DNA from: Xiashengella succiniciproducens | GTDB taxonomy: Bacteria; Bacteroidota; Bacteroidia; Bacteroidales; Marinilabiliaceae | Length of the DNA stretch: 64,000 bases | Assembly (NCBI RefSeq): GCF_023674465.1 | Contig: NZ_CP098400.1 | Span: forward strand, 1,302,001 to 1,366,000 | Direction: 5' to 3' | Shown here: one piece after another, positions 1 to 64,000 of the stretch | How positions within the stretch are numbered: position 1 is the first letter of the stretch | Layout of the letters: each line of letters opens with the position of its first letter | Program-made: the position numbers and the translations under genes | The notes under the pieces: model-generated | What the model was told of the DNA's origin: nothing | Databases searched by the model: none | What the model saw: the letters and a program-made list of their open reading frames with translations, nothing else

Positions 1-966
1 ACCGGTTAGGTGTATTGGGGGCAGATTGGTTTGGTTAAGTACTAGACTACCCGCACCAAAAACCAAACAGTGGACATTGGTTGCGTCCTTATTAATTTGT
101 TCGAGCGCCTGGATCAATTCATTAAACCCTTTACGGCGGTTGGTAAAGTCAGCAGCGCCAAAACAAAGCACAAAGGCGTTTTCGGGAATGTTGTGTTTTT
201 TTCGGGTTTGCTGCTTGGCTATTGTCGGTTTGAATATATTAAAGTCTATGCTGTAATGGATGGTTTGGAAACTCTTTGCATGCATTAGTATGGTGGATTT
301 TTCTGCTTCACGTGTTATCCATTCACTATCCCCTACAATGTGAAGCTTCTTTTCTTTAAGCGCATTTGCTTTAATTTTATGACTGATGCGGGCTAAATCT
401 GGTTTGTCTTTTGGTCCCAATTGTGGGCACTGATTACATTGCTTCAAATACTTTTGGCATTCCCAACTGTAATGACAACCTGCAGTCATTGGATTCTGAT
501 CATGTAGGGTCCAAATTATTGGGATATGATTGGGAATTGAGTTGAAGAAACTTTCATAATCTATCCACTCGGCAATCCAATTTAGATGAATGATATCTGG
601 CAGTTGCTTAGCAAACCAATTGTAAGGGGTTGAGTAGTATTGATGGGGTGTGCTGAATTGCTCGTAATACTTTGGGCGATGCTTAAGGCTTTTTTGAATG
701 TTTTTGTAATGCTTGCGTGCCTTTATTGAGTGTAATAGCCGTTTAGCAATAGAGGTGTTTAAAGATAAAGGATGTCGTTGGGCGTATTTTTCTTTTGCGA
801 GTTTTTGAAGTTTTTGACCGTTGCTGAGGTCTTGCATATAAAAGAAAGTCCCGTCAATTTCAGGGTAAGTACTAATTAAGTTTTCGAAGGTGTTTATGGC
901 ACCGTAGGCTGCTCCTCCCTGTAGGTAGGTGTTAAAAGTATGTAGTTTTATGTTACCCCTTTTCAT
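1..966 (-). CDS. Glycosyltransferase, group 1 / GT4-like, partial (C-terminus beyond window)
   Basis: The minus-strand frame is open from ATG at 966 to the window edge, giving at least 322 codons. The N-terminal half has the features of WcaC-like GT-B transferases: an early glycine-rich GGAAYGA loop, HLNW near residue 130, then WTLHDQNPMTAGCHY followed by spaced cysteines (C-x5-Y...C..CPQLG). Further on, FGAADFTNRRKGF marks the start of the nucleotide-sugar-binding lobe. The expected role is transfer of a sugar from an NDP-sugar during surface polysaccharide synthesis in the cytoplasm. It overlaps the preceding gene by 14 bases (953-966), which suggests translational coupling. The missing C-terminus prevents any substrate guess. 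Confidence 0.85.
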   Translation of the reverse strand, partial: MKRGNIKLHTFNTYLQGGAAYGAINTFENLISTYPEIDGTFFYMQDLSNGQKLQKLAKEKYAQRHPLSLNTSIAKRLLHSIKARKHYKNIQKSLKHRPKYYEQFSTPHQYYSTPYNWFAKQLPDIIHLNWIAEWIDYESFFNSIPNHIPIIWTLHDQNPMTAGCHYSWECQKYLKQCNQCPQLGPKDKPDLARISHKIKANALKEKKLHIVGDSEWITREAEKSTILMHAKSFQTIHYSIDFNIFKPTIAKQQTRKKHNIPENAFVLCFGAADFTNRRKGFNELIQALEQINKDATNVHCLVFGAGSLVLNQTNLPPIHLTG

Positions 967-1744
967 ATTTCCAATTAGCCCCAAATATGTTTAGGCCAGC
1001 TTTTACAAAGTTCCTAAGTCTTTTTGAAAATGAGTAGGTTTTGGGGTCGTGGCCTTCAAGGCTGTGGCCCCAACCAATGTGAAGTACGGCGTCGTTCTCT
1101 AATACAACCATATAATAGCCTCTTTTTTTATACCAAGAAGAAATTTCGGCCTCACTTTCTGCAATGTTCTTATAGCCCTTGGTGGCAGCATAGTCCTTGA
1201 GCCTGACAACACCTGGATTAAACGAAAAGCAGGACCAGTCCAACTCATGCAGTGGGAGTTGAGTTTTTATGCCTGATTTGTCGAAGTTTTCTGGCATTCT
1301 TACCTTATAGCAAGTCGTCCCAGCTATTTCAAGTCTTTCTTTTTCAATGTCGAGGGGGTGGTTCTTAATATAATCGTGATGAATGCTGCGCAGGTTTACC
1401 TGCTTAAGTTTTGGGTCAGCCTCCAGCATCGCTATTGACTCTTCTATAAAACCCGGCCGGTAAAAAACCCAATCGTCTTCGCAATGGAATATATAGGGGG
1501 TTTTCACATAGCTATAGGCTTTATCTACTGAGGCCAAGAGGCCAATATTCTTTTCATTGAAAATTACTGTAGCTTTTTGTCCATAAATAGATTGAAGTTC
1601 GGTTGCTACAGCCTTGTTGGCAGAGTCTTCTATGATGATAAAGCGATCTTTGGGAAATTGATAGTATTGCCAAAGTGAGTCAATGGTGCGTTGAAGCAGA
1701 TCCAGCCGGCCACAACTTGTTATGACGAGGGTAATGTTGGTCAT
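953..1744 (-). CDS. Family 2 glycosyltransferase (GT-A fold)
   Basis: 263 residues. The N-terminus has the GT2 nucleotide-binding strand (TLVITSCGR..LL..TIDSL), and an acidic metal/nucleotide-binding motif EDDW lies at about residues 89-92 after a YIFHCE strand. This places it with GT-A inverting transferases acting on NDP-sugars in the cytoplasm. No membrane segment is evident. Its ATG directly follows the stop of the upstream GT2 gene, and its 3' end overlaps the next glycosyltransferase, so it sits inside a tightly packed polysaccharide operon. Acceptor and sugar cannot be told from sequence. Confidence 0.85.
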   Translation of the reverse strand: MTNITLVITSCGRLDLLQRTIDSLWQYYQFPKDRFIIIEDSANKAVATELQSIYGQKATVIFNEKNIGLLASVDKAYSYVKTPYIFHCEDDWVFYRPGFIEESIAMLEADPKLKQVNLRSIHHDYIKNHPLDIEKERLEIAGTTCYKVRMPENFDKSGIKTQLPLHELDWSCFSFNPGVVRLKDYAATKGYKNIAESEAEISSWYKKRGYYMVVLENDAVLHIGWGHSLEGHDPKTYSFSKRLRNFVKAGLNIFGANWKYEKG

Positions 1745-2785
1745 TTAATGAAAGTCTTTCAGTGCGTTGTATAAATATTGTTGAAATCGATTTGTTAAAA
1801 GGAAAAGAGCTCCAAACAATGATAATTTTATAAAATTTGACTTTTTTGTTCTGTATAGATTGCTTTTAAATAGGTCTGCAAATGTTGTCAGGAATAGCTC
1901 GATACGTTTTGTTTTGATAATAGTATAAAAGTTAAATGCTACTATTTTTTGAAGATGCGCTATTGCGTCTTCTTTAATTAGACTGTTGCCGGAAATTTGT
2001 TTGAAAATCATGAGCCTGGATTCTACATCAGATAGGACATATTTTATTGATTGGTTTAAGTATGCACCAGTTATGCTGTTTTCATGAGTCCTGACAAATA
2101 TTAAATCCTCATTTAAAATTTTGATTTTCTTGGTAACTAATAAAACTCTTGTAAAAAACTCCACCTCCTGAGCTCTTAGTAGAGTTGTGTTAAACACTCC
2201 AGACCTGTATATTACTTCTCTTCTTATAAGTGTGTTTGGTGTATTTAGCTTCACCTTTTCAGCAACAAAATCGTTAAGATAGTTTGTTGATTGAATGTTG
2301 ACTGGAATTTTACTTAAATGGTGCTCTGCTGGAAATAGCTTGTGTTTGCATATGATTAATTCCACATCGGGGTTTGATTGATATATCTTCACCTTCTTGT
2401 CTAATAAACAAGGGTCCATCAGATCATCGGAATCGAAAAACTGGATAAAATCTCCTTTTGAATTCTCAAATCCAATGTTGCGGCAAGTGTTGGCTCCTTT
2501 GGGGCTAGCTGATCTTAAATGGAAACTGATTCGATCATCTTTGTCAGTGTACTCTTTTATTACATGAATTGTATTATCCGTTGAACCATCATCAACTATT
2601 ATGCATTCCCAATTCGTGTATTTCTGGTTAATGATTGACTGAAGCGTCTCCCCAATTAACGTTTCTCTGTTATAAGAAGGAATGATAATTGAGATTAGAG
2701 GTGTTTGTGAAGTCTCTTTTATGGCTTGCAATTTTTGGAAATTTTTAACTAATTTTTTCTGTGGATTTAAAGCTGTTTTAATCAA
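1745..2785 (-). CDS. Family 2 glycosyltransferase
   Basis: 346 residues with a clear GT2 core: ISIIIPSYNR (about 31-40), CIIVDDGSTDNT (61-72), KGANTCRNIGFENSKGD (96-112) and the metal-binding FDSDD (117-121). It would add a sugar from an NDP donor during O-antigen or capsule assembly. The N-terminal 30 residues before the GT core are lysine-rich. It overlaps the small upstream ORF by 8 bases and abuts the next GT2 gene. A decayed relative of this enzyme lies 0.5-1 kb upstream (3329-3740), matching the KGAN.CRN..F..SKGD..FFDSDDLM segment, so the locus has carried at least two such genes. Base composition is AT-rich, typical of variable surface loci. Confidence 0.88.
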   Translation of the reverse strand: MIKTALNPQKKLVKNFQKLQAIKETSQTPLISIIIPSYNRETLIGETLQSIINQKYTNWECIIVDDGSTDNTIHVIKEYTDKDDRISFHLRSASPKGANTCRNIGFENSKGDFIQFFDSDDLMDPCLLDKKVKIYQSNPDVELIICKHKLFPAEHHLSKIPVNIQSTNYLNDFVAEKVKLNTPNTLIRREVIYRSGVFNTTLLRAQEVEFFTRVLLVTKKIKILNEDLIFVRTHENSITGAYLNQSIKYVLSDVESRLMIFKQISGNSLIKEDAIAHLQKIVAFNFYTIIKTKRIELFLTTFADLFKSNLYRTKKSNFIKLSLFGALFLLTNRFQQYLYNALKDFH

Positions 2786-3002
2786 ATATTTCTTCTATTA
2801 ACGAGCCGGGCAGTTGGAGATACAGCTCAAAAGATTGTTTCATTTCGCCGTCTATTCTCTTAAAGGTGTATTCTGCACCTTCCGGTGGAAGTTTATGGCC
2901 ATCAGCCCCAACCTGGGGCGCGTATTTGGATGCGATAATTTTTTCATACACTCTCGGGTAGGCAGTAAGCCTGATTTTTGATCCAATAGCGTGCATGGGC
3001 AT
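2778..3002 (-). CDS. Small unrecognised ORF in polysaccharide locus
   Basis: 74 codons. I do not recognise a family. The product mixes charged and aromatic residues (R-V-Y-E-K-I-I, L-Q-L-P-G-S-L) with no signal peptide, membrane helix or cysteine. Its ATG overlaps the stop of an upstream open stretch (TAATG at 2999-3003), and its 3' end overlaps the next GT2 gene by 8 bases. This coupling is what a translated operon member would show. It could instead be the surviving C-terminal piece of a larger gene broken in the decay zone just upstream. Expression is plausible, function unknown. Confidence 0.45.
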   Translation of the reverse strand: MPMHAIGSKIRLTAYPRVYEKIIASKYAPQVGADGHKLPPEGAEYTFKRIDGEMKQSFELYLQLPGSLIEEIFD

Positions 3003-3170
3003 TATTTTCTGCTTTCTACAAATTCAATCATTTGATCTTGCACTTGCTCAATAAAAGAGGAAAGTTCGCCTAAGTTGTTATTGTCAGTTCTTTGATAGGT
3101 TTTATGTTTTGCGCTTAGTTTTTGAAAGTGAGCATATAATGGCTCAGCCACAGGAAGCTGTAAAGGACGG
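3000..3170 (-). pseudogene. Unidentified gene remnant upstream of the small ORF
   Basis: Read on the minus strand, this stretch encodes about 55 residues (…PLYAHFQKLSAKHKTYQRT…QVQDQMIEFVESRK) ending in TAA that overlaps the next ATG. Upstream in the same frame is a TGA, preceded by a further plausible stretch (…IFHWADVRIYGHVETES). The pattern suggests a gene disabled by a nonsense change, or a 3' fragment left after rearrangement. I do not recognise the family. It belongs to the same decay zone as the GT2 and IS3 relics. Confidence 0.35.
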
Positions 3171-3328
3171 CTTCACGATTCTGTTTCAACATGACCGTAA
3201 ATGCGCACATCCGCCCAGTGGAAGATTGAGTTCGGCTCAACTTTCTAGCCGTAAATAAAGGATTTTGAAGGGACAAAAAACTTGCAAAAGTATTTAAGTC
3301 TGATTGTAAGTATAGTTTGAGCCGTAGT

Positions 3329-3740
3329 TATTTTGTTTCCTTTATCATTTTGGATAATAAGTCATCTTTTCGAGACCAAAACACCTCCTCGTCATCACCT
3401 GCCCAAACTTCCAAAGTTCTTAATTCATATCCTTTTATTTTTTTAGTATCACGCACTTTTACGAGGCTCGTTCATCTTTATTTTTACAATTGCCTATGTA
3501 AAGAATATCAATTCACTAGTATTAGCAAATCTTTATGCATTAAGTCATCAGAGTCAAAGAATTAGATGTAGTCTCCTTTGGATTTTATAAAGCCCAAATT
3601 ACGACAACTATTTGCCCCTTTGAGCAGTTCTTCTCTTACGTAGTGAGAGATGCAAGGGTCTTTTATTTTTAATATTCAGCTAATGTTGAAGACTTGCCAT
3701 TTTTCAGACAAACTAAAAGCAGGCTTTTTTCTCTTTGTGT
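3329..3740 (-). pseudogene. Decayed family 2 glycosyltransferase
   Basis: On the minus strand one frame reads …KDPCISHYVREELLKGANSCRN, then LGFIKSKGDYI, a stop, and FFDSDDLMHKDLL. This is the same order of motifs as the intact GT2 at 1745-2785 (KGANTCRN, FENSKGDF, FFDSDDLM). After further stops it recovers as KVRDTKKIKGYELRTLEVWAGDDEEVFW, a plausible C-terminal GT2 portion. The DDGSTD part near the N-terminus appears deleted. Several in-frame stops show that it is not functional. It is a relic of a second GT2 gene, evidence of turnover in the locus. Boundaries are approximate. Confidence 0.8.
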
Positions 3741-3807
3741 CATATTTTCTATTGCATTTTCAGCGAGCTGAGAGGTTCTGTTAAGGAAGGCTGAGGGACT
3801 ATGCCGT

Positions 3808-4243
3808 TTATATATCCTTGATGGGTTTTAGCAGCGAGCTTCCTTTGCAGTCTGAAATATGGCCGATATTTTCACCTCTTATGTAATCCAACAGAGACAT
3901 TCCTCACAATGATTTCTGTGGATGATTTCAGTTTAAGTCATCCATCCACTCTGAGGCAAGACACCTAACCTCGGATAAATTATTAAACATGTAATCGTCA
4001 AAAACACGCATAGACCTTCTCTGTGCCAAATCTTGCAATTTCTCGATTATCTCACCATCATTGAGATTGCTCTTATAATACCACACACAGCAAAACATCC
4101 ATACCCGAATACTTCATCAGCCAACTATATAATGTCGTTCTGGCTATACCATGCTCCCTACATAGGGTTTGAACTTATATGCCACTTTCATTATCATTGA
4201 GAATCTATACTATCAGATTCTCTGTAAATCTTGATTTATTCAT
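3808..4243 (-). pseudogene. IS3-family transposase relic (OrfA start joined to OrfB end)
   Basis: A minus-strand ATG at 4243 opens MNKSRFTENLIV, followed after a stop by LCREHGIARTTLYSWLMKYSGM, the helix-turn-helix of IS3-family OrfA. A little downstream are EIIEKLQDLAQRRSMRVFDDY and then LASEWMDDLN, a stop, NHPQKSL, a stop, GMSLLDYI, which is the C-terminal part of OrfB. The whole relic is only about 436 bases against about 1.2 kb for a complete element, so a large internal deletion removed the DDE core. Multiple stops confirm inactivity. Terminal repeats could not be fixed. Confidence 0.8.
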
Positions 4244-4387
4244 TGCTCTTCTTTGACTGTCTAAGGTTTATAGTTTGTCTATTTTATAACAGTCTGATTT
4301 CTGGGGAAGGCTACAGCTACATTCGCAGCACATTTCTATCCATCCGATAATATCTAATGTGTACATTTAAGTAATTTTCACCCTAAT

Positions 4388-5335
4388 CTATACAGGAAAG
4401 GTTGACTTCAGAATGTTTATGTTATCTGGTTTGGAAAAATCAAGGTTGAAGATATCTTTATGCTTATGTATTTCTTCCTTACTCCAATTCCACCACTCTA
4501 GCCTCAAAAGGGTATCAATAACATCTGTGTCAAAACGATACCTGATTATTTTGGCCGGTGAGCCCCCTACTATTGAATAAGGAGGCACATAACAATTTAC
4601 AACAGAATTTGCTGCTATTATTGCGCCAGTTGAAATGTGAGCCCCTGATAGTATTACAGAATGGGCTCCTATCCAAACATCGTTCTCTACAACAATGTCA
4701 CCTTTCGAGTTTATGTCCTTATCTATACTCTGTCCGAATAAATGTTGATTAATAAAGTAAGTGGATAGTTTATTGGTATAATGTGAGTATTCCTGAAATG
4801 AGACATTCCGAGCAATAGAGCAAAACGAACCAATTTTTACTTTATTAATTCTTGAAAAAATATCAAAGTTTGGTCCACTTATACTTGAGTAGCGTCCTAT
4901 GTCAACATTTCCAGAGATGTTTACTTGTGGTCCAAATATCCTCAGATGTTCTTTGCAAGTAAAATCTCCATTGATATTTGCACCATTTATTAGACTTTCT
5001 TTTCCTATATTTATAGTACCACATAACTTTGAGCTAAGGATTTGGCTTGAATCATTTATGTGTATTTTACCATGGACCTCAGAATCTATGATCTCACAAC
5101 TTTCTCCAACATAAGTATTCCCTATAACTGATGATTGAAATAGCTTAGTGTGCTTATCAATTGTTACATTTCTACTTATGTATGTGCCCTTAATTGCGAC
5201 ATGAGCACCAAGTTTAATACCAATTAGGTGAAAGCAATTACATATTGAAAACTTATAAAGTAGATGCAACGTGTAAAGCACTAAATGCTTAACAAGTCTA
5301 GTGGGACTTAATATAAAGTTTGTTATTCTATTCAT
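4388..5335 (-). CDS. Hexapeptide-repeat (left-handed beta-helix) acyltransferase
   Basis: 315 residues. The middle is a run of imperfect hexapeptide turns (ISRNVTIDKHTKLF…SVIGNTYVGESCEI…). The C-terminal part carries the CatB/xenobiotic-acetyltransferase-type block: VVENDVWIGAHSVILSGAHISTG, then PPYSIVGGSPAKIIRYRF. Such enzymes use acetyl-CoA or another acyl-CoA to O- or N-acylate sugars and act as trimers in the cytoplasm. A short hydrophobic stretch near residues 15-40 might give membrane proximity. It overlaps the upstream transferase gene by 8 bases. The likely role is acyl decoration of the surface polysaccharide made by this locus. Confidence 0.85.
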   Translation of the reverse strand: MNRITNFILSPTRLVKHLVLYTLHLLYKFSICNCFHLIGIKLGAHVAIKGTYISRNVTIDKHTKLFQSSVIGNTYVGESCEIIDSEVHGKIHINDSSQILSSKLCGTINIGKESLINGANINGDFTCKEHLRIFGPQVNISGNVDIGRYSSISGPNFDIFSRINKVKIGSFCSIARNVSFQEYSHYTNKLSTYFINQHLFGQSIDKDINSKGDIVVENDVWIGAHSVILSGAHISTGAIIAANSVVNCYVPPYSIVGGSPAKIIRYRFDTDVIDTLLRLEWWNWSKEEIHKHKDIFNLDFSKPDNINILKSTFPV

Positions 5336-6842
5336 TAATTTCCATAAATGTTTTTATACTCATACATGGATGTATATAACCAGTTGTATCTTGACAATTT
5401 TCTGAGATAACAGATCTTATGAGATTCGCAAATTCGATATGGTCATTTGACAAAAAAGGAATCACATCTCCTTGGTTAATTAGATTTGTGAAGAACGAAA
5501 TGCCTCTTTCATCTATAACGATAGTCTTTATTCCCATAAGTGCAGCCTCTATTGTCACTCCTGAGAAAAAAGTTACATTTACAGCAGTCTTCGATAATAC
5601 TGCTGGTAATGGATACAGGTCTGATTTATGAATATCAAAATTACTAATCTTATTTACTTCAAGGAGCTCCTTAATGTCCAATGAAATATTATTCATTCGA
5701 GGATGAAGGCGAATTATCCAATGCAAATCTTCCGTTTCTTTTATTGTTCGAATAAGAAACCCTGGGAAAGCATCTTCAAGTGGAAAAGTTTGCAAAGCAT
5801 AAAGAATGATTGGTTTACAATTGGTTTCTAATTTGAATTTAAATAGCCCTAACCTCCAAGCCTCCAGCCATGGATGTCCTCCAACAATCGCTTGATGCCT
5901 ACTACTATTCCAATCTTTTATTACAATTGTTGATTCTTGATCCCAGCACCAGAAAACATCTGGTAATGTATTATATCCCATTGGAGGCACTTTGGAATAT
6001 GCCGCAAACGCTGGATGATATTTTGATTGTGGACCATGTTGTACTTCTATGGTTTTGATATTGTGCGCCTTTGCTGCAGCGTAGATTGCGAAATTTGGGA
6101 TGGAATAATAGCATAGGGTATATACTACTTTTACCTTATGTGTATCAAAATACTTATTCCAAAATAAATATTGACTTAATAGTAGGTTAAGTATTCTTAC
6201 TGTGTTTGGGGATTTTATGTATGATACGAATTCATTAGCGACTTCAGAATAGCCATTATCCACTACCTGATCTTTAGTAAAATCTAGCAACTGTTCCCAA
6301 CGATTTAGTTCAGTTATCAAATTCCTTTCTAGATTATGACCTTTTATAACTTTATTTAAGTCTACTACCTTTTCCTTTGCGGGATATCTATTCTTTGTAT
6401 TATAACCATCGTATTCAAAAACAAGGTAGTTGTTTAATTTTGATTGCTCAATTAGTGGGTCAAAGAATCGATTATATACGGTTCCATTTAGCATTACTCT
6501 ATGTGAATGTGCTCCAAGGAAGATATACTTCGTGTCAAAATTTGAAATAGTCATCCTGTAGTACCTTCTTGCCCAAATGTCTTCTATGTATAATGCAATT
6601 CTATGCAGTTTATTTCTTACACCGTAGTAAAAATATCTTATGGTTTTTGTTATTAAAGACGGATTCTTTGATTTCTCGTTATACTTATTGTTTATATAAC
6701 AGGTCTCGTTTTGACTCAGTAACTTAAAAGCATAACTTATGCGAATAACTGGCCACAGGTCTATTCCATTAATATTCCACTTGTCCACTTCATATATTTC
6801 TTCTAGTCGATGAAGAATTTCTATTATTTCTTCTCTATTCAT
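5328..6842 (-). CDS. Capsule/surface polysaccharide transferase-like protein
   Basis: 504 residues from the ATG at 6842. A longer frame begins with TTG at 6863, but the ATG followed by NREEIIEIL is the likelier start. The central region has IKTIEVQHGPQSKYHPAFAAY and VFWCWDQES…IVGGHPWLE. The C-terminal half has WIIRLHPRMN and FFSGVTIEAALMGIKTIVID. These are the features of the GT-B-like superfamily of capsule polysaccharide and CDP-glycerol-type polymerases, where the late E-A-x-x-x-G segment contacts the donor. It lacks a signal peptide. It sits directly downstream of the ABC exporter, consistent with assembly or modification of the exported glycan. Donor unknown. Confidence 0.65.
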   Translation of the reverse strand: MNREEIIEILHRLEEIYEVDKWNINGIDLWPVIRISYAFKLLSQNETCYINNKYNEKSKNPSLITKTIRYFYYGVRNKLHRIALYIEDIWARRYYRMTISNFDTKYIFLGAHSHRVMLNGTVYNRFFDPLIEQSKLNNYLVFEYDGYNTKNRYPAKEKVVDLNKVIKGHNLERNLITELNRWEQLLDFTKDQVVDNGYSEVANEFVSYIKSPNTVRILNLLLSQYLFWNKYFDTHKVKVVYTLCYYSIPNFAIYAAAKAHNIKTIEVQHGPQSKYHPAFAAYSKVPPMGYNTLPDVFWCWDQESTIVIKDWNSSRHQAIVGGHPWLEAWRLGLFKFKLETNCKPIILYALQTFPLEDAFPGFLIRTIKETEDLHWIIRLHPRMNNISLDIKELLEVNKISNFDIHKSDLYPLPAVLSKTAVNVTFFSGVTIEAALMGIKTIVIDERGISFFTNLINQGDVIPFLSNDHIEFANLIRSVISENCQDTTGYIHPCMSIKTFMEINE

Positions 6843-6953
6843 GAAGCATGTATATAAAGACAATGTGATTTAACAAGATTTTATTTCAGATTGTGTTTGT
6901 TATTATAGAAAACCGTACTATTCAAACCATTCTTTATTCTGTATTATTCTGTC

Positions 6954-8231
6954 CTACTGAAGCTTAGTGAGTTCCCATTTTGTCATGGGCATTATTAGTC
7001 CCCCACGATGAGAAGTATGATTTGTAGTCGTTGTGTCGATAAGAGAAAAAGCAAACCCTTCAATTCTATCAAATATTTCTACTCTTGGTACTCCTGCACC
7101 AACTCTAAACTGGTAATTCCCTTTGTTTAACATCTGGATAGGAATTTCAACAGAAGTCTCATATAATCCAGGAACTCTATAGCCTAGGTGTTCAATAAAA
7201 GTATCTGTATCCTCCATACACATTAAATGGAGGCCTGTAGAAGTGTGTACATTAAGTGAAATATTTACACCTCTAATTTTTTCCCTTACAACATATTTGA
7301 TATGGACAAAGAGCCTTTCATGTGTTTCAAAATCTGTTTTTATTTTTCCAGTTCCATCTGTAGCTTTTACTTCTTGAATCTGAATAGGCTTTCCATTGTC
7401 TGAATTACATATCCATCTATTATCTTGTAGTGTATTTATTTCATAGTACTTTTCGATAGCGCTAGGAGTATCAGCATCGAAAATGTTTTCTCCATTTTTC
7501 AATACAATACACCTATGTGTAAGTGTCTGCACACTCGCCATATTATGACTGACAAACAACACTGTCCTTCCATCGTTTGTGCTCACATCCTGCATCTTTC
7601 CGATGGCCTTTTTTTGAAATTCTGCATCGCCAACGGCAAGGACTTCGTCTACGACTAAGATTTCAGGCTCGAGGTGGGCGGCGATGGCGAAGCCGAGGCG
7701 GACGGTCATGCCGGAGCTGTAGCGTTTGGTGGGGGTGTCGAGGTATTTGGCTACGCCGGCAAATTCTACTATTTCGTCGAGTTTGCGGTCGATTTCCCAA
7801 CGGCGCATGCCCATGATGGTACCGTTCATGTAGATGTTTTCGCGGCCGGTCATTTCGGGATGGAAGCCGGTGCCTACTTCTAAAAGGGAGGCTAGCCGAC
7901 CTTTTACTTTGATGCTGCCGGTGGTAGGCGAGGTAACTCGACTTAGTATCTTAAGTAGTGTTGATTTGCCTGCGCCATTCTTGCCGATAATACCAAGTAC
8001 CTCTCCTTGTTGGACTTCGAGATTTATATCACGCAAGGCGCTTATGTGCTCACCTTTTTGGGCTCTTTGGGTACGGTCATTTACCTGTCCAATTTTTGCA
8101 TAAGGGTCTTCCTTACCCAACACATTCATCTGCCAAAACCTGTTAAGGTCGTGGGCAAGAGTGCCAGTTCCAACTTCTCCCAGACGGTAAACTTTGGAGA
8201 GGTTTTCTATCTTAATTACAGGTTTACTCAT
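6954..8231 (-). CDS. wzt: Wzt: ATP-binding subunit of O-antigen/capsule ABC exporter
   Basis: 425 residues. The ATPase domain has Walker A GKNGAGKST (83-91), signature SSGM (172-175), Walker B ILVVDE (191-196) and H-loop His229, in the TagH/KpsT/Wzt subfamily. Residues from about 285 form an extra beta-rich C-terminal domain, the Wzt carbohydrate-binding module that in E. coli O8/O9a recognises the capped polymer end. With the Wzm permease 6 bases upstream it forms the exporter moving the undecaprenyl-linked polymer across the inner membrane. Composition is mosaic: part of the ATPase domain (about 7640-7900) is GC-rich, while the C-terminal module is AT-rich, as if the specificity domain were exchanged separately. 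Confidence 0.92.
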   Translation of the reverse strand: MSKPVIKIENLSKVYRLGEVGTGTLAHDLNRFWQMNVLGKEDPYAKIGQVNDRTQRAQKGEHISALRDINLEVQQGEVLGIIGKNGAGKSTLLKILSRVTSPTTGSIKVKGRLASLLEVGTGFHPEMTGRENIYMNGTIMGMRRWEIDRKLDEIVEFAGVAKYLDTPTKRYSSGMTVRLGFAIAAHLEPEILVVDEVLAVGDAEFQKKAIGKMQDVSTNDGRTVLFVSHNMASVQTLTHRCIVLKNGENIFDADTPSAIEKYYEINTLQDNRWICNSDNGKPIQIQEVKATDGTGKIKTDFETHERLFVHIKYVVREKIRGVNISLNVHTSTGLHLMCMEDTDTFIEHLGYRVPGLYETSVEIPIQMLNKGNYQFRVGAGVPRVEIFDRIEGFAFSLIDTTTTNHTSHRGGLIMPMTKWELTKLQ

Positions 8232-8237
8232 TATCTG

Positions 8238-9083
8238 TTATACAGTATCAATAAAGTTACGCTCAGTCTTGTGGAATACTATCATACCAAGGAATAGAGC
8301 TACCAATGCAAATCCAAGACTATATGCTAATCCGGTTAAACTGAACTCCCCCGCACCAAGAAAACTATACTTAAAGCTCTCAACAATCGGGCTTAATGGA
8401 TTTAATTGTAGTATCATCTTGAATTTACCTTCGGGTATAGTACTCATTGGATATATTACCGGAGTGGCATACATAAGTAATTGTACTCCAAATGTGATAA
8501 GGAACTTCAAGTCCCTATATTTAGTCGTCATACTTGTAAACAAGATACCCAACCCCAATCCTGTCATTGACATAATCAGTACATAAAAAGGAATCAATGC
8601 AATTGTCCAATTCGGTTGAACGACTCCAGGGTCATTAATTAGGTAATAAGCATATACCAAAAGAAAGAAACAGAGCTGGATAAAAAACTTAATTAGCCCG
8701 CTTATTACTTTACTCAAAGGCATAATAAGTCTGGGAAAGTAAACCTTACCAAAGATTTGGGAGTTTTGCATAAAGGTATCACTGGTTTGCGTGAAACTCT
8801 CAGAGAAATAGTTCCAAATCACAATCCCACTCAGGTAGAATAGAGCCATTGGAGTTCCATCAGTACTGATTTTAGCTATATTCCCAAATACTACTATGTA
8901 AGTTATTGTTGTTAGAATAGGTTGAACTACAAACCAGATTGGTCCTAAGACGGTCTGTTTATATACTGTTATTACATCTCGTTTGACGAACATCAACAGC
9001 AAATCCCTGTATTGCCAAATCTCCTTAAAATTTATATCAAAGGCATGTCGCTTTGGGCGGATGATCAGATCGTAATCGCTCAT
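8238..9083 (-). CDS. wzm: Wzm: permease of O-antigen/capsule ABC exporter
   Basis: 281 residues with about six membrane segments and the ABC-2 permease pattern: an amphipathic N-terminal segment (WQYRDLLLMFVKRDV), TVLGPIWFVVQPILTTITYIVVFG in the first helices, and the late LLMYATPVIYPMSTIPE loop followed by LNPLSPIVESFKY. This is the TagG/KpsM/Wzm family. It pairs with the Wzt ATPase encoded 6 bases downstream to export lipid-linked polysaccharide. It is the first gene of the minus-strand cluster, so the locus promoter probably lies in 9084-9380, although I could not identify boxes there. Confidence 0.92.
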   Translation of the reverse strand: MSDYDLIIRPKRHAFDINFKEIWQYRDLLLMFVKRDVITVYKQTVLGPIWFVVQPILTTITYIVVFGNIAKISTDGTPMALFYLSGIVIWNYFSESFTQTSDTFMQNSQIFGKVYFPRLIMPLSKVISGLIKFFIQLCFFLLVYAYYLINDPGVVQPNWTIALIPFYVLIMSMTGLGLGILFTSMTTKYRDLKFLITFGVQLLMYATPVIYPMSTIPEGKFKMILQLNPLSPIVESFKYSFLGAGEFSLTGLAYSLGFALVALFLGMIVFHKTERNFIDTV

Positions 9084-9382
9084 TTATTTCTTTTTGTGCA
9101 GTATAGCTAACACTCAACTAATTGGACGGCTTCGCCATGGTGAGTCACATAAAGACTCTCCAAAAAACAGCTCAAATTTACTTTAAAACAAAGTAACTTC
9201 AAAGTGTTAACGCTGTTGCTAATTTGTTGTTGCAAGTCGATGTTGAAATTTATTTATGACTGTGTAACCTCTTGAATTTCTTTGCTATCATGATGTAATT
9301 CTATAGTCTTAATATTGATTTTTATCGCAAATGCTATTATGTTGCAAGTGGGCAAACAGTTAACCATTAATACTTTATAGCC
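9084..9382. other. Intergenic region between wzm and the IS-split gene
   Basis: No convincing gene was found on either strand; the minus-strand frame at 9254-9472 is a shadow of the small plus-strand gene. This should hold divergent promoters for wzm (minus) and the small gene (plus), but no clear TAnnTTTG box with a partner TTG was recognised. No terminator hairpin was seen. Confidence 0.5.
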
Positions 9383-9606
9383 ATGGTTTATGCTGTAGAT
9401 TACCTGATTTCCAGATTGGCCAATAGAAGCTTTGTTGGTATCAATACAGAGGAAGGAAATTTTACCTTTCATAAGTACGATAACGGTGTGTTTGTCGTCA
9501 CTGTTGATGGTCGACCCTGCAACTGGAGCGTAAAGGAAGTTGCCAAAGACCTTATCCTTGATGTTGAAGGAAAGAAGTTCAAATTCGTTGGAGAGGGGGA
9601 CAAGAA
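9383..9606 (+). pseudogene. 5' part of small gene interrupted by IS1380-type element
   Basis: This encodes the first 74 residues of a small soluble protein (MVYAVDYLISRLANRSFVGI… to …KFKFVGEGDK). The current frame ends at a TGA at 9614-9616 that lies inside the insertion sequence, adding only NLN. Removing the element and one copy of the AAGAA duplication joins 9606 to 11346 in frame and restores a natural ending (KKLIFTDGIENIEFIEV, stop 11392-11394), for 90 residues in all. The family is not recognised. The truncated form lacks only the last 16 residues and might still be made, but it is best treated as disrupted. Confidence 0.75.
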
Positions 9607-11340
9607 CCTAAATTGAGCGATTCGTAATTTCACCTGCCCCCGTCGTCTCACTTGATTTCAAAAAAACGGAAATTTTCTCAGAGGTAGGCTTCTTTCGTGT
9701 ACTTTTTCAACGAAAATTCAGTTCTGTTTTTCACTCAAACCGAACTTTATCGCATTTTCTATGGGTCTGGACATAAGTCTCCCATTACCACTACGGGTTT
9801 ACAATCCTGAGGTATGTTGTTCTGCCTTATGCAAACTGAATTTTCGGCGGTGACTGACACCGTTCCCATAACTCTTCAATATTTATCGTTTCATAAATTA
9901 CTCTGGTGACATTCAGGACAATACTCCTTGCCCTTGAGGTTATCTTGACAGCAAAATCAATAAGCTTTCTTCTGAATGTATTAGGATATACGGTTACCGG
10001 AATAACCTCTGCGGTAACATCTTGTTTGTATGCTTCGAAAATAAAGTGTGTAACTACCAGCATAAAATAATAGGCTCTGTTCATTCCAAAGGATTTAAAA
10101 GGAAGTTGTTCTCTGGTAGCAAGCTCTTTAATGCTACGATGTATCAACTCGTCGGCTCCTCTTTGGTGTGATTTTCGTATGATGGTATCAGCTTTAAACC
10201 ACTCATCTCCACCGGATGCCCGAAGCCTTTTGTCAGCGACAGGACAGTTCCCGATATTGGTATAGATGACGCTGTCAGGCTTACCAAATTCCATTACGTA
10301 CTGCCCGGTATCATCCCGGTGCAATCTGGTAAAAAAGCAACGACGAAACTTGGACCAGGATTTCAACTTGCTGGCAAATTCCGCAAATTGCCAGACTGCT
10401 TTATTTTTAGTGATTTTGCCCAAAGTGTCAATGGGTAAAGCCTTTACATATTCAGTAACATCATTGTACAATTTTCCTGTTGTAATGTAATGTATATTAA
10501 GCTCTTGCTCGAATATCTCGTACGCTTTCTGATCCGCAAACCCACTATCGGCGCACACCACAATAGGGACTTCTTTGGAGTATCTCTTGCGTATCAGATT
10601 TACTATAGAGCGTACCCTGTCGGTGTAATCTGATCCATGATTGGAATGAGCACTTCCTTTTCTAAAGGTCACGTCTATCAGAAACGAGCCCCAGCATATA
10701 TGAAGTGGCTGAAACCCTTTCTTACGCTTGTAAGTGACCTCGCAACCTTCGCGTTTCGCAGCATCGTCATTATCCAAAACCATGGTGTCAATGCCCAGTT
10801 CTATAACTTTGGGTTTGGATATGTGAAGCCTCCAGATAAACAGTTCATTAAGTATCTTATTGAATACCGAGTTTGAAATAACGGACAGCTTCCCAAAAAA
10901 ACGTTTGACCTGGTGAGAAGAGGCCAATTGGTCGGTCTTGCATTCAAGCAAACATGCATATCCTTCATCCTTTTTACTTTGATCAAAACTGCTTATGGCC
11001 ATATTTGTGCCATCTATAAAAAATGCAACAATCTGTTTTACAAACTGTTGAAGCTGCAAGCCTTTGCTGTTTCCAGTAAGCAGAGAAGAAACATTACGCG
11101 ATATTAGCCCATATAAGCCAATTTGCTCAGTGTAGCGAAGAAATAAAGGGAGCCCTCCACGACCAGAAATTTTATTGGTTGTAATGCCGATTTTTGTTAT
11201 CTTCGTACTCATAAAAGATAGTCTTGTGCACCTAAATGGTGAAGTGTTGTTTTTTTATTTTAATACCTCTAAAATACACATTATCAAGGTTATAAGCAAG
11301 CTATCTTTTATTTTTTTTTGTATAAATCGCTCAATATAGG
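9607..11340 (-). mobile_element. Complete IS1380-family insertion sequence
   Basis: The 1,734-bp element is bounded by inverted repeats: left CCTAAATTGAGCGATT at 9607-9622 and right (reverse complement) CCTATATTGAGCGATT ending at 11340, one mismatch in 16. It is flanked by a perfect 5-bp direct repeat AAGAA (9602-9606 and 11341-11345), the target duplication. It carries one transposase gene on the minus strand. The intact ends, intact gene and perfect duplication indicate a recent insertion. It interrupts the small gene at 9383. Confidence 0.93.
9827..11212 (-). CDS. IS1380-family transposase
   Basis: 461 residues, a full-length DDE transposase of the IS1380 type. It opens with KITKIGITTNKISGRGGLPLFLRY. 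The first catalytic block is ELGIDTMVLDNDDAAKREG, followed by YKRKKGFQPLH and RKGSAHSNHGS, all typical of this family. A central IVVCADSGFADQKAYEIFE strand supplies the second aspartate, and a late basic segment (IIRKSHQRGADELIHRSIKELA) precedes an RAYYFMLVVTHFIFEAYK helix. No frameshift or stop is seen. It fills most of the 1,734-bp element and is probably active. Confidence 0.93.
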   Translation of the reverse strand: MSTKITKIGITTNKISGRGGLPLFLRYTEQIGLYGLISRNVSSLLTGNSKGLQLQQFVKQIVAFFIDGTNMAISSFDQSKKDEGYACLLECKTDQLASSHQVKRFFGKLSVISNSVFNKILNELFIWRLHISKPKVIELGIDTMVLDNDDAAKREGCEVTYKRKKGFQPLHICWGSFLIDVTFRKGSAHSNHGSDYTDRVRSIVNLIRKRYSKEVPIVVCADSGFADQKAYEIFEQELNIHYITTGKLYNDVTEYVKALPIDTLGKITKNKAVWQFAEFASKLKSWSKFRRCFFTRLHRDDTGQYVMEFGKPDSVIYTNIGNCPVADKRLRASGGDEWFKADTIIRKSHQRGADELIHRSIKELATREQLPFKSFGMNRAYYFMLVVTHFIFEAYKQDVTAEVIPVTVYPNTFRRKLIDFAVKITSRARSIVLNVTRVIYETINIEELWERCQSPPKIQFA

Positions 11341-11345
11341 AAGAA

Positions 11346-11394
11346 ATTAATCTTCACCGATGGTATCGAAAACATTGAGTTTATTGAAGTATAA
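11346..11394 (+). pseudogene. 3' part of the small gene interrupted by the IS
   Basis: Continuing the frame of 9383-9606 across the insertion, this segment encodes LIFTDGIENIEFIEV and then TAA at 11392-11394. The first base completes the Lys codon begun at 9605-9606. The hydrophobic/acidic alternation continues the preceding beta-rich pattern, which supports it being the original C-terminus. Confidence 0.72.
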
Positions 11395-11452
11395 TGTGCG
11401 GGGGATGGTTTGTGTGCAGATAATTTATGTAAGTGTTAGCTATTTAATGTGG

Positions 11453-12052
11453 TTATGGGGTATAGTGTAGAGTAAACCTCCATGGAATCTTTGACCAATT
11501 GGGACCGGCATAGTCGATCCCGATACGGGGAGCGGTGATGATATCGCCCAAGGTAGTGTGTATTATGCCTGGGGTGCCGGTGGGTGTAGCAGGTACTACA
11601 TAAGGGGTGAGGATTTGAAAGGCCGGGTTTTCCCTTAGCCAGAGACGATCAGAGCAGCCAACATTTTCGCCGTAAAAGCTCTTGTCTAACTGTAATAGCC
11701 GTCCAATTCTGCCGGGACCATATATTTGTCTTGAGCCACGTATCAATAGAGCCTGGGGATGATCCGCAGGGCCGGTGACTATGTTCAAGAGCCAGTACAT
11801 CCCGTATATCAGGTACACATATACCTTGCCGCCTTCATGATACAACATATCTGTCCGCTGGGTGCGTCCCTTGCTTGCATGGCAGCCAAGGTCTTCTTCA
11901 CCTCTGTAAATCTCTACTTCAGTCAGATCCAACACCAACTCCTCGCCATTATCAAAGCGTCGTACCAACTGCAGTCCCAAAAACTCAGGTGCTAAATCCA
12001 ATGCATCTTTCCTGAAATACTCTGCCGGTAAGCGTCCTTCTGTCCGGTTCAT
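11453..12052 (-). CDS. 3-methyladenine DNA glycosylase (MPG/AAG family)
   Basis: 199 residues from ATG 12052. A longer frame from 12082 would begin only 6 bases from a -7 box at 12088-12095 (minus), so the inner ATG is preferred. It carries the AAG fold signature: LAPEFLGLQLVRRF, then TEVEIYRGEEDLGCHASKG with the catalytic glutamate in the E-I-Y segment, YVYLIYGMYWLLNIVTGP, ALLIRGS, and a GPGRIGRLLQLD helix that contacts DNA. It removes alkylated purines such as 3-methyladenine in base excision repair. It is monocistronic and divergent from the protease gene. Confidence 0.9.
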   Translation of the reverse strand: MNRTEGRLPAEYFRKDALDLAPEFLGLQLVRRFDNGEELVLDLTEVEIYRGEEDLGCHASKGRTQRTDMLYHEGGKVYVYLIYGMYWLLNIVTGPADHPQALLIRGSRQIYGPGRIGRLLQLDKSFYGENVGCSDRLWLRENPAFQILTPYVVPATPTGTPGIIHTTLGDIITAPRIGIDYAGPNWSKIPWRFTLHYTP

Positions 12053-12087
12053 AAACAGTCTTCCTGTTATTGCATTTACCAAATGAG

Positions 12088-12095
12088 CAAATATA
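12088..12095 (-). promoter_or_regulatory. -7 box for the DNA glycosylase gene
   Basis: On the minus strand this reads TATATTTG, matching the Bacteroidota TAnnTTTG box, 35 bases before ATG 12052. No clear TTG partner was seen. Confidence 0.5.
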
Positions 12096-12143
12096 GCCCT
12101 TTTGAATTAATTGATTATTTTTGATTGCATATAGCTAATTCAA

Positions 12144-14324
12144 TTGCTGATGAATGTGTTTAAGGGTGGCCTGATACTGGGTCTTGTAGTGCTCGGTCTG
12201 GGTTCCGCAGATATCTCGGCTCAGTTGAGCCACGGCGGCAGTCCTGCTGCATGGCCGGTGGTGGATGTGTATGATAGTGGGGCAGAGGTGATTGAGTTGC
12301 CGGGTATTCCTAAATCTGCTACTCTAAATTTGGGCATGGAGGAGAAGTCTGCATCGCAGCCTCTTCGCTTTGCTCACCCTTTCTTTGTCAGCTATTCGCC
12401 CGACAACTCTGGTTCATGGCAATGCAACGATGACGGCTCACGCACCTGGCATCTGGCTATCAAATCCCTCGGTGCTTATTCTATCAACCTGATATTCGAC
12501 CGTTTTGTACTTCACGAGGGTAACTCAGTATTTATCTATACTCCTGACCAGAGTGCAGTTCTGGGTGCCCTGACATATCAGAACAATAATCCTGAGGGTA
12601 TCCTGGCTACTGCACCTATACCGGGGGATGAGATTATCGTCGAACTGAATATTGAGGCAGGGGCTGAGGAACCTGAACTGCTTATTGGGGCTATCAATCA
12701 CGACTACCTGAATATCTTCAAGGTGCTGGAGGATGATCTTAAGACCAGCCGTATGGGTTACAGTAGTGCCTGCCATCCCGAGATGAGCTGCGAAGCTGAC
12801 GAACTGCGACTTACAAACGGGCAGGCTGTGGCAAGGCTGATTACTGATGGTACTGAATTGTGCTCAGGTACGCTTGTCAACAACACTCTCCTAGACGGCA
12901 AACCATACTTCCTTACTGCTTCGCACTGCCTCAAAGGGCCTAATTCTCATGTGGCATCGGTGTTTACATTCAACTATGCGGTACCTCACTGCCAGAATAA
13001 TATCGAGGGAGCTTTTCTGCAAACAACTTCGGGATCTTTTATCAGGGCAAGGGCTGCTGACCTGGACTTTGTGCTTCTAGAGATGTATGAAATGCCTGCT
13101 CCGGAATACAGACCCTACTGGGCCGGCTGGTCACGTACTACTGCACCTGAGGCTCCGGTCTATACTATCCATCACCCCCAGGGGGATGTTAAAAAGATCA
13201 GTTACTCGGATAATGCTCCTACAAATGCTACTTTCAGCTACTCCGGGATGGTTAGTAACGCTCACTGGCTGGTTGGCCGCTGGGATCGTGGTGCAACGCA
13301 GGGTGGTTCCTCTGGTGGTGGTCTCTTTGATGCCTCAGGACGCCTTATCGGTGGACTGAGCGGGGGTTCGGCGACCTGCGCTAATCCTGTGAGTGATTAT
13401 TTTTTCAGGCTCAACAAGGCATGGAATTACTATCCCGAACCGGAAAAACAGCTTGCTGCATGGCTGGCACCTGTCGAATCAAATGCGATGGCCATAGATG
13501 GCTTTGACTACTACAGCGAGACTGTCAAACGCTACAGTAACTTCACTCCGAGTGATGAGGTCGGACTCTTTAACCTGCAAGGGGGAAGTGGTTACTACTC
13601 GGGACATAACTCCCGTGGCGATCGTGCCTTTGCTGAGCATTTTGGTTTCTTCTCAAAGGCTACTTTGCACGGCTTCTATATCCTACCTGCCAGTACTGCG
13701 GCACTGCAAACCTACAATGTGAATATAAAGGTGTGGGGAGGAACTAATGCCCCGGAAGTGGAGCTCTGGTCAATGAATAATGTGGATGCCCGTGCTCTTC
13801 GTATCAACCGGGAATATGTGGTTATGCTGGACAGTCCGCTTGCTCTCAACGGCAATATCTGGGTGGGTGTGGAACTGCAATATCCCTCTGATGGGGAGGA
13901 TTTTGCTCTGTATCAGACGGCCTTTCGTACCGAAAGGCCTGATAATGCCTGGGTGAGAGGTGCTGATAATATCTGGCGCAAACTTAGCGATACTGGCTCT
14001 GGTGCAGGTAGTGCTTCTTTTATGATTGATGTGCTGCTGTCGGGTGTGGAACTAATTGATACTTCGGATGTTATTATCGATAAGGGCAATTTTAGGATAA
14101 GCCCAAACCCGGCTCGTGGTACTATAGATCTATATATTTACGATCTGTCTGGAACTGCCAGGGTGGACGCTTTTACTCTCTCAGGCAAGCTTGCTTCAAG
14201 CAAGAATGTGATGCTTAACAATGGAAGGGGAATAATGGATATTTCAGGTCTCGCCCCTGGTGTTTATATTATCCGCGTCGAAATAGAGGGCAAGAAGTAC
14301 ACAGGGAAATTGTCTGTGATATAA
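12144..14324 (+). CDS. Secreted trypsin-like serine protease with T9SS sorting domain
   Basis: 726 residues: signal peptide (about 1-26), a propeptide-like beta region to about 210, then a chymotrypsin-fold domain with catalytic His261 (TASHC), Asp308 (LDFVLLE) and Ser390 (GGSSGGG). Cysteine-rich surroundings resemble lysyl endopeptidase-type bacterial proteases. A beta-sandwich region (about 450-640) follows, and the last 75 residues (FRISPNPARG…GLAPGVYIIRVEIEGKKYTGKL) are a type A Por/T9SS C-terminal signal. The enzyme should be secreted through the outer membrane by type IX secretion and held at the surface or released. It is divergent from the glycosylase gene and converges on the lipoprotein gene. 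Confidence 0.9.
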   Translation: MLMNVFKGGLILGLVVLGLGSADISAQLSHGGSPAAWPVVDVYDSGAEVIELPGIPKSATLNLGMEEKSASQPLRFAHPFFVSYSPDNSGSWQCNDDGSRTWHLAIKSLGAYSINLIFDRFVLHEGNSVFIYTPDQSAVLGALTYQNNNPEGILATAPIPGDEIIVELNIEAGAEEPELLIGAINHDYLNIFKVLEDDLKTSRMGYSSACHPEMSCEADELRLTNGQAVARLITDGTELCSGTLVNNTLLDGKPYFLTASHCLKGPNSHVASVFTFNYAVPHCQNNIEGAFLQTTSGSFIRARAADLDFVLLEMYEMPAPEYRPYWAGWSRTTAPEAPVYTIHHPQGDVKKISYSDNAPTNATFSYSGMVSNAHWLVGRWDRGATQGGSSGGGLFDASGRLIGGLSGGSATCANPVSDYFFRLNKAWNYYPEPEKQLAAWLAPVESNAMAIDGFDYYSETVKRYSNFTPSDEVGLFNLQGGSGYYSGHNSRGDRAFAEHFGFFSKATLHGFYILPASTAALQTYNVNIKVWGGTNAPEVELWSMNNVDARALRINREYVVMLDSPLALNGNIWVGVELQYPSDGEDFALYQTAFRTERPDNAWVRGADNIWRKLSDTGSGAGSASFMIDVLLSGVELIDTSDVIIDKGNFRISPNPARGTIDLYIYDLSGTARVDAFTLSGKLASSKNVMLNNGRGIMDISGLAPGVYIIRVEIEGKKYTGKLSVI

Positions 14325-14330
14325 AGAAAA

Positions 14331-14358
14331 AGGGTATCACTCAGATGCGTGATACCCT
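14331..14358. terminator. Hairpin between convergent genes
   Basis: A 10-bp perfect stem (AGGGTATCAC / GTGATACCCT) with an 8-base loop. The flanking A-run on the plus strand becomes a T-run after the hairpin on the minus strand, so it suits termination of the minus-strand operon ending at 14381; it may also serve the protease gene. Confidence 0.75.
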
Positions 14359-14380
14359 CAATGTTGCTTAACCTTAAACT

Positions 14381-15370
14381 TTATTCCGTAATTTTTACCG
14401 AATTAAGACAGAACCACTGAGGTGTCAGTGTTTTGCCCTGATCGTCAACTTTTGATGAGGTCAAAGCAAACTCAACCCTGTTGACAAGTCCCAGTGATGA
14501 GAGGTCAACGGTGGTCCAGTCTCCTATTATATAGTTCTTCTTCTTGTTTTCAAACCTGTAGTCGGCAAGGTAAAAGTCCACAGTCCCGGTTTCCTGACCA
14601 AGGTCGTCATAGCCTGTGATTGTAAGCAGGAACCAGTCATGGGGTTCGCCAGTGCTCTCATCGCCAAAGCGGCTTACTTCATCATTGCCGTTACGCATTA
14701 CAAGATAACCGTAGCTGGTATTGGTCACGCTGATGGTGCTGATACGATGCAGCTGGTCATCCTCAAAGTAAAAGCCAAGTGCTTCTTCGCCCTGGCGAAA
14801 CAGCATAAAGGTGCTGTCCTTGGCAACTGGGGCAAAAGCACTGTGTGGGGAAGGGTTGGGGTCGCTGACTGAGTTGCTCTTGAGGTTGCTGAGTCCAAAG
14901 CCCCGCCACTGGTTCTGAGAGGGTGCAATAGTGGGGAAGATCAATCCCTTGGAATAAAAGCCATCGGGATGATTGGTGCCGCTAATGCCCAGATCAAAGC
15001 TGTCCTTGGATAGCTTAAACTCACTAAAGTCAACCCTGATAATGGTGGAGACGGGTACCCGGAGGGTGTCCAAGCCAATATGGTTGCTTACTACAAAGGT
15101 GTATAGCTTCTTGCCCAGCGCGGTTGAAATATGGATGATTTCCTTTTCCTCGGAGATTAATTCACCATCAAGAAACCATTCGTATTTAGCATTGACCTCG
15201 TAGGTAATCCTTGGCGAAAGCACCAGGGTGTCATTGATCTCAAGCTCGTAGCCTCCTTCAGGCATCTTTATATAAGCACCGGGCGCTTTCAGCTCTTCCT
15301 GGCTCTCCTCGCATGAGCCAAGGCACAGGGCACAGAGCGCCATCGCAGTATATCCAAGTGTTTTAAGCAT
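14381..15370 (-). CDS. Surface lipoprotein, DUF4465-like
   Basis: 329 residues. The N-terminus ends in a lipobox-like LGSC at about residue 19, followed by EESQEE, a negatively charged stretch of the kind used for surface export in Bacteroidota. Residues about 30-105 look like a PKD/Ig-like module (YEWFLDGELISEEKEI). The remainder (FYSKGLIFPTIAPSQNQWRGFGLSN… WFLLTITGYDDLGQETGTVDFYLADYR… WTTVDLSSLGLVNRVEFALTSS) fits DUF4465, a jelly-roll-like domain common in Bacteroidota surface lipoproteins near TonB receptors. It is the last gene of a three-gene operon, 3 bases after the thioredoxin-fold gene. The ligand is unknown. Confidence 0.75.
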   Translation of the reverse strand: MLKTLGYTAMALCALCLGSCEESQEELKAPGAYIKMPEGGYELEINDTLVLSPRITYEVNAKYEWFLDGELISEEKEIIHISTALGKKLYTFVVSNHIGLDTLRVPVSTIIRVDFSEFKLSKDSFDLGISGTNHPDGFYSKGLIFPTIAPSQNQWRGFGLSNLKSNSVSDPNPSPHSAFAPVAKDSTFMLFRQGEEALGFYFEDDQLHRISTISVTNTSYGYLVMRNGNDEVSRFGDESTGEPHDWFLLTITGYDDLGQETGTVDFYLADYRFENKKKNYIIGDWTTVDLSSLGLVNRVEFALTSSKVDDQGKTLTPQWFCLNSVKITE

Positions 15371-15373
15371 AGC

Positions 15374-16798
15374 CTATTTATTACTTAGCACGTAATCCAG
15401 AAAGCCCGGCATCTGATCCACATCCAGCTTCTTTGCAATTATCTTCTTTTCCCTGTCAAGGATAAAGATTGTGGGGGTGGACTTAATGTCGTAATAATCC
15501 CGGAAGTGAGTCTGGTGATAGGGATCATAGACATTGATCCAGTCGTAGAGCTCGTGCTCGTTGATAAAGTTGGTCCACTCGTCCCTGTCAGCCATTGTGT
15601 AGACTGCAAAGACCTGTACGCCCTTGCTGCGGTAAGGCTCGAAGACCTCACGGTAGAGCTTGGGTATCTCCTTCTTGCAGTGACCACAGGATGGCTCGAA
15701 AAAGGCAACTATAGTTATCTCGGCATTCAGTTCGTTAAGGCTGTATATCTGCCCTTCGATGCTTTCCATCCTCATCTCATGAGCCTTGTTGCCTATCAAT
15801 GTGGGTTTGATCTCCCTTACACGGGTCTCAAGCTTGTCGAGAAATTCCTGATCAGCCCAGGTGGCTTCACCCGAAAGATAGTACTTCTCGGCAAAGGCTA
15901 CCATGGCTGCATCCATGCCCATGATCTTGCTCTCGTTGGCTCGGTTGAACATAAACTGAACCAGAAAACGGAACATCTCCTCGTTGCCTCGTGCCATCTC
16001 GATAAGTCTCACGCCCTCCTTGACTACTGAGTCTGGCACCTGAATTACAAGTTTGTCGATAAAGGTTTCCAGTTTCTGGGCAAAGTAAGGCGTGCGCAGA
16101 AAACGCTCATCCTGTAAGTCAATGTTGTCAAAGAAGTGCTTTTTATAGTAATGGTAGGTCATGGCCTGAATCACTGAGTCGGGATTTGCAGTGCCTTCGG
16201 CTACCTCAAAGTCGGGTATGTCGGGATCCTGCAGGCCCTTGAGAAACTTAGCATAGAAGGTTCCCTGATTAAGGCTGATCTCTTTGTTCATATAAGCACT
16301 TACCTCATTGCCTAAGGCTTCTGCCTCAGCCCTCAGCTTTGCCTTGGCCTCCTCATCGTTGCCTGCACTTGCAAGTTCTTTCTGTATGCGGTCGTAGTTC
16401 TTGTGCTGCTTGTCGATAAACTGCTGATAGCCCAGAAAGAGCTCCGACTCCCTGGCACCGCTGATGCTCAGGTTGCCTACCAGATCCATGGTGTCGGTTC
16501 TTAGAGCAAAATGCTGCTCGTCAGATACCAGCACATCGAAGTACTTGCCATTGGGCAGATAGAATAGGTAGAGTCCTCCCGGAAGGGCTTCCTCATCTTT
16601 GAAAATTGCCAGTCCTGCAGCATCCGTCCTCACGGTGTCGCGGACATACATCTTGCTGTTGAAGTAATAGCCCAGGATAATGTCCTGATTGGGAAATTCC
16701 TTAACTGTCAGTTTGATTTCATGTCCGGTGGCTGCCATTGCAGCGATTGCATTGGCTGATAATAGGGCAGCCAGCAAAAAGAGCTTCACTTTCCTCAT
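15374..16798 (-). CDS. Periplasmic thioredoxin-fold protein (TlpA/AhpC-TSA type)
   Basis: 474 residues with a cleavable signal peptide (about 1-22). An N-terminal beta domain (IKLTVKEFPNQDIILGYYFNSKMYV…) resembles DUF4369-type modules, and a helical middle follows (about 120-330). The C-terminal thioredoxin domain contains FFEPSCGHCKKEIPKLY, with a CGHC active site, and the cis-proline segment STPTIFILD. It should reduce or exchange disulfides in the periplasm. Its start overlaps the aminopeptidase stop by 4 bases (ATGA), and the next gene begins 3 bases after its stop, so the three genes are co-translated. Confidence 0.85.
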   Translation of the reverse strand: MRKVKLFLLAALLSANAIAAMAATGHEIKLTVKEFPNQDIILGYYFNSKMYVRDTVRTDAAGLAIFKDEEALPGGLYLFYLPNGKYFDVLVSDEQHFALRTDTMDLVGNLSISGARESELFLGYQQFIDKQHKNYDRIQKELASAGNDEEAKAKLRAEAEALGNEVSAYMNKEISLNQGTFYAKFLKGLQDPDIPDFEVAEGTANPDSVIQAMTYHYYKKHFFDNIDLQDERFLRTPYFAQKLETFIDKLVIQVPDSVVKEGVRLIEMARGNEEMFRFLVQFMFNRANESKIMGMDAAMVAFAEKYYLSGEATWADQEFLDKLETRVREIKPTLIGNKAHEMRMESIEGQIYSLNELNAEITIVAFFEPSCGHCKKEIPKLYREVFEPYRSKGVQVFAVYTMADRDEWTNFINEHELYDWINVYDPYHQTHFRDYYDIKSTPTIFILDREKKIIAKKLDVDQMPGFLDYVLSNK

Positions 16799-18570
16799 AG
16801 TTCTGTCGTCTTCTCTTTCAACCAGTTTAGGTGTTCTTCATCCAATTTTGGTGCCAGGCTGTCGTAAACCTGCCTATGATAATTATTTAGCCAGTTGATT
16901 TCTTCTTCTGTCAACATGGTCTTGTCTATCAATGTCTTGTCGATAGGGCAAAGGGTCATGGTCTCAAATTCAAGATAAGTTCCAAACTCAGTCTCCTTGC
17001 TGACCTTGGCCAGGATAAGGTTTTCGATACGGATACCATAGTGCCCGGTACGGTAAAGACCCGGTTCGTTGGAACATACCATGCCCGGCTCTATCACGAA
17101 GCTATTGTCAGGGCGTATGCTTTGCGGTCCTTCGTGTACGTTGAGGAAGTAACCTATACCGTGACCTGTTCCGTGACCGTAATTAAGACCTTCTCTCCAC
17201 ATTGCCTGACGCGCATAGACATCGAGCTGAACACCACGAGTGCCGTGAGGTACGATGGCCCTTGCCAGGGAGATATGTCCCTTGAGCACAAGGGTGTAGT
17301 CCCTGCGTGCCTGTTCGGGGAAAGGCCCTAGTGCCACAGTACGTGTGATATCGGTGGTACCTGTGTGATACTGTCCTCCAGAGTCAACAAGGTAGAGTCC
17401 CTCGGGCTTGAGTTGTACGTCGGACTCAGTACTAACGCTGTAGTGTACGATGGCCCCGTGACCTGCATACCCTGAAATGGTGCGGAAGGATTCACCCACA
17501 AAGCCCGGCTGTTCGGCTCTGAAAGCCTTGAGTCTGGCTGCTGCAGATATCTCGCTGATCTTACCACCTGGTACGTTGTCTTCGATCCATTTGAGGAACT
17601 TGACCATGGCAACGCCGTCATTGACAAGGGTCTGCTTGATATTAGCAATTTCTGTCTCGTTCTTCCTTGCCTTGAGGGCTGCTATATAGCTGAGTCCTTC
17701 GATCTTGTTGCTCTTGGGAGAGAGGATGGAGTAAACCGTGGAGTTGATCCTGTCGGGGTCAAGCATCACGGTGGCCTCGTCGGGTATCTCTCTGACGTGC
17801 GATTCGAAGTTCTCGTATAACGAAACTCTTATATCGTCGGCATCGAGCTTGCGGGCTATCTGTGCCGTGAGTTTGTGAGGGTTGATAAAGAGCTTGACAA
17901 AGGAGTGCTCAACTATCATAAAGGCGTGGAAGACGGGGTTGAAAGCCACGTCGTTGCCCCTCATATTGAGCAGCCAGGCTATCTCGTCAAGAGCCCCGGT
18001 GATATAATGGCTGACGCCGTCACGCTTCATCAGCTTGCGTACTAAGTCAAGCTTTTCGGTACGTGAGGCACCTGCCAGCTTGTCGTCATGCAGATACACC
18101 GTGTTCTCAGGCAGAGCGGGACGGTTTTCCCAGCTGTCCTCAGCAAGTGAGAGGTTGGCGTCAACTCTGATCTGACTACTGCGAAGCTCACGGGTAAGCT
18201 TGCGCAGAAAGCTTACCGATACTGTCTGACCGTTGATGGCCACACGACTGCCGGGCATCAGCACTTCGCACAGCCACTCAGTGATCGAGGGCACACCTTT
18301 TTCGCCATCCCTGAAGAGCTGTATGCAATGCAGGTCAAGCTCCTCTTCGGCCTGAAGGTAGTAACGCGAGTCGGTCCAAAGGCCGGCCTCTTCCATTGTT
18401 ACAACTACGGTGCCTGCCGAACCGGTAAAGCCGCTGATCCATTCCCGTACTTTCCAATGTTCTGAAGGATATTCACTCAGGTGCGGATCGCCCGACGGGA
18501 TGATGCACGCGTCAACACCTATTTCGCTCATCTTGTTGCGTAAGTCAACCAGTCTGTCAGAAGTATGCAT
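16795..18570 (-). CDS. Xaa-Pro aminopeptidase (M24B, aminopeptidase P)
   Basis: 591 residues from ATG 18570; a frame 21 bases longer exists, but HTSDRLVDLRNKM aligns with the usual N-terminus. Two creatinase N-terminal domains precede the pita-bread catalytic domain with metal ligands in YLVDSGGQYHTGTTDITR (Asp, Asp), GHGTGHGIG (His), SNEPGLY (Glu) and RIENL (Glu). It is a dimetal enzyme, probably Mn-dependent, that removes N-terminal residues before proline. No signal peptide, hence cytoplasmic. It is the first gene of an operon with the thioredoxin-fold and lipoprotein genes. Confidence 0.93.
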   Translation of the reverse strand: MHTSDRLVDLRNKMSEIGVDACIIPSGDPHLSEYPSEHWKVREWISGFTGSAGTVVVTMEEAGLWTDSRYYLQAEEELDLHCIQLFRDGEKGVPSITEWLCEVLMPGSRVAINGQTVSVSFLRKLTRELRSSQIRVDANLSLAEDSWENRPALPENTVYLHDDKLAGASRTEKLDLVRKLMKRDGVSHYITGALDEIAWLLNMRGNDVAFNPVFHAFMIVEHSFVKLFINPHKLTAQIARKLDADDIRVSLYENFESHVREIPDEATVMLDPDRINSTVYSILSPKSNKIEGLSYIAALKARKNETEIANIKQTLVNDGVAMVKFLKWIEDNVPGGKISEISAAARLKAFRAEQPGFVGESFRTISGYAGHGAIVHYSVSTESDVQLKPEGLYLVDSGGQYHTGTTDITRTVALGPFPEQARRDYTLVLKGHISLARAIVPHGTRGVQLDVYARQAMWREGLNYGHGTGHGIGYFLNVHEGPQSIRPDNSFVIEPGMVCSNEPGLYRTGHYGIRIENLILAKVSKETEFGTYLEFETMTLCPIDKTLIDKTMLTEEEINWLNNYHRQVYDSLAPKLDEEHLNWLKEKTTEL

Positions 18571-18629
18571 TATTCTATGTTTTAAGTTCAAATGTAGTGA
18601 TTTTACAGGAGCTACCGGTCCTTTAATGC

Positions 18630-18637
18630 TATATTTG
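18630..18637 (+). promoter_or_regulatory. -7 box for TonB receptor gene
   Basis: TATATTTG, matching TAnnTTTG, 42 bases before the ATG at 18680. No TTG partner at suitable spacing was seen. Confidence 0.5.
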
Positions 18638-18679
18638 CATCTTATTAACCGTTTAATTTATCATTAAAAATTTCAATTT

Positions 18680-20731
18680 ATGAAAAAAAGACAATTTAGT
18701 TTGAAGGGTTCCGGCCTTTGTTTTAAAAAGTGGTCGGGCGACAAGTGGGCCGTGTTTAACACACTGCACAGAGAAATCAAAATCGGCATTCTGGCTGCTG
18801 TTTACTTTACTACCCTGGGCTATCACCAGACACTGGCAAATACTGAGTCTGATTCAATAAGCTCAAAAATAACCCTCAACGAAATACAGGTTTCGGGGAA
18901 GCGTGCTCCAGGAATATACCAGGAAACGGGCCGACAGATCGCTGTGATATCGCGTGAGCAAATAGAAAAACTCCCCGCCCAGAGCATCCAGGGCTTACTC
19001 CGTACAGCCCTGGGGGTGGACATCCGCGAGAGGGGACCGCTCGGTATGCAGGCCGACATCAGCATGCGTGGGGGATCCTTCGACCAGGTGATGATACTGC
19101 TCAACGGAATCAATGTGACGGACCCCCAGACGGGTCACTACGGACTCAACCTACCTGTTGACCTGGCAAGCGTGGAAAGGATAGAGATACTGAGGGGACC
19201 TGCTGCCAGGGTGCATGGACCCAACGCCTTCGACGGGGCAATAAACTTCGTCACTAAATCAGGCTCGGAAAACAAGGTGTCGGCACAGCTTACAGCCGGG
19301 GATCACGGACTATACAACCTGCATGCGGGACTGAGCCACCGCAAAGGGGCCTTCGGAAATTACTTCTCGGCTCAGAAGGGCGCAAGTGACGGCTATATTG
19401 ACAATACGGACTTTGATATTCTCAACCTTTACTACCGTGGTCAGGTGACACGCGAACAGTCGAAGTTTTCCCTCCAGCTTGGCTACAACGACAAGAGCTA
19501 CGGCGCCAATTCATTCTACTCTGCAAGCTATCCAAACCAGTTTGATGCCAACCGCACTCTCTTTGCTGCTGCTTCGATGGAGAGCAGCGGACTGATTCGC
19601 ATCCGTTCTGATGTCTATTGGCGTAGGCATCACGACCGCTTTGAGTTGTTTCGCAACTACATAGGGGCTGCCTCATGGTACACGGGGCACAACTACCACC
19701 TGAGCGAAACGGCAGGGGCAAGCCTTAACGCAACAACATCCTGGAGCCTGGGAACTACCTCACTGGGTGCCGAACTACGCAGTGAGAGCATCTGGAGCAA
19801 TGTGCTGGGCCTACCCATGGACAAGCCTCTTGACGTGCCCGGTGAAAATGAGGGGCAGTTTACCCGCAGTTTCAACCGAACAAACTTCTCAGTATTTGCC
19901 GAACACAATATATACTTTGGTCGCTTTGACCTGTCGGGCGGGGTGCTGATCAACCGCCATTCAAACAGCGGCTATGGGGTGGACTGGTATCCCGGCATAG
20001 ACCTGAGCTACAGGCTTACTACACTGCTCAAATGGACTGCCTCGTACAACAGGTCCCTGCGCATGCCAACCTTTACCGATTTGTTTTATTCAGGTCCCAC
20101 CAACGTGGGCAATCCCAACCTGAAACCTGAGAGGGCTGAGACCTACGAGACTACCTTCAGACTGCGCAATGAGACCTACAGCGCAAGCGTGGGAGGCTTT
20201 TACCGTATTGGACGTGACCTGATAGACTGGGGGCGCATTCCCGGTGAGACAGTCTATACCACTTCGAATATCAACCGTGTGGAGGCTTTGGGAACTGAAG
20301 CGGCTGCCGACCTGCTGCTGAGTGAGCTGATTCCGGGACAGACCTTGCTGAGGTCTCTGTCGGTCAACTACAGCTATGTGTGGCAGGACAAGGTGTCGGA
20401 TGAGGGCTATGAGTCCTACTACGTGCTCGACCACCTCAGACAGAAGCTGAATATCAGCCTTATACATGGTCTGGGACTGCCCAATGTGGAGTTAAACTGG
20501 AACATACAGTATCGTGACCGTGCAGGGTATTATACAAAGTCGGATGGCACAAGGGTTGATCATACACCTTTCTGGCTGACCGACCTCAGGGTGAGCTGGA
20601 ATAAGGGCAACTACGGCCTTTATGCTGAGGCATCCAACCTCTTTGATGCCACTTATTCAGACCTTAGCGAACTCCGTCAGCCAGGCTTGTGGCTGAAACT
20701 TGGTGCGAGGATAGAACTCAAAATTTTATAG
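18680..20731 (+). CDS. TonB-dependent outer membrane receptor (BtuB-like)
   Basis: 683 residues. A long N-terminus with one hydrophobic stretch (about 33-52) likely serves as the signal, since it starts MKKRQFSLKGSG and mature sequence begins near residue 55. The plug domain (about 75-190) contains IAVISREQIEKLPAQSIQGLL, DISMRGGSFDQVMILLNGINVTDPQ and ILRGPAARVHGPNAFDGAINFVT. The rest is a 22-strand-type barrel with late WLTDLRVSWNKGNYGLYAEASNLFDATYSD. It lacks the N-terminal carboxypeptidase-like domain of SusC proteins and so resembles BtuB/siderophore receptors. Substrate is not evident. It is monocistronic, followed by a perfect hairpin. Confidence 0.9.
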   Translation: MKKRQFSLKGSGLCFKKWSGDKWAVFNTLHREIKIGILAAVYFTTLGYHQTLANTESDSISSKITLNEIQVSGKRAPGIYQETGRQIAVISREQIEKLPAQSIQGLLRTALGVDIRERGPLGMQADISMRGGSFDQVMILLNGINVTDPQTGHYGLNLPVDLASVERIEILRGPAARVHGPNAFDGAINFVTKSGSENKVSAQLTAGDHGLYNLHAGLSHRKGAFGNYFSAQKGASDGYIDNTDFDILNLYYRGQVTREQSKFSLQLGYNDKSYGANSFYSASYPNQFDANRTLFAAASMESSGLIRIRSDVYWRRHHDRFELFRNYIGAASWYTGHNYHLSETAGASLNATTSWSLGTTSLGAELRSESIWSNVLGLPMDKPLDVPGENEGQFTRSFNRTNFSVFAEHNIYFGRFDLSGGVLINRHSNSGYGVDWYPGIDLSYRLTTLLKWTASYNRSLRMPTFTDLFYSGPTNVGNPNLKPERAETYETTFRLRNETYSASVGGFYRIGRDLIDWGRIPGETVYTTSNINRVEALGTEAAADLLLSELIPGQTLLRSLSVNYSYVWQDKVSDEGYESYYVLDHLRQKLNISLIHGLGLPNVELNWNIQYRDRAGYYTKSDGTRVDHTPFWLTDLRVSWNKGNYGLYAEASNLFDATYSDLSELRQPGLWLKLGARIELKIL

Positions 20732-20766
20732 AATATAGCCTAAATATTAACTGATTAACAATGAGC

Positions 20767-20796
20767 AAGAGGTTGCCCTTAATTGGACAACCTCTT
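20767..20796. repeat. 30-bp hairpin, copy 1 (identical inverted copy at 37848)
   Basis: Stem AAGAGGTTGCCC / GGACAACCTCTT with loop TTAATT, lying between the convergent TonB receptor and GH16-fold genes. The same 30 bases occur in reverse complement at 37848-37877, at the end of the IS1182-type element, with 30 of 30 identity. It probably acts here as a terminator. Flanking bases of the two copies do not match. Confidence 0.85.
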
Positions 20797-20816
20797 CCCC
20801 TTATAAACCTAGCTAC

Positions 20817-22271
20817 TTAAGCCTGAACAGCTTCGTAGCACCTAACCCAATCAATTTCCATTGTAGCAGGTAATGTTCCTGCTGCCGGTTCTTCCGGCAA
20901 TATTGTACAGAAGCTCAGGTACATTGCTTCATTTGGGATATGCTTTGTTTCCCTTGCAACTTCATGACCGTTGATCTTCCAAATGATTGCTTCAGGACTC
21001 CACTCACATGTGTAAATATAAAACTCATTTTTGAAAGTTGCACCATTTACCTTGTGAGTTCGTTTTGCCAATTCCTTGCCCTCGTTCATATAGACACCGC
21101 ACTCGATATTGTCACCTTTCTTGTAGGCAGTCTTGACGATATCGATATGAGGGGTAATCTTCTCACCGGCCATCCAGAAGGCGCTAACGGCAGGGTAGGT
21201 GGCGCTGAACCTGACCTTGGCCATAAACTTGCCGTACTTTTGACGGAAGCTGCGACCTGTTGAGATAAGTCCTGAGGTATAGTTAAACTGATGGGGGATA
21301 AAGCCCATAGTAAGATCCCAGACTTTGCCCCTGGCTTCTTCCTGGCGGGTAGTGATACGAGCCATACTTTCCCTCAATTCGATATTACGTTCGGTAAAAA
21401 ACTGCTTTTCACTAGCTGGAACGTAATTTTCGTTGATCAAGGCCTTGCCCCAGTAATATCCTGTCATCCACCTGCCGGTATCGAGAGATATTGCGTCGAA
21501 GTTTTCCTCAAAAGTCAGCTTCCACTTCTTGATATCGGTGAATGGGTTCTTTTTCTCTTTCTCAAAGAACCATTTGATTTCTTCGTTCTTCTGAAGCAGT
21601 TTGAACTCATTGATCAGGCGGGCTTCCTCAGACTTTTCGAAGCGCTTACGGTCTTCCATAAAGGCCTTGTGGTCCTGGAATTCCTGAGACTTAATGGTGT
21701 TTTCAAGTTCGAAAAAACCTTTCAGTCGTTCGCTATCCTCCAGTTTGATGACAGTCTTGTACTCCTGTCTGGAGGCCGTGGAGTTGTAAAACTTAATATC
21801 AGCCTGTTTGGAAAGAGTCTTGAATGTCCTGAATTTTGCATAGGCATCAGAAGTTTTGAAGTCCTTATGTGCCTTGGCTGCGATAAACTCGGTCGAATTG
21901 ATGTAGTTTTTGAGTTCGATATACTCCTTATATGATGAAGAAGCCTCGATCTGCCTCATGCGTTCGAGTTTGCCACTCTTCAGATATTTGAAATAGCTTT
22001 TGATGTCGGAAGACGATCTTAGAGCCTTGTACTGGTTGAGCTGGTGCCACTGGGGTGTATCCTTGTAGCGTAATGTCTTGAGCTCTCTAACCTTCTTTTC
22101 AAATTCACCTGAGTGGATCAGTGCATCGAGTTCACGATAACGCCTGAGCAGTTCGGAATTCTCGAAAGCGGTGAATCTCTCGTAATCTGCCTGGGTTTTA
22201 TCGAGCCAGGCCTCGTATTTCTTGGTCGAGGGAAACTTACTGCCTATCTGAATACCAAATATTGTTGCCAT
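20817..22271 (-). CDS. GH16-fold protein with N-terminal helical repeats; predicted non-catalytic
   Basis: 484 residues with no signal peptide (begins MATIFGIQIGSKFPSTKKYE). Residues about 36-240 contain three repeats of 60-65 residues with the pattern E-x-S…Y/F-x-E-L…I-x-S-x-E-F…K-x-L…[D/E]-I-K-x-Y/F. Residues about 248-484 are a concanavalin-like GH16 domain: KLTFEENFD, YTSGLISTG, KYGKFMAKVRF, FWMAGE, YTCEWSPEAIIWKINGHEV, MEIDWVRCYE. The GH16 catalytic motif E-I-D-I-x-E appears as H375-I-D-I-V-K380, so both catalytic glutamates are gone. A binding or scaffold role, perhaps cytoplasmic, is inferred. It is monocistronic; a near-match to a -7 box lies at 22314-22321 on the minus strand. Confidence 0.8.
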   Translation of the reverse strand: MATIFGIQIGSKFPSTKKYEAWLDKTQADYERFTAFENSELLRRYRELDALIHSGEFEKKVRELKTLRYKDTPQWHQLNQYKALRSSSDIKSYFKYLKSGKLERMRQIEASSSYKEYIELKNYINSTEFIAAKAHKDFKTSDAYAKFRTFKTLSKQADIKFYNSTASRQEYKTVIKLEDSERLKGFFELENTIKSQEFQDHKAFMEDRKRFEKSEEARLINEFKLLQKNEEIKWFFEKEKKNPFTDIKKWKLTFEENFDAISLDTGRWMTGYYWGKALINENYVPASEKQFFTERNIELRESMARITTRQEEARGKVWDLTMGFIPHQFNYTSGLISTGRSFRQKYGKFMAKVRFSATYPAVSAFWMAGEKITPHIDIVKTAYKKGDNIECGVYMNEGKELAKRTHKVNGATFKNEFYIYTCEWSPEAIIWKINGHEVARETKHIPNEAMYLSFCTILPEEPAAGTLPATMEIDWVRCYEAVQA

Positions 22272-22457
22272 TGTTAGTTAGTTTTTGAGCTCTTGAAAGG
22301 TTACATCAATACGCAAGTATACCGGTTTCGGTTATATTTTTCTTAGAAAAATACGAAATTTTAATTTGTGTTTAAAGCTAACGTGCCGAAAGTCAGGCTT
22401 ATTTTCCAAAACAAAATTTTTTTCTGTACGGGGGCTGTAAGAGTATCTTTAATTTTA

Positions 22458-22465
22458 TATATTTG
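22458..22465 (+). promoter_or_regulatory. -7 box for the tRNA pair
   Basis: TATATTTG, 18 bases before the tRNA-Leu gene. No obvious TTG partner. Confidence 0.5.
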
Positions 22466-22483
22466 CACCGCAAAATTTATTTT

Positions 22484-22568
22484 GCCCAGATGGTGAAATT
22501 GGTAGACACGCCAGCTTGAGGGGCTGGTGCCGGTTAACGGCGTGCAAGTTCGAGTCTTGTTCTGGGCA
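22484..22568 (+). tRNA. tRNA-Leu (anticodon GAG)
   Basis: The acceptor stem GCCCAGA pairs with TCTGGGC (22561-22567), with discriminator A. The D-arm contains TGGTGAAATTGGTAGACACG. The anticodon arm is CCAGC-TTGAGGG-GCTGG, giving anticodon GAG. A long variable arm (TGCCGGTTAACGGCGT) follows, then a GTTCGAGTC T-arm. The 85-nt length and long variable arm fit a class II leucine tRNA. CCA is not encoded. Confidence 0.95.
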
Positions 22569-22576
22569 CTTCCCAA

Positions 22577-22664
22577 GGAGAGTTGGCCGAGTGGTCTAAG
22601 GCGCACGCCTGGAAAGTGTGTAAACCTCAAAAGGGTTTCGAGAGTTCGAATCTCTCACTCTCCG
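22577..22664 (+). tRNA. tRNA-Ser (anticodon GGA)
   Basis: The acceptor stem GGAGAGT pairs with ACTCTCC (22657-22663), with discriminator G. The D-arm is GCCGAGTGGTCTAAGGC. The anticodon arm is CACGC-CTGGAAA-GTGTG, giving anticodon GGA. The long variable arm has a stem (AACC/GGTT), and the T-arm contains GTTCGAATC. It is a class II serine tRNA, 8 bases after tRNA-Leu and co-transcribed. CCA is not encoded. Confidence 0.95.
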
Positions 22665-22665
22665 C

Positions 22666-22691
22666 AAAACCGGTTTGGGAAAACCGGTTTT
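22666..22691 (+). terminator. Terminator after tRNA-Ser
   Basis: An 11-bp perfect stem AAAACCGGTTT / AAACCGGTTTT with loop GGGA, ending in T residues, immediately after the tRNA-Ser gene. Confidence 0.88.
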
Positions 22692-22873
22692 ATTTTACCC
22701 CACATTCTGAGACAGATAATCAATAGTAAACTCCACACCGCTGTTTTTTTTCAGGGCACTTGATTTTTTGGGTTCCACACAGGTGTGATTCGTTTTTTTG
22801 TACTTTTGTTCCTGCTTTTTCATAATATTCCTCTATATTGCCCAATTGGGCTAACTGCTTAATATGTAATGCA

Positions 22874-24529
22874 ATGGATTTTTTGCTGAGCTTGTTTAAG
22901 GGGACTGGAATTGCTACAACCATTTTGTTTATCAGTTTGACTGCCTTCGTAGGTGTCTTGCTTGGAAAGATTACTATCAAAAATGTAAAGTTGGGAGTAG
23001 CAGGGGTCTTGTTTTCCGGGTTGTTCTTTGCGCACTTTGGCGCAAAGGTTGACGCACACGTCCTTCATTTTGTGAGGGAATTCGGACTTATCCTTTTTGT
23101 TTACAGTATCGGTGTTGAAGTGGGACCGCGTTTTGTCAACTCATTCCGTAATGACGGACTGAAGCTCAACATGCTGGCGCTTAGTGTGGTGCTACTGGGC
23201 TTTATTACAGCCTTTGCGATACACATGATTGGCGGCGTGGATCCTGCCGTGGTTACCGGTATCATGAGTGGTGCCGTTACTAATACTCCGGGGCTTGGCG
23301 CTGCTCAGCAGGCGCTTATCGAAAGTGGTAAGCCGGATGATGCTGCTATTGCAGGTATGGGTTATGCTGTTGCATACCCCTTCGGTGTGATAGGTATTAT
23401 CCTGACTATGTTGCTTGTACGCTGGATATTCCGCATAAAAATTGATAAGGAAGTAAACGAGTACAATGCGCAGATTACAAAGAATCAACAAAAGCTTGAA
23501 GGCGTTGAGGTTGCTGTTACAAATCCAAACCTCTTCGGTCAGAAACTAAGTTACCTGAAAAACTTTGTGGATAAGGAGCTGGTTATCTCTCGTATTGAGA
23601 GGGGAGGGGACTTTTTTATACCAACGGATGATTCGACACTTGAGAAGGGCGATGTGATATACGGTGTTTCCGCAATCAATCATATAGACAACCTGAAGAT
23701 AAAGATTGGTGAGGTTACCATCGGACAGAAAAGGGAGATTTCGGGATCACTGGCTATGTTCCATGTGCTGGTAACCAACCGTAAACTGGCAGGTAAGACT
23801 ATCGAACAAATTGGTATCTACCGAAGGTATGAGGCAAATATCACGCGTATCTTCAGATCGGGGATGGAGATTCTGCCTACACTTGATACCACTGTTGAGT
23901 TTGGTGATACCGTGAGGGTAGTGGGTAAGCGTGAACTGCTTCCTGAGGTGCGCCATGAGTTGGGTAACTCTGTCAAAGAACTGGCTCACCCCAACGTGAT
24001 ACCTTTGTTTATGGGTATCTTCCTCGGTGTGATCCTTGGAAGTATTCCAATCTTTCTGCCAGGACTACCTGCTCCTGCGAAGCTGGGCCTGGCCGGTGGT
24101 CCGCTGCTGATTGCTATCCTGCTTGGGCATAAGGGTCGTATCGGTTCGCTCGACTTTTACATGACTCCGGGTGCGAATATGATGCTTAAGGAGCTGGGTA
24201 TTATTCTCTTCCTGTGCTGCGTCGGGCTGTCGTCTGGTGGGCAGTTTGTTGAGACCCTCAGCAAGGGTGGCTCAGCATGGCTGCTCTATGGTGCGCTTAT
24301 AACTTTTGTGCCGATCTTTATCGTGTCGCTGGTTGCGAGGTTTATGAAGCTCAACTACCTTAAGATATGCGGTGTAATCTCAGGTGCTATGACTGATCCG
24401 CCGGCTCTTGAATATGCCAACAGCATTGCGCCTGTTTACGCTCAGGCCAGTGCCTACGCAACTGTTTATCCGCTGACTATGTTCCTCAGAATCTTACTGG
24501 CGCAAACGCTGATTTTGCTGACGCTGTAG
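22874..24529 (+). CDS. YidE/AspT-family membrane transporter with two TrkA-C domains
   Basis: 551 residues from ATG 22874. An upstream TTG at 22838 extends the frame, but the ATG begins directly at the first membrane helix (MDFLLSLFKGTGIATTILF). Two membrane halves of about five helices each are related as an inverted duplication (GLILFVYSIGVEVGPRF… and LGIILFLCCVGLSSGG…, with SGAVTNTPGLGAA and SGAMTDPPALEYA in equivalent places). Between them lie two TrkA-C-like regulatory domains (about 205-370). The family includes the aspartate-alanine exchanger AspT and uncharacterised YidE/YbjL. Substrate unknown. A -7-like TACTTTTG lies at 22801-22808. Confidence 0.9.
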   Translation: MDFLLSLFKGTGIATTILFISLTAFVGVLLGKITIKNVKLGVAGVLFSGLFFAHFGAKVDAHVLHFVREFGLILFVYSIGVEVGPRFVNSFRNDGLKLNMLALSVVLLGFITAFAIHMIGGVDPAVVTGIMSGAVTNTPGLGAAQQALIESGKPDDAAIAGMGYAVAYPFGVIGIILTMLLVRWIFRIKIDKEVNEYNAQITKNQQKLEGVEVAVTNPNLFGQKLSYLKNFVDKELVISRIERGGDFFIPTDDSTLEKGDVIYGVSAINHIDNLKIKIGEVTIGQKREISGSLAMFHVLVTNRKLAGKTIEQIGIYRRYEANITRIFRSGMEILPTLDTTVEFGDTVRVVGKRELLPEVRHELGNSVKELAHPNVIPLFMGIFLGVILGSIPIFLPGLPAPAKLGLAGGPLLIAILLGHKGRIGSLDFYMTPGANMMLKELGIILFLCCVGLSSGGQFVETLSKGGSAWLLYGALITFVPIFIVSLVARFMKLNYLKICGVISGAMTDPPALEYANSIAPVYAQASAYATVYPLTMFLRILLAQTLILLTL

Positions 24530-24559
24530 TGGCTGTTTTCATCGCACCTGTAGTCGTCA

Positions 24560-26404
24560 CTAGAATGAGTAGGAGAGCGTCAGGAAGAAATTACGGGGTT
24601 GGCTGCTTTCATTCCTCATCCGGACCTGAAGGAAGATACCGCCAGGTGCTTCGGCTTCAAGGCTGAGGTTTAGCATGGATGCCGGCTGGCCGGGCAGAGT
24701 CTTGCCTGAGTAGTCTGTCTCATCCTGAATAAAGTGCTTGAACCTGTTGCTCATCCATGTGTGAGAGGCTGCAAGTGTCACATTTATGCGATCCTTACTG
24801 TAGGGAAGTATATATAGTCTCAGGTCAGTCTCCAATCCTCTATGCTTTGTCTTTCCAGCATTCTCTCCATAGAAGATATCCTCGGCATCCCTACGGGTCA
24901 TAAGCATATTTCTTACATTGATGCTGTAAACTGTAAGGTTGAGCTGTAACCTGTCATGCCAGAAGGTGCCACGCAGTCCACCGTCAATTGTAATACCTTC
25001 TTCAGGCTTTAGATCACGGTTGATGCCCCCATCAGGCAGCAGGGCCTCTTCGGGTGATGGTGCTGAAAAGCCATGCCCTGCCGAGGCATAGAGGTACATG
25101 GTGGTGCTTAATCTTTGATTAAGTCCAACACGTGGTGACAAGATCCATGGGTAATTATGACTTTCCTCCTCCAGATGACCTATTTCCTCGCTACGGCTAA
25201 AGAAAAGACGATGGACGTTTACCCCTCCTGTAACCACAGTAGTTGGAGTAAGACGATAATCTGCATGTACCTGAAAGTTTATAAAATGCCTTTTCTCACT
25301 GTTGTTGCTCTGGAGTTGGCCTTTCTTACCGTCAACGATCTCGAATATCTTCCACTTATAATGTTCATCAAAATACTCTAACCCTGCCATCACTGATGTC
25401 CTTCCCTTTTGTAACACAAGCTTAGCTCTCATACCAATTATGTTAGTCAATTCATCGAGAATATTAAAAGGTCTGGTCTCATAAGCATCAGTACTCATAC
25501 CGTATAACACAAGGGTATTACTTAGGCTTTCTGTGATATCAGATTTGAGCGAGAGCCCTCCCTGCCACTTGTCGTACTGTCTGTGTCCCCTCATTGCGAG
25601 CCAGTTTGCTGCCGCCTTTTGGGGTGTGTTGCGGTAGGAGTTGAGGTCTACCGAACTCGGGATATAGGCCAATAGGTCGGTGTATCCGGCCAACAGGGAG
25701 AGTGAATGTATGCCAGATGTCAGTCGTCCATGAAGCAGGATATTACTGCGGTTGTATTCTGAGTTTTCCCTGTAACCATCACTGCGGCTGTCTGCTATTG
25801 ATACCTGCAAAAAACTGTTTTCCTTACGATAGGAGAGAGTCCCAGTGTTCTTAAAGGTGCCGAAAGAGCCTAATCCTGAAAGTACAGATGCTCTGAAGTC
25901 CAGGCCTGGGATCTGTGGACTGAAGATAAGGACACCGCCCATTCCGGGGCCGTAGACTGCAGATGAGGGACCTCGGACTACCTCGACACGGTCAACCAGA
26001 CTAAGTTCCAAATCCCCTACAGTGGTCGCTCCGTCACCGGATGTGAGAGGTATCTCATCAAACCAGGCCTTGACCCGGTTGGATGCATACGGGGTGCGTG
26101 TGCCCACACCCCGTATCGTAATACGGGATGTGTTGGGTGCTCCGCTCTGCATCTGGAGTCCGGGAACCTGCTCAAGGGGTGCTCTTAGATCTAGGTACCC
26201 GTCTTTTGCCAGACTATGATTAGTTATGGCCGAGACACTGGCACCGGTGATTCCGGGCTGTCTGCTTACCGGGGAGGATGTCACCGTAATCTCTTCCAAT
26301 TCACCGGATAGTATTATTTCATTCTGCAGCGAATCCGATGGTACCTGAGCTACCAGGCTCACCATTCCAGTCGCAAGTAGCCCTACCAAAAAGTATATTC
26401 TCAT
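24560..26404 (-). CDS. TonB-dependent outer membrane receptor
   Basis: 614 residues from ATG 26404, chosen because MRIYFLVGLLATGMVSLVAQ makes a proper signal peptide, while the upstream 18-residue extension does not. The plug (about 35-150) has LEEITVTSSPVSRQPGITGAS, QMQSGAPNTSRITIRGVGTRTPYASNRVKAWFDE and VEVVRGPSSAVYGPGMGGVLIFS. The barrel ends in an aromatic-terminal strand (…NFFLTLSYSF). There is no SusC-type N-terminal module. Lineage resembles siderophore or cobalamin receptors (FecA/BtuB-like), but substrate is not evident. The sugar dehydrogenase gene lies 96 bases upstream on the same strand. Confidence 0.9.
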   Translation of the reverse strand: MRIYFLVGLLATGMVSLVAQVPSDSLQNEIILSGELEEITVTSSPVSRQPGITGASVSAITNHSLAKDGYLDLRAPLEQVPGLQMQSGAPNTSRITIRGVGTRTPYASNRVKAWFDEIPLTSGDGATTVGDLELSLVDRVEVVRGPSSAVYGPGMGGVLIFSPQIPGLDFRASVLSGLGSFGTFKNTGTLSYRKENSFLQVSIADSRSDGYRENSEYNRSNILLHGRLTSGIHSLSLLAGYTDLLAYIPSSVDLNSYRNTPQKAAANWLAMRGHRQYDKWQGGLSLKSDITESLSNTLVLYGMSTDAYETRPFNILDELTNIIGMRAKLVLQKGRTSVMAGLEYFDEHYKWKIFEIVDGKKGQLQSNNSEKRHFINFQVHADYRLTPTTVVTGGVNVHRLFFSRSEEIGHLEEESHNYPWILSPRVGLNQRLSTTMYLYASAGHGFSAPSPEEALLPDGGINRDLKPEEGITIDGGLRGTFWHDRLQLNLTVYSINVRNMLMTRRDAEDIFYGENAGKTKHRGLETDLRLYILPYSKDRINVTLAASHTWMSNRFKHFIQDETDYSGKTLPGQPASMLNLSLEAEAPGGIFLQVRMRNESSQPRNFFLTLSYSF

Positions 26405-26500
26405 TCCAGGTTCTTTCAATATTTTACCCGGGCTTATCTTATACCCTGCACGTTGCAAAACAAGCGAGCTAGTCTGTACCGCATGTTTTAACCCGGTTTG

Positions 26501-27688
26501 TTATTCAGCAGGAACGAGTCTGTAGATCACCCCGGGAGTCTCTACAGCGACGTAGATCAACCCGTCAGGACCTACGGCGACATGTCTTACACGTCCGATA
26601 TCCTTGAGCAGCACCTCTTCGTGTACTACTTCATTGTTGACCAACTCAGTACGCAGAAGATACTTGAGAGCCAGAGCCCCGCTCAGGACGCTGCCTTCCC
26701 AGACCTTGAAGGGTTCACCGCTTACAAAGGCCAGTCCGCTGACACCCGGTGAAGGAGTCCACTGTACTGCAGGCTGCTCCATACCTTCCATGTGAGTGTC
26801 GTTGCTGATTATCGAACCGTCATAGTCGATGCCGTAAGTAATAACAGGCCATCCATAGTTTGCTCCCTTCTTAATCAGGTTTAGCTCATCACCACCCTTG
26901 GGACCGTGTTCGTTGACCCAGATCAATCCGGCCTTAGGATCCTTTGCCATTCCTTGTGGATTCCGGTGACCGTATGAATATGTTGAAGCTACAGCACCGG
27001 GAGTGTTTACAAAAGGGTTATCTTCAGGAATATCACCATTATCGTGCAGACGATGCACCTTACCACCGTGGATAGTAAGATCCTGTGCATTGGGCTTGAC
27101 GCCCCTTTCACCAACGGCAACGTAGAGATAGCCATCATTATCAAAGGCGATACGTGAACCAAAGTGTAGGGTGCTGCGGCTGTTGGGTCCTGCCTTCCAG
27201 ATTACTTCTTTGTCAACCAGAGTATTACCATCCAGACGAGCCCTCATCAAGGCCGTATTGCCACCCTCACTTTTACCTCCGGGACCATAGGCTGCATAGG
27301 TAAAGTAGAGCCAACCATTGTTTCCATAATCGGGATGAAGCTGAATATCCATCAGTCCACCCTGACCATTTACAAAAATCTCAGGAAGTCCATCGATAGA
27401 AGCAATTCGCTGTCCGTCGCTATAGCGATAGAGCTTTCCGCTGCGTTCGGTGACCAGCAGGTCACCGTCGGGCAACCAGGTCATGCCCCAGGGCACATCC
27501 AGTCCGGTAATATAGGTTTCAAGATAAAAATCCAGCTTCTCGGATTTTTGCAGGGTGCCGGATACCGGTTTTTTACCTTCATCACTTGATGTTTCTTGAT
27601 TGTCAACGCATTGCGAGGCTGTGCCGAGCAATACTATGGCCATTCCGGCTGCCAGAGAAAGGATGAGGTTGTGTCGTGCTATTTTCAT
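26501..27688 (-). CDS. PQQ-dependent sugar dehydrogenase-like lipoprotein (GSDH family)
   Basis: 395 residues. An N-terminal hydrophobic segment ends at a cysteine (GTASQC, about residue 27), compatible with the loose Bacteroidota lipobox. The six-bladed beta-propeller opens with ITGLDVPWGMTWLPDGDLLVTERSGKLYRY and includes GQGGLMDIQLHPDYGNNGWLYFTYA, LHFGSRIAFDNDGYLYVAVGERG, YGHRNPQGMAKDP and WVNEHGPKGGDELNLI, matching soluble aldose sugar dehydrogenases (YliI/Asd type). It would oxidise aldoses in the periplasm with pyrroloquinoline quinone. No PQQ synthesis genes are in this window, so cofactor supply is unknown. Confidence 0.88.
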   Translation of the reverse strand: MKIARHNLILSLAAGMAIVLLGTASQCVDNQETSSDEGKKPVSGTLQKSEKLDFYLETYITGLDVPWGMTWLPDGDLLVTERSGKLYRYSDGQRIASIDGLPEIFVNGQGGLMDIQLHPDYGNNGWLYFTYAAYGPGGKSEGGNTALMRARLDGNTLVDKEVIWKAGPNSRSTLHFGSRIAFDNDGYLYVAVGERGVKPNAQDLTIHGGKVHRLHDNGDIPEDNPFVNTPGAVASTYSYGHRNPQGMAKDPKAGLIWVNEHGPKGGDELNLIKKGANYGWPVITYGIDYDGSIISNDTHMEGMEQPAVQWTPSPGVSGLAFVSGEPFKVWEGSVLSGALALKYLLRTELVNNEVVHEEVLLKDIGRVRHVAVGPDGLIYVAVETPGVIYRLVPAE

Positions 27689-27792
27689 GGCAATTGATAT
27701 TTTTAATGTTAGTGCCTGATATTGTGTAAGTTTTAACAGACAACCTCTTTCTTTGTTTATTATCAGGTAGGGAAATATTTCCCCCTGATTTA

Positions 27793-27824
27793 TTGTGAAA
27801 GCCCCGCAGTTCTCATTAAATTTG
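27793..27824 (+). promoter_or_regulatory. Promoter of the AsmA-like gene
   Basis: TTG at 27793-27795 and TAAATTTG at 27817-27824, 21 bases apart. It supports ATG 27849 as the start rather than the frame opening at 27795, which lies inside the promoter. Confidence 0.6.
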
Positions 27825-27848
27825 GTAGTATATTTAAAACAAAGTCAG

Positions 27849-30419
27849 ATGAAACGTTTTCTTAAAATTTTCTTTGGTGTGTTCGGCGGCTTGTTCCTGC
27901 TGCTGCTAATTCTGCCTTTTGCGTTCAAGGGTAAGATTGAGGCGAAGGTAAAGGACGTGATAAATGAAAATATCAATGCTACAGTTTCCTGGGATAAATT
28001 CTCACTTTCATTAATTCGTAACTTCCCAAATCTGGGCATTGGGCTTAACGGGCTCACTATTATCAATGACGCTCCCTTTGAAGGGGATACCTTGCTGTAT
28101 ATTGGCAGGTTTTCTGCCTCAGCCGATGTGATGAGCGCCATCAAGGGAGATGCAATCGATATACGTTCGGTGCTTCTTGACAATGTTAAAGCCAACCTGA
28201 AGGTGAATGCAGATTCGGTAGCCAACTGGGACATCGTTCCCGTAAGTGAAGAAGAGGAGGTGGTTGTTGAAGAGGAAAGCAGTTCTGCATTCAACATCCT
28301 GCTGAGGTCTTTTGAGATCAGAAATACCTCTCTTTCTTATGCTGATGCCACATCGGCACTTGTAACTACTATTGATGGTTTCAATTCCCAGATGACAGGT
28401 GACCTCAGTGCTGACTATACCACTATCTCTATCAAGAGTGGCATTGAGGCTCTGAACCTGACAATGGACGGTATTAAGTTCATCAATAACGCTGTCGTTG
28501 ACCTACGTGCCAATATTGGTGCTGATCTTGAAAACATGGTGTTTAAGTTTGAGGAGAATGAACTGAACTTCAGCGGCATTCCGCTCTTCTTTGAGGGGAT
28601 GGTTGCCATGGTTGACGAAGGCATTGATATGGATGTAAAACTGGCTGCAACTGATACCGAATTCAAGACCCTGCTGGCTCTTGTTCCAGATGAATATATG
28701 AAGGACTTTGAAGGCTTGCGCACCAGCGGAAACATGGCCTTTAACGCTGTTGCCAGGGGACTTTTTGTAAGTGCTGACACCTTGCCTTCATTCAACCTTG
28801 CGCTGCAGGTAAAGGACGGTTTTGTACAGTATCCCGACCTGCCCAAGTCTATTAATGGAATCTCCATTGACTTCCTGGTTGACAACCCCGGAGGTAGTGC
28901 CGACAATACTGTGCTGGACGTGAAAGACTTCAGGTTTACCATCGACAATAACCCCTTTGGTGGAACCTTTAAGTTGATCACTCCGGTTTCCAATGCCACC
29001 TTCAACGGTGAAGTGAAGGGAACAATCAATTTTGCATCCCTGATGGATGCAATACCACTTGACAGTATTGACCTGAAGGGTATAATGAAGGCTGACCTTA
29101 GCTTTGCCGGTGACTATAACATGATAGAAGCTGAGAAGTATGAGGATATAAAAGCCAACGGGGTTGTGGGACTCACCAATTTTGAATTCAGCAGTCCCGA
29201 CCTGCCAATGGGAGTATTGATACCTGAGGCCGGTATGAACTTCTCACCGCGTTACGTTGAACTCAGTTCCTTCCTCTGCAAGATTGGCGAGAGCGATTTC
29301 AGCCTGAAGGGTCGTCTTGAAAACTATCTGGCCTATGTGCTGAGCGACGGAACCCTGAAGGGTAAACTGCAGCACTCGTCTGAGTTTATCAATACCAACG
29401 AGCTGATGGCTCTGGCCGGTGAAGAAGAAGAGGTTCAGGAAGACACTGTTGCTGTGACCGGCAAGGTGCTGATACCTGACAATATTGACTTTGACATGAC
29501 TACAAATATCAACAAGCTTGTTTACGACAAGCTGACTGTCGAGTCTGTCAAGGGTAACCTGCTCGTTAAGGATGCCAGGGTGCTTCTCAAGGATGTAAGC
29601 ACCAATCTGCTCAATGGTGCAATGAAGCTCAAAGGCGAGTACAACACGCAGGACACCCTGAAGCCTTTTGTAAATATGGACCTGACACTTGACAGAATAG
29701 ATGTTAACAAGGCAGCCAATTCATTCTCAATCGTTGAGACCATGCTGCCTATCGCACAGAAGGCAACAGGAAGGGTTTCCACATCATTTAACTTTAGTTC
29801 GGTGCTCGGCGATGGCTTCTCACCTGTAATCAGTTCGCTAAACGGCGGCGGTTTGCTGAAGTCCGACGAACTCTCACTTTCTGGAGCCAAGGTACAGCAA
29901 GCGCTAGTTACCATGCTTAAGGATGAGAAATACGCTATTGCCAAGGCCAAGGACTTCCTGCTCAATTTCAGTATCGAAAACGGAAACCTTTTTGTGAAGC
30001 CATTTGACGTAACGGTATTCGACAAAAAGGTCAACTTCGCCGGAAGACAGGGTCTGGACCAGTCAATGGATTATATTATCAAGATGCCTGTAAGCCGCAA
30101 GGAATTATCCAACATAGCCGGACTGATAGGTATAAAGGGTACTCTGCCAGATGGCGATGACGTTCTGGTTGGAATCAAGATTGGTGGTACCCTGACAGAT
30201 CCACAGCTAAGTTTCAACTCTGATGACATTGCCGCTGCGCTCAAGTCAGAACTTAAGAAAGAGGCTGAGAAGGCTGCTACCAAGGCTGTCGAAAAAGTAG
30301 GTGAACAAGTTGCCAAGGAAGCTGAAAAGGCTGTTAATGACCTGATCCAGGACGAAGAAACCAAGGAAAAAATTCAGGAAGCAGGCCAAAAGTTAAAAGA
30401 CCTATTTAAAAGAGAATAG
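27849..30419 (+). CDS. AsmA-family envelope protein
   Basis: 856 residues from ATG 27849. An N-terminal membrane anchor (FLKIFFGVFGGLFLLLLILPFAF) precedes a long periplasmic repeat of beta strands typical of AsmA/TamB-like bridge proteins: FSLSLIRNFPNLGIGLNGLTI near the start, and near residues 690-790 the AsmA C-terminal block (KATGRVSTSFNF… LNGGGLLKSDELSLSGAKVQ… FDVTVFDKKVNFAGRQGLDQSMDYIIKMPV). The tail is a lysine/glutamate-rich coiled coil. The family is linked to outer membrane lipid homeostasis. It has its own promoter and ends at a strong terminator. Confidence 0.88.
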   Translation: MKRFLKIFFGVFGGLFLLLLILPFAFKGKIEAKVKDVINENINATVSWDKFSLSLIRNFPNLGIGLNGLTIINDAPFEGDTLLYIGRFSASADVMSAIKGDAIDIRSVLLDNVKANLKVNADSVANWDIVPVSEEEEVVVEEESSSAFNILLRSFEIRNTSLSYADATSALVTTIDGFNSQMTGDLSADYTTISIKSGIEALNLTMDGIKFINNAVVDLRANIGADLENMVFKFEENELNFSGIPLFFEGMVAMVDEGIDMDVKLAATDTEFKTLLALVPDEYMKDFEGLRTSGNMAFNAVARGLFVSADTLPSFNLALQVKDGFVQYPDLPKSINGISIDFLVDNPGGSADNTVLDVKDFRFTIDNNPFGGTFKLITPVSNATFNGEVKGTINFASLMDAIPLDSIDLKGIMKADLSFAGDYNMIEAEKYEDIKANGVVGLTNFEFSSPDLPMGVLIPEAGMNFSPRYVELSSFLCKIGESDFSLKGRLENYLAYVLSDGTLKGKLQHSSEFINTNELMALAGEEEEVQEDTVAVTGKVLIPDNIDFDMTTNINKLVYDKLTVESVKGNLLVKDARVLLKDVSTNLLNGAMKLKGEYNTQDTLKPFVNMDLTLDRIDVNKAANSFSIVETMLPIAQKATGRVSTSFNFSSVLGDGFSPVISSLNGGGLLKSDELSLSGAKVQQALVTMLKDEKYAIAKAKDFLLNFSIENGNLFVKPFDVTVFDKKVNFAGRQGLDQSMDYIIKMPVSRKELSNIAGLIGIKGTLPDGDDVLVGIKIGGTLTDPQLSFNSDDIAAALKSELKKEAEKAATKAVEKVGEQVAKEAEKAVNDLIQDEETKEKIQEAGQKLKDLFKRE

Positions 30420-30457
30420 TCCGGGTAGGTCCGGGCATTGCAGGTCTGACCTGATAC

Positions 30458-30497
30458 AACAAAAAGCACTGCTCCCGGGCAGTGCTTTTTGTTTTTT
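30458..30497 (+). terminator. Terminator of the AsmA-like gene
   Basis: A 15-bp perfect stem AACAAAAAGCACTGC / GCAGTGCTTTTTGTT with loop TCCCGG, followed by further T residues. Confidence 0.92.
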
Positions 30498-30532
30498 ATG
30501 ACACAGTCCTTAGAGTATGGAGATAATCGGCA

Positions 30533-30790
30533 GTGTCACTCAAAGCGCACATGATAAGGCTTACGCTATATATAGTCCTGCTGGTAAAGAACCGCACTAA
30601 CTTTGACCTGGATTACAGGACAGATATTCAGGTACAGGAGGGTGTTGAATTCGAAGAGACCTCAAATGTCGGTATTCACGCCGGCGTTAAAGTTACCGAA
30701 ATGTGGCCCTATATGATTTACAATATTGCGCTCTATGAGTTCAGTTTGAAGAGAGAAGCAGAATTAGAGGAGGAAGTATTTGTCTATTAA
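30533..30790 (+). CDS. Doubtful small ORF, unrecognised
   Basis: 85 codons between the AsmA terminator and rplS, in a 539-base stretch that otherwise holds only two terminators. The second half (FDLDYRTDIQVQEGVEFEET…GIHAGVKVTEMWPYMIYN…EAELEEEVFVY) reads like folded protein, but the first 20 residues look non-coding, and no promoter or ribosome site is apparent. It may be the tail of a decayed gene. I do not recognise it. Confidence 0.3.
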   Translation: MSLKAHMIRLTLYIVLLVKNRTNFDLDYRTDIQVQEGVEFEETSNVGIHAGVKVTEMWPYMIYNIALYEFSLKREAELEEEVFVY

Positions 30791-30910
30791 CCAAGGTTGT
30801 GCTAGCAAGGATGGGACCTAAGTGCCGATTGAAGGACTATTTAGTGGGAATATGAGAGAGTAAGTCCGGGTTCGGCATAAATGAAGGCGTGGCCATATAG
30901 AAAGGAATAA

Positions 30911-30940
30911 AAAAAGGGTATCCGGCGGGATACCCTTTTT
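30911..30940. terminator. Terminator of rplS
   Basis: A 13-bp perfect stem AAAAAGGGTATCC / GGATACCCTTTTT with loop GGCG. It lies 18 bases past the rplS stop on the minus strand, and A and T runs on either side let it act in both directions. Confidence 0.9.
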
Positions 30941-30958
30941 CTATTTCTTTCTGACGGA

Positions 30959-31306
30959 TCAGATTCTCTTTTCCTTGATACGAGCTTTCTTTCCAGTAAG
31001 TTCGCGGAAGTAGTAGATTCTGGCACGACGTACTTTACCTTTCCTGTTAACCTCAACTTTGTCAATATAAGGAGAGTTGATTGGGAAGATACGTTCTACA
31101 CCAACGTTGTTGGAAATCTTGCGTACTGTGAATCTCTTATTGGCACCATGGCCTTTGATTTGTATCACAACTCCGCGGAATACCTGAATACGTTCCTTAT
31201 TTCCTTCTACAATCTTGTAGTGTACTGAAATTGTGTCACCGGGTCCGAACTCGGGAATCTCAACTTCAGTCTTAAAGGCTTCTTCAGCAACTTTAATCAA
31301 ATCCAT
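30959..31306 (-). CDS. rplS: 50S ribosomal protein L19
   Basis: 115 residues, the usual length. Family segments are present in order: [65 protein letters not shown] and [21 protein letters not shown]19 sits at the 30S-50S interface. It is monocistronic here, with a promoter overlapping that of the divergent sugar transporter and a strong terminator downstream. Confidence 0.98.
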
Positions 31307-31388
31307 TTTAGTAGCTTTTGAATATTAAACCTAGCGTGCAATATGGTATGATCCCTCATGTTCATCCAGAGATTACACGGAACGGGCA

Positions 31389-31423
31389 CAAAAGTAGTCT
31401 TTTCGTTTCAATTGGGAAAACAA
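31389..31423 (-). promoter_or_regulatory. rplS promoter
   Basis: On the minus strand: TTG at 31423-31421 and TACTTTTG at 31396-31389, 24 bases apart. The start codon is 82 bases downstream, leaving a long leader, possibly regulatory as in other ribosomal protein genes. Confidence 0.5.
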
Positions 31424-31445
31424 AACCTGAAAAAAATTATCTTTG
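31412..31445 (+). promoter_or_regulatory. Promoter of the sugar transporter gene
   Basis: TTG at 31412-31414 and TATCTTTG at 31438-31445, 23 bases apart. The ATG is 37 bases downstream. It overlaps the divergent rplS promoter. Confidence 0.6.
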
Positions 31446-31482
31446 CCGCGTCATTAAATAAATAGGTACAAACAAGCACTAT

Positions 31483-32859
31483 ATGGAGAAGAACAACAAC
31501 CTGAGGGTTGGGATGCCTGTCTTTAGCAGCATCTTTTTTATTATGGGTTTTGCCACTACGTTCATTATCCAACTTAGTGCACCACTCAAAGCAGTTTTTA
31601 ACCTTAGTGAATTTCAGGCCCAGCTTGTTACTTCTGCCTTCTTTGTTGCTTACCCAATAATGGCCTTCCCGATTAGTATGCTTGTCAACCGTATAGGTTA
31701 TAAATATACTGTAATTGCGGGACTAATACTTATGGGCATAGGAAGTATGGTGTTTGTTCCGGCTGCCAAACTACCTTCATACCCGCTCTTCCTGCTTGCA
31801 ACTTTTATTCTGGCCGTTGGTGTGGTGTTTCTGCACGTTACGGCTAACCCTTATGTGGCGGGTATGGGTGAAGAAAAAGCGGCTTCGAGTCGTCTGAACC
31901 TTACCCAGGCTCTCAACTCTATTGCTACTATGATAGCACCCTGGGTTATTGCAATGATGATATTCAAAGGCCTCGTGCTGGCACACGAGGCCTCTGAGGC
32001 CGAGAGACTTGCCTACGGACTTGAGGTTGCATCGCGTATCCCGGCATCCTTTATTGCCCTGGCTGCTTTGGTGTTTTTTGCAGTGATTTCCCTGTTTTTT
32101 ATAAAGCTACCTGAGCTGGCTACTGAACAGGGAGGGAAGAAGGGCAATGTGCTTAAATACCCCCACGTTCTGCTTGGTGCACTTGCGATATTCTGCTATG
32201 TGGGATCTGAGGTTGGCAATGCGGCTCTTATGACCAACTACCTGCGTACTGGTTCACTTGGCCTGTCTGCCGAAACTGCAGCGTCATATGTTGCTGTCTA
32301 TTGGGGTGGTGCGATGATTGGCCGTTTCTTTGGCTCTATGATGTTTTCTGATACCCCTGTAAAGAAACTGCTTGTATATGTCCCGCTTATCCTGTTGCTT
32401 GCCTTTGTTTCCGCAACCTTTGTGACAGGCTACAACTGGAAGATGGGAGCCATCTTTACTCTGACGTCGGCACTTAACTTTGCCTTTATGGTAATTGGCA
32501 AGGGACAGCCTTCACGCAGTCTTGCGATATTCGCGCTTGCTGCAGCCATGCTTGGATTGCTCACGACCTTTACAACTGGTAATATTGCACTGTGGACAGT
32601 TGTTTCAATCGGATTGTTCAACTCAATTATGTTCCCCAATATCTTTGCACTGGCTGTAAAGGATCTTAAGGGTAGCGAACTGGCTTCAGCATCGGGTTTT
32701 GTTAACTCCTTTGTTGTTGGTGGTGCAGTTGTTCCCGCTATTATGGGTTCGATAGCCGACATTTACGGCTATACATTTGCCTATATTGTGCCTGCAATCT
32801 GTTACCTTTATATCATGTTTTACGCAATCAAAGGCAGTAAAATAAGGCTGAAGGGGTAG
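31483..32859 (+). CDS. MFS sugar transporter, FucP/glucose-galactose type
   Basis: 458 residues with about 12 membrane helices. The N-terminus MPVFSSIFFIMGFATTFIIQLSAPLKAVFNLSEFQAQLVTSAFFVAY, the loop ISMLVNRIGYKYT and the helix FLHVTANPYVAGMGEEKAASSRLNLTQALNS are hallmarks of the FHS (FucP) branch, which imports glucose, galactose or fucose with protons. The C-terminal half contains YWGGAMIGRFFGSMMF and NSIMFPNIFALAVKDL. A ROK kinase gene follows 129 bases later on the same strand, so uptake and phosphorylation of glucose or a related hexose is the likely joint role. Confidence 0.9.
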   Translation: MEKNNNLRVGMPVFSSIFFIMGFATTFIIQLSAPLKAVFNLSEFQAQLVTSAFFVAYPIMAFPISMLVNRIGYKYTVIAGLILMGIGSMVFVPAAKLPSYPLFLLATFILAVGVVFLHVTANPYVAGMGEEKAASSRLNLTQALNSIATMIAPWVIAMMIFKGLVLAHEASEAERLAYGLEVASRIPASFIALAALVFFAVISLFFIKLPELATEQGGKKGNVLKYPHVLLGALAIFCYVGSEVGNAALMTNYLRTGSLGLSAETAASYVAVYWGGAMIGRFFGSMMFSDTPVKKLLVYVPLILLLAFVSATFVTGYNWKMGAIFTLTSALNFAFMVIGKGQPSRSLAIFALAAAMLGLLTTFTTGNIALWTVVSIGLFNSIMFPNIFALAVKDLKGSELASASGFVNSFVVGGAVVPAIMGSIADIYGYTFAYIVPAICYLYIMFYAIKGSKIRLKG

Positions 32860-32988
32860 TCTGGATCAGGTGATGCAGAAGGAAAGGATCAGCTGAAGTA
32901 CCTTAGAAGGGTGCAGGAATTCGCAGAAGAGTCTTTTAGACTGCTTGACTGGTAATGAAGTAGAATTGCATATTTAAAATATAAAGAG

Positions 32989-33969
32989 ATGATAAAGAGA
33001 TTTTCCATAGGAATCGACATAGGCGGAACCAACACCGCAATTGGTATTGTTGATGAGGATGGTAACGTATCGTTCAAGGGAGGCATCGACACTCCCGGTC
33101 ATGGCGATATTGCCCGCTATGTTAAGGACCTTGCTGCTGAAGTTACCGAGATGGCAAAAAACCTGAAGCTGAGCAATCCTGACTGTGAGATACTAGGTAT
33201 TGGTATTGGTGCTCCAAATGGTAACTATTACAGTGGAACCATTGAGTTTGCACCAAACCTGTCATTCAGAGGAGTAATCCACATAGTAGACCTGCTCAAA
33301 AAGGAATTTCCCGAGTACAAGTATATCGCTCTGACAAATGATGCCAATGCGGCTGCCATAGGTGAGATGATCTACGGTGGAGCAAAGGGGATGAGGAACT
33401 TTGTTATGTACACCCTCGGAACAGGCGTGGGTAGTGGTATTGTTGTAAACGGTGACCTGGTTTACGGTCATGACGGTTTTGCAGGTGAATGCGGCCATAC
33501 CACACTTATCCCCGGTGGACGCCTTTGCGGATGTGGAGCCCTTGGTCACCTTGAGGCCTATTGCTCTGCTTCGGGAATGAAGAGAACTGCATTCGAACTG
33601 CTTGCAAAATACAATGGTGTAAATAGTATTTTGGCCAACTATTCGTTCAAGGATCTTACATCCAAGGTAATCTATGATGCAGCTATCCAGGGCGACGAGA
33701 TCGCACTTGAAGTGTTTGAAATCACCGGTAAATACCTGGGAATGGGAATGGCAACTACTGTTCACCACCTCTCTCCGGAAGCCATCTTCCTCTTTGGTGG
33801 TCCCACTGCCGCAGGCGACCTGATCTTCAAACCAGCCAAGGCCAGTCTTGAGGAAAACCTGCTTCCGATATTCAAGAATAAAATCAAACTGCTGCCTTCC
33901 AGACTGAGTCATGGTGACGCAGCAATTGTTGGTGCCAGTGCTCTGGTATGGAAGGAAAAGTCGAAATAG
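32989..33969 (+). CDS. ROK-family glucokinase-like sugar kinase
   Basis: 326 residues. The phosphate-binding loop IGIDIGGTNTAIG is at residues 6-18. The catalytic region is ALTNDANAAAIGEM, followed by GTGVGSGIVVNGDLVYG, the ExGH-type motif AGECGHTTL, the zinc segment CGCGALGHLEAYCSASG and the late LFGGPTAAGDLI. It phosphorylates a hexose with ATP in the cytoplasm. The ROK zinc motif CxCGxxGC has His in place of its third Cys, which may still bind zinc. It lies downstream of the FucP-type importer. Glucose is the best guess for substrate; N-acetylhexosamines are possible. Confidence 0.9.
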   Translation: MIKRFSIGIDIGGTNTAIGIVDEDGNVSFKGGIDTPGHGDIARYVKDLAAEVTEMAKNLKLSNPDCEILGIGIGAPNGNYYSGTIEFAPNLSFRGVIHIVDLLKKEFPEYKYIALTNDANAAAIGEMIYGGAKGMRNFVMYTLGTGVGSGIVVNGDLVYGHDGFAGECGHTTLIPGGRLCGCGALGHLEAYCSASGMKRTAFELLAKYNGVNSILANYSFKDLTSKVIYDAAIQGDEIALEVFEITGKYLGMGMATTVHHLSPEAIFLFGGPTAAGDLIFKPAKASLEENLLPIFKNKIKLLPSRLSHGDAAIVGASALVWKEKSK

Positions 33970-33990
33970 GGACATAACCATATGATATTG

Positions 33991-34022
33991 AAAGGTATCT
34001 GCAACTGTGCAGATACCTTTTT
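33991..34022 (+). terminator. Terminator after the ROK kinase gene
   Basis: A 13-bp perfect stem AAAGGTATCTGCA / TGCAGATACCTTT with loop ACTG, followed by T residues. Confidence 0.92.
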
Positions 34023-34116
34023 GTATAGCTGAATATACAAGTAAAAAAGTGTAAGCATCAAGCCTGATTTTTATAATATTTTTTAACTTTACCCTACCTA
34101 AATAAATAAATTGGTC

Positions 34117-35322
34117 ATGTCAGAGAATTATTTCAAGAAGTATCCCTCCAAAGATGGTTATTTTCAAGAATATGGAGGTGCCTATCTTCCACCTGTGCTG
34201 GAAGAGGAAATGAAAAAAATAAATGACGCCTATTTTGCTATCAGCAAGTCGCACAACTTCATCTCTGAGTTGCGTAGCATTCGCAAGCATTACCAGGGTC
34301 GTCCCACACCGGTTTACTACTGCAACCGCCTGTCGGAAAAGTACGGTGGCCGTATTTACCTGAAGCGTGAGGACCTGAACCATACCGGTGCGCATAAGCT
34401 GAACCACTGTATGGGTGAAGCCCTGCTTGCCAAGTACATGGGTAAGAAGAAGCTGATAGCTGAGACCGGTGCTGGGCAGCATGGTGTTGCACTTGCAACT
34501 GCTGCTGCATATTTCGGTCTTGAGTGCGAAATCCACATGGGCGAGGTGGATATTGCAAAGGAACACCCAAATGTTGTCAGGATGAAGATCCTCGGTGCAA
34601 AGGTAGTTCCCGTTTCCTTCGGACTGAAGACTCTTAAGGAAGCCGTTGACTCTGCCTTCGAAGCTTATCTGAAGGATCCTGTCAACTCAATATATTGTAT
34701 TGGTTCGGTAGTCGGACCTCACCCATTCCCGATGATGGTTCGCGACTTCCAGCATATTATCGGAATTGAAGCCCGTGAGCAGTTCTTTGATATGACCGGT
34801 GAACTGCCAGACAGCGTAGTTGCCTGCGTGGGAGGTGGTAGTAATGCCATGGGTATCTTCTCCGGATTCCTTGAAGATAAGGAAGTAAATCTTTATGGTA
34901 TCGAACCAGCTGGCCGTTCGCTTGAAGTTGGTGAAAATGCCGCTACCATTACCCTTGGTAAGCCCGGTGTAATCCACGGATTCAAGTGCTACCTGCTGCA
35001 AAATGAAAAGGGTGAACCAGCTCCGGTATATTCTGTGGCCAGCGGTCTTGACTATCCGGGTGTAGGTCCCGAGCACAGTATGTTGCACGATATGAAACGT
35101 GTAAAGTATGACTATGCTTATGACAAGGAGACTATAGATGCATTCTTTGAACTGAGTCGTATGGAGGGTATCATTCCGGCTCTTGAAAGTGCACATGCTG
35201 TGGCATATGCATTGAAGCTGGCTAAGACTGAACCAAAGACTTCAATCCTGGTTAACCTAAGTGGAAGAGGGGATAAGGATATTGATTTTGTGATGGAGAA
35301 TTGGGGTAAGGATTATTTATAA
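34117..35322 (+). CDS. trpB: Tryptophan synthase beta subunit
   Basis: 401 residues from the second ATG at 34117 ([25 protein letters not shown]); the frame also opens at 34111. PLP enzyme condensing indole and serine. The Schiff-base lysine lies in HTGAHKLN, and the phosphate loop is [27 protein letters not shown] (with the glutamate) and [14 protein letters not shown] are conserved. No trpA or other trp gene is nearby. The stop overlaps the start of the cation efflux gene (TAATG). A stand-alone TrpB may work with a distant TrpA or salvage indole, which sequence cannot decide. Confidence 0.9.
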
Positions 35323-36197
35323 TGAAAGTCGAACAAGTAGCAATTAGAACTTCTTATTTCAGTATTGCCGGAAATGCCTTGCTAGCGCTAGCTAAAGCGC
35401 TGGCGGGCTTTTTTGGTAATTCATTCGCACTTATTGCAGATGCGATTGAGTCGCTCACTGATGTTTTTTCTTCAACCTTGGTACTCCTGGGACTCAGGTA
35501 TGCCAGCAAGCCGGCAGACGACAACCATCCATACGGGCACGGAAGGATAGAGCCCCTTGTAACCTTTGCCGTAGTGGGATTCCTGATTATTTCTGCAACA
35601 GTAATAGCCTATGAGGCAATTCAAAATATCGGTACCCCACATGAGACTCCCAAGGCCTGGACGCTTATTGTTCTGGGAGTTATAATCCTTTGGAAAGAAG
35701 CCTCGTTTCAGATTGTGCTGAGGCGCAGCAAAACAACAAACAGTTCATCTCTCAAGGCCGATGCATGGCATCACCGCAGTGATGCCATAACCTCGGTAGC
35801 CGCATTTGTAGGTATTACTTTTGCAATAGTGATGGGAGAGGGGTATGAAACAGCTGACGATTGGGCTGCCCTTTTTGCTACGGTTATTATTCTCTACAAT
35901 GCATTCAGAATATTCAGGCCGGCTCTCGGTGAATTGATGGATGAGAATACTTACGAGGAGTTGACTGATGAGGTCAGGCAAATATCTATGTCGGTGCATG
36001 ATGTTGAAGGTACCGAGAAATGCTTTGTGCGCAAGGTGGGACTTCAGTACCAGATAGACCTCCATATTAGAGTTGACGGAGCGCTGACAGTAAAGCGCGG
36101 CCATGATATTGCCCATGAAGTCAAGGATACCCTTAAGGCGAAGCTACCTCAACTTGCCAATGTACATATCCATGTTGAACCCACCTGGGAGGGGTAA
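35322..36197 (+). CDS. Cation diffusion facilitator (CDF) transporter
   Basis: 291 residues. Six membrane helices, with metal sites DAIESLTDVFSS in TM2, DDNHPYGHGRIEPL in the following loop and KADAWHHRSDAITS in TM5. A cytoplasmic C-terminal domain (about 205-291, VEGTEKCFVRKVGLQYQIDLHIRVDG… ANVHIHVEP) is typical. Proton-coupled efflux of Zn, Fe, Mn or Co is expected. The start overlaps the trpB stop by one base, so its expression is tied to trpB. Confidence 0.92.
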   Translation: MKVEQVAIRTSYFSIAGNALLALAKALAGFFGNSFALIADAIESLTDVFSSTLVLLGLRYASKPADDNHPYGHGRIEPLVTFAVVGFLIISATVIAYEAIQNIGTPHETPKAWTLIVLGVIILWKEASFQIVLRRSKTTNSSSLKADAWHHRSDAITSVAAFVGITFAIVMGEGYETADDWAALFATVIILYNAFRIFRPALGELMDENTYEELTDEVRQISMSVHDVEGTEKCFVRKVGLQYQIDLHIRVDGALTVKRGHDIAHEVKDTLKAKLPQLANVHIHVEPTWEG

Positions 36198-36360
36198 GAA
36201 TTACCAATAATCACTTCCAATAGCGGATTTTTTTTGATTTTTCTTAAATTTGTAGGGAATCACATCATTTTGTACTAATAATACTGCAGAAGTGATGGTC
36301 CTGGCTCTTTGAGCCACCGTGTGGATAGCTTATTTATGTAGTATATTTCATTCCTTATAT

Positions 36361-37920
36361 ATGCTGAATGTTCAACTGGAGATTTCGTTATTTGTTTTTT
36401 CGATACTTTTCTTTGTAAGTATTTTGGCAGGTAAGGCCAGTTCCCGTTTTGGTGTACCTGCCTTATTGCTGTTTCTTGGCGTGGGAATGCTCTTTGGCAG
36501 CGATGGTTTTGGAATCCAGTTTGAAAATATCAAAATAGCGCAGACCATTGGTACTATAGCACTGTGTATTATCCTGTTTTCAGGTGGTATGGACACCCAG
36601 CTCTCTGAGATACGTCCGGTAGCTGCACAAGGGGTAATTCTGGCTACTGTCGGGGTATTTCTTACAGCAATAATCACAGGCCTTTTTATATGGTGGATCT
36701 TAGGGAGGACGACTGCCGGTACAGGAGTCGGATTGATGACCTCACTACTGATGGCCTCTACTATGGCTTCAACTGACTCAGCGTCGGTTTTTTCAATTTT
36801 GAGATCCAAGGGACTAAACCTAAAAAACAACCTGCGTCCTTTGCTGGAGCTCGAAAGCGGAAGCAACGACCCGATGGCCTATGTGATGGTAGTTACCTTT
36901 ATGAGTCTAATAAAGGCTGGGGCAGAACCCAACTTTCTGATGGCGTTGGGTGTTTTGCTGTCGCAGCTTATTATTGGGGTGGTTGCCGGTTATCTGTTGG
37001 GAAAGCTTGCGGTACGTGTGATAAATAACTTCAAGATTGGCAATGACTCATTATATCCCATCCTGGTTTTCACTTTCTGCATATTTATATTTTCATCTAC
37101 TTATTTTCTGAAGGGGAACGGTTTCCTGGCGGTTTACATTGCCGGACTTGTTATAGGTAACTCAAAGTTTGTACATAAGCGTTCCTCACTTAACTTTTTT
37201 GATGGTCTGGCCTGGATGTTCCAGCTTATCATGTTCCTTACGCTTGGTTTGCTGGTCAATCCTACGGAACTGATACCAATAGCTATACCCGGTCTGATAA
37301 TAAGTGTAGTAATGATTCTTATTTCAAGACCAGTTTCTGTTTTCATAAGTATGTTGCCATTCAAGAAGATGCCTTTTATGGACAAGGCATATGTTTCATG
37401 GGTGGGTCTAAGGGGAGCGGTTCCTATTATTTTTGCGATTTTTCCACTTGCAGAGGGTGTGCCTCATGCAAGATTGATATTCAACATCGTATTCTTTTGT
37501 ACGCTGGTTTCCCTGCTGGTACAGGGTACATCCCTTGGAATTATGGCTAAGTGGATGGGGCTGGCCGAGAAGCCCAAGAGGTCATTTAGAGTAAAGGATT
37601 TTGACCTTGAATTCTCTGACGATGCTATCAAGTCGGTTACCACTGAAATTTTGATTACTGATCAATTACTGGAGCGGGGCAACCACCTGATGGACCTTGC
37701 TCTTCCTGAAAAGACACTTGTGGTAATGGTTAAACGTGCAGGGAAGTTCTTTGTACCAACCGGTTCGACTACCCTGCTTAAGGATGATAAATTGCTTCTG
37801 ATTACGGATAACGAGGAGGCACTCGAAGAAACGTACAAGAACCTTGGAAGAGGTTGTCCAATTAAGGGCAACCTCTTTTTCAATTTAAGCAAGTTGATAA
37901 GAATAGATTTCGATTTTTAG
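36361..37920 (+). CDS. K+/H+ antiporter, NhaP2/CvrA type, with tail encoded by IS end
   Basis: 519 residues from ATG 36361 (the frame is open from 36319). Twelve or so membrane helices of the CPA1 family ([63 protein letters not shown]) are followed by a TrkA-C domain (about 425-505). The last 24 residues from RGCPIKGNL onward are encoded inside the left end of the IS1182-type element at 37848, so the native C-terminus has been replaced. All domains appear complete, so the protein may be functional. Its stop lies 36 bases inside the convergent transposase gene. Confidence 0.88.
37848..37877. repeat. 30-bp hairpin, copy 2, at the IS left end
   Basis: The reverse complement of the hairpin at 20767-20796, identical over 30 bases. 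Stem AAGAGGTTGTCC / GGGCAACCTCTT with loop AATTAA. It lies within the antiporter frame and at the presumed left end of the IS1182-type element. A diverged relative stands at the right end (39630-39663). Confidence 0.8.
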
Positions 37921-39552
37921 ATGAACATGTTTACGAAAATTCCATATTCCTTTTTGGATTTTTGCATATAGGGGTTCAAACAAGAAGAAAATTGCATTTT
38001 GGAGTACTGTTTTTGAAACACACGCACCTTTGCCTATGATTTTTCTTAAGTTATGAGCAATAGCTATCAGGCCAAACTCGATTTCAACTTTCTTAAGGCC
38101 TTTCAGTGTAAATCTGGTGAACTTGTTGTTGTGTTTTATTTGTCCAAACACTGCTTCCGGTTCTATTGGGCGTCTACTTCTGTGATATAGGCCCTGTTCA
38201 CTTAATAGCTGTTCCCTGGCCTTCTTTTTTAGGATCCTTAACCTGTGATTGATCTCTATTATTCGATTACCGGTAGCTTGAAAACAAAGTCCGCGCAACG
38301 GGCATCCAGTACAGTTTTGCGCTTGATAACGTGTCACCTTTGATACATACCCATTCTCAGAAGTCACTTTTCTTTCACCTTTATTGGTCATATGCTGTCC
38401 CATCGGGCATACATAATAATCTTCATGTTCGTTGTAATATAGGTTTTGGCTTAGAAATGCATTCTTTTTAAATGCTCTTTTCTGTTCTTTGTGGAAGTAG
38501 TTGTACTTGACAAAGTACTCTATATTATTTGCTTCCAGGTATTCATAATTCTCCTCGCTTCCGTAGCCGGCGTCTGCAACGACCGTAGAGCTATGACTTC
38601 CATATTGGTTTTTAAATCCCTCCAGATGACACTTTAATGTTCTTGTATCACCTGGGGTTTGATGGATACTGTAATGGGTAATAATCTGGTTCTCTGTACT
38701 AATCTGAGGATTATAAGCTGGTTTCAGCTGCCCATTCTTCATATGATCTTCTTTCATTCGCATGAAAGTAGCATCCTCGTCAGTCTTGCTAAAACTGTTG
38801 CGATCACCCAGAGTGTCAAGTTGCTTCTCGTATTTCTCCAACCGTGGCAGATGTTCCTCCTGTAATTGCTTTAGTTGCTTAGATGTGGACTTATTTGTAT
38901 CCTTAAGCCTGGTGTTAAGCTCAGCTATTTTGCTTTTTAATAAATCTGAGTCTATTGATTGGGGCAAATCTTCTTTGTTGAGAGTTTTTGAGTCCTCTTT
39001 AATTTGACTATCAATATCTTTAAGAATACTCCTTATCCTTTCTTCCAGTTTTGCTTTGTTTTTCTCAACTGTGCCTCGCCATACAAAGGTGTACCTGTTT
39101 GAGGTAGCTTCTATTTTTGTTCCATCAACATACTGTACCTGAAGACTCACAAACCCCATACCATGCAGTAATCTAACTACTTCTGCAAAGATGGTCTTAA
39201 TTTCTCCCTGCAAACGGGTACTCCTAAAATAATTGATTGTTCTAAAGTCTGGAACACAGCCCTTTGATAACCAGATAAAATGAATATTCTCTTGTAAAGC
39301 CTTTTCAATCTTTCTGCACGAAAATATGTTGTTTAGATAACTGTAGAACAGTATTTTAACCATCATTCTTGGATGAAAACTGCTAGCACCACCACCTTTG
39401 TATTTATTTAGTATAGATGTGATATCCAGTTGATCTACAACCTTATCAACCAGACGAACTGGATGGTCTGCTGGTATGCGATCCAAGAGGTTTTCAGGGA
39501 ATAACTGAGCTTGATTGTTTGGAAGCTCTTTGAAAACAACTTTTTTCATCAT
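37885..39552 (-). CDS. IS1182-family transposase
   Basis: 555 residues in an intact frame starting [43 protein letters not shown]. The N-terminal DUF772-like domain ([46 protein letters not shown]) is typical. A coiled-coil middle follows (about 155-250), then the DDE domain ([18 protein letters not shown] early; [18 protein letters not shown]-terminal [23 protein letters not shown]). A cysteine cluster ([16 protein letters not shown]) precedes the last catalytic part. It is complete and probably active. Confidence 0.92.
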
Positions 39553-39745
39553 AGATTGATTTATAGCATTAATATACTATATATCAATTATATAACCAAC
39601 TTTTTCGAGAAAAAAATCAAACAAAAAAAGAGACTGCCTGATCTTTTTAGACAGCCTCTTTTTTTTGTCTTTCAGGGTGGTCACATACAACTGGTAAGAC
39701 TTGCTATGGGTTTGATTTGTTGTCGAAAAGCTTAGGGAAACAAAA

Positions 39746-39773
39746 AAGGCCTGCCCAGAGGAGGGCATGCCTT
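39746..39773 (-). terminator. Terminator of the acidic protein gene
   Basis: Stem AAGGCCTGCCC / GGGCATGCCTT with one mismatch and a 6-base loop. On the minus strand it is followed by a T-run (complement of 39742-39747). Confidence 0.82.
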
Positions 39774-39800
39774 CTAAACTTTGAAGAAAGAAAAGATCAA

Positions 39801-40082
39801 TTAGAAGTCATCATCAATACCATCAAGGTCATCGATGTCGTCATCGAATTCATCGTCATCAATCAGAGAATCCAAATCATCATCATCGAAGTCCTCTTCA
39901 AATTCTTCAGCATCAAAATCTTCATCATCGTAGTCTTCGTCCAGGTCGTCATCGTCTATTGGAAGATCCTCGTCATCCCAGTCGATGTCGCCATCTTCCT
40001 CCATGAACTCATCGAAATCCTCATCGAAGTCATCATCAAAACCGTTATAGATGCTTTCTTTTGCAAAAAGGCTTTTCTTCAT
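39801..40082 (-). CDS. Small, highly acidic protein
   Basis: 93 residues from ATG 40082 (MKKSLFAKESIYNG); a longer frame opens at 40118. After residue 14 almost every position is Asp, Glu, Phe, Tyr, Leu or Ile, in runs such as DDDFDEDFDEFMEEDGD and DDEDFDAEEFEEDFDDDD, ending DGIDDDF. There is no Cys or signal peptide. The regular spacing of aromatic or aliphatic residues within acidic runs suggests a disordered protein that binds basic partners or cations. Function unknown. It has its own terminator. Confidence 0.75.
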   Translation of the reverse strand: MKKSLFAKESIYNGFDDDFDEDFDEFMEEDGDIDWDDEDLPIDDDDLDEDYDDEDFDAEEFEEDFDDDDLDSLIDDDEFDDDIDDLDGIDDDF

Positions 40083-40295
40083 TGTGTTTATGATTTTTCT
40101 GTTGGCAATTATATTCATCGTGTTTGAGGGTTCAAATATATAGAAACCCGAAATAAGTTTGCAAATATTAGCTTCAGATTTTGTCCCAATTTAATCCGTG
40201 TTACGATGACAAAAACCATTTGTTCCGATTTTTAACTTTTAAAGTAAAATTAGTACAAATAAGGAATATGACGGTGATTAATTAATGATTTGAAC

Positions 40296-40303
40296 TATTT
40301 TTG
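40296..40303 (+). promoter_or_regulatory. -7 box for regulator/acyl-CoA synthetase operon
   Basis: TATTTTTG, 48 bases before ATG 40352. It supports that start over the frame opening at 40301. Confidence 0.5.
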
Positions 40304-40351
40304 TGTGTTTTCCGTCGAATTGTTACTAAACCAAAACACAAAAAAACAACT

Positions 40352-40915
40352 ATGCAACCGGGAACTAAAATCAGGTCTTTACGAGAAGAGAGGAATCTAA
40401 GCATTCAGGATTTGGCAACTAATGCCAATCTAGATGTGCAACAGTTGCAACTGATAGAGAATGAAGAAGTTGCCCCCTCTCTTGGTGTGTTGATTAAAAT
40501 TTCCAGAGCTCTCGGAGTTCGACTAGGCACCTTTCTTGACGATCAGGTAAAATCAGGTGCCGTGATTTCAAGAAAAGGCGATGAAGAGAAATCGGTGAGT
40601 CTTTCAAGCAGAGAGGCTTCACAGCACGAAAAACTTGCCTTTTTCAGTCTTGCAAGACAGAAAGCCGACCGTCATATGGAACCATTCATGGTTGAAGTTA
40701 AGCCGGGCAAGCCTACTAATCCTCATGCCTCTACTCATGAAGGTGAGGAGTTTATGTACGTTCTTGATGGATCCATCAGGGTTGAATACGGTAAGGAAGA
40801 ATATATTCTTAATGCCGGAGATTCTATATATATAGACTCTGTAATCAAGCACCAGGTGTACAGTGCTGATGACAAGACTGCAAAGGTACTGGCGGTTGTT
40901 TATTTACCCTTATAG
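40352..40915 (+). CDS. XRE-family regulator with C-terminal cupin domain
   Basis: 187 residues from ATG 40352 (MQPGTKIRSLREERNLS). The N-terminal helix-turn-helix (about 5-60: IRSLREERNLSIQDLATNANLDVQQLQLIENEEVAPSLGVLIKISRAL) is of the Xre/lambda repressor type. A cupin fold follows (about 115-185: PHASTHEGEEFMYVLDGSIRVEYGKEEYILNAGDSIYIDS), which may bind a small ligand. It is 3 bases upstream of the acyl-CoA synthetase gene and so probably controls this operon in response to a fatty acid or acyl-CoA, an inference from context. Confidence 0.9.
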   Translation: MQPGTKIRSLREERNLSIQDLATNANLDVQQLQLIENEEVAPSLGVLIKISRALGVRLGTFLDDQVKSGAVISRKGDEEKSVSLSSREASQHEKLAFFSLARQKADRHMEPFMVEVKPGKPTNPHASTHEGEEFMYVLDGSIRVEYGKEEYILNAGDSIYIDSVIKHQVYSADDKTAKVLAVVYLPL

Positions 40916-40918
40916 TTT

Positions 40919-42577
40919 ATGGCTATGGAAATTGAACTGATCGATTATACCCTGGGCCAGATGCTTGAGAAATGGGTGAAGGAAGAGCCCAACAATGACT
41001 TCATGGTTTACCCCGACAGAGGACTGCGATTGACCTATGCCGAGTTTAACGACAGGGTCAACCAAATGGCCAAAGGATTTATGGAAATCGGTGTTACAAA
41101 GGGAAGCCACGTAGGTATATGGGCTAATAATGTACCCGACTGGCTCACTATTATGTTTGCCACTGCCAAGATAGGCGCCGTACTTGTTACCGTTAACACC
41201 AACTACAAGCTGGCTGAACTTGAGTATATAATTAAGAATGCAGATCTGCATACCTTGTGTATTATTGACGGATATCGTGACAGTGACTATGTGAGCATGA
41301 CTTTTGAATTGGTACCTGAACTTAAGAACTGTCAGAGGGGACACCTAAAATCAGCACGTTTTCCTGAGCTTAAGAACGTGGTCTTTGTAGGTCCTCAAAA
41401 GCACAGGGGTATGTACAATACTCCGGAGCTTATGGCTCTCGGTAGTCAGGTTGATGACAAAGTTCTGGATGATGCTGCAAAGACCTTCGACTGTCACGAC
41501 GTTGTAAATATGCAATATACCTCGGGAACTACTGGTTTTCCCAAAGGGGTTATGCTTACTCACCACAACATACTCAACAATGGTAATCAGGTAGGTAATA
41601 ACATGCACTATACCTGTAAGGACAGGCTCCTGCTATGTGTACCATTATTCCACTGCTTTGGTTGTGTTCTCGCTGTGTGTGCTGCAGTAACTCATGGTGT
41701 ATCGATGGTTCTTGTTGAGGACTTCGACGCACTGCGTGTACTTGCCGGAATACAGAAGGAGAAGTGTACTGCCGTGTACGGTGTACCTACAATGTTTATT
41801 GCAGAACTGCACCACCCGATGTTTGAAATGTTTGACCTGTCCACCCTGCGTACCGGTATTATGGCCGGAGCCTTGTGTCCGGTTGAAACAATGAAGCAGG
41901 TGATGGAGAAGATGCACTGCAAGGATATAATTATTGTCTATGGTTTGACAGAGACTTCACCAGGTATGACTACCACCAGGGTCTTCGATCCTGCTGAGAT
42001 CAGGGCTACTACAGTGGGGGTTGAACTGCCCGGTGTAGAAGTCAAGATTGTCAATCCAGAAACAGGCGAGGAGTGCGGTCCCGAAGAACACGGTGAGATC
42101 TGCTGCCGCGGATACAACGTTATGAAGGGTTATTACAAGAACCCAGAAGCTACCGCACTTGCAATTGACAAGGACGGATGGCTGCACTCAGGTGACCTTG
42201 CGATGAAGACCAAAGACGGATTCTATAAGATAACAGGTCGTATCAAGGATATGATTATCAGGGGTGGTGAGAATGTCTATCCTCGTGAGATAGAAAACTT
42301 CATTTTCAATATGCCCCAGGTCGAGCTGGTAGAGGTAGTAGGTATACCCGACCAGAAATACGGTGAGATCGTAGGCGCTTTTGTAAAGGTCAAGAAGGGT
42401 CAACAACTATGCGAGGCAGAAGTACAGGAATTCTGCCGTGGCAAGATTGCCCGCTATAAAATCCCGAAACATGTATTCTTTGTCGATGATTTCCCAAAAA
42501 CAGCAAGCGGGAAAGTGATGAAGTATAAACTAAGGGAAATGGCGGTTGCTCTGGTTAAACAAAAGGAGAATGCATAA
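40919..42577 (+). CDS. AMP-forming acyl-CoA synthetase
   Basis: 552 residues. ANL superfamily motifs in order: P-loop [13 protein letters not shown] (about 200), [10 protein letters not shown] (about 340), LHSGDLAM (about 423), [20 protein letters not shown] (about 440-460) and the catalytic lysine in [11 protein letters not shown] near the end. It activates a carboxylic acid, most likely a medium- or long-chain fatty acid, to its acyl-CoA through an acyl-adenylate. It is the second gene of an operon with the cupin regulator, ending at a hairpin. Exact substrate length cannot be read from sequence. Confidence 0.93.
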
Positions 42578-42582
42578 AGAAT

Positions 42583-42608
42583 AGGGCCGGTCCACTGAGA
42601 CCGGCCTT
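42583..42608 (+). terminator. Hairpin after acyl-CoA synthetase gene
   Basis: An 8-bp GC-rich stem GGCCGGTC / GACCGGCC with loop CACTGA. Only two T residues follow, so it may be a weak or bidirectional terminator between convergent genes. Confidence 0.6.
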
Positions 42609-42641
42609 ACGCTTTACATTTAACCAAACTTTGAATGCTTT

Positions 42642-43064
42642 TTACTTTTTCCCTATAAGGGCATCTACCGAGTATCTTCCTGAGCCCAAAATCATTGTAC
42701 CTGCAAAGGCCAAAAGATACAGCAGGGCCATTTCCTTTGATGAACCTCCACCTGCACTCATAGCAAACAGAGGATCACTGAAATGAACTATTATTCCTGC
42801 CACAAACATTATGCCGATTAGTCCAAGTGAGGCTAATCTTGTTTTAAACCCTACGAGTACAGCAAGACCAGCAACGAATTCAAGGAAGGTTGCAAGGCCC
42901 AGATTTATAGCAGGACTAAGGCCAAAGAGTGGCGGGAACTGAAAATTACCGCTTAGCAGCATCTGTAGCTTGCCAAGCCCGTGTCCAAAAGCAATAAAGA
43001 AACCGAATCCTACCCTTAGTACCAAGGCGGCAAGATCAACTGTGTTGTTAGTAGAACTTTTCAT
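42642..43064 (-). CDS. DoxX-family membrane protein
   Basis: 140 residues with four membrane helices: AALVLRVGFGFFIAFGHGLGKL, NLGLATFLEFVAGLAVLVGF, LASLGLIGIMFVAGIIVHF and KEMALLYLLAFAGTMILGSGRYSVD. These match the DoxX family (R-x-x-x-G…HG…K at the N-terminus, E-x-x-x-G-L in helix 2, SGxGxxSxD at the C-terminus). Family members are inner membrane proteins of unclear redox or stress role. It is monocistronic and converges on the acyl-CoA synthetase gene. Confidence 0.9.
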   Translation of the reverse strand: MKSSTNNTVDLAALVLRVGFGFFIAFGHGLGKLQMLLSGNFQFPPLFGLSPAINLGLATFLEFVAGLAVLVGFKTRLASLGLIGIMFVAGIIVHFSDPLFAMSAGGGSSKEMALLYLLAFAGTMILGSGRYSVDALIGKK

Positions 43065-43195
43065 CTCTAAATCCTGAATAGTTTACAATGTGAAATTTAC
43101 TACATAAAAAAGAAGGATGTAATATTTTACATCCTTCAACTTTGCAATAAACACCCTGGTTACTATAAAGTTCAGTTGCCTACGTTAATAAAAAG

Positions 43196-43669
43196 TTATT
43201 CAGGCCATATATACTCTTCCTCTTCTTCATCCCAGAATGGACCCCACTGAATTTCAGACAGATGTCCATCTTCAAACCATAGGTTGAGGCTTACCTCAGG
43301 AATTGAGGCTACGATCTGTTCCTCACCTTCTTCATTGGCTATGGTTTCAATTTCTACATCACCCAGACCAAGAATTTCAATCTGCTGCAACACCTCTTCC
43401 TGGCTTAGGCCTATCAGGTCTATGCCTTCAAACAGGCTGTCGGTAGAACTAGCAGCGAGTGAGCAAAGTTTGAATCCTTCTTCTTCGTCAAAAGATGCGG
43501 ATAACTCAATAGTGTCGTAATGCCATGCTTCAGAACCGCCTAGTTCACCGTCAAAGGGTGGGAGTACCTCCTTTTCGCTCGGTTCACCCAAAATGCTTAC
43601 AACTTCTGCACGGGTCATTCCGAACTTAACTTCACCGATTCCTTGTCCAAGTTTGATGTCCATATTCAT
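43196..43669 (-). CDS. Uncharacterised acidic cytoplasmic protein
   Basis: 157 residues, with no signal peptide or membrane segment. The N-terminus (IKLGQGIGEVKFGMTRAEVVSILGEPSEKE) has the pattern seen in small SmpA/BamE-like folds, where G-x-x-x-x-E-V-x-x-x-L-G-x-P-x precedes a beta sheet. A second similar half (IGLSQEEVLQQIEILG…) suggests an internal repeat. The C-terminus is very acidic (WDEEEEEYIWPE). I do not recognise a named family. It is a single gene in AT-rich surroundings, and several ATGs at the start (MNMDIKL) make the exact start uncertain by two codons. Confidence 0.75.
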   Translation of the reverse strand: MNMDIKLGQGIGEVKFGMTRAEVVSILGEPSEKEVLPPFDGELGGSEAWHYDTIELSASFDEEEGFKLCSLAASSTDSLFEGIDLIGLSQEEVLQQIEILGLGDVEIETIANEEGEEQIVASIPEVSLNLWFEDGHLSEIQWGPFWDEEEEEYIWPE

Positions 43670-43837
43670 ATTTATAACTATCTTACTTTATAGTACAATA
43701 ATACGAAATATAGATTATATGTGGTAATAATAATGTAGTTTATATTTACATAGATTATTAACAATTGCACGGAATTATTGTAAAGTAAAGCGGTGTAACA
43801 GCTTGGTGTTTTGAAAATAAGATAAAGAAAATAAATT

Positions 43838-45133
43838 ATGTTTTGTAGGATAAAGGCTCTTTGTGCAGTTCTGGGTGTCATATTGCTCAGTATGACATCC
43901 TGCGCTATTAAGTACAACACTCCTCTTGCCTATATGGAGGAAAAAGGGGGAGTTGCTTTTGAGAGGGCAGGGGGAGATGATTTCTTTGAATCGACATATC
44001 TGTTGTGGTTTGAGCAGCCAATAGATCATAATAATCCTGCTGCAGGCACTTTTAAGCAAAGGGTATGGCTATCACATAAGTCAGCTGATGCTCCTGTGGT
44101 TTTTATAACTGAAGGATATAATGTGACAAAGCCATATAAATCCGAACTAGCTGAACTTCTTGAAGCAAACCAGATTATTGTTGAGCATCGCTTTTATGGG
44201 GAGTCGTGTCCCGACAGTGTATTGTGGGGCTACCTCACTATTAAGCAGTCGGCAATGGACCTGCACAATATTGTTAAGTATTTCAGGAAGCTGTACCGGT
44301 CACGATGGGTATCGACAGGCATAAGTAAGGGAGGAACCACAGCTATTATACATAGGGCCTTTTATCCGGACGATGTGGATCTTACTGTAAGCTATGTGGC
44401 ACCCCTGAATTTTGCGCGTGAAGATGAAAGACTAATCAGTTTCTTCGATAAAGTGGGCACAGAAGAGATTCGGGCCAGGATCAGGGACTTTCAGATCGAA
44501 GTGCTGAGTCGCAGGGATAGTATTTATCCTCGCTTTGCAGCCTGGGCAAGGGCTAATAAGGTAAGCTTTGCCATGGGACCTGAGGCGGCATTCGAGCTTG
44601 CGGTACTTGAGTATCCCTTCAGTTTCTGGCAGTGGTGTGTACCTCCTGCCTCCATTCCGGGTAAGGATGCCAGTGCAAAGGAATTATATGCCGCCCTGTA
44701 CCGAGGGGTGGACTTCAGGTATTTCTCGCAGTTGGAAGGCGACAGGATGGCACCATATTTCTATCAGGCCTATACCCAGCTGGGACATTATGCCTACAAT
44801 GCATCGTATCTGAAGCAATATCTAAAGTACTACCCATATGATATTGTAAGTAGTGATATACTCACTCCCGATACTGGCCGGGCATTGTACTATGATCCCT
44901 CTGCAATGGAGGAGGTGAGACACCGTCTGATTATAAATGATTCTCCTATGATACATCTGGTGGGAGCAAAGGATCCCTGGAGTGCAACAATGGCCGATAT
45001 CCCCGGATTGAGGCACAATCACCTCTTTGTTGATCCTGAGGGCTGTCACCACACACGTATAGGAAATATACCTCAGACTATGAGGGAGCTTGTATTGGAT
45101 GTGATGAACCTCTACCTGAAAAGGGGCAGATAA
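43838..45133 (+). CDS. S37-family serine aminopeptidase lipoprotein
   Basis: 431 residues. The signal sequence ends at Cys22 (LLSMTSC), a lipobox. The alpha/beta-hydrolase core has QPIDHNNPAAGTFKQRVWLSHK, FITEGYNV, IIVEHRFYGES, the nucleophile elbow TGISKGGTTAI (Ser in G-x-S-x-G) and late acid/His segments LVGAKDPWSAT and DPEGCHHTRIG. This is the peptidase S37 (PS-10, Streptomyces tripeptidyl aminopeptidase) family. It likely trims short peptides in the periplasm or at the cell surface. It is monocistronic. Confidence 0.85.
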   Translation: MFCRIKALCAVLGVILLSMTSCAIKYNTPLAYMEEKGGVAFERAGGDDFFESTYLLWFEQPIDHNNPAAGTFKQRVWLSHKSADAPVVFITEGYNVTKPYKSELAELLEANQIIVEHRFYGESCPDSVLWGYLTIKQSAMDLHNIVKYFRKLYRSRWVSTGISKGGTTAIIHRAFYPDDVDLTVSYVAPLNFAREDERLISFFDKVGTEEIRARIRDFQIEVLSRRDSIYPRFAAWARANKVSFAMGPEAAFELAVLEYPFSFWQWCVPPASIPGKDASAKELYAALYRGVDFRYFSQLEGDRMAPYFYQAYTQLGHYAYNASYLKQYLKYYPYDIVSSDILTPDTGRALYYDPSAMEEVRHRLIINDSPMIHLVGAKDPWSATMADIPGLRHNHLFVDPEGCHHTRIGNIPQTMRELVLDVMNLYLKRGR

Positions 45134-45282
45134 CCTAATATTGATACCGGGCTCTGAGCCTGGCTAATATCCCAACTCACAGCGGTCACTTCGGCTGGAT
45201 TGTAGACCGCTGGATGCTCAGTATTCGCTGGATGTTCATGGACCGCAGCTTGGGTTCAGATGCTGATTATATACCTTGGTGT

Positions 45283-45313
45283 TTGTTTTTTTGTCCCCGG
45301 CAAACTATATTTG
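45283..45313 (+). promoter_or_regulatory. Promoter of the 91-residue gene
   Basis: TTG at 45283-45285 and TATATTTG at 45306-45313, 20 bases apart, 35 bases before ATG 45349. One of the clearest promoters in the window. Confidence 0.65.
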
Positions 45314-45348
45314 ACGGGTTGGCGTTCAACATTAAAACTTTATAGACT

Positions 45349-45624
45349 ATGGCAAGCATTAGACAACTTAAGAAGGACATCAATTTTCTGGCTTCAGAAT
45401 TGGTATCACTGGCGTACTACAACAAGATGATACACGGTAAAATAACTGACGAGGAGCTGGATACCTATATAGCCAATGCTCTTGAGTACAGGAGTAACCT
45501 TATTGCCAGGGCCAATACCCCTGATGGTAAAGACAATCCAAAGTTGGTAAAGAAATACTATCAGGAGCTAAGGAAGGATATGCTGGGAAAATTTGAGAAG
45601 TTATTCACCGAAGTATCAAAATAA
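45349..45624 (+). CDS. Small helical protein, unrecognised
   Basis: 91 residues, all predicted helix (IRQLKKDINFLASELVSLAYYNKMIHG… ELDTYIANALEYRSNLIARAN… LVKKYYQELRKDMLGKFEKLFTEVSK). No signal, membrane segment or Cys. A clear promoter and terminator frame it as a monocistronic unit. I have the impression that similar short proteins are widespread in Bacteroidota, but I cannot name a family or function. Confidence 0.85.
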   Translation: MASIRQLKKDINFLASELVSLAYYNKMIHGKITDEELDTYIANALEYRSNLIARANTPDGKDNPKLVKKYYQELRKDMLGKFEKLFTEVSK

Positions 45625-45651
45625 AAAATAGAGCCGCAAGGCTCTATTTTT
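45624..45651. terminator. Bidirectional terminator
   Basis: A 12-bp stem AAAAATAGAGCC / GGCTCTATTTTT with a GCAA tetraloop and A/T runs on both sides, between the convergent 91-residue gene and the histidine kinase gene. Confidence 0.92.
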
Positions 45652-45698
45652 TTGGGTCCCGAAAGCAATGCTTTGTGGGACTTATTTTCTAACTCAGT

Positions 45699-47888
45699 CT
45701 AGTTCTTGTGGAAGGTAGTAGATAGGATGTTCATAGAACCCAGATCCCTTCTTTCCATAATATTCAGGATAATCGGGATATTTACGGCCGTTCTTATCAC
45801 TTCGTTCAGACCCATAGACATCAGCTTTTCCCTTCTCTGAGTGTCCAGATTCTTTGTGATTCCAATCAACTTGAGGTCTCTGCTGACTTCCCTGATCTTA
45901 GGCAGCAACTCCTGCCACAAAGGAAGCTGATCCAGAGCCAGAAGCATAAAGCGCACTTTGTTTGAAAGCAGCATGGCCTTCATCTCCTCTGTATTTTGAG
46001 CCCACATTACCTGGAAGTTGATAGGCCTTGAGTTTTGCGACAATTCGGTATATATCTCCTCAGTCGGAGAGACTACCATTAGTTTGTTAATCATAGAAAG
46101 CGGGCCACTGGAAACCTGCATGAATGGTGAACCCTGAGGGTGAAGCAGGTCGGGTAGTACAAAGCGGAATTCAGATCCCTTACCGGGTTCGGAGACTACC
46201 CACTGGTGGCCTCCAAGGAACTGAATCAGACGAGACGCTATCGAGAGGCCGACTCCCATACCGCTGAATTCCCTCTCATTACTGTCGTCAACCTGTCTGA
46301 ACTGCTCAAAGATCTCCCTGTGTTTATTTTCCGGAATACCGATACCTGTGTCTCTAACATAAAACTCGTACAGTTGAGGAGCCTTCATACGGACACCGAT
46401 CTCGATAACCCCTTTCTTTGTAAACTTGATACTGTTGGCCAGCAAGACCTTCAGTATCTGTTTTAGTCTTACCCTGTCGGTTGCTATACCATTGCGGATA
46501 ATATTCTGGGGAAGCTCGAAGAAGAGCTTGATGTCATCCTGATTTGGGCATTCCTCCAGCCAGAACTCGTGCAACTGATGGAAGAGGGGCTCGAAATTGC
46601 ATATATCCGATTTAAGTTGAATCAGACCCGCTTCAATCTTGGAGAAGTCGATAATATTGTTGATTTGGGTAAGCAGTTCCTTACCACTCCGACGTATCAG
46701 TTTGATAAACTCCTTTCTCTCCTTGTCGCTTACGCCCGGCTCTGCAAGTAGTTCGGAGAAACCCATGATTGAGTTCATCGGGGTACGAACCTCGTGCGAC
46801 AGATTAGCAAGGAAGGATGATTTGAGTCGGTCACTTTCTTCGGCCTTGATCTTATACTCATCAAGTTCCTTATTTCTTTCAATGGTCTTTGTAAGATCCA
46901 CTATCACAAATACAAGGGCACTGGAACCAAAGTAGTTGATACCTGAAACATAGATACGGACCGGAACAGGGTGACCCTTCCGGTCGTATATAATACTCAT
47001 GAAATCAATATTTCTGTGGCTGTCATCGATAGCAACTTTCTGATTGGATATCTCCCTTTTGAAGTTTACCGGAGAGAGTTCGTCAATCACTTTACCAATA
47101 AGTTCATCCCTTTTCATTCCCTGCAATGTACATGCTGCACTGTTGACGTCAAGGATGCGACCATCCATACCTTCGATAAAGACCGGGTAAGGAGCCCTGT
47201 CAAGAATTTGTATGAGTACATCCCTGCCGGATTCAGGATCCGTTATTGAGCGCAGTTCGCTTCCGTGAATACTGTGCAGGGTCAGGTACATTACACAGTC
47301 TGGATCTCCCGGACGGCTGCGGGTCACTCTCACTTTGTAGCTCGTTCCCGTTGCTGATGTATAGAAAACAGAGGGAGATTCAAACTCATCCATGCTCTTA
47401 TCCCTGAATATAGGATCAAGAGAGGCTGCCAGTTCGGACGGCAGTATGTTGAGCACCAGAAGGTTTTCCATATTGGCCTTTACCGAACCGAAGGCCTTGG
47501 CAAAGCCACTGTTAACATAGCAAATCATGCCGTTTGGAAGACAAACTGCAGTTGGGGTGGGGTAGTGATCAAATATTCTGTACTGACTATTCTCAATCTT
47601 ATCTGTTGTAATCTCCTTGTCTGCCGTGACTTTTCTTTCAAAAAATGTAGTTCTTCCGGCCTTTTTGCGGAGCTCACGAGAACGATTCATGTTCTTGCGA
47701 AGCGTGGTATATACAAAAAGGACGATTCCGGCCCCAATGACCAGTAGCAGTAGAAAGCCAGCTGCCTTTAATCTGCCAATGTTAATAAAATCTTCCTCTG
47801 CAGCAAGCAGGGTAGGTATAAATCCGTGTATGGCAGATACAGAAGATGATGAAATAAGTGTGATATAATATGCTAATATTCCGTTCAT
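45699..47888 (-). CDS. Hybrid-like sensor histidine kinase with two PAS domains
   Basis: 729 residues. An N-terminal membrane segment (about 42-62) is followed by two PAS domains (about 105-210 and 225-345). The HisKA domain has H365 in LSHEVRTPMNSIMGFSELL. The HATPase domain contains the N-box-like LLANSIKFTKKG, DTGIGIPENK and GMGVGLSIASRLIQFLGG. A final ~120 residues (about 605-729) resemble a receiver, but the usual phosphoacceptor pattern D-x-x-M-P is one residue short (LALDQLP), so it may be a pseudo-receiver. No response regulator is adjacent. The sensed signal is unknown. Confidence 0.88.
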   Translation of the reverse strand: MNGILAYYITLISSSSVSAIHGFIPTLLAAEEDFINIGRLKAAGFLLLLVIGAGIVLFVYTTLRKNMNRSRELRKKAGRTTFFERKVTADKEITTDKIENSQYRIFDHYPTPTAVCLPNGMICYVNSGFAKAFGSVKANMENLLVLNILPSELAASLDPIFRDKSMDEFESPSVFYTSATGTSYKVRVTRSRPGDPDCVMYLTLHSIHGSELRSITDPESGRDVLIQILDRAPYPVFIEGMDGRILDVNSAACTLQGMKRDELIGKVIDELSPVNFKREISNQKVAIDDSHRNIDFMSIIYDRKGHPVPVRIYVSGINYFGSSALVFVIVDLTKTIERNKELDEYKIKAEESDRLKSSFLANLSHEVRTPMNSIMGFSELLAEPGVSDKERKEFIKLIRRSGKELLTQINNIIDFSKIEAGLIQLKSDICNFEPLFHQLHEFWLEECPNQDDIKLFFELPQNIIRNGIATDRVRLKQILKVLLANSIKFTKKGVIEIGVRMKAPQLYEFYVRDTGIGIPENKHREIFEQFRQVDDSNEREFSGMGVGLSIASRLIQFLGGHQWVVSEPGKGSEFRFVLPDLLHPQGSPFMQVSSGPLSMINKLMVVSPTEEIYTELSQNSRPINFQVMWAQNTEEMKAMLLSNKVRFMLLALDQLPLWQELLPKIREVSRDLKLIGITKNLDTQRREKLMSMGLNEVIRTAVNIPIILNIMERRDLGSMNILSTTFHKN

Positions 47889-47978
47889 TGCTCAATAATT
47901 CCAGTTCGTTGCCTAATGGGTTAGAAATATACAGGTGAAAACACCCGTTTAAGTCTAAATATACGTTAAATGCACTTA

Positions 47979-48002
47979 AATGTCGATTGGCAAATCGACA
48001 TT
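47979..48002. promoter_or_regulatory. Perfect palindrome upstream of argS and the kinase gene
   Basis: A 10-bp inverted repeat AATGTCGATT / AATCGACATT with spacer GGCA, in the 263-base divergent region. No T-run follows, so an operator is likelier than a terminator. About 100 bases before the argS -7 box. Confidence 0.5.
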
Positions 48003-48099
48003 ATTTCCATTTAAATGACAAAAATATGGAATCATTACACTAATAAATTGCTTTTATATTACTAAGGTTCCAAAAAGTGGTTTTGAAGTGTGGAATTCT

Positions 48100-48107
48100 T
48101 ATCTTTG
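48100..48107 (+). promoter_or_regulatory. -7 box for argS
   Basis: TATCTTTG, 44 bases before ATG 48152. It supports that start over the frame opening at 48077, which would begin upstream of the box. Confidence 0.55.
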
Positions 48108-48151
48108 CACGGTTTTTACATAGCTTATTACAACATAATATTCCTTTATAT

Positions 48152-49945
48152 ATGACCATTGAAGAACAGTTACGCAATACAGTCATAGAAGCTGTAGAAA
48201 AGCTATACGGAGAAAAGGTTGATGAAAAGACCGTTCAGGTTCAGCTGACACGCAAGGATCAGAATGGTGACTATACTGTTGTTGTATTCCCTTTGCTTAG
48301 GGTTTCTAAGAAGAAACCAGAAGAAACGGGAGCTGATCTGGGTAATTATATTAAGGAATACCTGCCCTATATTGACTCGTATGAAGTTGTAAAGGGCTTC
48401 CTGAATGTAAATCTGTCGCATTCATACTGGATTGGCCAGCTCAATGCAATTGTGAAGGAGAAGGAGTTTGGGTTTATGCCAGCTACCGAAGAGTCCCCAT
48501 TAATGATGATAGAGTACTCCTCTCCCAATACAAACAAACCGCTCCACCTGGGACATATCCGCAACAATTTGCTGGGCTATTCATTGTCCCGTATCGCCGG
48601 TTCGAATGGCTACAGGATAGTGAAAACCAATATTGTCAACGACAGGGGTATTCACATCTGTAAGTCAATGCTTGCATGGAAGAAGTGGGGTGAAGGAGTG
48701 ACGCCTGCTTCAAGCGGTGAGAAGGGCGACCATCTGGTAGGACGCTTCTACGTGCTGTTTGACAAGCATTACAAGGAAGAATTGAATCAACTGCAGGCTA
48801 AGGGATTGAGCAAGGAGGAGGCCGAGAAGCAGTCAACTCTTATGGAAGAAGCCCGTGAAATGCTGCGCAAGTGGGAAGCCGGTGATGAGGAGGTTGTAAG
48901 TCTGTGGAAGATGATGAACAGTTGGGTTTACGAAGGTTTTGATATTACTTACAAGAACCTGGGTGTTGATTTCGACATTATATATTATGAGTCTGATACC
49001 TATTCAATAGGACGTGATAAGGTGCTTGAAGGTCTTGAGAAGGGTCTTTTCTACAAGAAGGATGACGGCAGCGTATGGGCAGATTTGACTGATCAGGGGC
49101 TTGATGAAAAGCTGTTGCTCAGGGCTGATGGTACTTCTGTATATATGACACAGGATATTGGTACTGCCAAACTAAGGTTTGACAAGTACAAGATTGACAA
49201 GATGGTCTATGTAGTGGGTAATGAACAGGACTATCACTTCAAGGTCCTTTCAATACTGCTGGACAAGTTGGGTTTTGAATGGGGTAAGGACCTCGTTCAC
49301 TTCAGCTACGGTATGGTTGAACTACCCGAAGGTAAGATGAAATCACGCGAAGGTACTGTGGTTGATGCAGACGACCTGATGGAAGAGATGATCAATACCT
49401 CACGTGAAATGTCCAGGGAACTCGGTAAACTAGAGGGATATACGGAGGAGGAAGCCGAGCAGGTGTATCGTATGGTTGCCCTTGGCGCACTCAAATACTT
49501 TATCCTGAAGGTTGACCCCAGAAAGAATATGACCTTCAATCCCAAGGAGTCTATTGATTTTAACGGTAATACCGGACCATTTATTCAATATACCCACGCC
49601 AGGATCAAGTCTATCTTCAGAAAAGCTGCTGACAAAGGCATTCCGTGGAGCGGTTCGGCACCCTCAAATGTTACTCTCAACGAAAAGGAAAACAACCTAG
49701 TACGCAGTATCGCGGTATTCCCCAATGTTGTTAAGGAAGCCGGTGCTGCTTTCAGTCCGGCTGTAATAGCCAACTATGTCTACGAACTGGCAAAGGAATA
49801 TAACCAGTTTTACCACGACAGTCCTATTCTTTACGAGGAAAATGCAGATCTGCGTGAGATGAGACTTTCGCTCAGTCATGCAGTTGCCGAGGTAATCAAA
49901 AAGGGAATGTGGCTGCTTGGCATCGATGTGCCGGAGCGTATGTAA
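48152..49945 (+). CDS. argS: Arginyl-tRNA synthetase
   Basis: 597 residues from ATG 48152. Class I synthetase: the N-terminal Add-1 domain (about 1-115), the HIGH motif as HLGHIRNN near residue 131, a connective insert, the KMSKS equivalent KMKSREGTVV near residue 395, and the DALR anticodon-binding domain at the C-terminus ending PERM. It attaches arginine to tRNA-Arg in the cytoplasm. The 25-residue upstream extension of the frame is judged untranslated because the -7 box lies within it. Confidence 0.97.
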   Translation: MTIEEQLRNTVIEAVEKLYGEKVDEKTVQVQLTRKDQNGDYTVVVFPLLRVSKKKPEETGADLGNYIKEYLPYIDSYEVVKGFLNVNLSHSYWIGQLNAIVKEKEFGFMPATEESPLMMIEYSSPNTNKPLHLGHIRNNLLGYSLSRIAGSNGYRIVKTNIVNDRGIHICKSMLAWKKWGEGVTPASSGEKGDHLVGRFYVLFDKHYKEELNQLQAKGLSKEEAEKQSTLMEEAREMLRKWEAGDEEVVSLWKMMNSWVYEGFDITYKNLGVDFDIIYYESDTYSIGRDKVLEGLEKGLFYKKDDGSVWADLTDQGLDEKLLLRADGTSVYMTQDIGTAKLRFDKYKIDKMVYVVGNEQDYHFKVLSILLDKLGFEWGKDLVHFSYGMVELPEGKMKSREGTVVDADDLMEEMINTSREMSRELGKLEGYTEEEAEQVYRMVALGALKYFILKVDPRKNMTFNPKESIDFNGNTGPFIQYTHARIKSIFRKAADKGIPWSGSAPSNVTLNEKENNLVRSIAVFPNVVKEAGAAFSPAVIANYVYELAKEYNQFYHDSPILYEENADLREMRLSLSHAVAEVIKKGMWLLGIDVPERM

Positions 49946-50036
49946 TTTGATTACTACCTGAAAAACCACTAGATTTAGGGATTTCAATATTTCTCCGGGC
50001 CATGTATTTTGGCCCGGAAATAATACTTTGTGAAAA

Positions 50037-51434
50037 ATGGAGAAAGAAGTAGCGAAATCCGGAAAAAAATCTCTCTGGAACCCCATCAGAAAGTGGTTTT
50101 TTGTTATCCACAAATGGGCAGGTATTGTAAGTGCCCTGATTCTGTTTGTCGTATGCCTCACCGGAACCATTTACACCTTTCAGGAAGATATTATCAGGTG
50201 TCTTAACAAGGAAAAGTACATTGTTAAGGCAGTAGACGGTACCAGTCCCATTAGCATAGAAGATGCCGTACAAAAGGTAAAGGAGGCAACGGGAGTTGCC
50301 CCCCGCTTTATCAATATTCCTTATTCTTCAGACAATGTATGGATTGCCAATGTCGTAACTCCTGAGGGAGGACGTAGAGGTACCAACTACTTTGTAAACC
50401 AGTTTACCGGTGTTGTTTCAGAAGGCGGCAACCTGAGGGGACAGGCCTTCTTTATGACTGTGTTCCGCCTGCACAGATGGCTATTACTGGATACTGCAAT
50501 TGGCCGCCCTATTGTGGGTTGGGCAACCATTATAATGATCCTGCTCGTAGTAAGTGGTATTGTGCTGTGGTTTCCCCGTAAACTGAAGAACATTGCCAGG
50601 AGACTTAAGATAATGTGGAACGGAGGTTCTTACAGGTTAACTTACGACCTGCATAATGTGCTGGGTTTTTACACTGCAATTCTGGTGCTGATTATGTCAG
50701 TTACAGGATTGTTCTGGTCCTTTGATTGGTCACGCAAGGCCATTTATGGAGTGCTGGGAGTTGAAGCACCGGGTGGACCGGGAGGACCACAGGGTGGTGG
50801 AGCAGGCCAGGGACAGGGTGCCAGATCCGGTGGTGCCAGATCCGGTGGTGCCGGATCAGGTCAGGACGGTTATAAGGCAGGTGGGGAGCGTGGTGAGAGA
50901 GTAGGGCAGCGCAGTGAAGGCCGTGGTGAAAGAAGAGGAGAGGCTGCCCGGGGACAACGTCGTGGTAGTGGAAGGTCAGTTGAGGCTCAGGCTGCTTCCG
51001 GTGGTGATATCACAGTTGCTCAGACAGACCCGGCTGATACTGTAGTGGACAGTACTGCAGTTGGCCTCACTGCTGATTATATAGCATTTGCGCAGCTGAT
51101 AGAGGCTGCAAATAAGGAATTCTCATATAAGGGCAATCTCAGGATTACTATCCCATCTGAGGAAGATGAGACTGTAAGTATTTCAAAATCGGGCGCAGCC
51201 TTCTTCGCACGTGCAGGAAGTGATAATATTGTTATCTCAAGGGTTAGTGGCGAGGTTGTGAAAGTTGACCGTTACTCAGACAAACCGCTAAACCAGCGTA
51301 TTGCATCATCAATTCGGGCCATACATACAGGTGAGATTTTCGGTACTTTTTCGAAGATATTGTACTTTATTGCCTGTCTTATTGCAGCTTCTCTGCCTGT
51401 TACCGGACTTATAATGTGGATCAAGAAGTGGTGA
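50037..51434 (+). CDS. PepSY-associated membrane protein (PiuB-like) with Gly/Arg-rich insert
   Basis: 465 residues with four membrane helices: WFFVIHKWAGIVSALILFVVCLTGTIYTF, a helix around 155-180, YDLHNVLGFYTAILVLIMSVTGLFWSF and a C-terminal FSKILYFIACLIAASLPVTGLIMWIKKW. Paired histidines (HKWAG, RLHRWLL, YDLHNVLG) are those of the PepSY_TM family, which includes iron-regulated PiuB and siderophore-linked reductases. Between helices 3 and 4, residues about 245-330 are almost only Gly, Arg, Gln, Ala and Ser. A TonB receptor gene lies convergent just downstream, suggesting a role in metal uptake (inferred). Confidence 0.85.
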   Translation: MEKEVAKSGKKSLWNPIRKWFFVIHKWAGIVSALILFVVCLTGTIYTFQEDIIRCLNKEKYIVKAVDGTSPISIEDAVQKVKEATGVAPRFINIPYSSDNVWIANVVTPEGGRRGTNYFVNQFTGVVSEGGNLRGQAFFMTVFRLHRWLLLDTAIGRPIVGWATIIMILLVVSGIVLWFPRKLKNIARRLKIMWNGGSYRLTYDLHNVLGFYTAILVLIMSVTGLFWSFDWSRKAIYGVLGVEAPGGPGGPQGGGAGQGQGARSGGARSGGAGSGQDGYKAGGERGERVGQRSEGRGERRGEAARGQRRGSGRSVEAQAASGGDITVAQTDPADTVVDSTAVGLTADYIAFAQLIEAANKEFSYKGNLRITIPSEEDETVSISKSGAAFFARAGSDNIVISRVSGEVVKVDRYSDKPLNQRIASSIRAIHTGEIFGTFSKILYFIACLIAASLPVTGLIMWIKKW

Positions 51435-51520
51435 AAGCTTGGAGTCAGATTATCGGGAGTCTGTCAGGGGAATAAGAAACTGACAAATTAAAGGGGGCGT
51501 CTGGGGTGCTTAATACTTAC

Positions 51521-53950
51521 CTAGAACTTTCCAGTCAGTTTTATATTAATCCTGCGGGAGGTGAGGTAGTTGGGTACCGCATACTGCCTGTTGTACACAT
51601 CCGTTACCCAGTAATACGAGATAGTATTGTTTATATCGGGCAGGTTGAAGACCTCGATACCCAGCCACAGGTTTTTCATATAGCTGTTGTGCTGTTGCTT
51701 ATTTGCATTTCTCCTGCTCAATAAGTCGTACGAGAATCCGATATCAACCCTTCTGTAGGGAGGCATACGATATGTAGCCTTGTATCTGTCGGTTCTGGGA
51801 GGACCAAAGGGTAGTCCTGATCCATAGAAAAAGCTTAGGTGGGCCTTAAACTCAGGATTATGCGGCAGCTTGTCCTGCAGGAATAGGGAGAAGTTTACCC
51901 TCTGGTCGGAGGGTCTTGGGATAAAGCCCGGAGATCCGGCTCTGGCCGGATCGTCCCAGGTATCGCCGCTAATATCCTCTTCGCTCTTCATTATCGACAG
52001 AGTAGCCCATGATTCTTCACCAGGAACCAGTTCCCCGTTAATCTTGAAATCGACACCCGTTGTATAGCCCTGGGCTTCATTTTCACCTGAGTAAACTATC
52101 CTTACATTGTCAATGTGATAGGGTATCAGGCGATCCAGATACTTGTAATAGAGTTCGGTAGTAAACTTAAAGGGCCGCTCTGCAATAGCGAAATGGTAGT
52201 CGTAGCCTGCCACTAAGTGAATTGAGCGCTGGGAACTGATCTCTTCGTTGATAGAGCTGTCCTGGCGTCGCATTTCTCTAAACATTGGGGATTGGTTGTA
52301 CACACCTCCTGAAAGACGGTAGCGGCTACTGCGACCTTCTGGAAGGTAGCTTAGCAGGATTCGTGGACTGATAGTAGTTTCATCATTGAATGACAACCAG
52401 GTTGCTCTGATTCCAGCATCCAGGTTTAGGCGTCCCTTTGCGAGTTGCCATGTAAATACCTTCTTTATAAAAGCCGATAGCCTGTGATTGCTAAGAGTAT
52501 TTCGCCCGTGGATTGAATATGCAAGTTCAAGTCTGTCATCATGTTGGGGTATGGAGTAATCAGCAGAGTCTATTCTTTCCCACTCTGTGATTCTGTCGCG
52601 GAACTGCTCATGTCGGTACTGCAGTCCCCATGAGGTAAGGCTGTTTCCCCTATGTTTTCCTTCGAGGTTGATTGCATTGACTGTACCAAAGAGGTCATTG
52701 CGTGCATAGCGGTGGAAGCCTCCGACAGCTATCTGTTCACCTTCTGTTCCATCACCAAAAGGGTCTTCAAGCTCATGCATCCAGTACTCGGAAATAATAT
52801 CGTAGGTCTCCTCTTCGTAGGTGCGGAAGCCACTGGTTGTCAGTTTGTACTGGCTTAAGCCCCGGCTGTAATTTGCCGACACGGCAGCATAGCCGGTTTC
52901 AAAGCTGTCATCCTCCCTTCCGAGGAAGTAAACCCTGAGTCGCTTGATATCTGAGATGGTTCCAAAGGTTGTTTCCCTCGACTGTGGCTGGAAGCGGTAA
53001 CGATTGGATGAATAATATCCCAGCACATCGAAGGATAGGGCAGGGGAGGACTGGTAACTAATAAAGGTCTGGATATCTGTGAAATTGGGATGGTAGTACC
53101 CCTTTTCTTCGAGTGTTCCCAGCAGGTAACGGTTTGTCTTATATCTGGCACCTCCTATCCATGACAATTTACCGTCACGTCCGGTACCTTCGAGGTGGAG
53201 GGAGGCTCCAAGCATACCGGCAGAGATGCTGCCTGCGTGTTCTTTTGGGCGCTTGTAGTTTATGTCGAGTACCGAACTCATCTTATCGCCATAGGAGGCG
53301 CTGAAGCCTCCGGCTGAGAACTCGACAGACTCTACTAGGTCGGGATTTACAAAACTAAGACCTTCCTGTTGCCCGGAGTGGATCAGGAAGGGGCGGTAAA
53401 CCTCCACACCGTTGACAGTCACCATGTTTTCGTCAAAATTGCCCCCTCTGACCCGATACTGACTGCTGAGTTCGCTGGAAGATGTAACCCCCATTTGCGA
53501 GCGTACCAGTGACTCAATGGAGTGCCCTGCTACCGATGGTATGGTGCGGATATGTGAAATATCCAGCTGCTGATTATTTATTTCAGTAGGTCCGTGCCCT
53601 TCCACATCTACCTGATCGATGAGATAGGCATCCTTCTCGAGTGTGATGGCTAGGGGAAACACAGTGTTGTCACCTATGCAGACCTTCCGGGTCTTAAATC
53701 CAAGTGACCTAATCTCAAAGCAAAATGGCAGAAGGGCATCGGTGGTAAATGAAAAGCTGCCATTCTCACTACTTGTAGTATGTATGGCGAGGGAGTCGGA
53801 TATTATATGGACGTAAGGCAGGGGGCTGTCTGCTGTATCGCTTACCGAGCCTGTCACCGTGACAGCCAGGGATGCGGACTGCTGTCCGCAGACCCTCGTT
53901 GGCATCAGTAAAATAGAAGTAAGAAGCAGGGTAAACGCGCTAAGCCTCAT
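51521..53950 (-). CDS. TonB-dependent receptor with carboxypeptidase-like N-terminal domain
   Basis: 809 residues. Signal peptide to about 24, then a CarboxypepD_reg-like beta domain (about 28-115: VTVTGSVSDTADSPLPYVHIISDSLAIHTTSSENGSFSF). The plug follows (about 120-230: DISHIRTIPSVAGHSIESLVRSQMGV, YRVRGGNFDENMVTVNGVEVYRPF, VESVEFSAGGFSASYGDKMSSVLDI). The remaining residues form the beta-barrel and end in INIKLTGKF, with a terminal phenylalanine. It lacks a SusD partner, so a metal-chelate or other small ligand is likelier than glycan. On the minus strand a TAGCTTTG box lies at 53968-53975, just before the start. Confidence 0.9.
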   Translation of the reverse strand: MRLSAFTLLLTSILLMPTRVCGQQSASLAVTVTGSVSDTADSPLPYVHIISDSLAIHTTSSENGSFSFTTDALLPFCFEIRSLGFKTRKVCIGDNTVFPLAITLEKDAYLIDQVDVEGHGPTEINNQQLDISHIRTIPSVAGHSIESLVRSQMGVTSSSELSSQYRVRGGNFDENMVTVNGVEVYRPFLIHSGQQEGLSFVNPDLVESVEFSAGGFSASYGDKMSSVLDINYKRPKEHAGSISAGMLGASLHLEGTGRDGKLSWIGGARYKTNRYLLGTLEEKGYYHPNFTDIQTFISYQSSPALSFDVLGYYSSNRYRFQPQSRETTFGTISDIKRLRVYFLGREDDSFETGYAAVSANYSRGLSQYKLTTSGFRTYEEETYDIISEYWMHELEDPFGDGTEGEQIAVGGFHRYARNDLFGTVNAINLEGKHRGNSLTSWGLQYRHEQFRDRITEWERIDSADYSIPQHDDRLELAYSIHGRNTLSNHRLSAFIKKVFTWQLAKGRLNLDAGIRATWLSFNDETTISPRILLSYLPEGRSSRYRLSGGVYNQSPMFREMRRQDSSINEEISSQRSIHLVAGYDYHFAIAERPFKFTTELYYKYLDRLIPYHIDNVRIVYSGENEAQGYTTGVDFKINGELVPGEESWATLSIMKSEEDISGDTWDDPARAGSPGFIPRPSDQRVNFSLFLQDKLPHNPEFKAHLSFFYGSGLPFGPPRTDRYKATYRMPPYRRVDIGFSYDLLSRRNANKQQHNSYMKNLWLGIEVFNLPDINNTISYYWVTDVYNRQYAVPNYLTSRRINIKLTGKF

Positions 53951-54028
53951 TGTTAATAGTATTTACACAAAGCTATAAAAGTTTCAGTAATACTTCCGTA
54001 GCCCATACCTATAAAAGAACTGTTGTCC

Positions 54029-54059
54029 TTGTTTTTCCAGTCCTCATAATCTATATTTG
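54029..54059 (+). promoter_or_regulatory. ileS promoter
   Basis: TTG at 54029-54031 and TATATTTG at 54052-54059, 20 bases apart, 41 bases before the ileS ATG at 54101. Likely drives ileS, the DksA-like gene and lspA. Confidence 0.65.
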
Positions 54060-54100
54060 TACGATTTTTTAACAAGCACTCAAATTAGCTTCAAATTAAG

Positions 54101-57100
54101 ATGAGCAGAAAATTTCCTGAATACAAGGAGCTTGATCTTTCCGGCATAAATAAAGAGGTGCTGGAGCTATGGGATAAGAACGATACTTTTAAACAGAGTT
54201 TAAAGGAACGTGAGGGATGTCCATCCTTTGTTTTTTATGAAGGACCGCCATCAGCCAACGGTATGCCCGGTATTCACCACGTGATGGCTCGTACCGTAAA
54301 GGATGTGATTTGCCGCTACAAGACCCAGAAGGGTTTTCTGGTACATCGCAAGGCGGGATGGGATACCCACGGATTGCCTGTTGAACTTGGAGTTGAACAA
54401 AGGCTTGGTATTAGGAAAGACGATATAGGCAAGAAAATCTCTGTGGCTGAATACAACAAGGCATGCCGCAGTGATGTGATGAAATATACCGATATGTGGG
54501 AGGATCTGACCAGCAGGATGGGCTACTGGGTTGACATGGATGATCCCTATATCACTTATGACAACCGTTATATTGAAACCCTCTGGTGGATGCTCAGCGA
54601 GCTTCACAAGAAGGGATATCTATACAAAGGATATACTATACAACCATATTCACCAGCAGCAGGTACCGGACTTAGCACCCACGAGCTTAACCAGCCGGGA
54701 TGCTACCGTGATGTAAAGGATACAACCTGTACTGCTCAGTTTAAGGTGATCAGGAATGAGAAGTCCGAGTTTTTGTTTGCCGGTGTTGATACAGACCTGT
54801 TTATCCTGGCCTGGACCACTACTCCATGGACACTGCCATCCAATACAGCATTGGCAGTAGGTGCTGACATTAGCTATGTTAAGGTTAAGACCTTTAATCC
54901 CTATACTGGTTCACCGATACGTGTAATCCTTGCTGAAGACCTTGTAGGTGCATATTTCAATATGAAGGATGCCGAACTCAGCATGGAGGATTACAAACCG
55001 GGTGACAAGCATATCCCGTTCAGGATTCTTGATGGGAAATATACAGGAGCCCAACTGGAGGGTGTGCGTTACGAGCAACTGATGCCATGGGTAAAGCCGG
55101 AAGGTGATGCTTTCAGGGTAATTGTAGGTGACTTTGTTACCACCAGCGACGGTACAGGTATCGTGCATATAGCACCGACCTTTGGTGCGGATGACGACAG
55201 GGCTGCCCGTCAGGCAGGGGTTAGTCCGCTACTGATGATCGACAAGGATGGCAAGCGTCAGCCCATGGTTGACCGTAACGGTCGTTTCTTCAGGATTGAG
55301 GACCTGCATCCCGACTTTGTGGCTAAGAGTGTAAATGTAGAGAAGTACTCCGAGTTTGCCGGCCGCTATGTCAAGAATGCCTATGATGAGAGGCTGACAG
55401 ATGAAGATGCCACCCTGGATGTGGATCTGTCTGTTATGCTCAAGAAAGAAGACAGAGCCTTTAAAGTAGGAAAGCATATTCACAGTTATCCGCATTGCTG
55501 GCGAACTGACAAGCCGGTATTGTACTACCCACTTGACAGCTGGTTTATCCGAACTACAGCCTTGCGCGAAAGGATGATAGAGCTGAACAATACTATCAAC
55601 TGGAAGCCTGCAAGCACCGGTAGCGGTCGTTTTGGTAAGTGGCTTGAAAACCTGGTGGACTGGAATCTTAGCAGGTCTCGTTACTGGGGTACTCCGCTGC
55701 CTATCTGGCGTACCGAGGATGGAAGTCAGGAACTGTGTATCGGTTCGGTAGAACAGCTTTTCAGTGAGATAGAAAAGTCTGTAAAGGCCGGTCTGATGAA
55801 AAAGAACCCATTCGAAGGCTTCGTACCGGGTGACTACAGCAAGGAAAACTATGAGAAGATAGACCTTCACAGACCTTATGTGGATGAGATCATTCTTGTA
55901 AGCGATGAAGGAAAAGCAATGTACAGGGAGCCGGACCTTATCGACGTTTGGTTTGACTCAGGTGCCATGCCTTATGCACAAATGCATTATCCCTTCGAGT
56001 CTAAGGATAATCTGCCCTTCCCGGCAGATTTCATAGCCGAAGGTGTGGACCAGACCCGTGGCTGGTTCTTTACCCTGCATGCACTGGCTACCCTGCTTTT
56101 TGACTCAGTAGCATTCAAAAATATTATATCAAACGGTCTTGTACTTGACAAGAACGGCAATAAGATGTCTAAGCGTCTTGGCAATGCTGTAGATCCTTTT
56201 GCAGTGATTGAGCAGTACGGATCAGATCCGCTGCGTTGGTATATGATGACCAACTCACAGCCATGGGATAACCTGAAATTTGATATTTCAGGTGTTGATG
56301 AGGTCAAGCGCAAGTTCTTTGGCACATTATACAACACCTATTCATTCTTCTCGCTCTATGCCAATGTTGACGGTTTCGTTCCGGGTGCAGAGGAAGTTCC
56401 CGTTGCCGAACGCCCAGAGATAGACCGCTGGATTATTTCAGTTCTCAACAGTCTGGTCAAGGAAGTAGAGAATGCTTATAGCAGTTATGAACCAACACGT
56501 GCCGGACGTGCATTACAGGATTTCGTAATCGAAAACCTGAGCAACTGGTATGTAAGGCTTAACAGGAAGAGGTTCTGGGCAGGTGAGTACAACAAGGACA
56601 AGATTGCTGCCTATCAGACCCTATACACCTGTCTGAAGACTGTTGCCGTTTTGTCTGCACCGATTGCTCCTTTCTTTATGGAGAAGTTGTATCTGGACCT
56701 TACAGGAGAAAACAAGTCAGTTCACCTCGCCATGATGCCCGAGTGTAATGAGGCGCTGATAGACCTTGGCCTAGAAGAACGTATGAGCTATGCCCAGCAG
56801 ATATCATCAATGGTTCTGGCACTGCGCAGAAAGGTAAGTATCAAGGTTCGCCAGCCCCTGCAGAAGATTATGATTCCCGATATGGGAGTGTCATTCAGGG
56901 AGCAAATTGACAAGATCAAGGATCTGGTTCTGTCAGAAGTAAATGTCAAGGAGCTTGAATATCTGGCAGATGACAGCGGAGTCCTTGTCAAGAAGATAAA
57001 ACCCAACTTCAAGACGCTGGGACCGAAACATGGAAAGCTGATGAAAGGTATAGCCGCTGTTGTAAATACCCTGACACCGGCAGAGATCACCCATTTTGAG

Positions 57101-57523
57101 CGAGAGGGGCGTTTTGAGGTAGAGGTAGAAGGATCAAAGATCGAACTGCTGGCCGAGGATGTCGAAATAATCAGTGAGGATATACCCGGCTGGCTTGTAG
57201 CAAATGAAGGAAAACTAACAGTTGCTTTGGATATCACCATTACTGAGGAATTACGTCAGGAAGGTCTGGCACGGGAATTGGTAAATCGAATTCAGAATAT
57301 CCGTAAGGATAGCGGTTTTGAAATTACTGATAAGATTGAACTCTACATCAGGAAACATGAGGCAATCAACAATGCAGTAATGAACTTTACCGGTTATATC
57401 GGAACCCAGACTCTAGCACCAAAAATCAGTCTGGTGGATGAATGTAACGATTCTGCAGCTATTGTCGTAGAACTGGACTCAGATATAGAGACAGCGATAT
57501 TGGTGAAGAAGATAAGTAACTGA
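54101..57523 (+). CDS. ileS: Isoleucyl-tRNA synthetase
   Basis: 1,140 residues. Class I synthetase with the HIGH motif in PSANGMPGIHHVMAR (about 48-62), the CP1 editing domain (about 200-400, with WTTTPWTLPSNTALAVG), the KMSKS motif NKMSKRLGN near residue 688 and the anticodon-binding domain beyond about 720. It lacks the C-terminal zinc ribbon of the E. coli type and is longer, as in the eukaryotic-like clade found in Bacteroidota. It is first in a cluster with a DksA-like gene (18 bases on) and lspA. Confidence 0.97.
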   Translation: MSRKFPEYKELDLSGINKEVLELWDKNDTFKQSLKEREGCPSFVFYEGPPSANGMPGIHHVMARTVKDVICRYKTQKGFLVHRKAGWDTHGLPVELGVEQRLGIRKDDIGKKISVAEYNKACRSDVMKYTDMWEDLTSRMGYWVDMDDPYITYDNRYIETLWWMLSELHKKGYLYKGYTIQPYSPAAGTGLSTHELNQPGCYRDVKDTTCTAQFKVIRNEKSEFLFAGVDTDLFILAWTTTPWTLPSNTALAVGADISYVKVKTFNPYTGSPIRVILAEDLVGAYFNMKDAELSMEDYKPGDKHIPFRILDGKYTGAQLEGVRYEQLMPWVKPEGDAFRVIVGDFVTTSDGTGIVHIAPTFGADDDRAARQAGVSPLLMIDKDGKRQPMVDRNGRFFRIEDLHPDFVAKSVNVEKYSEFAGRYVKNAYDERLTDEDATLDVDLSVMLKKEDRAFKVGKHIHSYPHCWRTDKPVLYYPLDSWFIRTTALRERMIELNNTINWKPASTGSGRFGKWLENLVDWNLSRSRYWGTPLPIWRTEDGSQELCIGSVEQLFSEIEKSVKAGLMKKNPFEGFVPGDYSKENYEKIDLHRPYVDEIILVSDEGKAMYREPDLIDVWFDSGAMPYAQMHYPFESKDNLPFPADFIAEGVDQTRGWFFTLHALATLLFDSVAFKNIISNGLVLDKNGNKMSKRLGNAVDPFAVIEQYGSDPLRWYMMTNSQPWDNLKFDISGVDEVKRKFFGTLYNTYSFFSLYANVDGFVPGAEEVPVAERPEIDRWIISVLNSLVKEVENAYSSYEPTRAGRALQDFVIENLSNWYVRLNRKRFWAGEYNKDKIAAYQTLYTCLKTVAVLSAPIAPFFMEKLYLDLTGENKSVHLAMMPECNEALIDLGLEERMSYAQQISSMVLALRRKVSIKVRQPLQKIMIPDMGVSFREQIDKIKDLVLSEVNVKELEYLADDSGVLVKKIKPNFKTLGPKHGKLMKGIAAVVNTLTPAEITHFEREGRFEVEVEGSKIELLAEDVEIISEDIPGWLVANEGKLTVALDITITEELRQEGLARELVNRIQNIRKDSGFEITDKIELYIRKHEAINNAVMNFTGYIGTQTLAPKISLVDECNDSAAIVVELDSDIETAILVKKISN

Positions 57524-57541
57524 CCCTAAATACTAATAGAT

Positions 57542-57919
57542 ATGAGCGAAAAAACCAGGTATTCTGACGCCGAACTTCAGGAGTTCAAGGAGATTATTAT
57601 TGCGAAGCTTACAAAAGCCAGGAGCGATTATGAACTGCTGAAAAACACCATAACTCTCGAGGATGGTAATGACACTCAGGACACTTCACCTACATTCAAG
57701 GTTCTTGAAGAAGGTGCAGCCGTTCTGTCTAAAGAGGAAGCCGGAAAACTGGCTCAAAGACAGCAGAAGTTTATTCAGCACCTGCAGGCTGCCTTAGTTC
57801 GCATCGAGAACAAGACCTATGGTATCTGCCGGGAAACAGGTAAGCTGATACCTAAAGAACGTCTACGTGCAGTGCCCCACGCCACGTTGAGCATTGACGC
57901 AAAGAAGAACCAGAGGTAA
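57542..57919 (+). CDS. TraR/DksA-family regulator with degenerate zinc finger
   Basis: 125 residues. A coiled-coil N-terminus (about 5-90: DAELQEFKEIIIAKLTKARSDYELLKNTI… LAQRQQKFIQHLQAALVRIENK) is followed by the DksA C-terminal segment TYGICRETGKLIPKERLRAVPHATLSI. Only one cysteine of the usual four-Cys zinc finger remains. The family binds RNA polymerase through the secondary channel. Position between ileS and lspA suggests constitutive co-expression. Confidence 0.9.
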   Translation: MSEKTRYSDAELQEFKEIIIAKLTKARSDYELLKNTITLEDGNDTQDTSPTFKVLEEGAAVLSKEEAGKLAQRQQKFIQHLQAALVRIENKTYGICRETGKLIPKERLRAVPHATLSIDAKKNQR

Positions 57920-58005
57920 ACCTGAACCCATCCGTCAGTTGTGGTGGAGTAAATGATGAACTCATCATTTACGTGTGGAGTTGTCAACTTTTTTAGAAAC
58001 TTAAA

Positions 58006-58629
58006 ATGACTAAATTTCAAAAATCACTGCTCTTAGTATTCCTGATTCTCTTGGTCGACCAGGCAGTAAAAATCTGGATTAAGACACATATGTCACTTTA
58101 TCAGGAGTACAGGGTGTTTGACTGGTTCAGGATTTATTTTATTGAAAACAACGGCATGGCTTTCGGGATGGAGTTTACCGGAGAATATGGTAAACTATTC
58201 CTTAGCCTGTTTAGGATACTGGCAGTTATAGGTATCGGATGGTATCTTTATAAGATATGCCAAAAAGAGGTAGTTCATACAGGCTTTGTAGTTTGTGTAA
58301 GCATGGTAATGGCCGGTGCAATAGGCAACATTATTGACAGCGCATTTTATGGCCTGTTGTTTAGCGAAAGTGCTCATGGTGTTGTTTCCACATTTATGGG
58401 GCCGGAGGGAGGCTATGCCAGCTTCCTGCACGGCAGGGTAGTCGATATGCTGTATTTCCCTGTGATTGACGGATATTATCCGGACTGGTTCCCCTTTGTT
58501 GGAGGAAACAGGTTTATCTTTTTCAGGCCTGTGTTTAATATTGCTGACGCATCTATATCATTAGGTATTATAGCGATACTACTGTTTCAGAAGAAATTCT
58601 TTCCAGAAGCAAAAAAGGCAGAGGCTTAA
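58006..58629 (+). CDS. lspA: Lipoprotein signal peptidase (signal peptidase II)
   Basis: 207 residues with four membrane helices. The two catalytic aspartates lie in GAIGNIIDSAFYG and FNIADASISLG, with the conserved ENNGMAFGM segment early on. The region between them holds an insert (VVSTFMGPEGGYASFLHGRVVDMLYFP…GNRFIFFRPV) that makes it longer than the 164-residue E. coli enzyme, as usual in Bacteroidota. It cleaves prolipoproteins before the lipidated cysteine, serving the several lipoproteins seen here. The stop codon lies in the loop of a 20-bp terminator hairpin. Confidence 0.96.
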   Translation: MTKFQKSLLLVFLILLVDQAVKIWIKTHMSLYQEYRVFDWFRIYFIENNGMAFGMEFTGEYGKLFLSLFRILAVIGIGWYLYKICQKEVVHTGFVVCVSMVMAGAIGNIIDSAFYGLLFSESAHGVVSTFMGPEGGYASFLHGRVVDMLYFPVIDGYYPDWFPFVGGNRFIFFRPVFNIADASISLGIIAILLFQKKFFPEAKKAEA

Positions 58630-58650
58630 ACCTCTGCCTTTTTTGCTTCT
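58605..58650 (+). terminator. Terminator of the ileS-lspA cluster, overlapping the lspA stop
   Basis: A 20-bp perfect stem spans 58605-58624 and 58631-58650 with loop CTTAAA. The loop contains the lspA TAA (58627-58629), so the last seven sense codons are the 5' arm. A T-run is present in the 3' arm. Confidence 0.88.
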
Positions 58651-58812
58651 GGGTGGTGCCTTACTCTCATGTCAAAAGGACGCCATATTTTTGCAAATAT
58701 TCTCAGATTACCTCTGTAGGAGTACAAAAATCAATCTCCAGATAAATTGATTATTCTACGTCAATGACGTGCGGGCCTGTATTTGATATCGTGTCTTGGT
58801 CATTATTCTTCC

Positions 58813-60978
58813 CTATAGACGTTGCTTCTTTTTCTTCAATTCGGGGTACTCAATCCTGGCATGGTAGATATTCTTAAGCTTTTGCTTGAATAAGTCCTTT
58901 ACAGTATTGATTTCCTTGAACGTAATAGGGGCGTCGATAAACTGATTCTCGGCTATCTGACTATTGATAATGTTTTCAACCAGTCGGTCTATCTCATCAT
59001 CCGAGTAGCTTTTGAGACTGCGTGATGCAGCCTCAACCGAGTCAGCCATCATAAGCACGGCAGTTTCCTTGGTGAAAGGAGTGGGGCCGGGGTAGCAGAA
59101 GAGGCTTACATCTACTTCATCGTCAGGCCTTTCATTCACATACATATTGTAGAAGTACTTGGCTTTCATCGTACCGTGGTGGGTCTCGATAAAGTCAATT
59201 ATCTGCCGTGGCAGCTTTTCCTTGTGCGCCATTTTGACCCCGTTTTCAACATGACTTATTATAATCTGGGCACTTTCTTCATATGAAAGGTGCTCATGCG
59301 GATTGATACCACTTGTCTGGTTTTCCGTGAAGTACAACGGTGCCATTAGCTTACCGATATCGTGATACATAGCTCCAGTTCGTACAAGCATCGGATTACC
59401 ACCAATTACATAAATGGCCTCCTGTGCCAGATTCCCTACCTGTATTGAGTGTTGGAAGGTGCCTGGTGCCTTTTCAGCAAGTCGTCTAAGTATTGGGTGG
59501 TTGGTATCGGACAGTTCTACAAGGGTCACATCCGAAAGGAATCCGAATAATTTCTCGAATATATAGATAAGCGGATAGACCAGGAGCAACAGACCTCCGT
59601 TAATAGCCAGGTTACGATACATGATGTAGTCAATCCTTGTGAAGTCCCCTTCCTGCCATAACTTGAGTCCGGTATACAGAACAGAGTAACTCAGTACTAT
59701 AAGGATAGCGGCCCTGACAAGCTGAGACCTCCTTGTCATACGATACAAGCTGTACATTGCAACAAGCCCGATAGGTATCTGGATAATAGCAAACTCGAAG
59801 CTGTTTGGTGCAAACGAAGCTGACAGCAATATTGTTGTTACGTGCAGGAAGAATGCAAGCCTGCTGTCGAAGAATATTCTGACTATTATTGGAAGGATAG
59901 CAAAAGGAATTATATAGATTAGCCCCTGTTCTGTAGAATTCCTTGCAAGCTGTGCAAATATGACCATTACAACAACCAGGATAAGTAGGAAGCTTATCGA
60001 CTTAAGATTCTTGAATTCGTCACGTCTGAAGTAAAACAGGAAGTAGTAAACAATAGTAAAGAGCATCGCTATAAGCAGCGCCTGACCAAGCAGCACTATG
60101 TAGTGGCTGGTTCCCTTACCAAGTCTGCTCTCATATTCTGATTTCAGTGAATCCAATATCTTTCCACTTTCCTCTGTTATTAGTTCCCCGGTATCAATAA
60201 TACGCTGTCCGGACAATACTACCCCGCTTGAAAGGCTTATATCGGCCAGAATACGTTCCTTTTCCTGCTCGGTACGTCCTTCGTCATACACAATATTAGA
60301 TTGCAGATATTTGTTGAGCTGGAGATCATCGATAAACTGTTCCAGAGTTCTGTGATTCACCGTAGCCCTTTGGTTAATGTATGAAGTAAGACCTTTTGTA
60401 AGATGCTGGTATGCTGAAGGATAGTTGTAAAACTCCCCAAGTTCGTTACGCTCAGCAAAATTATCCCTGACAACAGATATTATCATTGTTGAGGGCCTGT
60501 CCTGATACTCTTCAGGAAGGGTGATAATACCTTTATTGTATGTTTCTGTCAGCAGTCTTTTGATTTGTGACCTTACACCTGAAAAGATGTCATATTCGGG
60601 TCGTCCCTGTAATGGTAGGGTCAGAAAGGGGTACTTGGCTATCAGACGCAGTCTGGCAGAGTTGAAATCGCTTTCAAAAAGGCTCAGTTGTGTATGTTCT
60701 ACTTCCTCATTATAGCGGAAATACGGATAGAAGTCACTTAGAGTCTTTTCCCTTTCAGCCTTTAATTCGGCCTGAGTTTTGTAGATAGGAAAATCGAATG
60801 GCGCGATAAGTGTGCTGTGAGGCCAGGGTTTGCCCTTGGTATATTCGTAACCAAATTTGCCCTGTCTGGGGAAGAAATAAGTTACGATGGTTACTGCAGC
60901 CAGGAATAGCACTATGCGATTGATAGCTATCGAATATTTTCTAATGGTATCGAGCATAGAGTGAATATGTAAATTCAA
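58813..60978 (-). CDS. 7TM-HD phosphohydrolase, PgpH type (c-di-AMP phosphodiesterase family)
   Basis: 721 residues, or 714 if the ATG at 60957 (MLDTIRKYS) is used. A first membrane helix is followed by an extracytoplasmic 7TMR-HDED domain (about 50-290), seven membrane helices (about 295-485) and a cytoplasmic HD domain: HSIQVGNLAQEAIYVIGGNP, MYHDIGKLMAP, HVENGVKMAHKEKLP and ETHHGTMKAKYFYNMY. In Listeria PgpH the same architecture hydrolyses c-di-AMP. No diadenylate cyclase gene is in the window. Transcribed alone. Confidence 0.9.
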   Translation of the reverse strand: MNLHIHSMLDTIRKYSIAINRIVLFLAAVTIVTYFFPRQGKFGYEYTKGKPWPHSTLIAPFDFPIYKTQAELKAEREKTLSDFYPYFRYNEEVEHTQLSLFESDFNSARLRLIAKYPFLTLPLQGRPEYDIFSGVRSQIKRLLTETYNKGIITLPEEYQDRPSTMIISVVRDNFAERNELGEFYNYPSAYQHLTKGLTSYINQRATVNHRTLEQFIDDLQLNKYLQSNIVYDEGRTEQEKERILADISLSSGVVLSGQRIIDTGELITEESGKILDSLKSEYESRLGKGTSHYIVLLGQALLIAMLFTIVYYFLFYFRRDEFKNLKSISFLLILVVVMVIFAQLARNSTEQGLIYIIPFAILPIIVRIFFDSRLAFFLHVTTILLSASFAPNSFEFAIIQIPIGLVAMYSLYRMTRRSQLVRAAILIVLSYSVLYTGLKLWQEGDFTRIDYIMYRNLAINGGLLLLVYPLIYIFEKLFGFLSDVTLVELSDTNHPILRRLAEKAPGTFQHSIQVGNLAQEAIYVIGGNPMLVRTGAMYHDIGKLMAPLYFTENQTSGINPHEHLSYEESAQIIISHVENGVKMAHKEKLPRQIIDFIETHHGTMKAKYFYNMYVNERPDDEVDVSLFCYPGPTPFTKETAVLMMADSVEAASRSLKSYSDDEIDRLVENIINSQIAENQFIDAPITFKEINTVKDLFKQKLKNIYHARIEYPELKKKKQRL

Positions 60979-60982
60979 ACTA

Positions 60983-61017
60983 CAAAGTTACTCAATATAT
61001 TGATATCGTGAGATCAA
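60983..61017 (-). promoter_or_regulatory. pgpH-type gene promoter
   Basis: On the minus strand: TTG at 61017-61015 and TAACTTTG at 60990-60983, 24 bases apart. Only 4 bases precede the ATG at 60978, so the start at 60957 may be the true one. Confidence 0.5.
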
Positions 61018-61046
61018 CAATCTTGTGAAAATTTGGGGCAGAGCTG

Positions 61047-61081
61047 TTGTGTGGTTAACATCCCCTTTTTAGCTATCTTTG
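61047..61081 (+). promoter_or_regulatory. Promoter of the C40 peptidase gene
   Basis: TTG at 61047-61049 and TATCTTTG at 61074-61081, 24 bases apart, 36 bases before ATG 61118. Confidence 0.6.
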
Positions 61082-61117
61082 GCATTTAGATTTCCCGGGA
61101 TATTTAATAGTTCAACT

Positions 61118-61891
61118 ATGAGTGGATCAATTAGTTCTTTTAGCGTGATTCCTGTTCGCAAGGAACCGGCCGAGCAAAGTGAGATGGAGACCCAGATCCT
61201 TTTTGGTGAGGTGTTTTATGAGCTTGAAGCTGTGCAGGGCTGGAGGCGCGTACGTCTTGCCTTTGATGCTTATGAGGGCTGGATAGACGAGAAATACATG
61301 GTCGCAACTCCTGATAGGGAGATAGAGCTATGGAACAGCTCTCCGGGAATACTGGTGACTCAGCCGGTTATCAAGCTTATCAGAGAGCCTGAAAAGAGTG
61401 TTCAGTACGTTCCTGCGGGAAGTCGGATAGCCTTCAACGGAGAGATACGGAATTCTTTCAGCATAGGCAACAGGGAGTATTATTATCAGAATACTACTCC
61501 TGAAAGAAAGCCCGAACTTGAAGAGGTGGCCCGTGGTTTTCTGAACGCACCTTACCTGTGGGGTGGCCGAACTTTTATGGGTATTGACTGTTCGGGACTG
61601 TCCCAACTTGTTTTCAAGCTTATGGGTTATCCGCTCCCACGTAACGCATCGCAGCAGATCGAACTAGGGAAGATGGTTTCCTTTGTTGAGGAAGCTCGTG
61701 CAGGTGACCTTGCATTCTTTGATAACGAGGATGGTAATATTGTGCATGTGGGAATCTGTCTGGGTAACGGACGTATACTTCATGCAAGCGGAGAAGTCAG
61801 ACTTGACCACCTTGATCATCAGGGTATTTTCTCACAGGAGGCTCGTAAATACACGCACCATCTGAGAGTAATCAAGAGGATTATCGACTAG
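61118..61891 (+). CDS. NlpC/P60 (C40) cysteine peptidase with SH3 domains
   Basis: 257 residues from ATG 61118; the frame opens earlier with TTG at 61079, inside the promoter. Two SH3-like regions (about 1-65 and 66-130: TQILFGEVFYELEAVQGWRRVRLAFDAYEGWIDEKYM) precede the catalytic domain: Cys158 in GIDCSGLSQLVFKLMG, the His in NIVHVGICLG, and ARAGDLAFFD. No signal peptide, so it is likely cytoplasmic, like YkfC-type gamma-D-glutamyl-diamino-acid endopeptidases that recycle cell-wall peptides. The NUDIX gene follows 93 bases later on the same strand. Confidence 0.88.
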   Translation: MSGSISSFSVIPVRKEPAEQSEMETQILFGEVFYELEAVQGWRRVRLAFDAYEGWIDEKYMVATPDREIELWNSSPGILVTQPVIKLIREPEKSVQYVPAGSRIAFNGEIRNSFSIGNREYYYQNTTPERKPELEEVARGFLNAPYLWGGRTFMGIDCSGLSQLVFKLMGYPLPRNASQQIELGKMVSFVEEARAGDLAFFDNEDGNIVHVGICLGNGRILHASGEVRLDHLDHQGIFSQEARKYTHHLRVIKRIID

Positions 61892-61984
61892 ATATTAATT
61901 ACATTGTCGTGTCATTCCATCTCAGCATTCAAATCTATAATCATCAATAGTCTTGCTGTATGGTCAGACTAAAATCGAAATGCT

Positions 61985-62440
61985 ATGTATCAATATAACT
62001 ACCCTCGTCCGGCACTTACAGCAGATGTGGTTTTGTTTGTAAAAAATGATAAGGAGACCAGAGTGCTACTGATCAGGAGAGGCAAGGAGCCCTTTATGGG
62101 CAGTTGGGCCTTGCCCGGTGGTTTTGTAGATGAGAATGAAGATATTAAGGATGCTGCGTTAAGGGAATTGAAGGAAGAGACCGGTATTGTTGGTTTAGAC
62201 CTTATTCAGGTTGGTGCATATGGCAAACCAGGTCGTGATCCACGTGGGCATACAGTGTCTGTGGTTTACACTGCAATACTCGATTCCGAACCAGAATATC
62301 AGGCAGGCGATGATGCAGCAGAAGCTGGGTGGTTTACTATTGATGAACTCCCCGGTCTTGCTTTTGACCATGAGGAGATTATTACTGATGCAGCAAGGAT
62401 GTTAAAGCTGGGTATTCCTGTAACTGTCACGAAGAACTAG
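61985..62440 (+). CDS. NUDIX hydrolase
   Basis: 151 residues. The NUDIX box G-x5-E-x7-RELKEET-GI spans about residues 46-68, preceded by GSWALPGGFVDE, which resembles the ADP-ribose/NADH-type and regulator (NrtR-like) branches. It hydrolyses a nucleoside diphosphate linked to another group, and RGKEPFMGSWALPGGF is common in ADP-ribose pyrophosphatases. There is no C-terminal DNA-binding domain. The 3' end overlaps the convergent WbqC-like gene by 39 bases. Confidence 0.9.
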   Translation: MYQYNYPRPALTADVVLFVKNDKETRVLLIRRGKEPFMGSWALPGGFVDENEDIKDAALRELKEETGIVGLDLIQVGAYGKPGRDPRGHTVSVVYTAILDSEPEYQAGDDAAEAGWFTIDELPGLAFDHEEIITDAARMLKLGIPVTVTKN

Positions 62441-63043
62441 GGGAGTCTCTGGTCCCTTGTTGAAAATCAGATCGAGTATAGACAGATTTGGTGCAAACTC
62501 CTTTCCAAGTCCCAGAACCTGCCTGTAAGGCTGTGGCTTGAATTCCTCATCCCTGGCAATATCCATCCTGGGGTGTATCAATTCCCTAAAATCCCTCCTG
62601 TCATCATAAGTGCCAAAGAAATCCTCAGTATAACTGACTACCGATGGATCTATGTCAGCACAATCCAAAGCAAAGGCCAGGGCAGCTTCGTTGAGGTCCT
62701 TGAGAAAGGTCCATTTCTTCTGAAGAATTGCATCAATTTCATCCCTGTAGTACAGGTAGTATGGGGAAGAGTTATAAGCCGATTCGATCGAACGGATATG
62801 ATTATCAGGCCATGGGAGGTGGTAAGCAACCCGCACGTCTCGGGTCATAGGCTTTTTGCCCGACTCATTTGCCACAGGTACTGACAATGCCATAGGACCG
62901 TTGGCTGCATATATAACATAGCGATTTCGATAGCTACGTCGTTGATAGCTATCGCATACTTCTATAAGGGCATCGTTAGCCCTTGTGAGGTGAACAAAGT
63001 ACTGAACAGGAGCAAAGAGAGCGCAACCAAGGATAACCTTCAC
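62402..63043 (-). CDS. WbqC-like family protein
   Basis: 213 residues. The family pattern is clear: LFAPVQYFVHLTRANDALIEVCDSYQRRSYRNRYVIYAANGPMALSVPV, then RSIESAYNSSPYYLYYRDEI. WbqC-like proteins are named for O-antigen gene clusters, but their activity is uncertain and many act outside such loci. Here it ends a minus-strand operon with LapA-like and isochorismatase-like genes (4-base ATGA overlap upstream), far from the polysaccharide cluster at the window start. The 3' end overlaps the NUDIX gene. Confidence 0.88.
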   Translation of the reverse strand: MKVILGCALFAPVQYFVHLTRANDALIEVCDSYQRRSYRNRYVIYAANGPMALSVPVANESGKKPMTRDVRVAYHLPWPDNHIRSIESAYNSSPYYLYYRDEIDAILQKKWTFLKDLNEAALAFALDCADIDPSVVSYTEDFFGTYDDRRDFRELIHPRMDIARDEEFKPQPYRQVLGLGKEFAPNLSILDLIFNKGPETPLVLRDSYRNTQL

Positions 63044-63309
63044 ACCTGAATACTTTTGTTGTTGTCGGTTTTCTCAATCACTTCTGCTTCTTCCTCTTCC
63101 TTAGATGGAATAAGCCTCCACCAGGCATAAAGCGCACCGCATACAAGCCCTGTGACAAAGGTTCCTATCAGAAGGATGGCAAGAGAGATGGTCGTCTTCT
63201 TGAAGATGACCTTTACTTCTATGGCTCCTGCATTCTCTACCGAGAAAATTACAAGTAATACGGCCAGTACTACAAAGAGCCAGAATGAAAAATTCAGTTT
63301 TCTTTTCAT
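63040..63309 (-). CDS. LapA-like (DUF1049) small membrane protein
   Basis: 89 residues with two membrane helices (FSFWLFVVLAVLLVIFSVENA and ISLAILLIGTFVTGLVCGALYAWW) separated by VEVKVIFKKTT-like strand residues (IEVKVIFKKTT). This is the LapA/DUF1049 arrangement: helix, short strand with N-x-x-x-V-x-V-x-F, helix. In E. coli LapA/YciS works with LapB in lipopolysaccharide assembly; a LapB gene is not present here. It lies 8 bases after the isochorismatase-like gene and overlaps the WbqC-like gene by 4 bases. Confidence 0.85.
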   Translation of the reverse strand: MKRKLNFSFWLFVVLAVLLVIFSVENAGAIEVKVIFKKTTISLAILLIGTFVTGLVCGALYAWWRLIPSKEEEEAEVIEKTDNNKSIQV

Positions 63310-63317
63310 GGTTTGCC

Positions 63318-63860
63318 TTATTTCACCAATTTGGAAATTGCTTTAAATGTGTCATTTCCTGAATAGCGGCATAGTTCAAACAGTATGGATTCGGTACTTG
63401 TAACAATTATGCCCTCCTGCAACATTCTGTTTACCGCTATACGCTTGTTTTCCTGGTTTCTTGAACCCACACAGTCTTCAATAACCACAGGAATATAGCC
63501 CAGGGCTTTGAGGTCTATTGCAGTCTGAAGAACACAGATATGAGACTCTATGCCTGCCAGTACGATGAACTTGCGACCTTCCTTCTTGATTTCATTCATA
63601 AAAGCTTCGTCGTCACAGCAGCTAAACGGAGTTTTCTCGCCATTCCATACACCTTCCAGCAGGGGTCTGATATCGGCTATGGTTTCACCTAGACCCTTGC
63701 GATACTGCTCGGTAACTTTGAGTGGAATTTCAAGGACCTGGAGGCCTTGAATCAGTGTTTTAAGGTTTTTTGCAAGATTCTCGTTATCTGCAATGTGAGG
63801 GAACAAACGTTCCTGGACGTCAACAATAACAGCAAGTGTTTCTTCTTTGAGTATTCTCAT
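63318..63860 (-). CDS. Isochorismatase-family hydrolase (YcaC-like)
   Basis: 180 residues from ATG 63860 (MRILKEETLAVIVDVQERLF); the frame is open from 63890. The cysteine hydrolase triad is visible: Asp14 (VDVQE), the Lys in EKTPFSCCDD and the Cys in GIESHICVLQTAIDLKALGY. Related enzymes include YcaC, nicotinamidase and isochorismatase; the substrate cannot be fixed, and the gene is not near enterobactin or nicotinate genes. It heads the operon with the LapA-like and WbqC-like genes, or follows the partial gene 22 bases upstream. Confidence 0.88.
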   Translation of the reverse strand: MRILKEETLAVIVDVQERLFPHIADNENLAKNLKTLIQGLQVLEIPLKVTEQYRKGLGETIADIRPLLEGVWNGEKTPFSCCDDEAFMNEIKKEGRKFIVLAGIESHICVLQTAIDLKALGYIPVVIEDCVGSRNQENKRIAVNRMLQEGIIVTSTESILFELCRYSGNDTFKAISKLVK

Positions 63861-63882
63861 CTTTAAAGTGGCTAAATATATG

Positions 63883-64000
63883 TTAGTCAATATTTTTGAG
63901 TCCGCTCAGGTCAAGGTCGTCATAGTTTTCGAAGAAACGACTGAGTTCGGAAATTATTTCCTTCATTCCAACCGTTTCTTCGCTTTCTATATTAAGGGGC
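63883..64000 (-). CDS. C-terminal end of a gene cut by the window edge
   Basis: The minus-strand frame is open from the edge to TAA at 63883-63885, encoding about 38 residues ending MKEIISELSRFFENYDDLDLSGLKNID. The stop lies 22 bases before the isochorismatase-like ATG, on the same strand, so they are probably co-transcribed. Too little is present to identify the family. Confidence 0.6.
   Translation of the reverse strand, partial: PLNIESEETVGMKEIISELSRFFENYDDLDLSGLKNID

Follow-up and report, generated by a model that had tools for sequence, protein, structure and literature searches.

A conserved predicted pseudoenzyme of the Bacteroidales combines undescribed helical repeats with a GH16 fold

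The minus-strand gene at positions 20817-22271 of the window (i.e., the whole stretch of 64,000 nucleotides analyzed here) encodes a 484-residue protein best described, judging from its sequence and those of its relatives, as a conserved pseudoenzyme that carries a new repeat domain: an N-terminal array of helical repeats is followed by a GH16-like domain devoid of both catalytic glutamates. Its profile-based annotation as a glycosyl hydrolase is misleading. The GH16 fold ordinarily serves to cleave extracellular polysaccharides. GH16-like domains without catalysis are known from the insect beta-glucan recognition proteins (GNBP), which are secreted, act in immunity, and have a carbohydrate-binding domain N-terminal to the GH16 part. 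Unlike these, the window protein has no signal peptide and carries helical repeats in front; among GH16 folds that lack catalysis, it is a further case, from a bacterium and apparently intracellular. Nothing was found on such a combination of repeats and dead GH16 domain in the accessible portions of the open-licence literature.

The gene and its GH16 half

The open reading frame is intact and its ATG start is the third codon of a stop-to-stop frame of 486 codons. Since this frame opens only two codons 5' of the ATG, an upstream in-frame signal peptide, one of the points on which the original prediction could have failed, is impossible, and an overlooked earlier start providing such a peptide is thereby ruled out. 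The gene is encoded alone and faces a convergent TonB receptor gene, with a terminator-like hairpin of 12 pairs between the two (20767-20796, minus strand, fold z -4.5), terminator-like sites in the region being no more numerous than in shuffled sequence. Directly upstream, on the other strand, lie the tandem genes for tRNA-Leu (gag) and tRNA-Ser (gga), at positions 22484-22665.

The C-terminal half of the protein (residues 249-484, 20820-21527, minus strand) had been proposed to be GH16-like, and assignment to the GH16 fold can now be made with confidence from the profile match, the structure model and its superposition on known structures. Pfam reports Glyco_hydro_16 (PF00722) over residues 319-476 (E 4.1e-12, 46.3 bits against a cut-off of 22); the AlphaFold model, obtained with 62 sequences, has a mean pLDDT of 92.2 and a pTM of 0.73, and the superposition of its residues 249-481 and a laminarinase gives a Z of 26.8 and an rmsd of 1.7 over 207 residues. 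The same beta-sandwich is found in the laminarinase-like GH16 proteins 6jhj, 3azy, and 4crq (Z 26.5-26.8, with about 21% of the 207-217 aligned residues identical), from which the window protein differs by the absence of the E-x-D-x-x-E motif and of an export signal, and by the presence of the repeats. None of the named GH16 equivalogs of NCBIfam reaches its curated cut-off: EglC scores 57 bits against 700, kappa-carrageenase 30 against 350, and BglS 19 against 300.

Where GH16 enzymes have E-x-D-x-x-E, the alignment places H375-I-D-I-V-K380 (residues 375-380, 21132-21149, minus strand), so that both catalytic glutamates are indeed lost, as originally claimed. The family set in which this motif was followed comprises the window protein, the best 80 of 96 loci from named contigs, 41 genome regions and 28 further loci, i.e., 150 proteins, or 117 distinct ones once 33 duplicates with identical last 230 residues are set aside; one locus (L008), whose frame is broken in the assembly, was left out. 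The outgroup is a small sample of 29 other GH16s, of which 28 come from the class draw and one is the additional GH16 encoded in the window genome. Homologs with an intact E-x-D-x-x-E were looked for, and none exists among the 117 distinct family proteins; the motif is intact in 28 of the 29 outgroup proteins, the remaining one being gapped at this place. While the catalytic pair is thus lost in all members read, the HxDxxK pattern, whose conservation had been put forward as a check, is not conserved: the nucleophile column (375) holds Q in 53 proteins, H in 37, E in 21, and other residues in the rest. At the acid/base column (380), K (63 proteins) and R (31) are the most frequent residues, N, S, C, and others also occur, and the only 2 proteins with E are divergent and have no glutamate at the nucleophile column. 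All 21 proteins with a glutamate at the nucleophile position are without the acid/base glutamate, which hints that the acid/base residue was lost first. Nearly invariant residues of the GH16 half are W318, G323, F324, R343, Q344, P374, W431, N434, and W475. The GH16 domain is accordingly predicted to be non-catalytic throughout the members read, and an active enzyme using the ancestral motif, which is never intact, was rejected for all of them.

The N-terminal repeats

The N-terminal half is all-helical in both structure models. A tip modeled with low confidence and without signal peptide (residues 1-15, 22227-22271) precedes a leading helix, present in the models, in which T16 and E20 are invariant among 62 aligned proteins (residues 16-37, 22161-22226). 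Three helical repeats follow at residues 38-99 (21975-22160), 111-166 (21774-21941), and 179-242 (21546-21737), all features being on the minus strand. The proposal of three repeats holds: a repeat HMM trained without the window protein and its nearest relative matches at residues 38-99, 111-165, and 179-240, with domain E-values of 2.8e-23, 1.3e-19, and 2.5e-20, respectively (the window protein had been part of the seed model used to find the training units), and no unit appears in the shuffled N-terminal halves of the 117 proteins. Their proposed period of 60-65 residues does not, as the units are spaced by about 68-73 residues. Copy number varies widely across the 117 proteins: one copy in 5, two in 13, three in 70, four in 6, five in 12, six in 6, seven in 3, and eight and nine in a single protein each.

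The absence of any characterized domain in this half was likewise borne out. No Pfam family matches the N-terminal half of the window protein, a search with those of 30 members gave only scattered matches (best E 0.009), and no PDB sequence matches at E up to 1. Fold searches with residues 1-246 gave a best Foldseek E of 0.42 and a best VIA Z of 7.1, the level of unrelated helical bundles; neither returned a fold relative pointing to protein binding. A likeness to the eukaryotic FF domain, an idea that arose from the consensus, found no support in the PDB-sequence, Pfam, and Foldseek searches. By these comparisons with Pfam models and PDB sequences, the repeat domain appears to be undescribed.

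The order of the two halves is fixed, with the dead GH16 domain 3' of the repeats in 41 of the 41 regions read; among the 47 repeat-bearing genomes, two (G421 and G494) were left out of this reading and one (G519) was read by eye. In a smaller set, the GH16 domain follows the repeats in 29 of 30 frames, and the thirtieth frame leaves the locus, its GH16 domain being visible in a longer region (L184). A candidate for repeats without GH16, a 231-codon frame in genome G415, was discarded: this frame is cut off by a contig end, and the remainder of a gene starts at the end of another contig, so that it is probably one split gene. A 734-codon frame from another family of the class (G163:C236:67893-68222) weakly matches residues 33-145 (E 8e-4); the repeat profile gave no match in this genome in the class draw.

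Spread, selection, and descent

In the window's own family, the Marinilabiliaceae, 36 of 37 genomes hold a match (one of them an N-terminal fragment only), which suggests that the protein is likely to do something basic there. Six of the 24 other genomes of the order Bacteroidales hold clear relatives and two a weak GH16 match only. The repeat-unit profile matches 47 of 198 genomes of the order; in the class draw (295 genomes) its matches are confined to the window genome plus one other Marinilabiliaceae genome, and in the phylum draw (296 genomes) to the window genome. Across these draws, the repeats were thus found only in the Bacteroidales. Named relatives (the best 80 of 96) belong mainly to the Marinilabiliaceae and other Bacteroidales; L073 and L117, labeled as Chlorobiota and Cytophagaceae, have the match positions of G014 and G023, both from the window's family.

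Both halves of the protein are under purifying selection, as estimated from 14 listed pairs of close relatives, three of which have saturated dS. In the 11 computable pairs, dN/dS is 0.03-0.11 for the whole protein, 0-0.12 for the repeats, and 0.02-0.12 for the GH16 half.

In a tree without L053 and L060, the family proteins group together, apart from 27 outgroup proteins, with a split support of 1.0 as read on the unrooted tree, the family node carrying 0.082 after re-rooting. Its nearest relatives are five GH16s with EIDIFE (support 0.90), among them the Bacteroidota proteins L031, L032, and L033, which share with the window protein a proline before the motif (PPEIDIFE) but differ from it by the intact motif, by N-termini that are hydrophobic by eye, and by the absence of repeats. 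Because these nearest active relatives look exported, we infer an exported ancestry for the GH16 domain. The only other GH16 of the window genome (L060, C1:517159-517614) begins like a lipoprotein and has its motif intact (EIDILE).

Neighboring genes, SiaC, and possible roles

Genes next to the family loci are mostly unconserved. A general operon partner was rejected, since the commonest neighbor cluster, a mixed one from single linkage, occurs at 32 of 80 loci, in most cases on the strand opposite the family gene; at 20 of 80 loci, a gene that by eye resembles peptidase U32 stands on one side or the other. One clade departs from this pattern: of its 11 members, 10 have a co-directional SiaC gene immediately 5' of the family gene, ending about 20-38 bp before it. 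Perlabentimonas gracilis (L132) is one of the species with this operon-like arrangement. Altogether, SiaC adjoins the gene in 4 of 41 regions and 6 of 80 loci, and it is not found beside the window gene. In G060, genes for a histidine kinase and a response regulator precede SiaC. The suggestion of a new system was consequently too strong, as the evidence is for one family, mostly encoded alone, with an operon-like partner in one clade only.

In P. aeruginosa, the helical stalk of the cyclase SiaD carries two similar motifs to which SiaC binds when unphosphorylated, the stalk contact is made by an N-T-S segment of SiaC, and modulation of adjacent proteins has been suggested as a role of SiaC-type proteins (PMC8457831). 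The SiaC proteins of the clade retain the N-T-S segment (residue numbers from the same text), so that the repeats would be a candidate SiaC docking site in this clade. The likeness to the SiaC-SiaD module is that, in this clade, SiaC directly precedes the gene for a protein whose N-terminal part consists of helical repeats; however, the SiaD output is a diguanylate cyclase whereas a dead GH16 domain would be the output here, and most family members have no SiaC neighbor. More broadly, SiaC is present in 32 of 47 repeat-bearing genomes against 55 of 151 others (Fisher p 1.8e-4, not corrected for descent), and, among the 24 genomes of the order outside the window's family, in 5 of 6 against 5 of 18 (p 0.05). 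SiaC was rejected as an obligatory partner because 15 of the 47 repeat-bearing genomes, 13 of these 15 being at least 93% complete, gave no SiaC match. The window genome has two SiaC genes elsewhere (L173:6225-10254 and L174:3298-10032), each adjoining a DUF6272 gene; both sets include an ABC transporter fusion of about 1030 residues and one also a PAS/GAF-SpoIIE phosphatase. SiaC (PF09345) reaches at least 20-21 copies per genome in some Bacteroidales (G052, G369, G374, G396, G489, G514, and others).

The reading that we tentatively place first, short of calling it probable, is that of a cytosolic pseudoenzyme acting as a non-catalytic adaptor, SiaC docking in one clade being part of it. An exported, GH16 glucanase-like ancestor would have lost its export signal and catalytic residues, and its GH16 domain would have been joined to the array of repeats of about 70 residues. 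This array would offer a docking surface that can be lengthened, to which a partner protein binds (in one clade, the SiaC encoded directly upstream), and the GH16 fold would serve as a protein- or ligand-binding head. The presence of one to nine repeat copies with a GH16 domain that is always retained would be expected of a docking array. The location of SiaC away from the gene, in the window and in most relatives, counts against this reading, as do the repeat-bearing genomes in which SiaC was not detected, the fold searches that gave no relative of the repeats suggestive of protein binding, and the ten family proteins with fairly hydrophobic N-termini.

An intracellular lectin comes second, as a possible but rather doubtful alternative. 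The dead GH16 cleft would then bind a glycan, such as a nascent exopolysaccharide, an imported oligosaccharide, or a storage glucan, and the repeats would be a tether or a signal relay. Dead hydrolases turned lectins are of a known kind, the GH16 fold is wholly retained, and many aromatic residues of the GH16 half are invariant; however, columns beside the motif that are conserved in the outgroup are altered in the family (R352 to K, W362, and H394).

Export or surface exposure without a signal peptide, or attachment to the membrane by the N-terminal tip, is unlikely. This possibility is raised by the exported look of the GH16 relatives and by 10 of the 117 family proteins with a 12-residue hydropathy maximum, a crude measure, above 1.6; their tips are hydrophobic, and some are also basic, so that membrane contact or export is possible in some members. 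By contrast, this maximum is at most 1.6 in the other 107 (25 of the 29 outgroup proteins exceed 1.6) and only 0.93 in the first 40 residues of the window protein, which contain no cysteine, and both models leave the tip unstructured (pLDDT below 50 at residues 1-9 in one and 1-13 in the other). An amphipathic N-terminal helix as a family trait was unconvincing, with moments of 0.19-0.62 among the members listed and 0.33 for the window protein. The claim that no export signal is present therefore stands as far as the sequence can tell, and the protein is probably intracellular.

The more specific proposal that SiaC, by docking on the expandable repeat array, controls the non-catalytic GH16 head, which would sense a cytoplasmic glycan or hold a protein complex, and thus defines a new class of partner-switch output, is distinctly unlikely. 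If the SiaC link were true, it would provide a concrete candidate output for the Bacteroidales SiaC copies and, in the partner-switch form, a SiaC effector other than a cyclic-di-GMP synthase; no such target for these copies was found in the accessible portions of the open-licence literature. An enzyme with new chemistry or a relocated catalytic residue seems very unlikely: the GH16 half is under strong purifying selection and has new invariant residues specific to the family, but positions 375 and 380 are diverse, with no single new conserved set. Finally, a decaying remnant of a secreted GH16 enzyme, which the missing catalytic residues could suggest, is hardly credible, as it is contradicted by the selection test and by retention of the gene in nearly all genomes of the window's family.

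A phage or mobile origin was also rejected: none of 50 pattern matches in viral contigs is a relative, and none of the 3 phage and 163 plasmid records that match covers more than 80% of the query, the matches listed being confined to the GH16 half with 26-29% identity. A defense system was discarded as well, with no PADLOC match. PHROG gave one nameless match, in the GH16 half. The Curtobacterium phages Eevee, Yotsuba, and JoyLin encode a minor tail protein with a GH16-like stretch that is 29% identical over residues 331-483 of the window protein.
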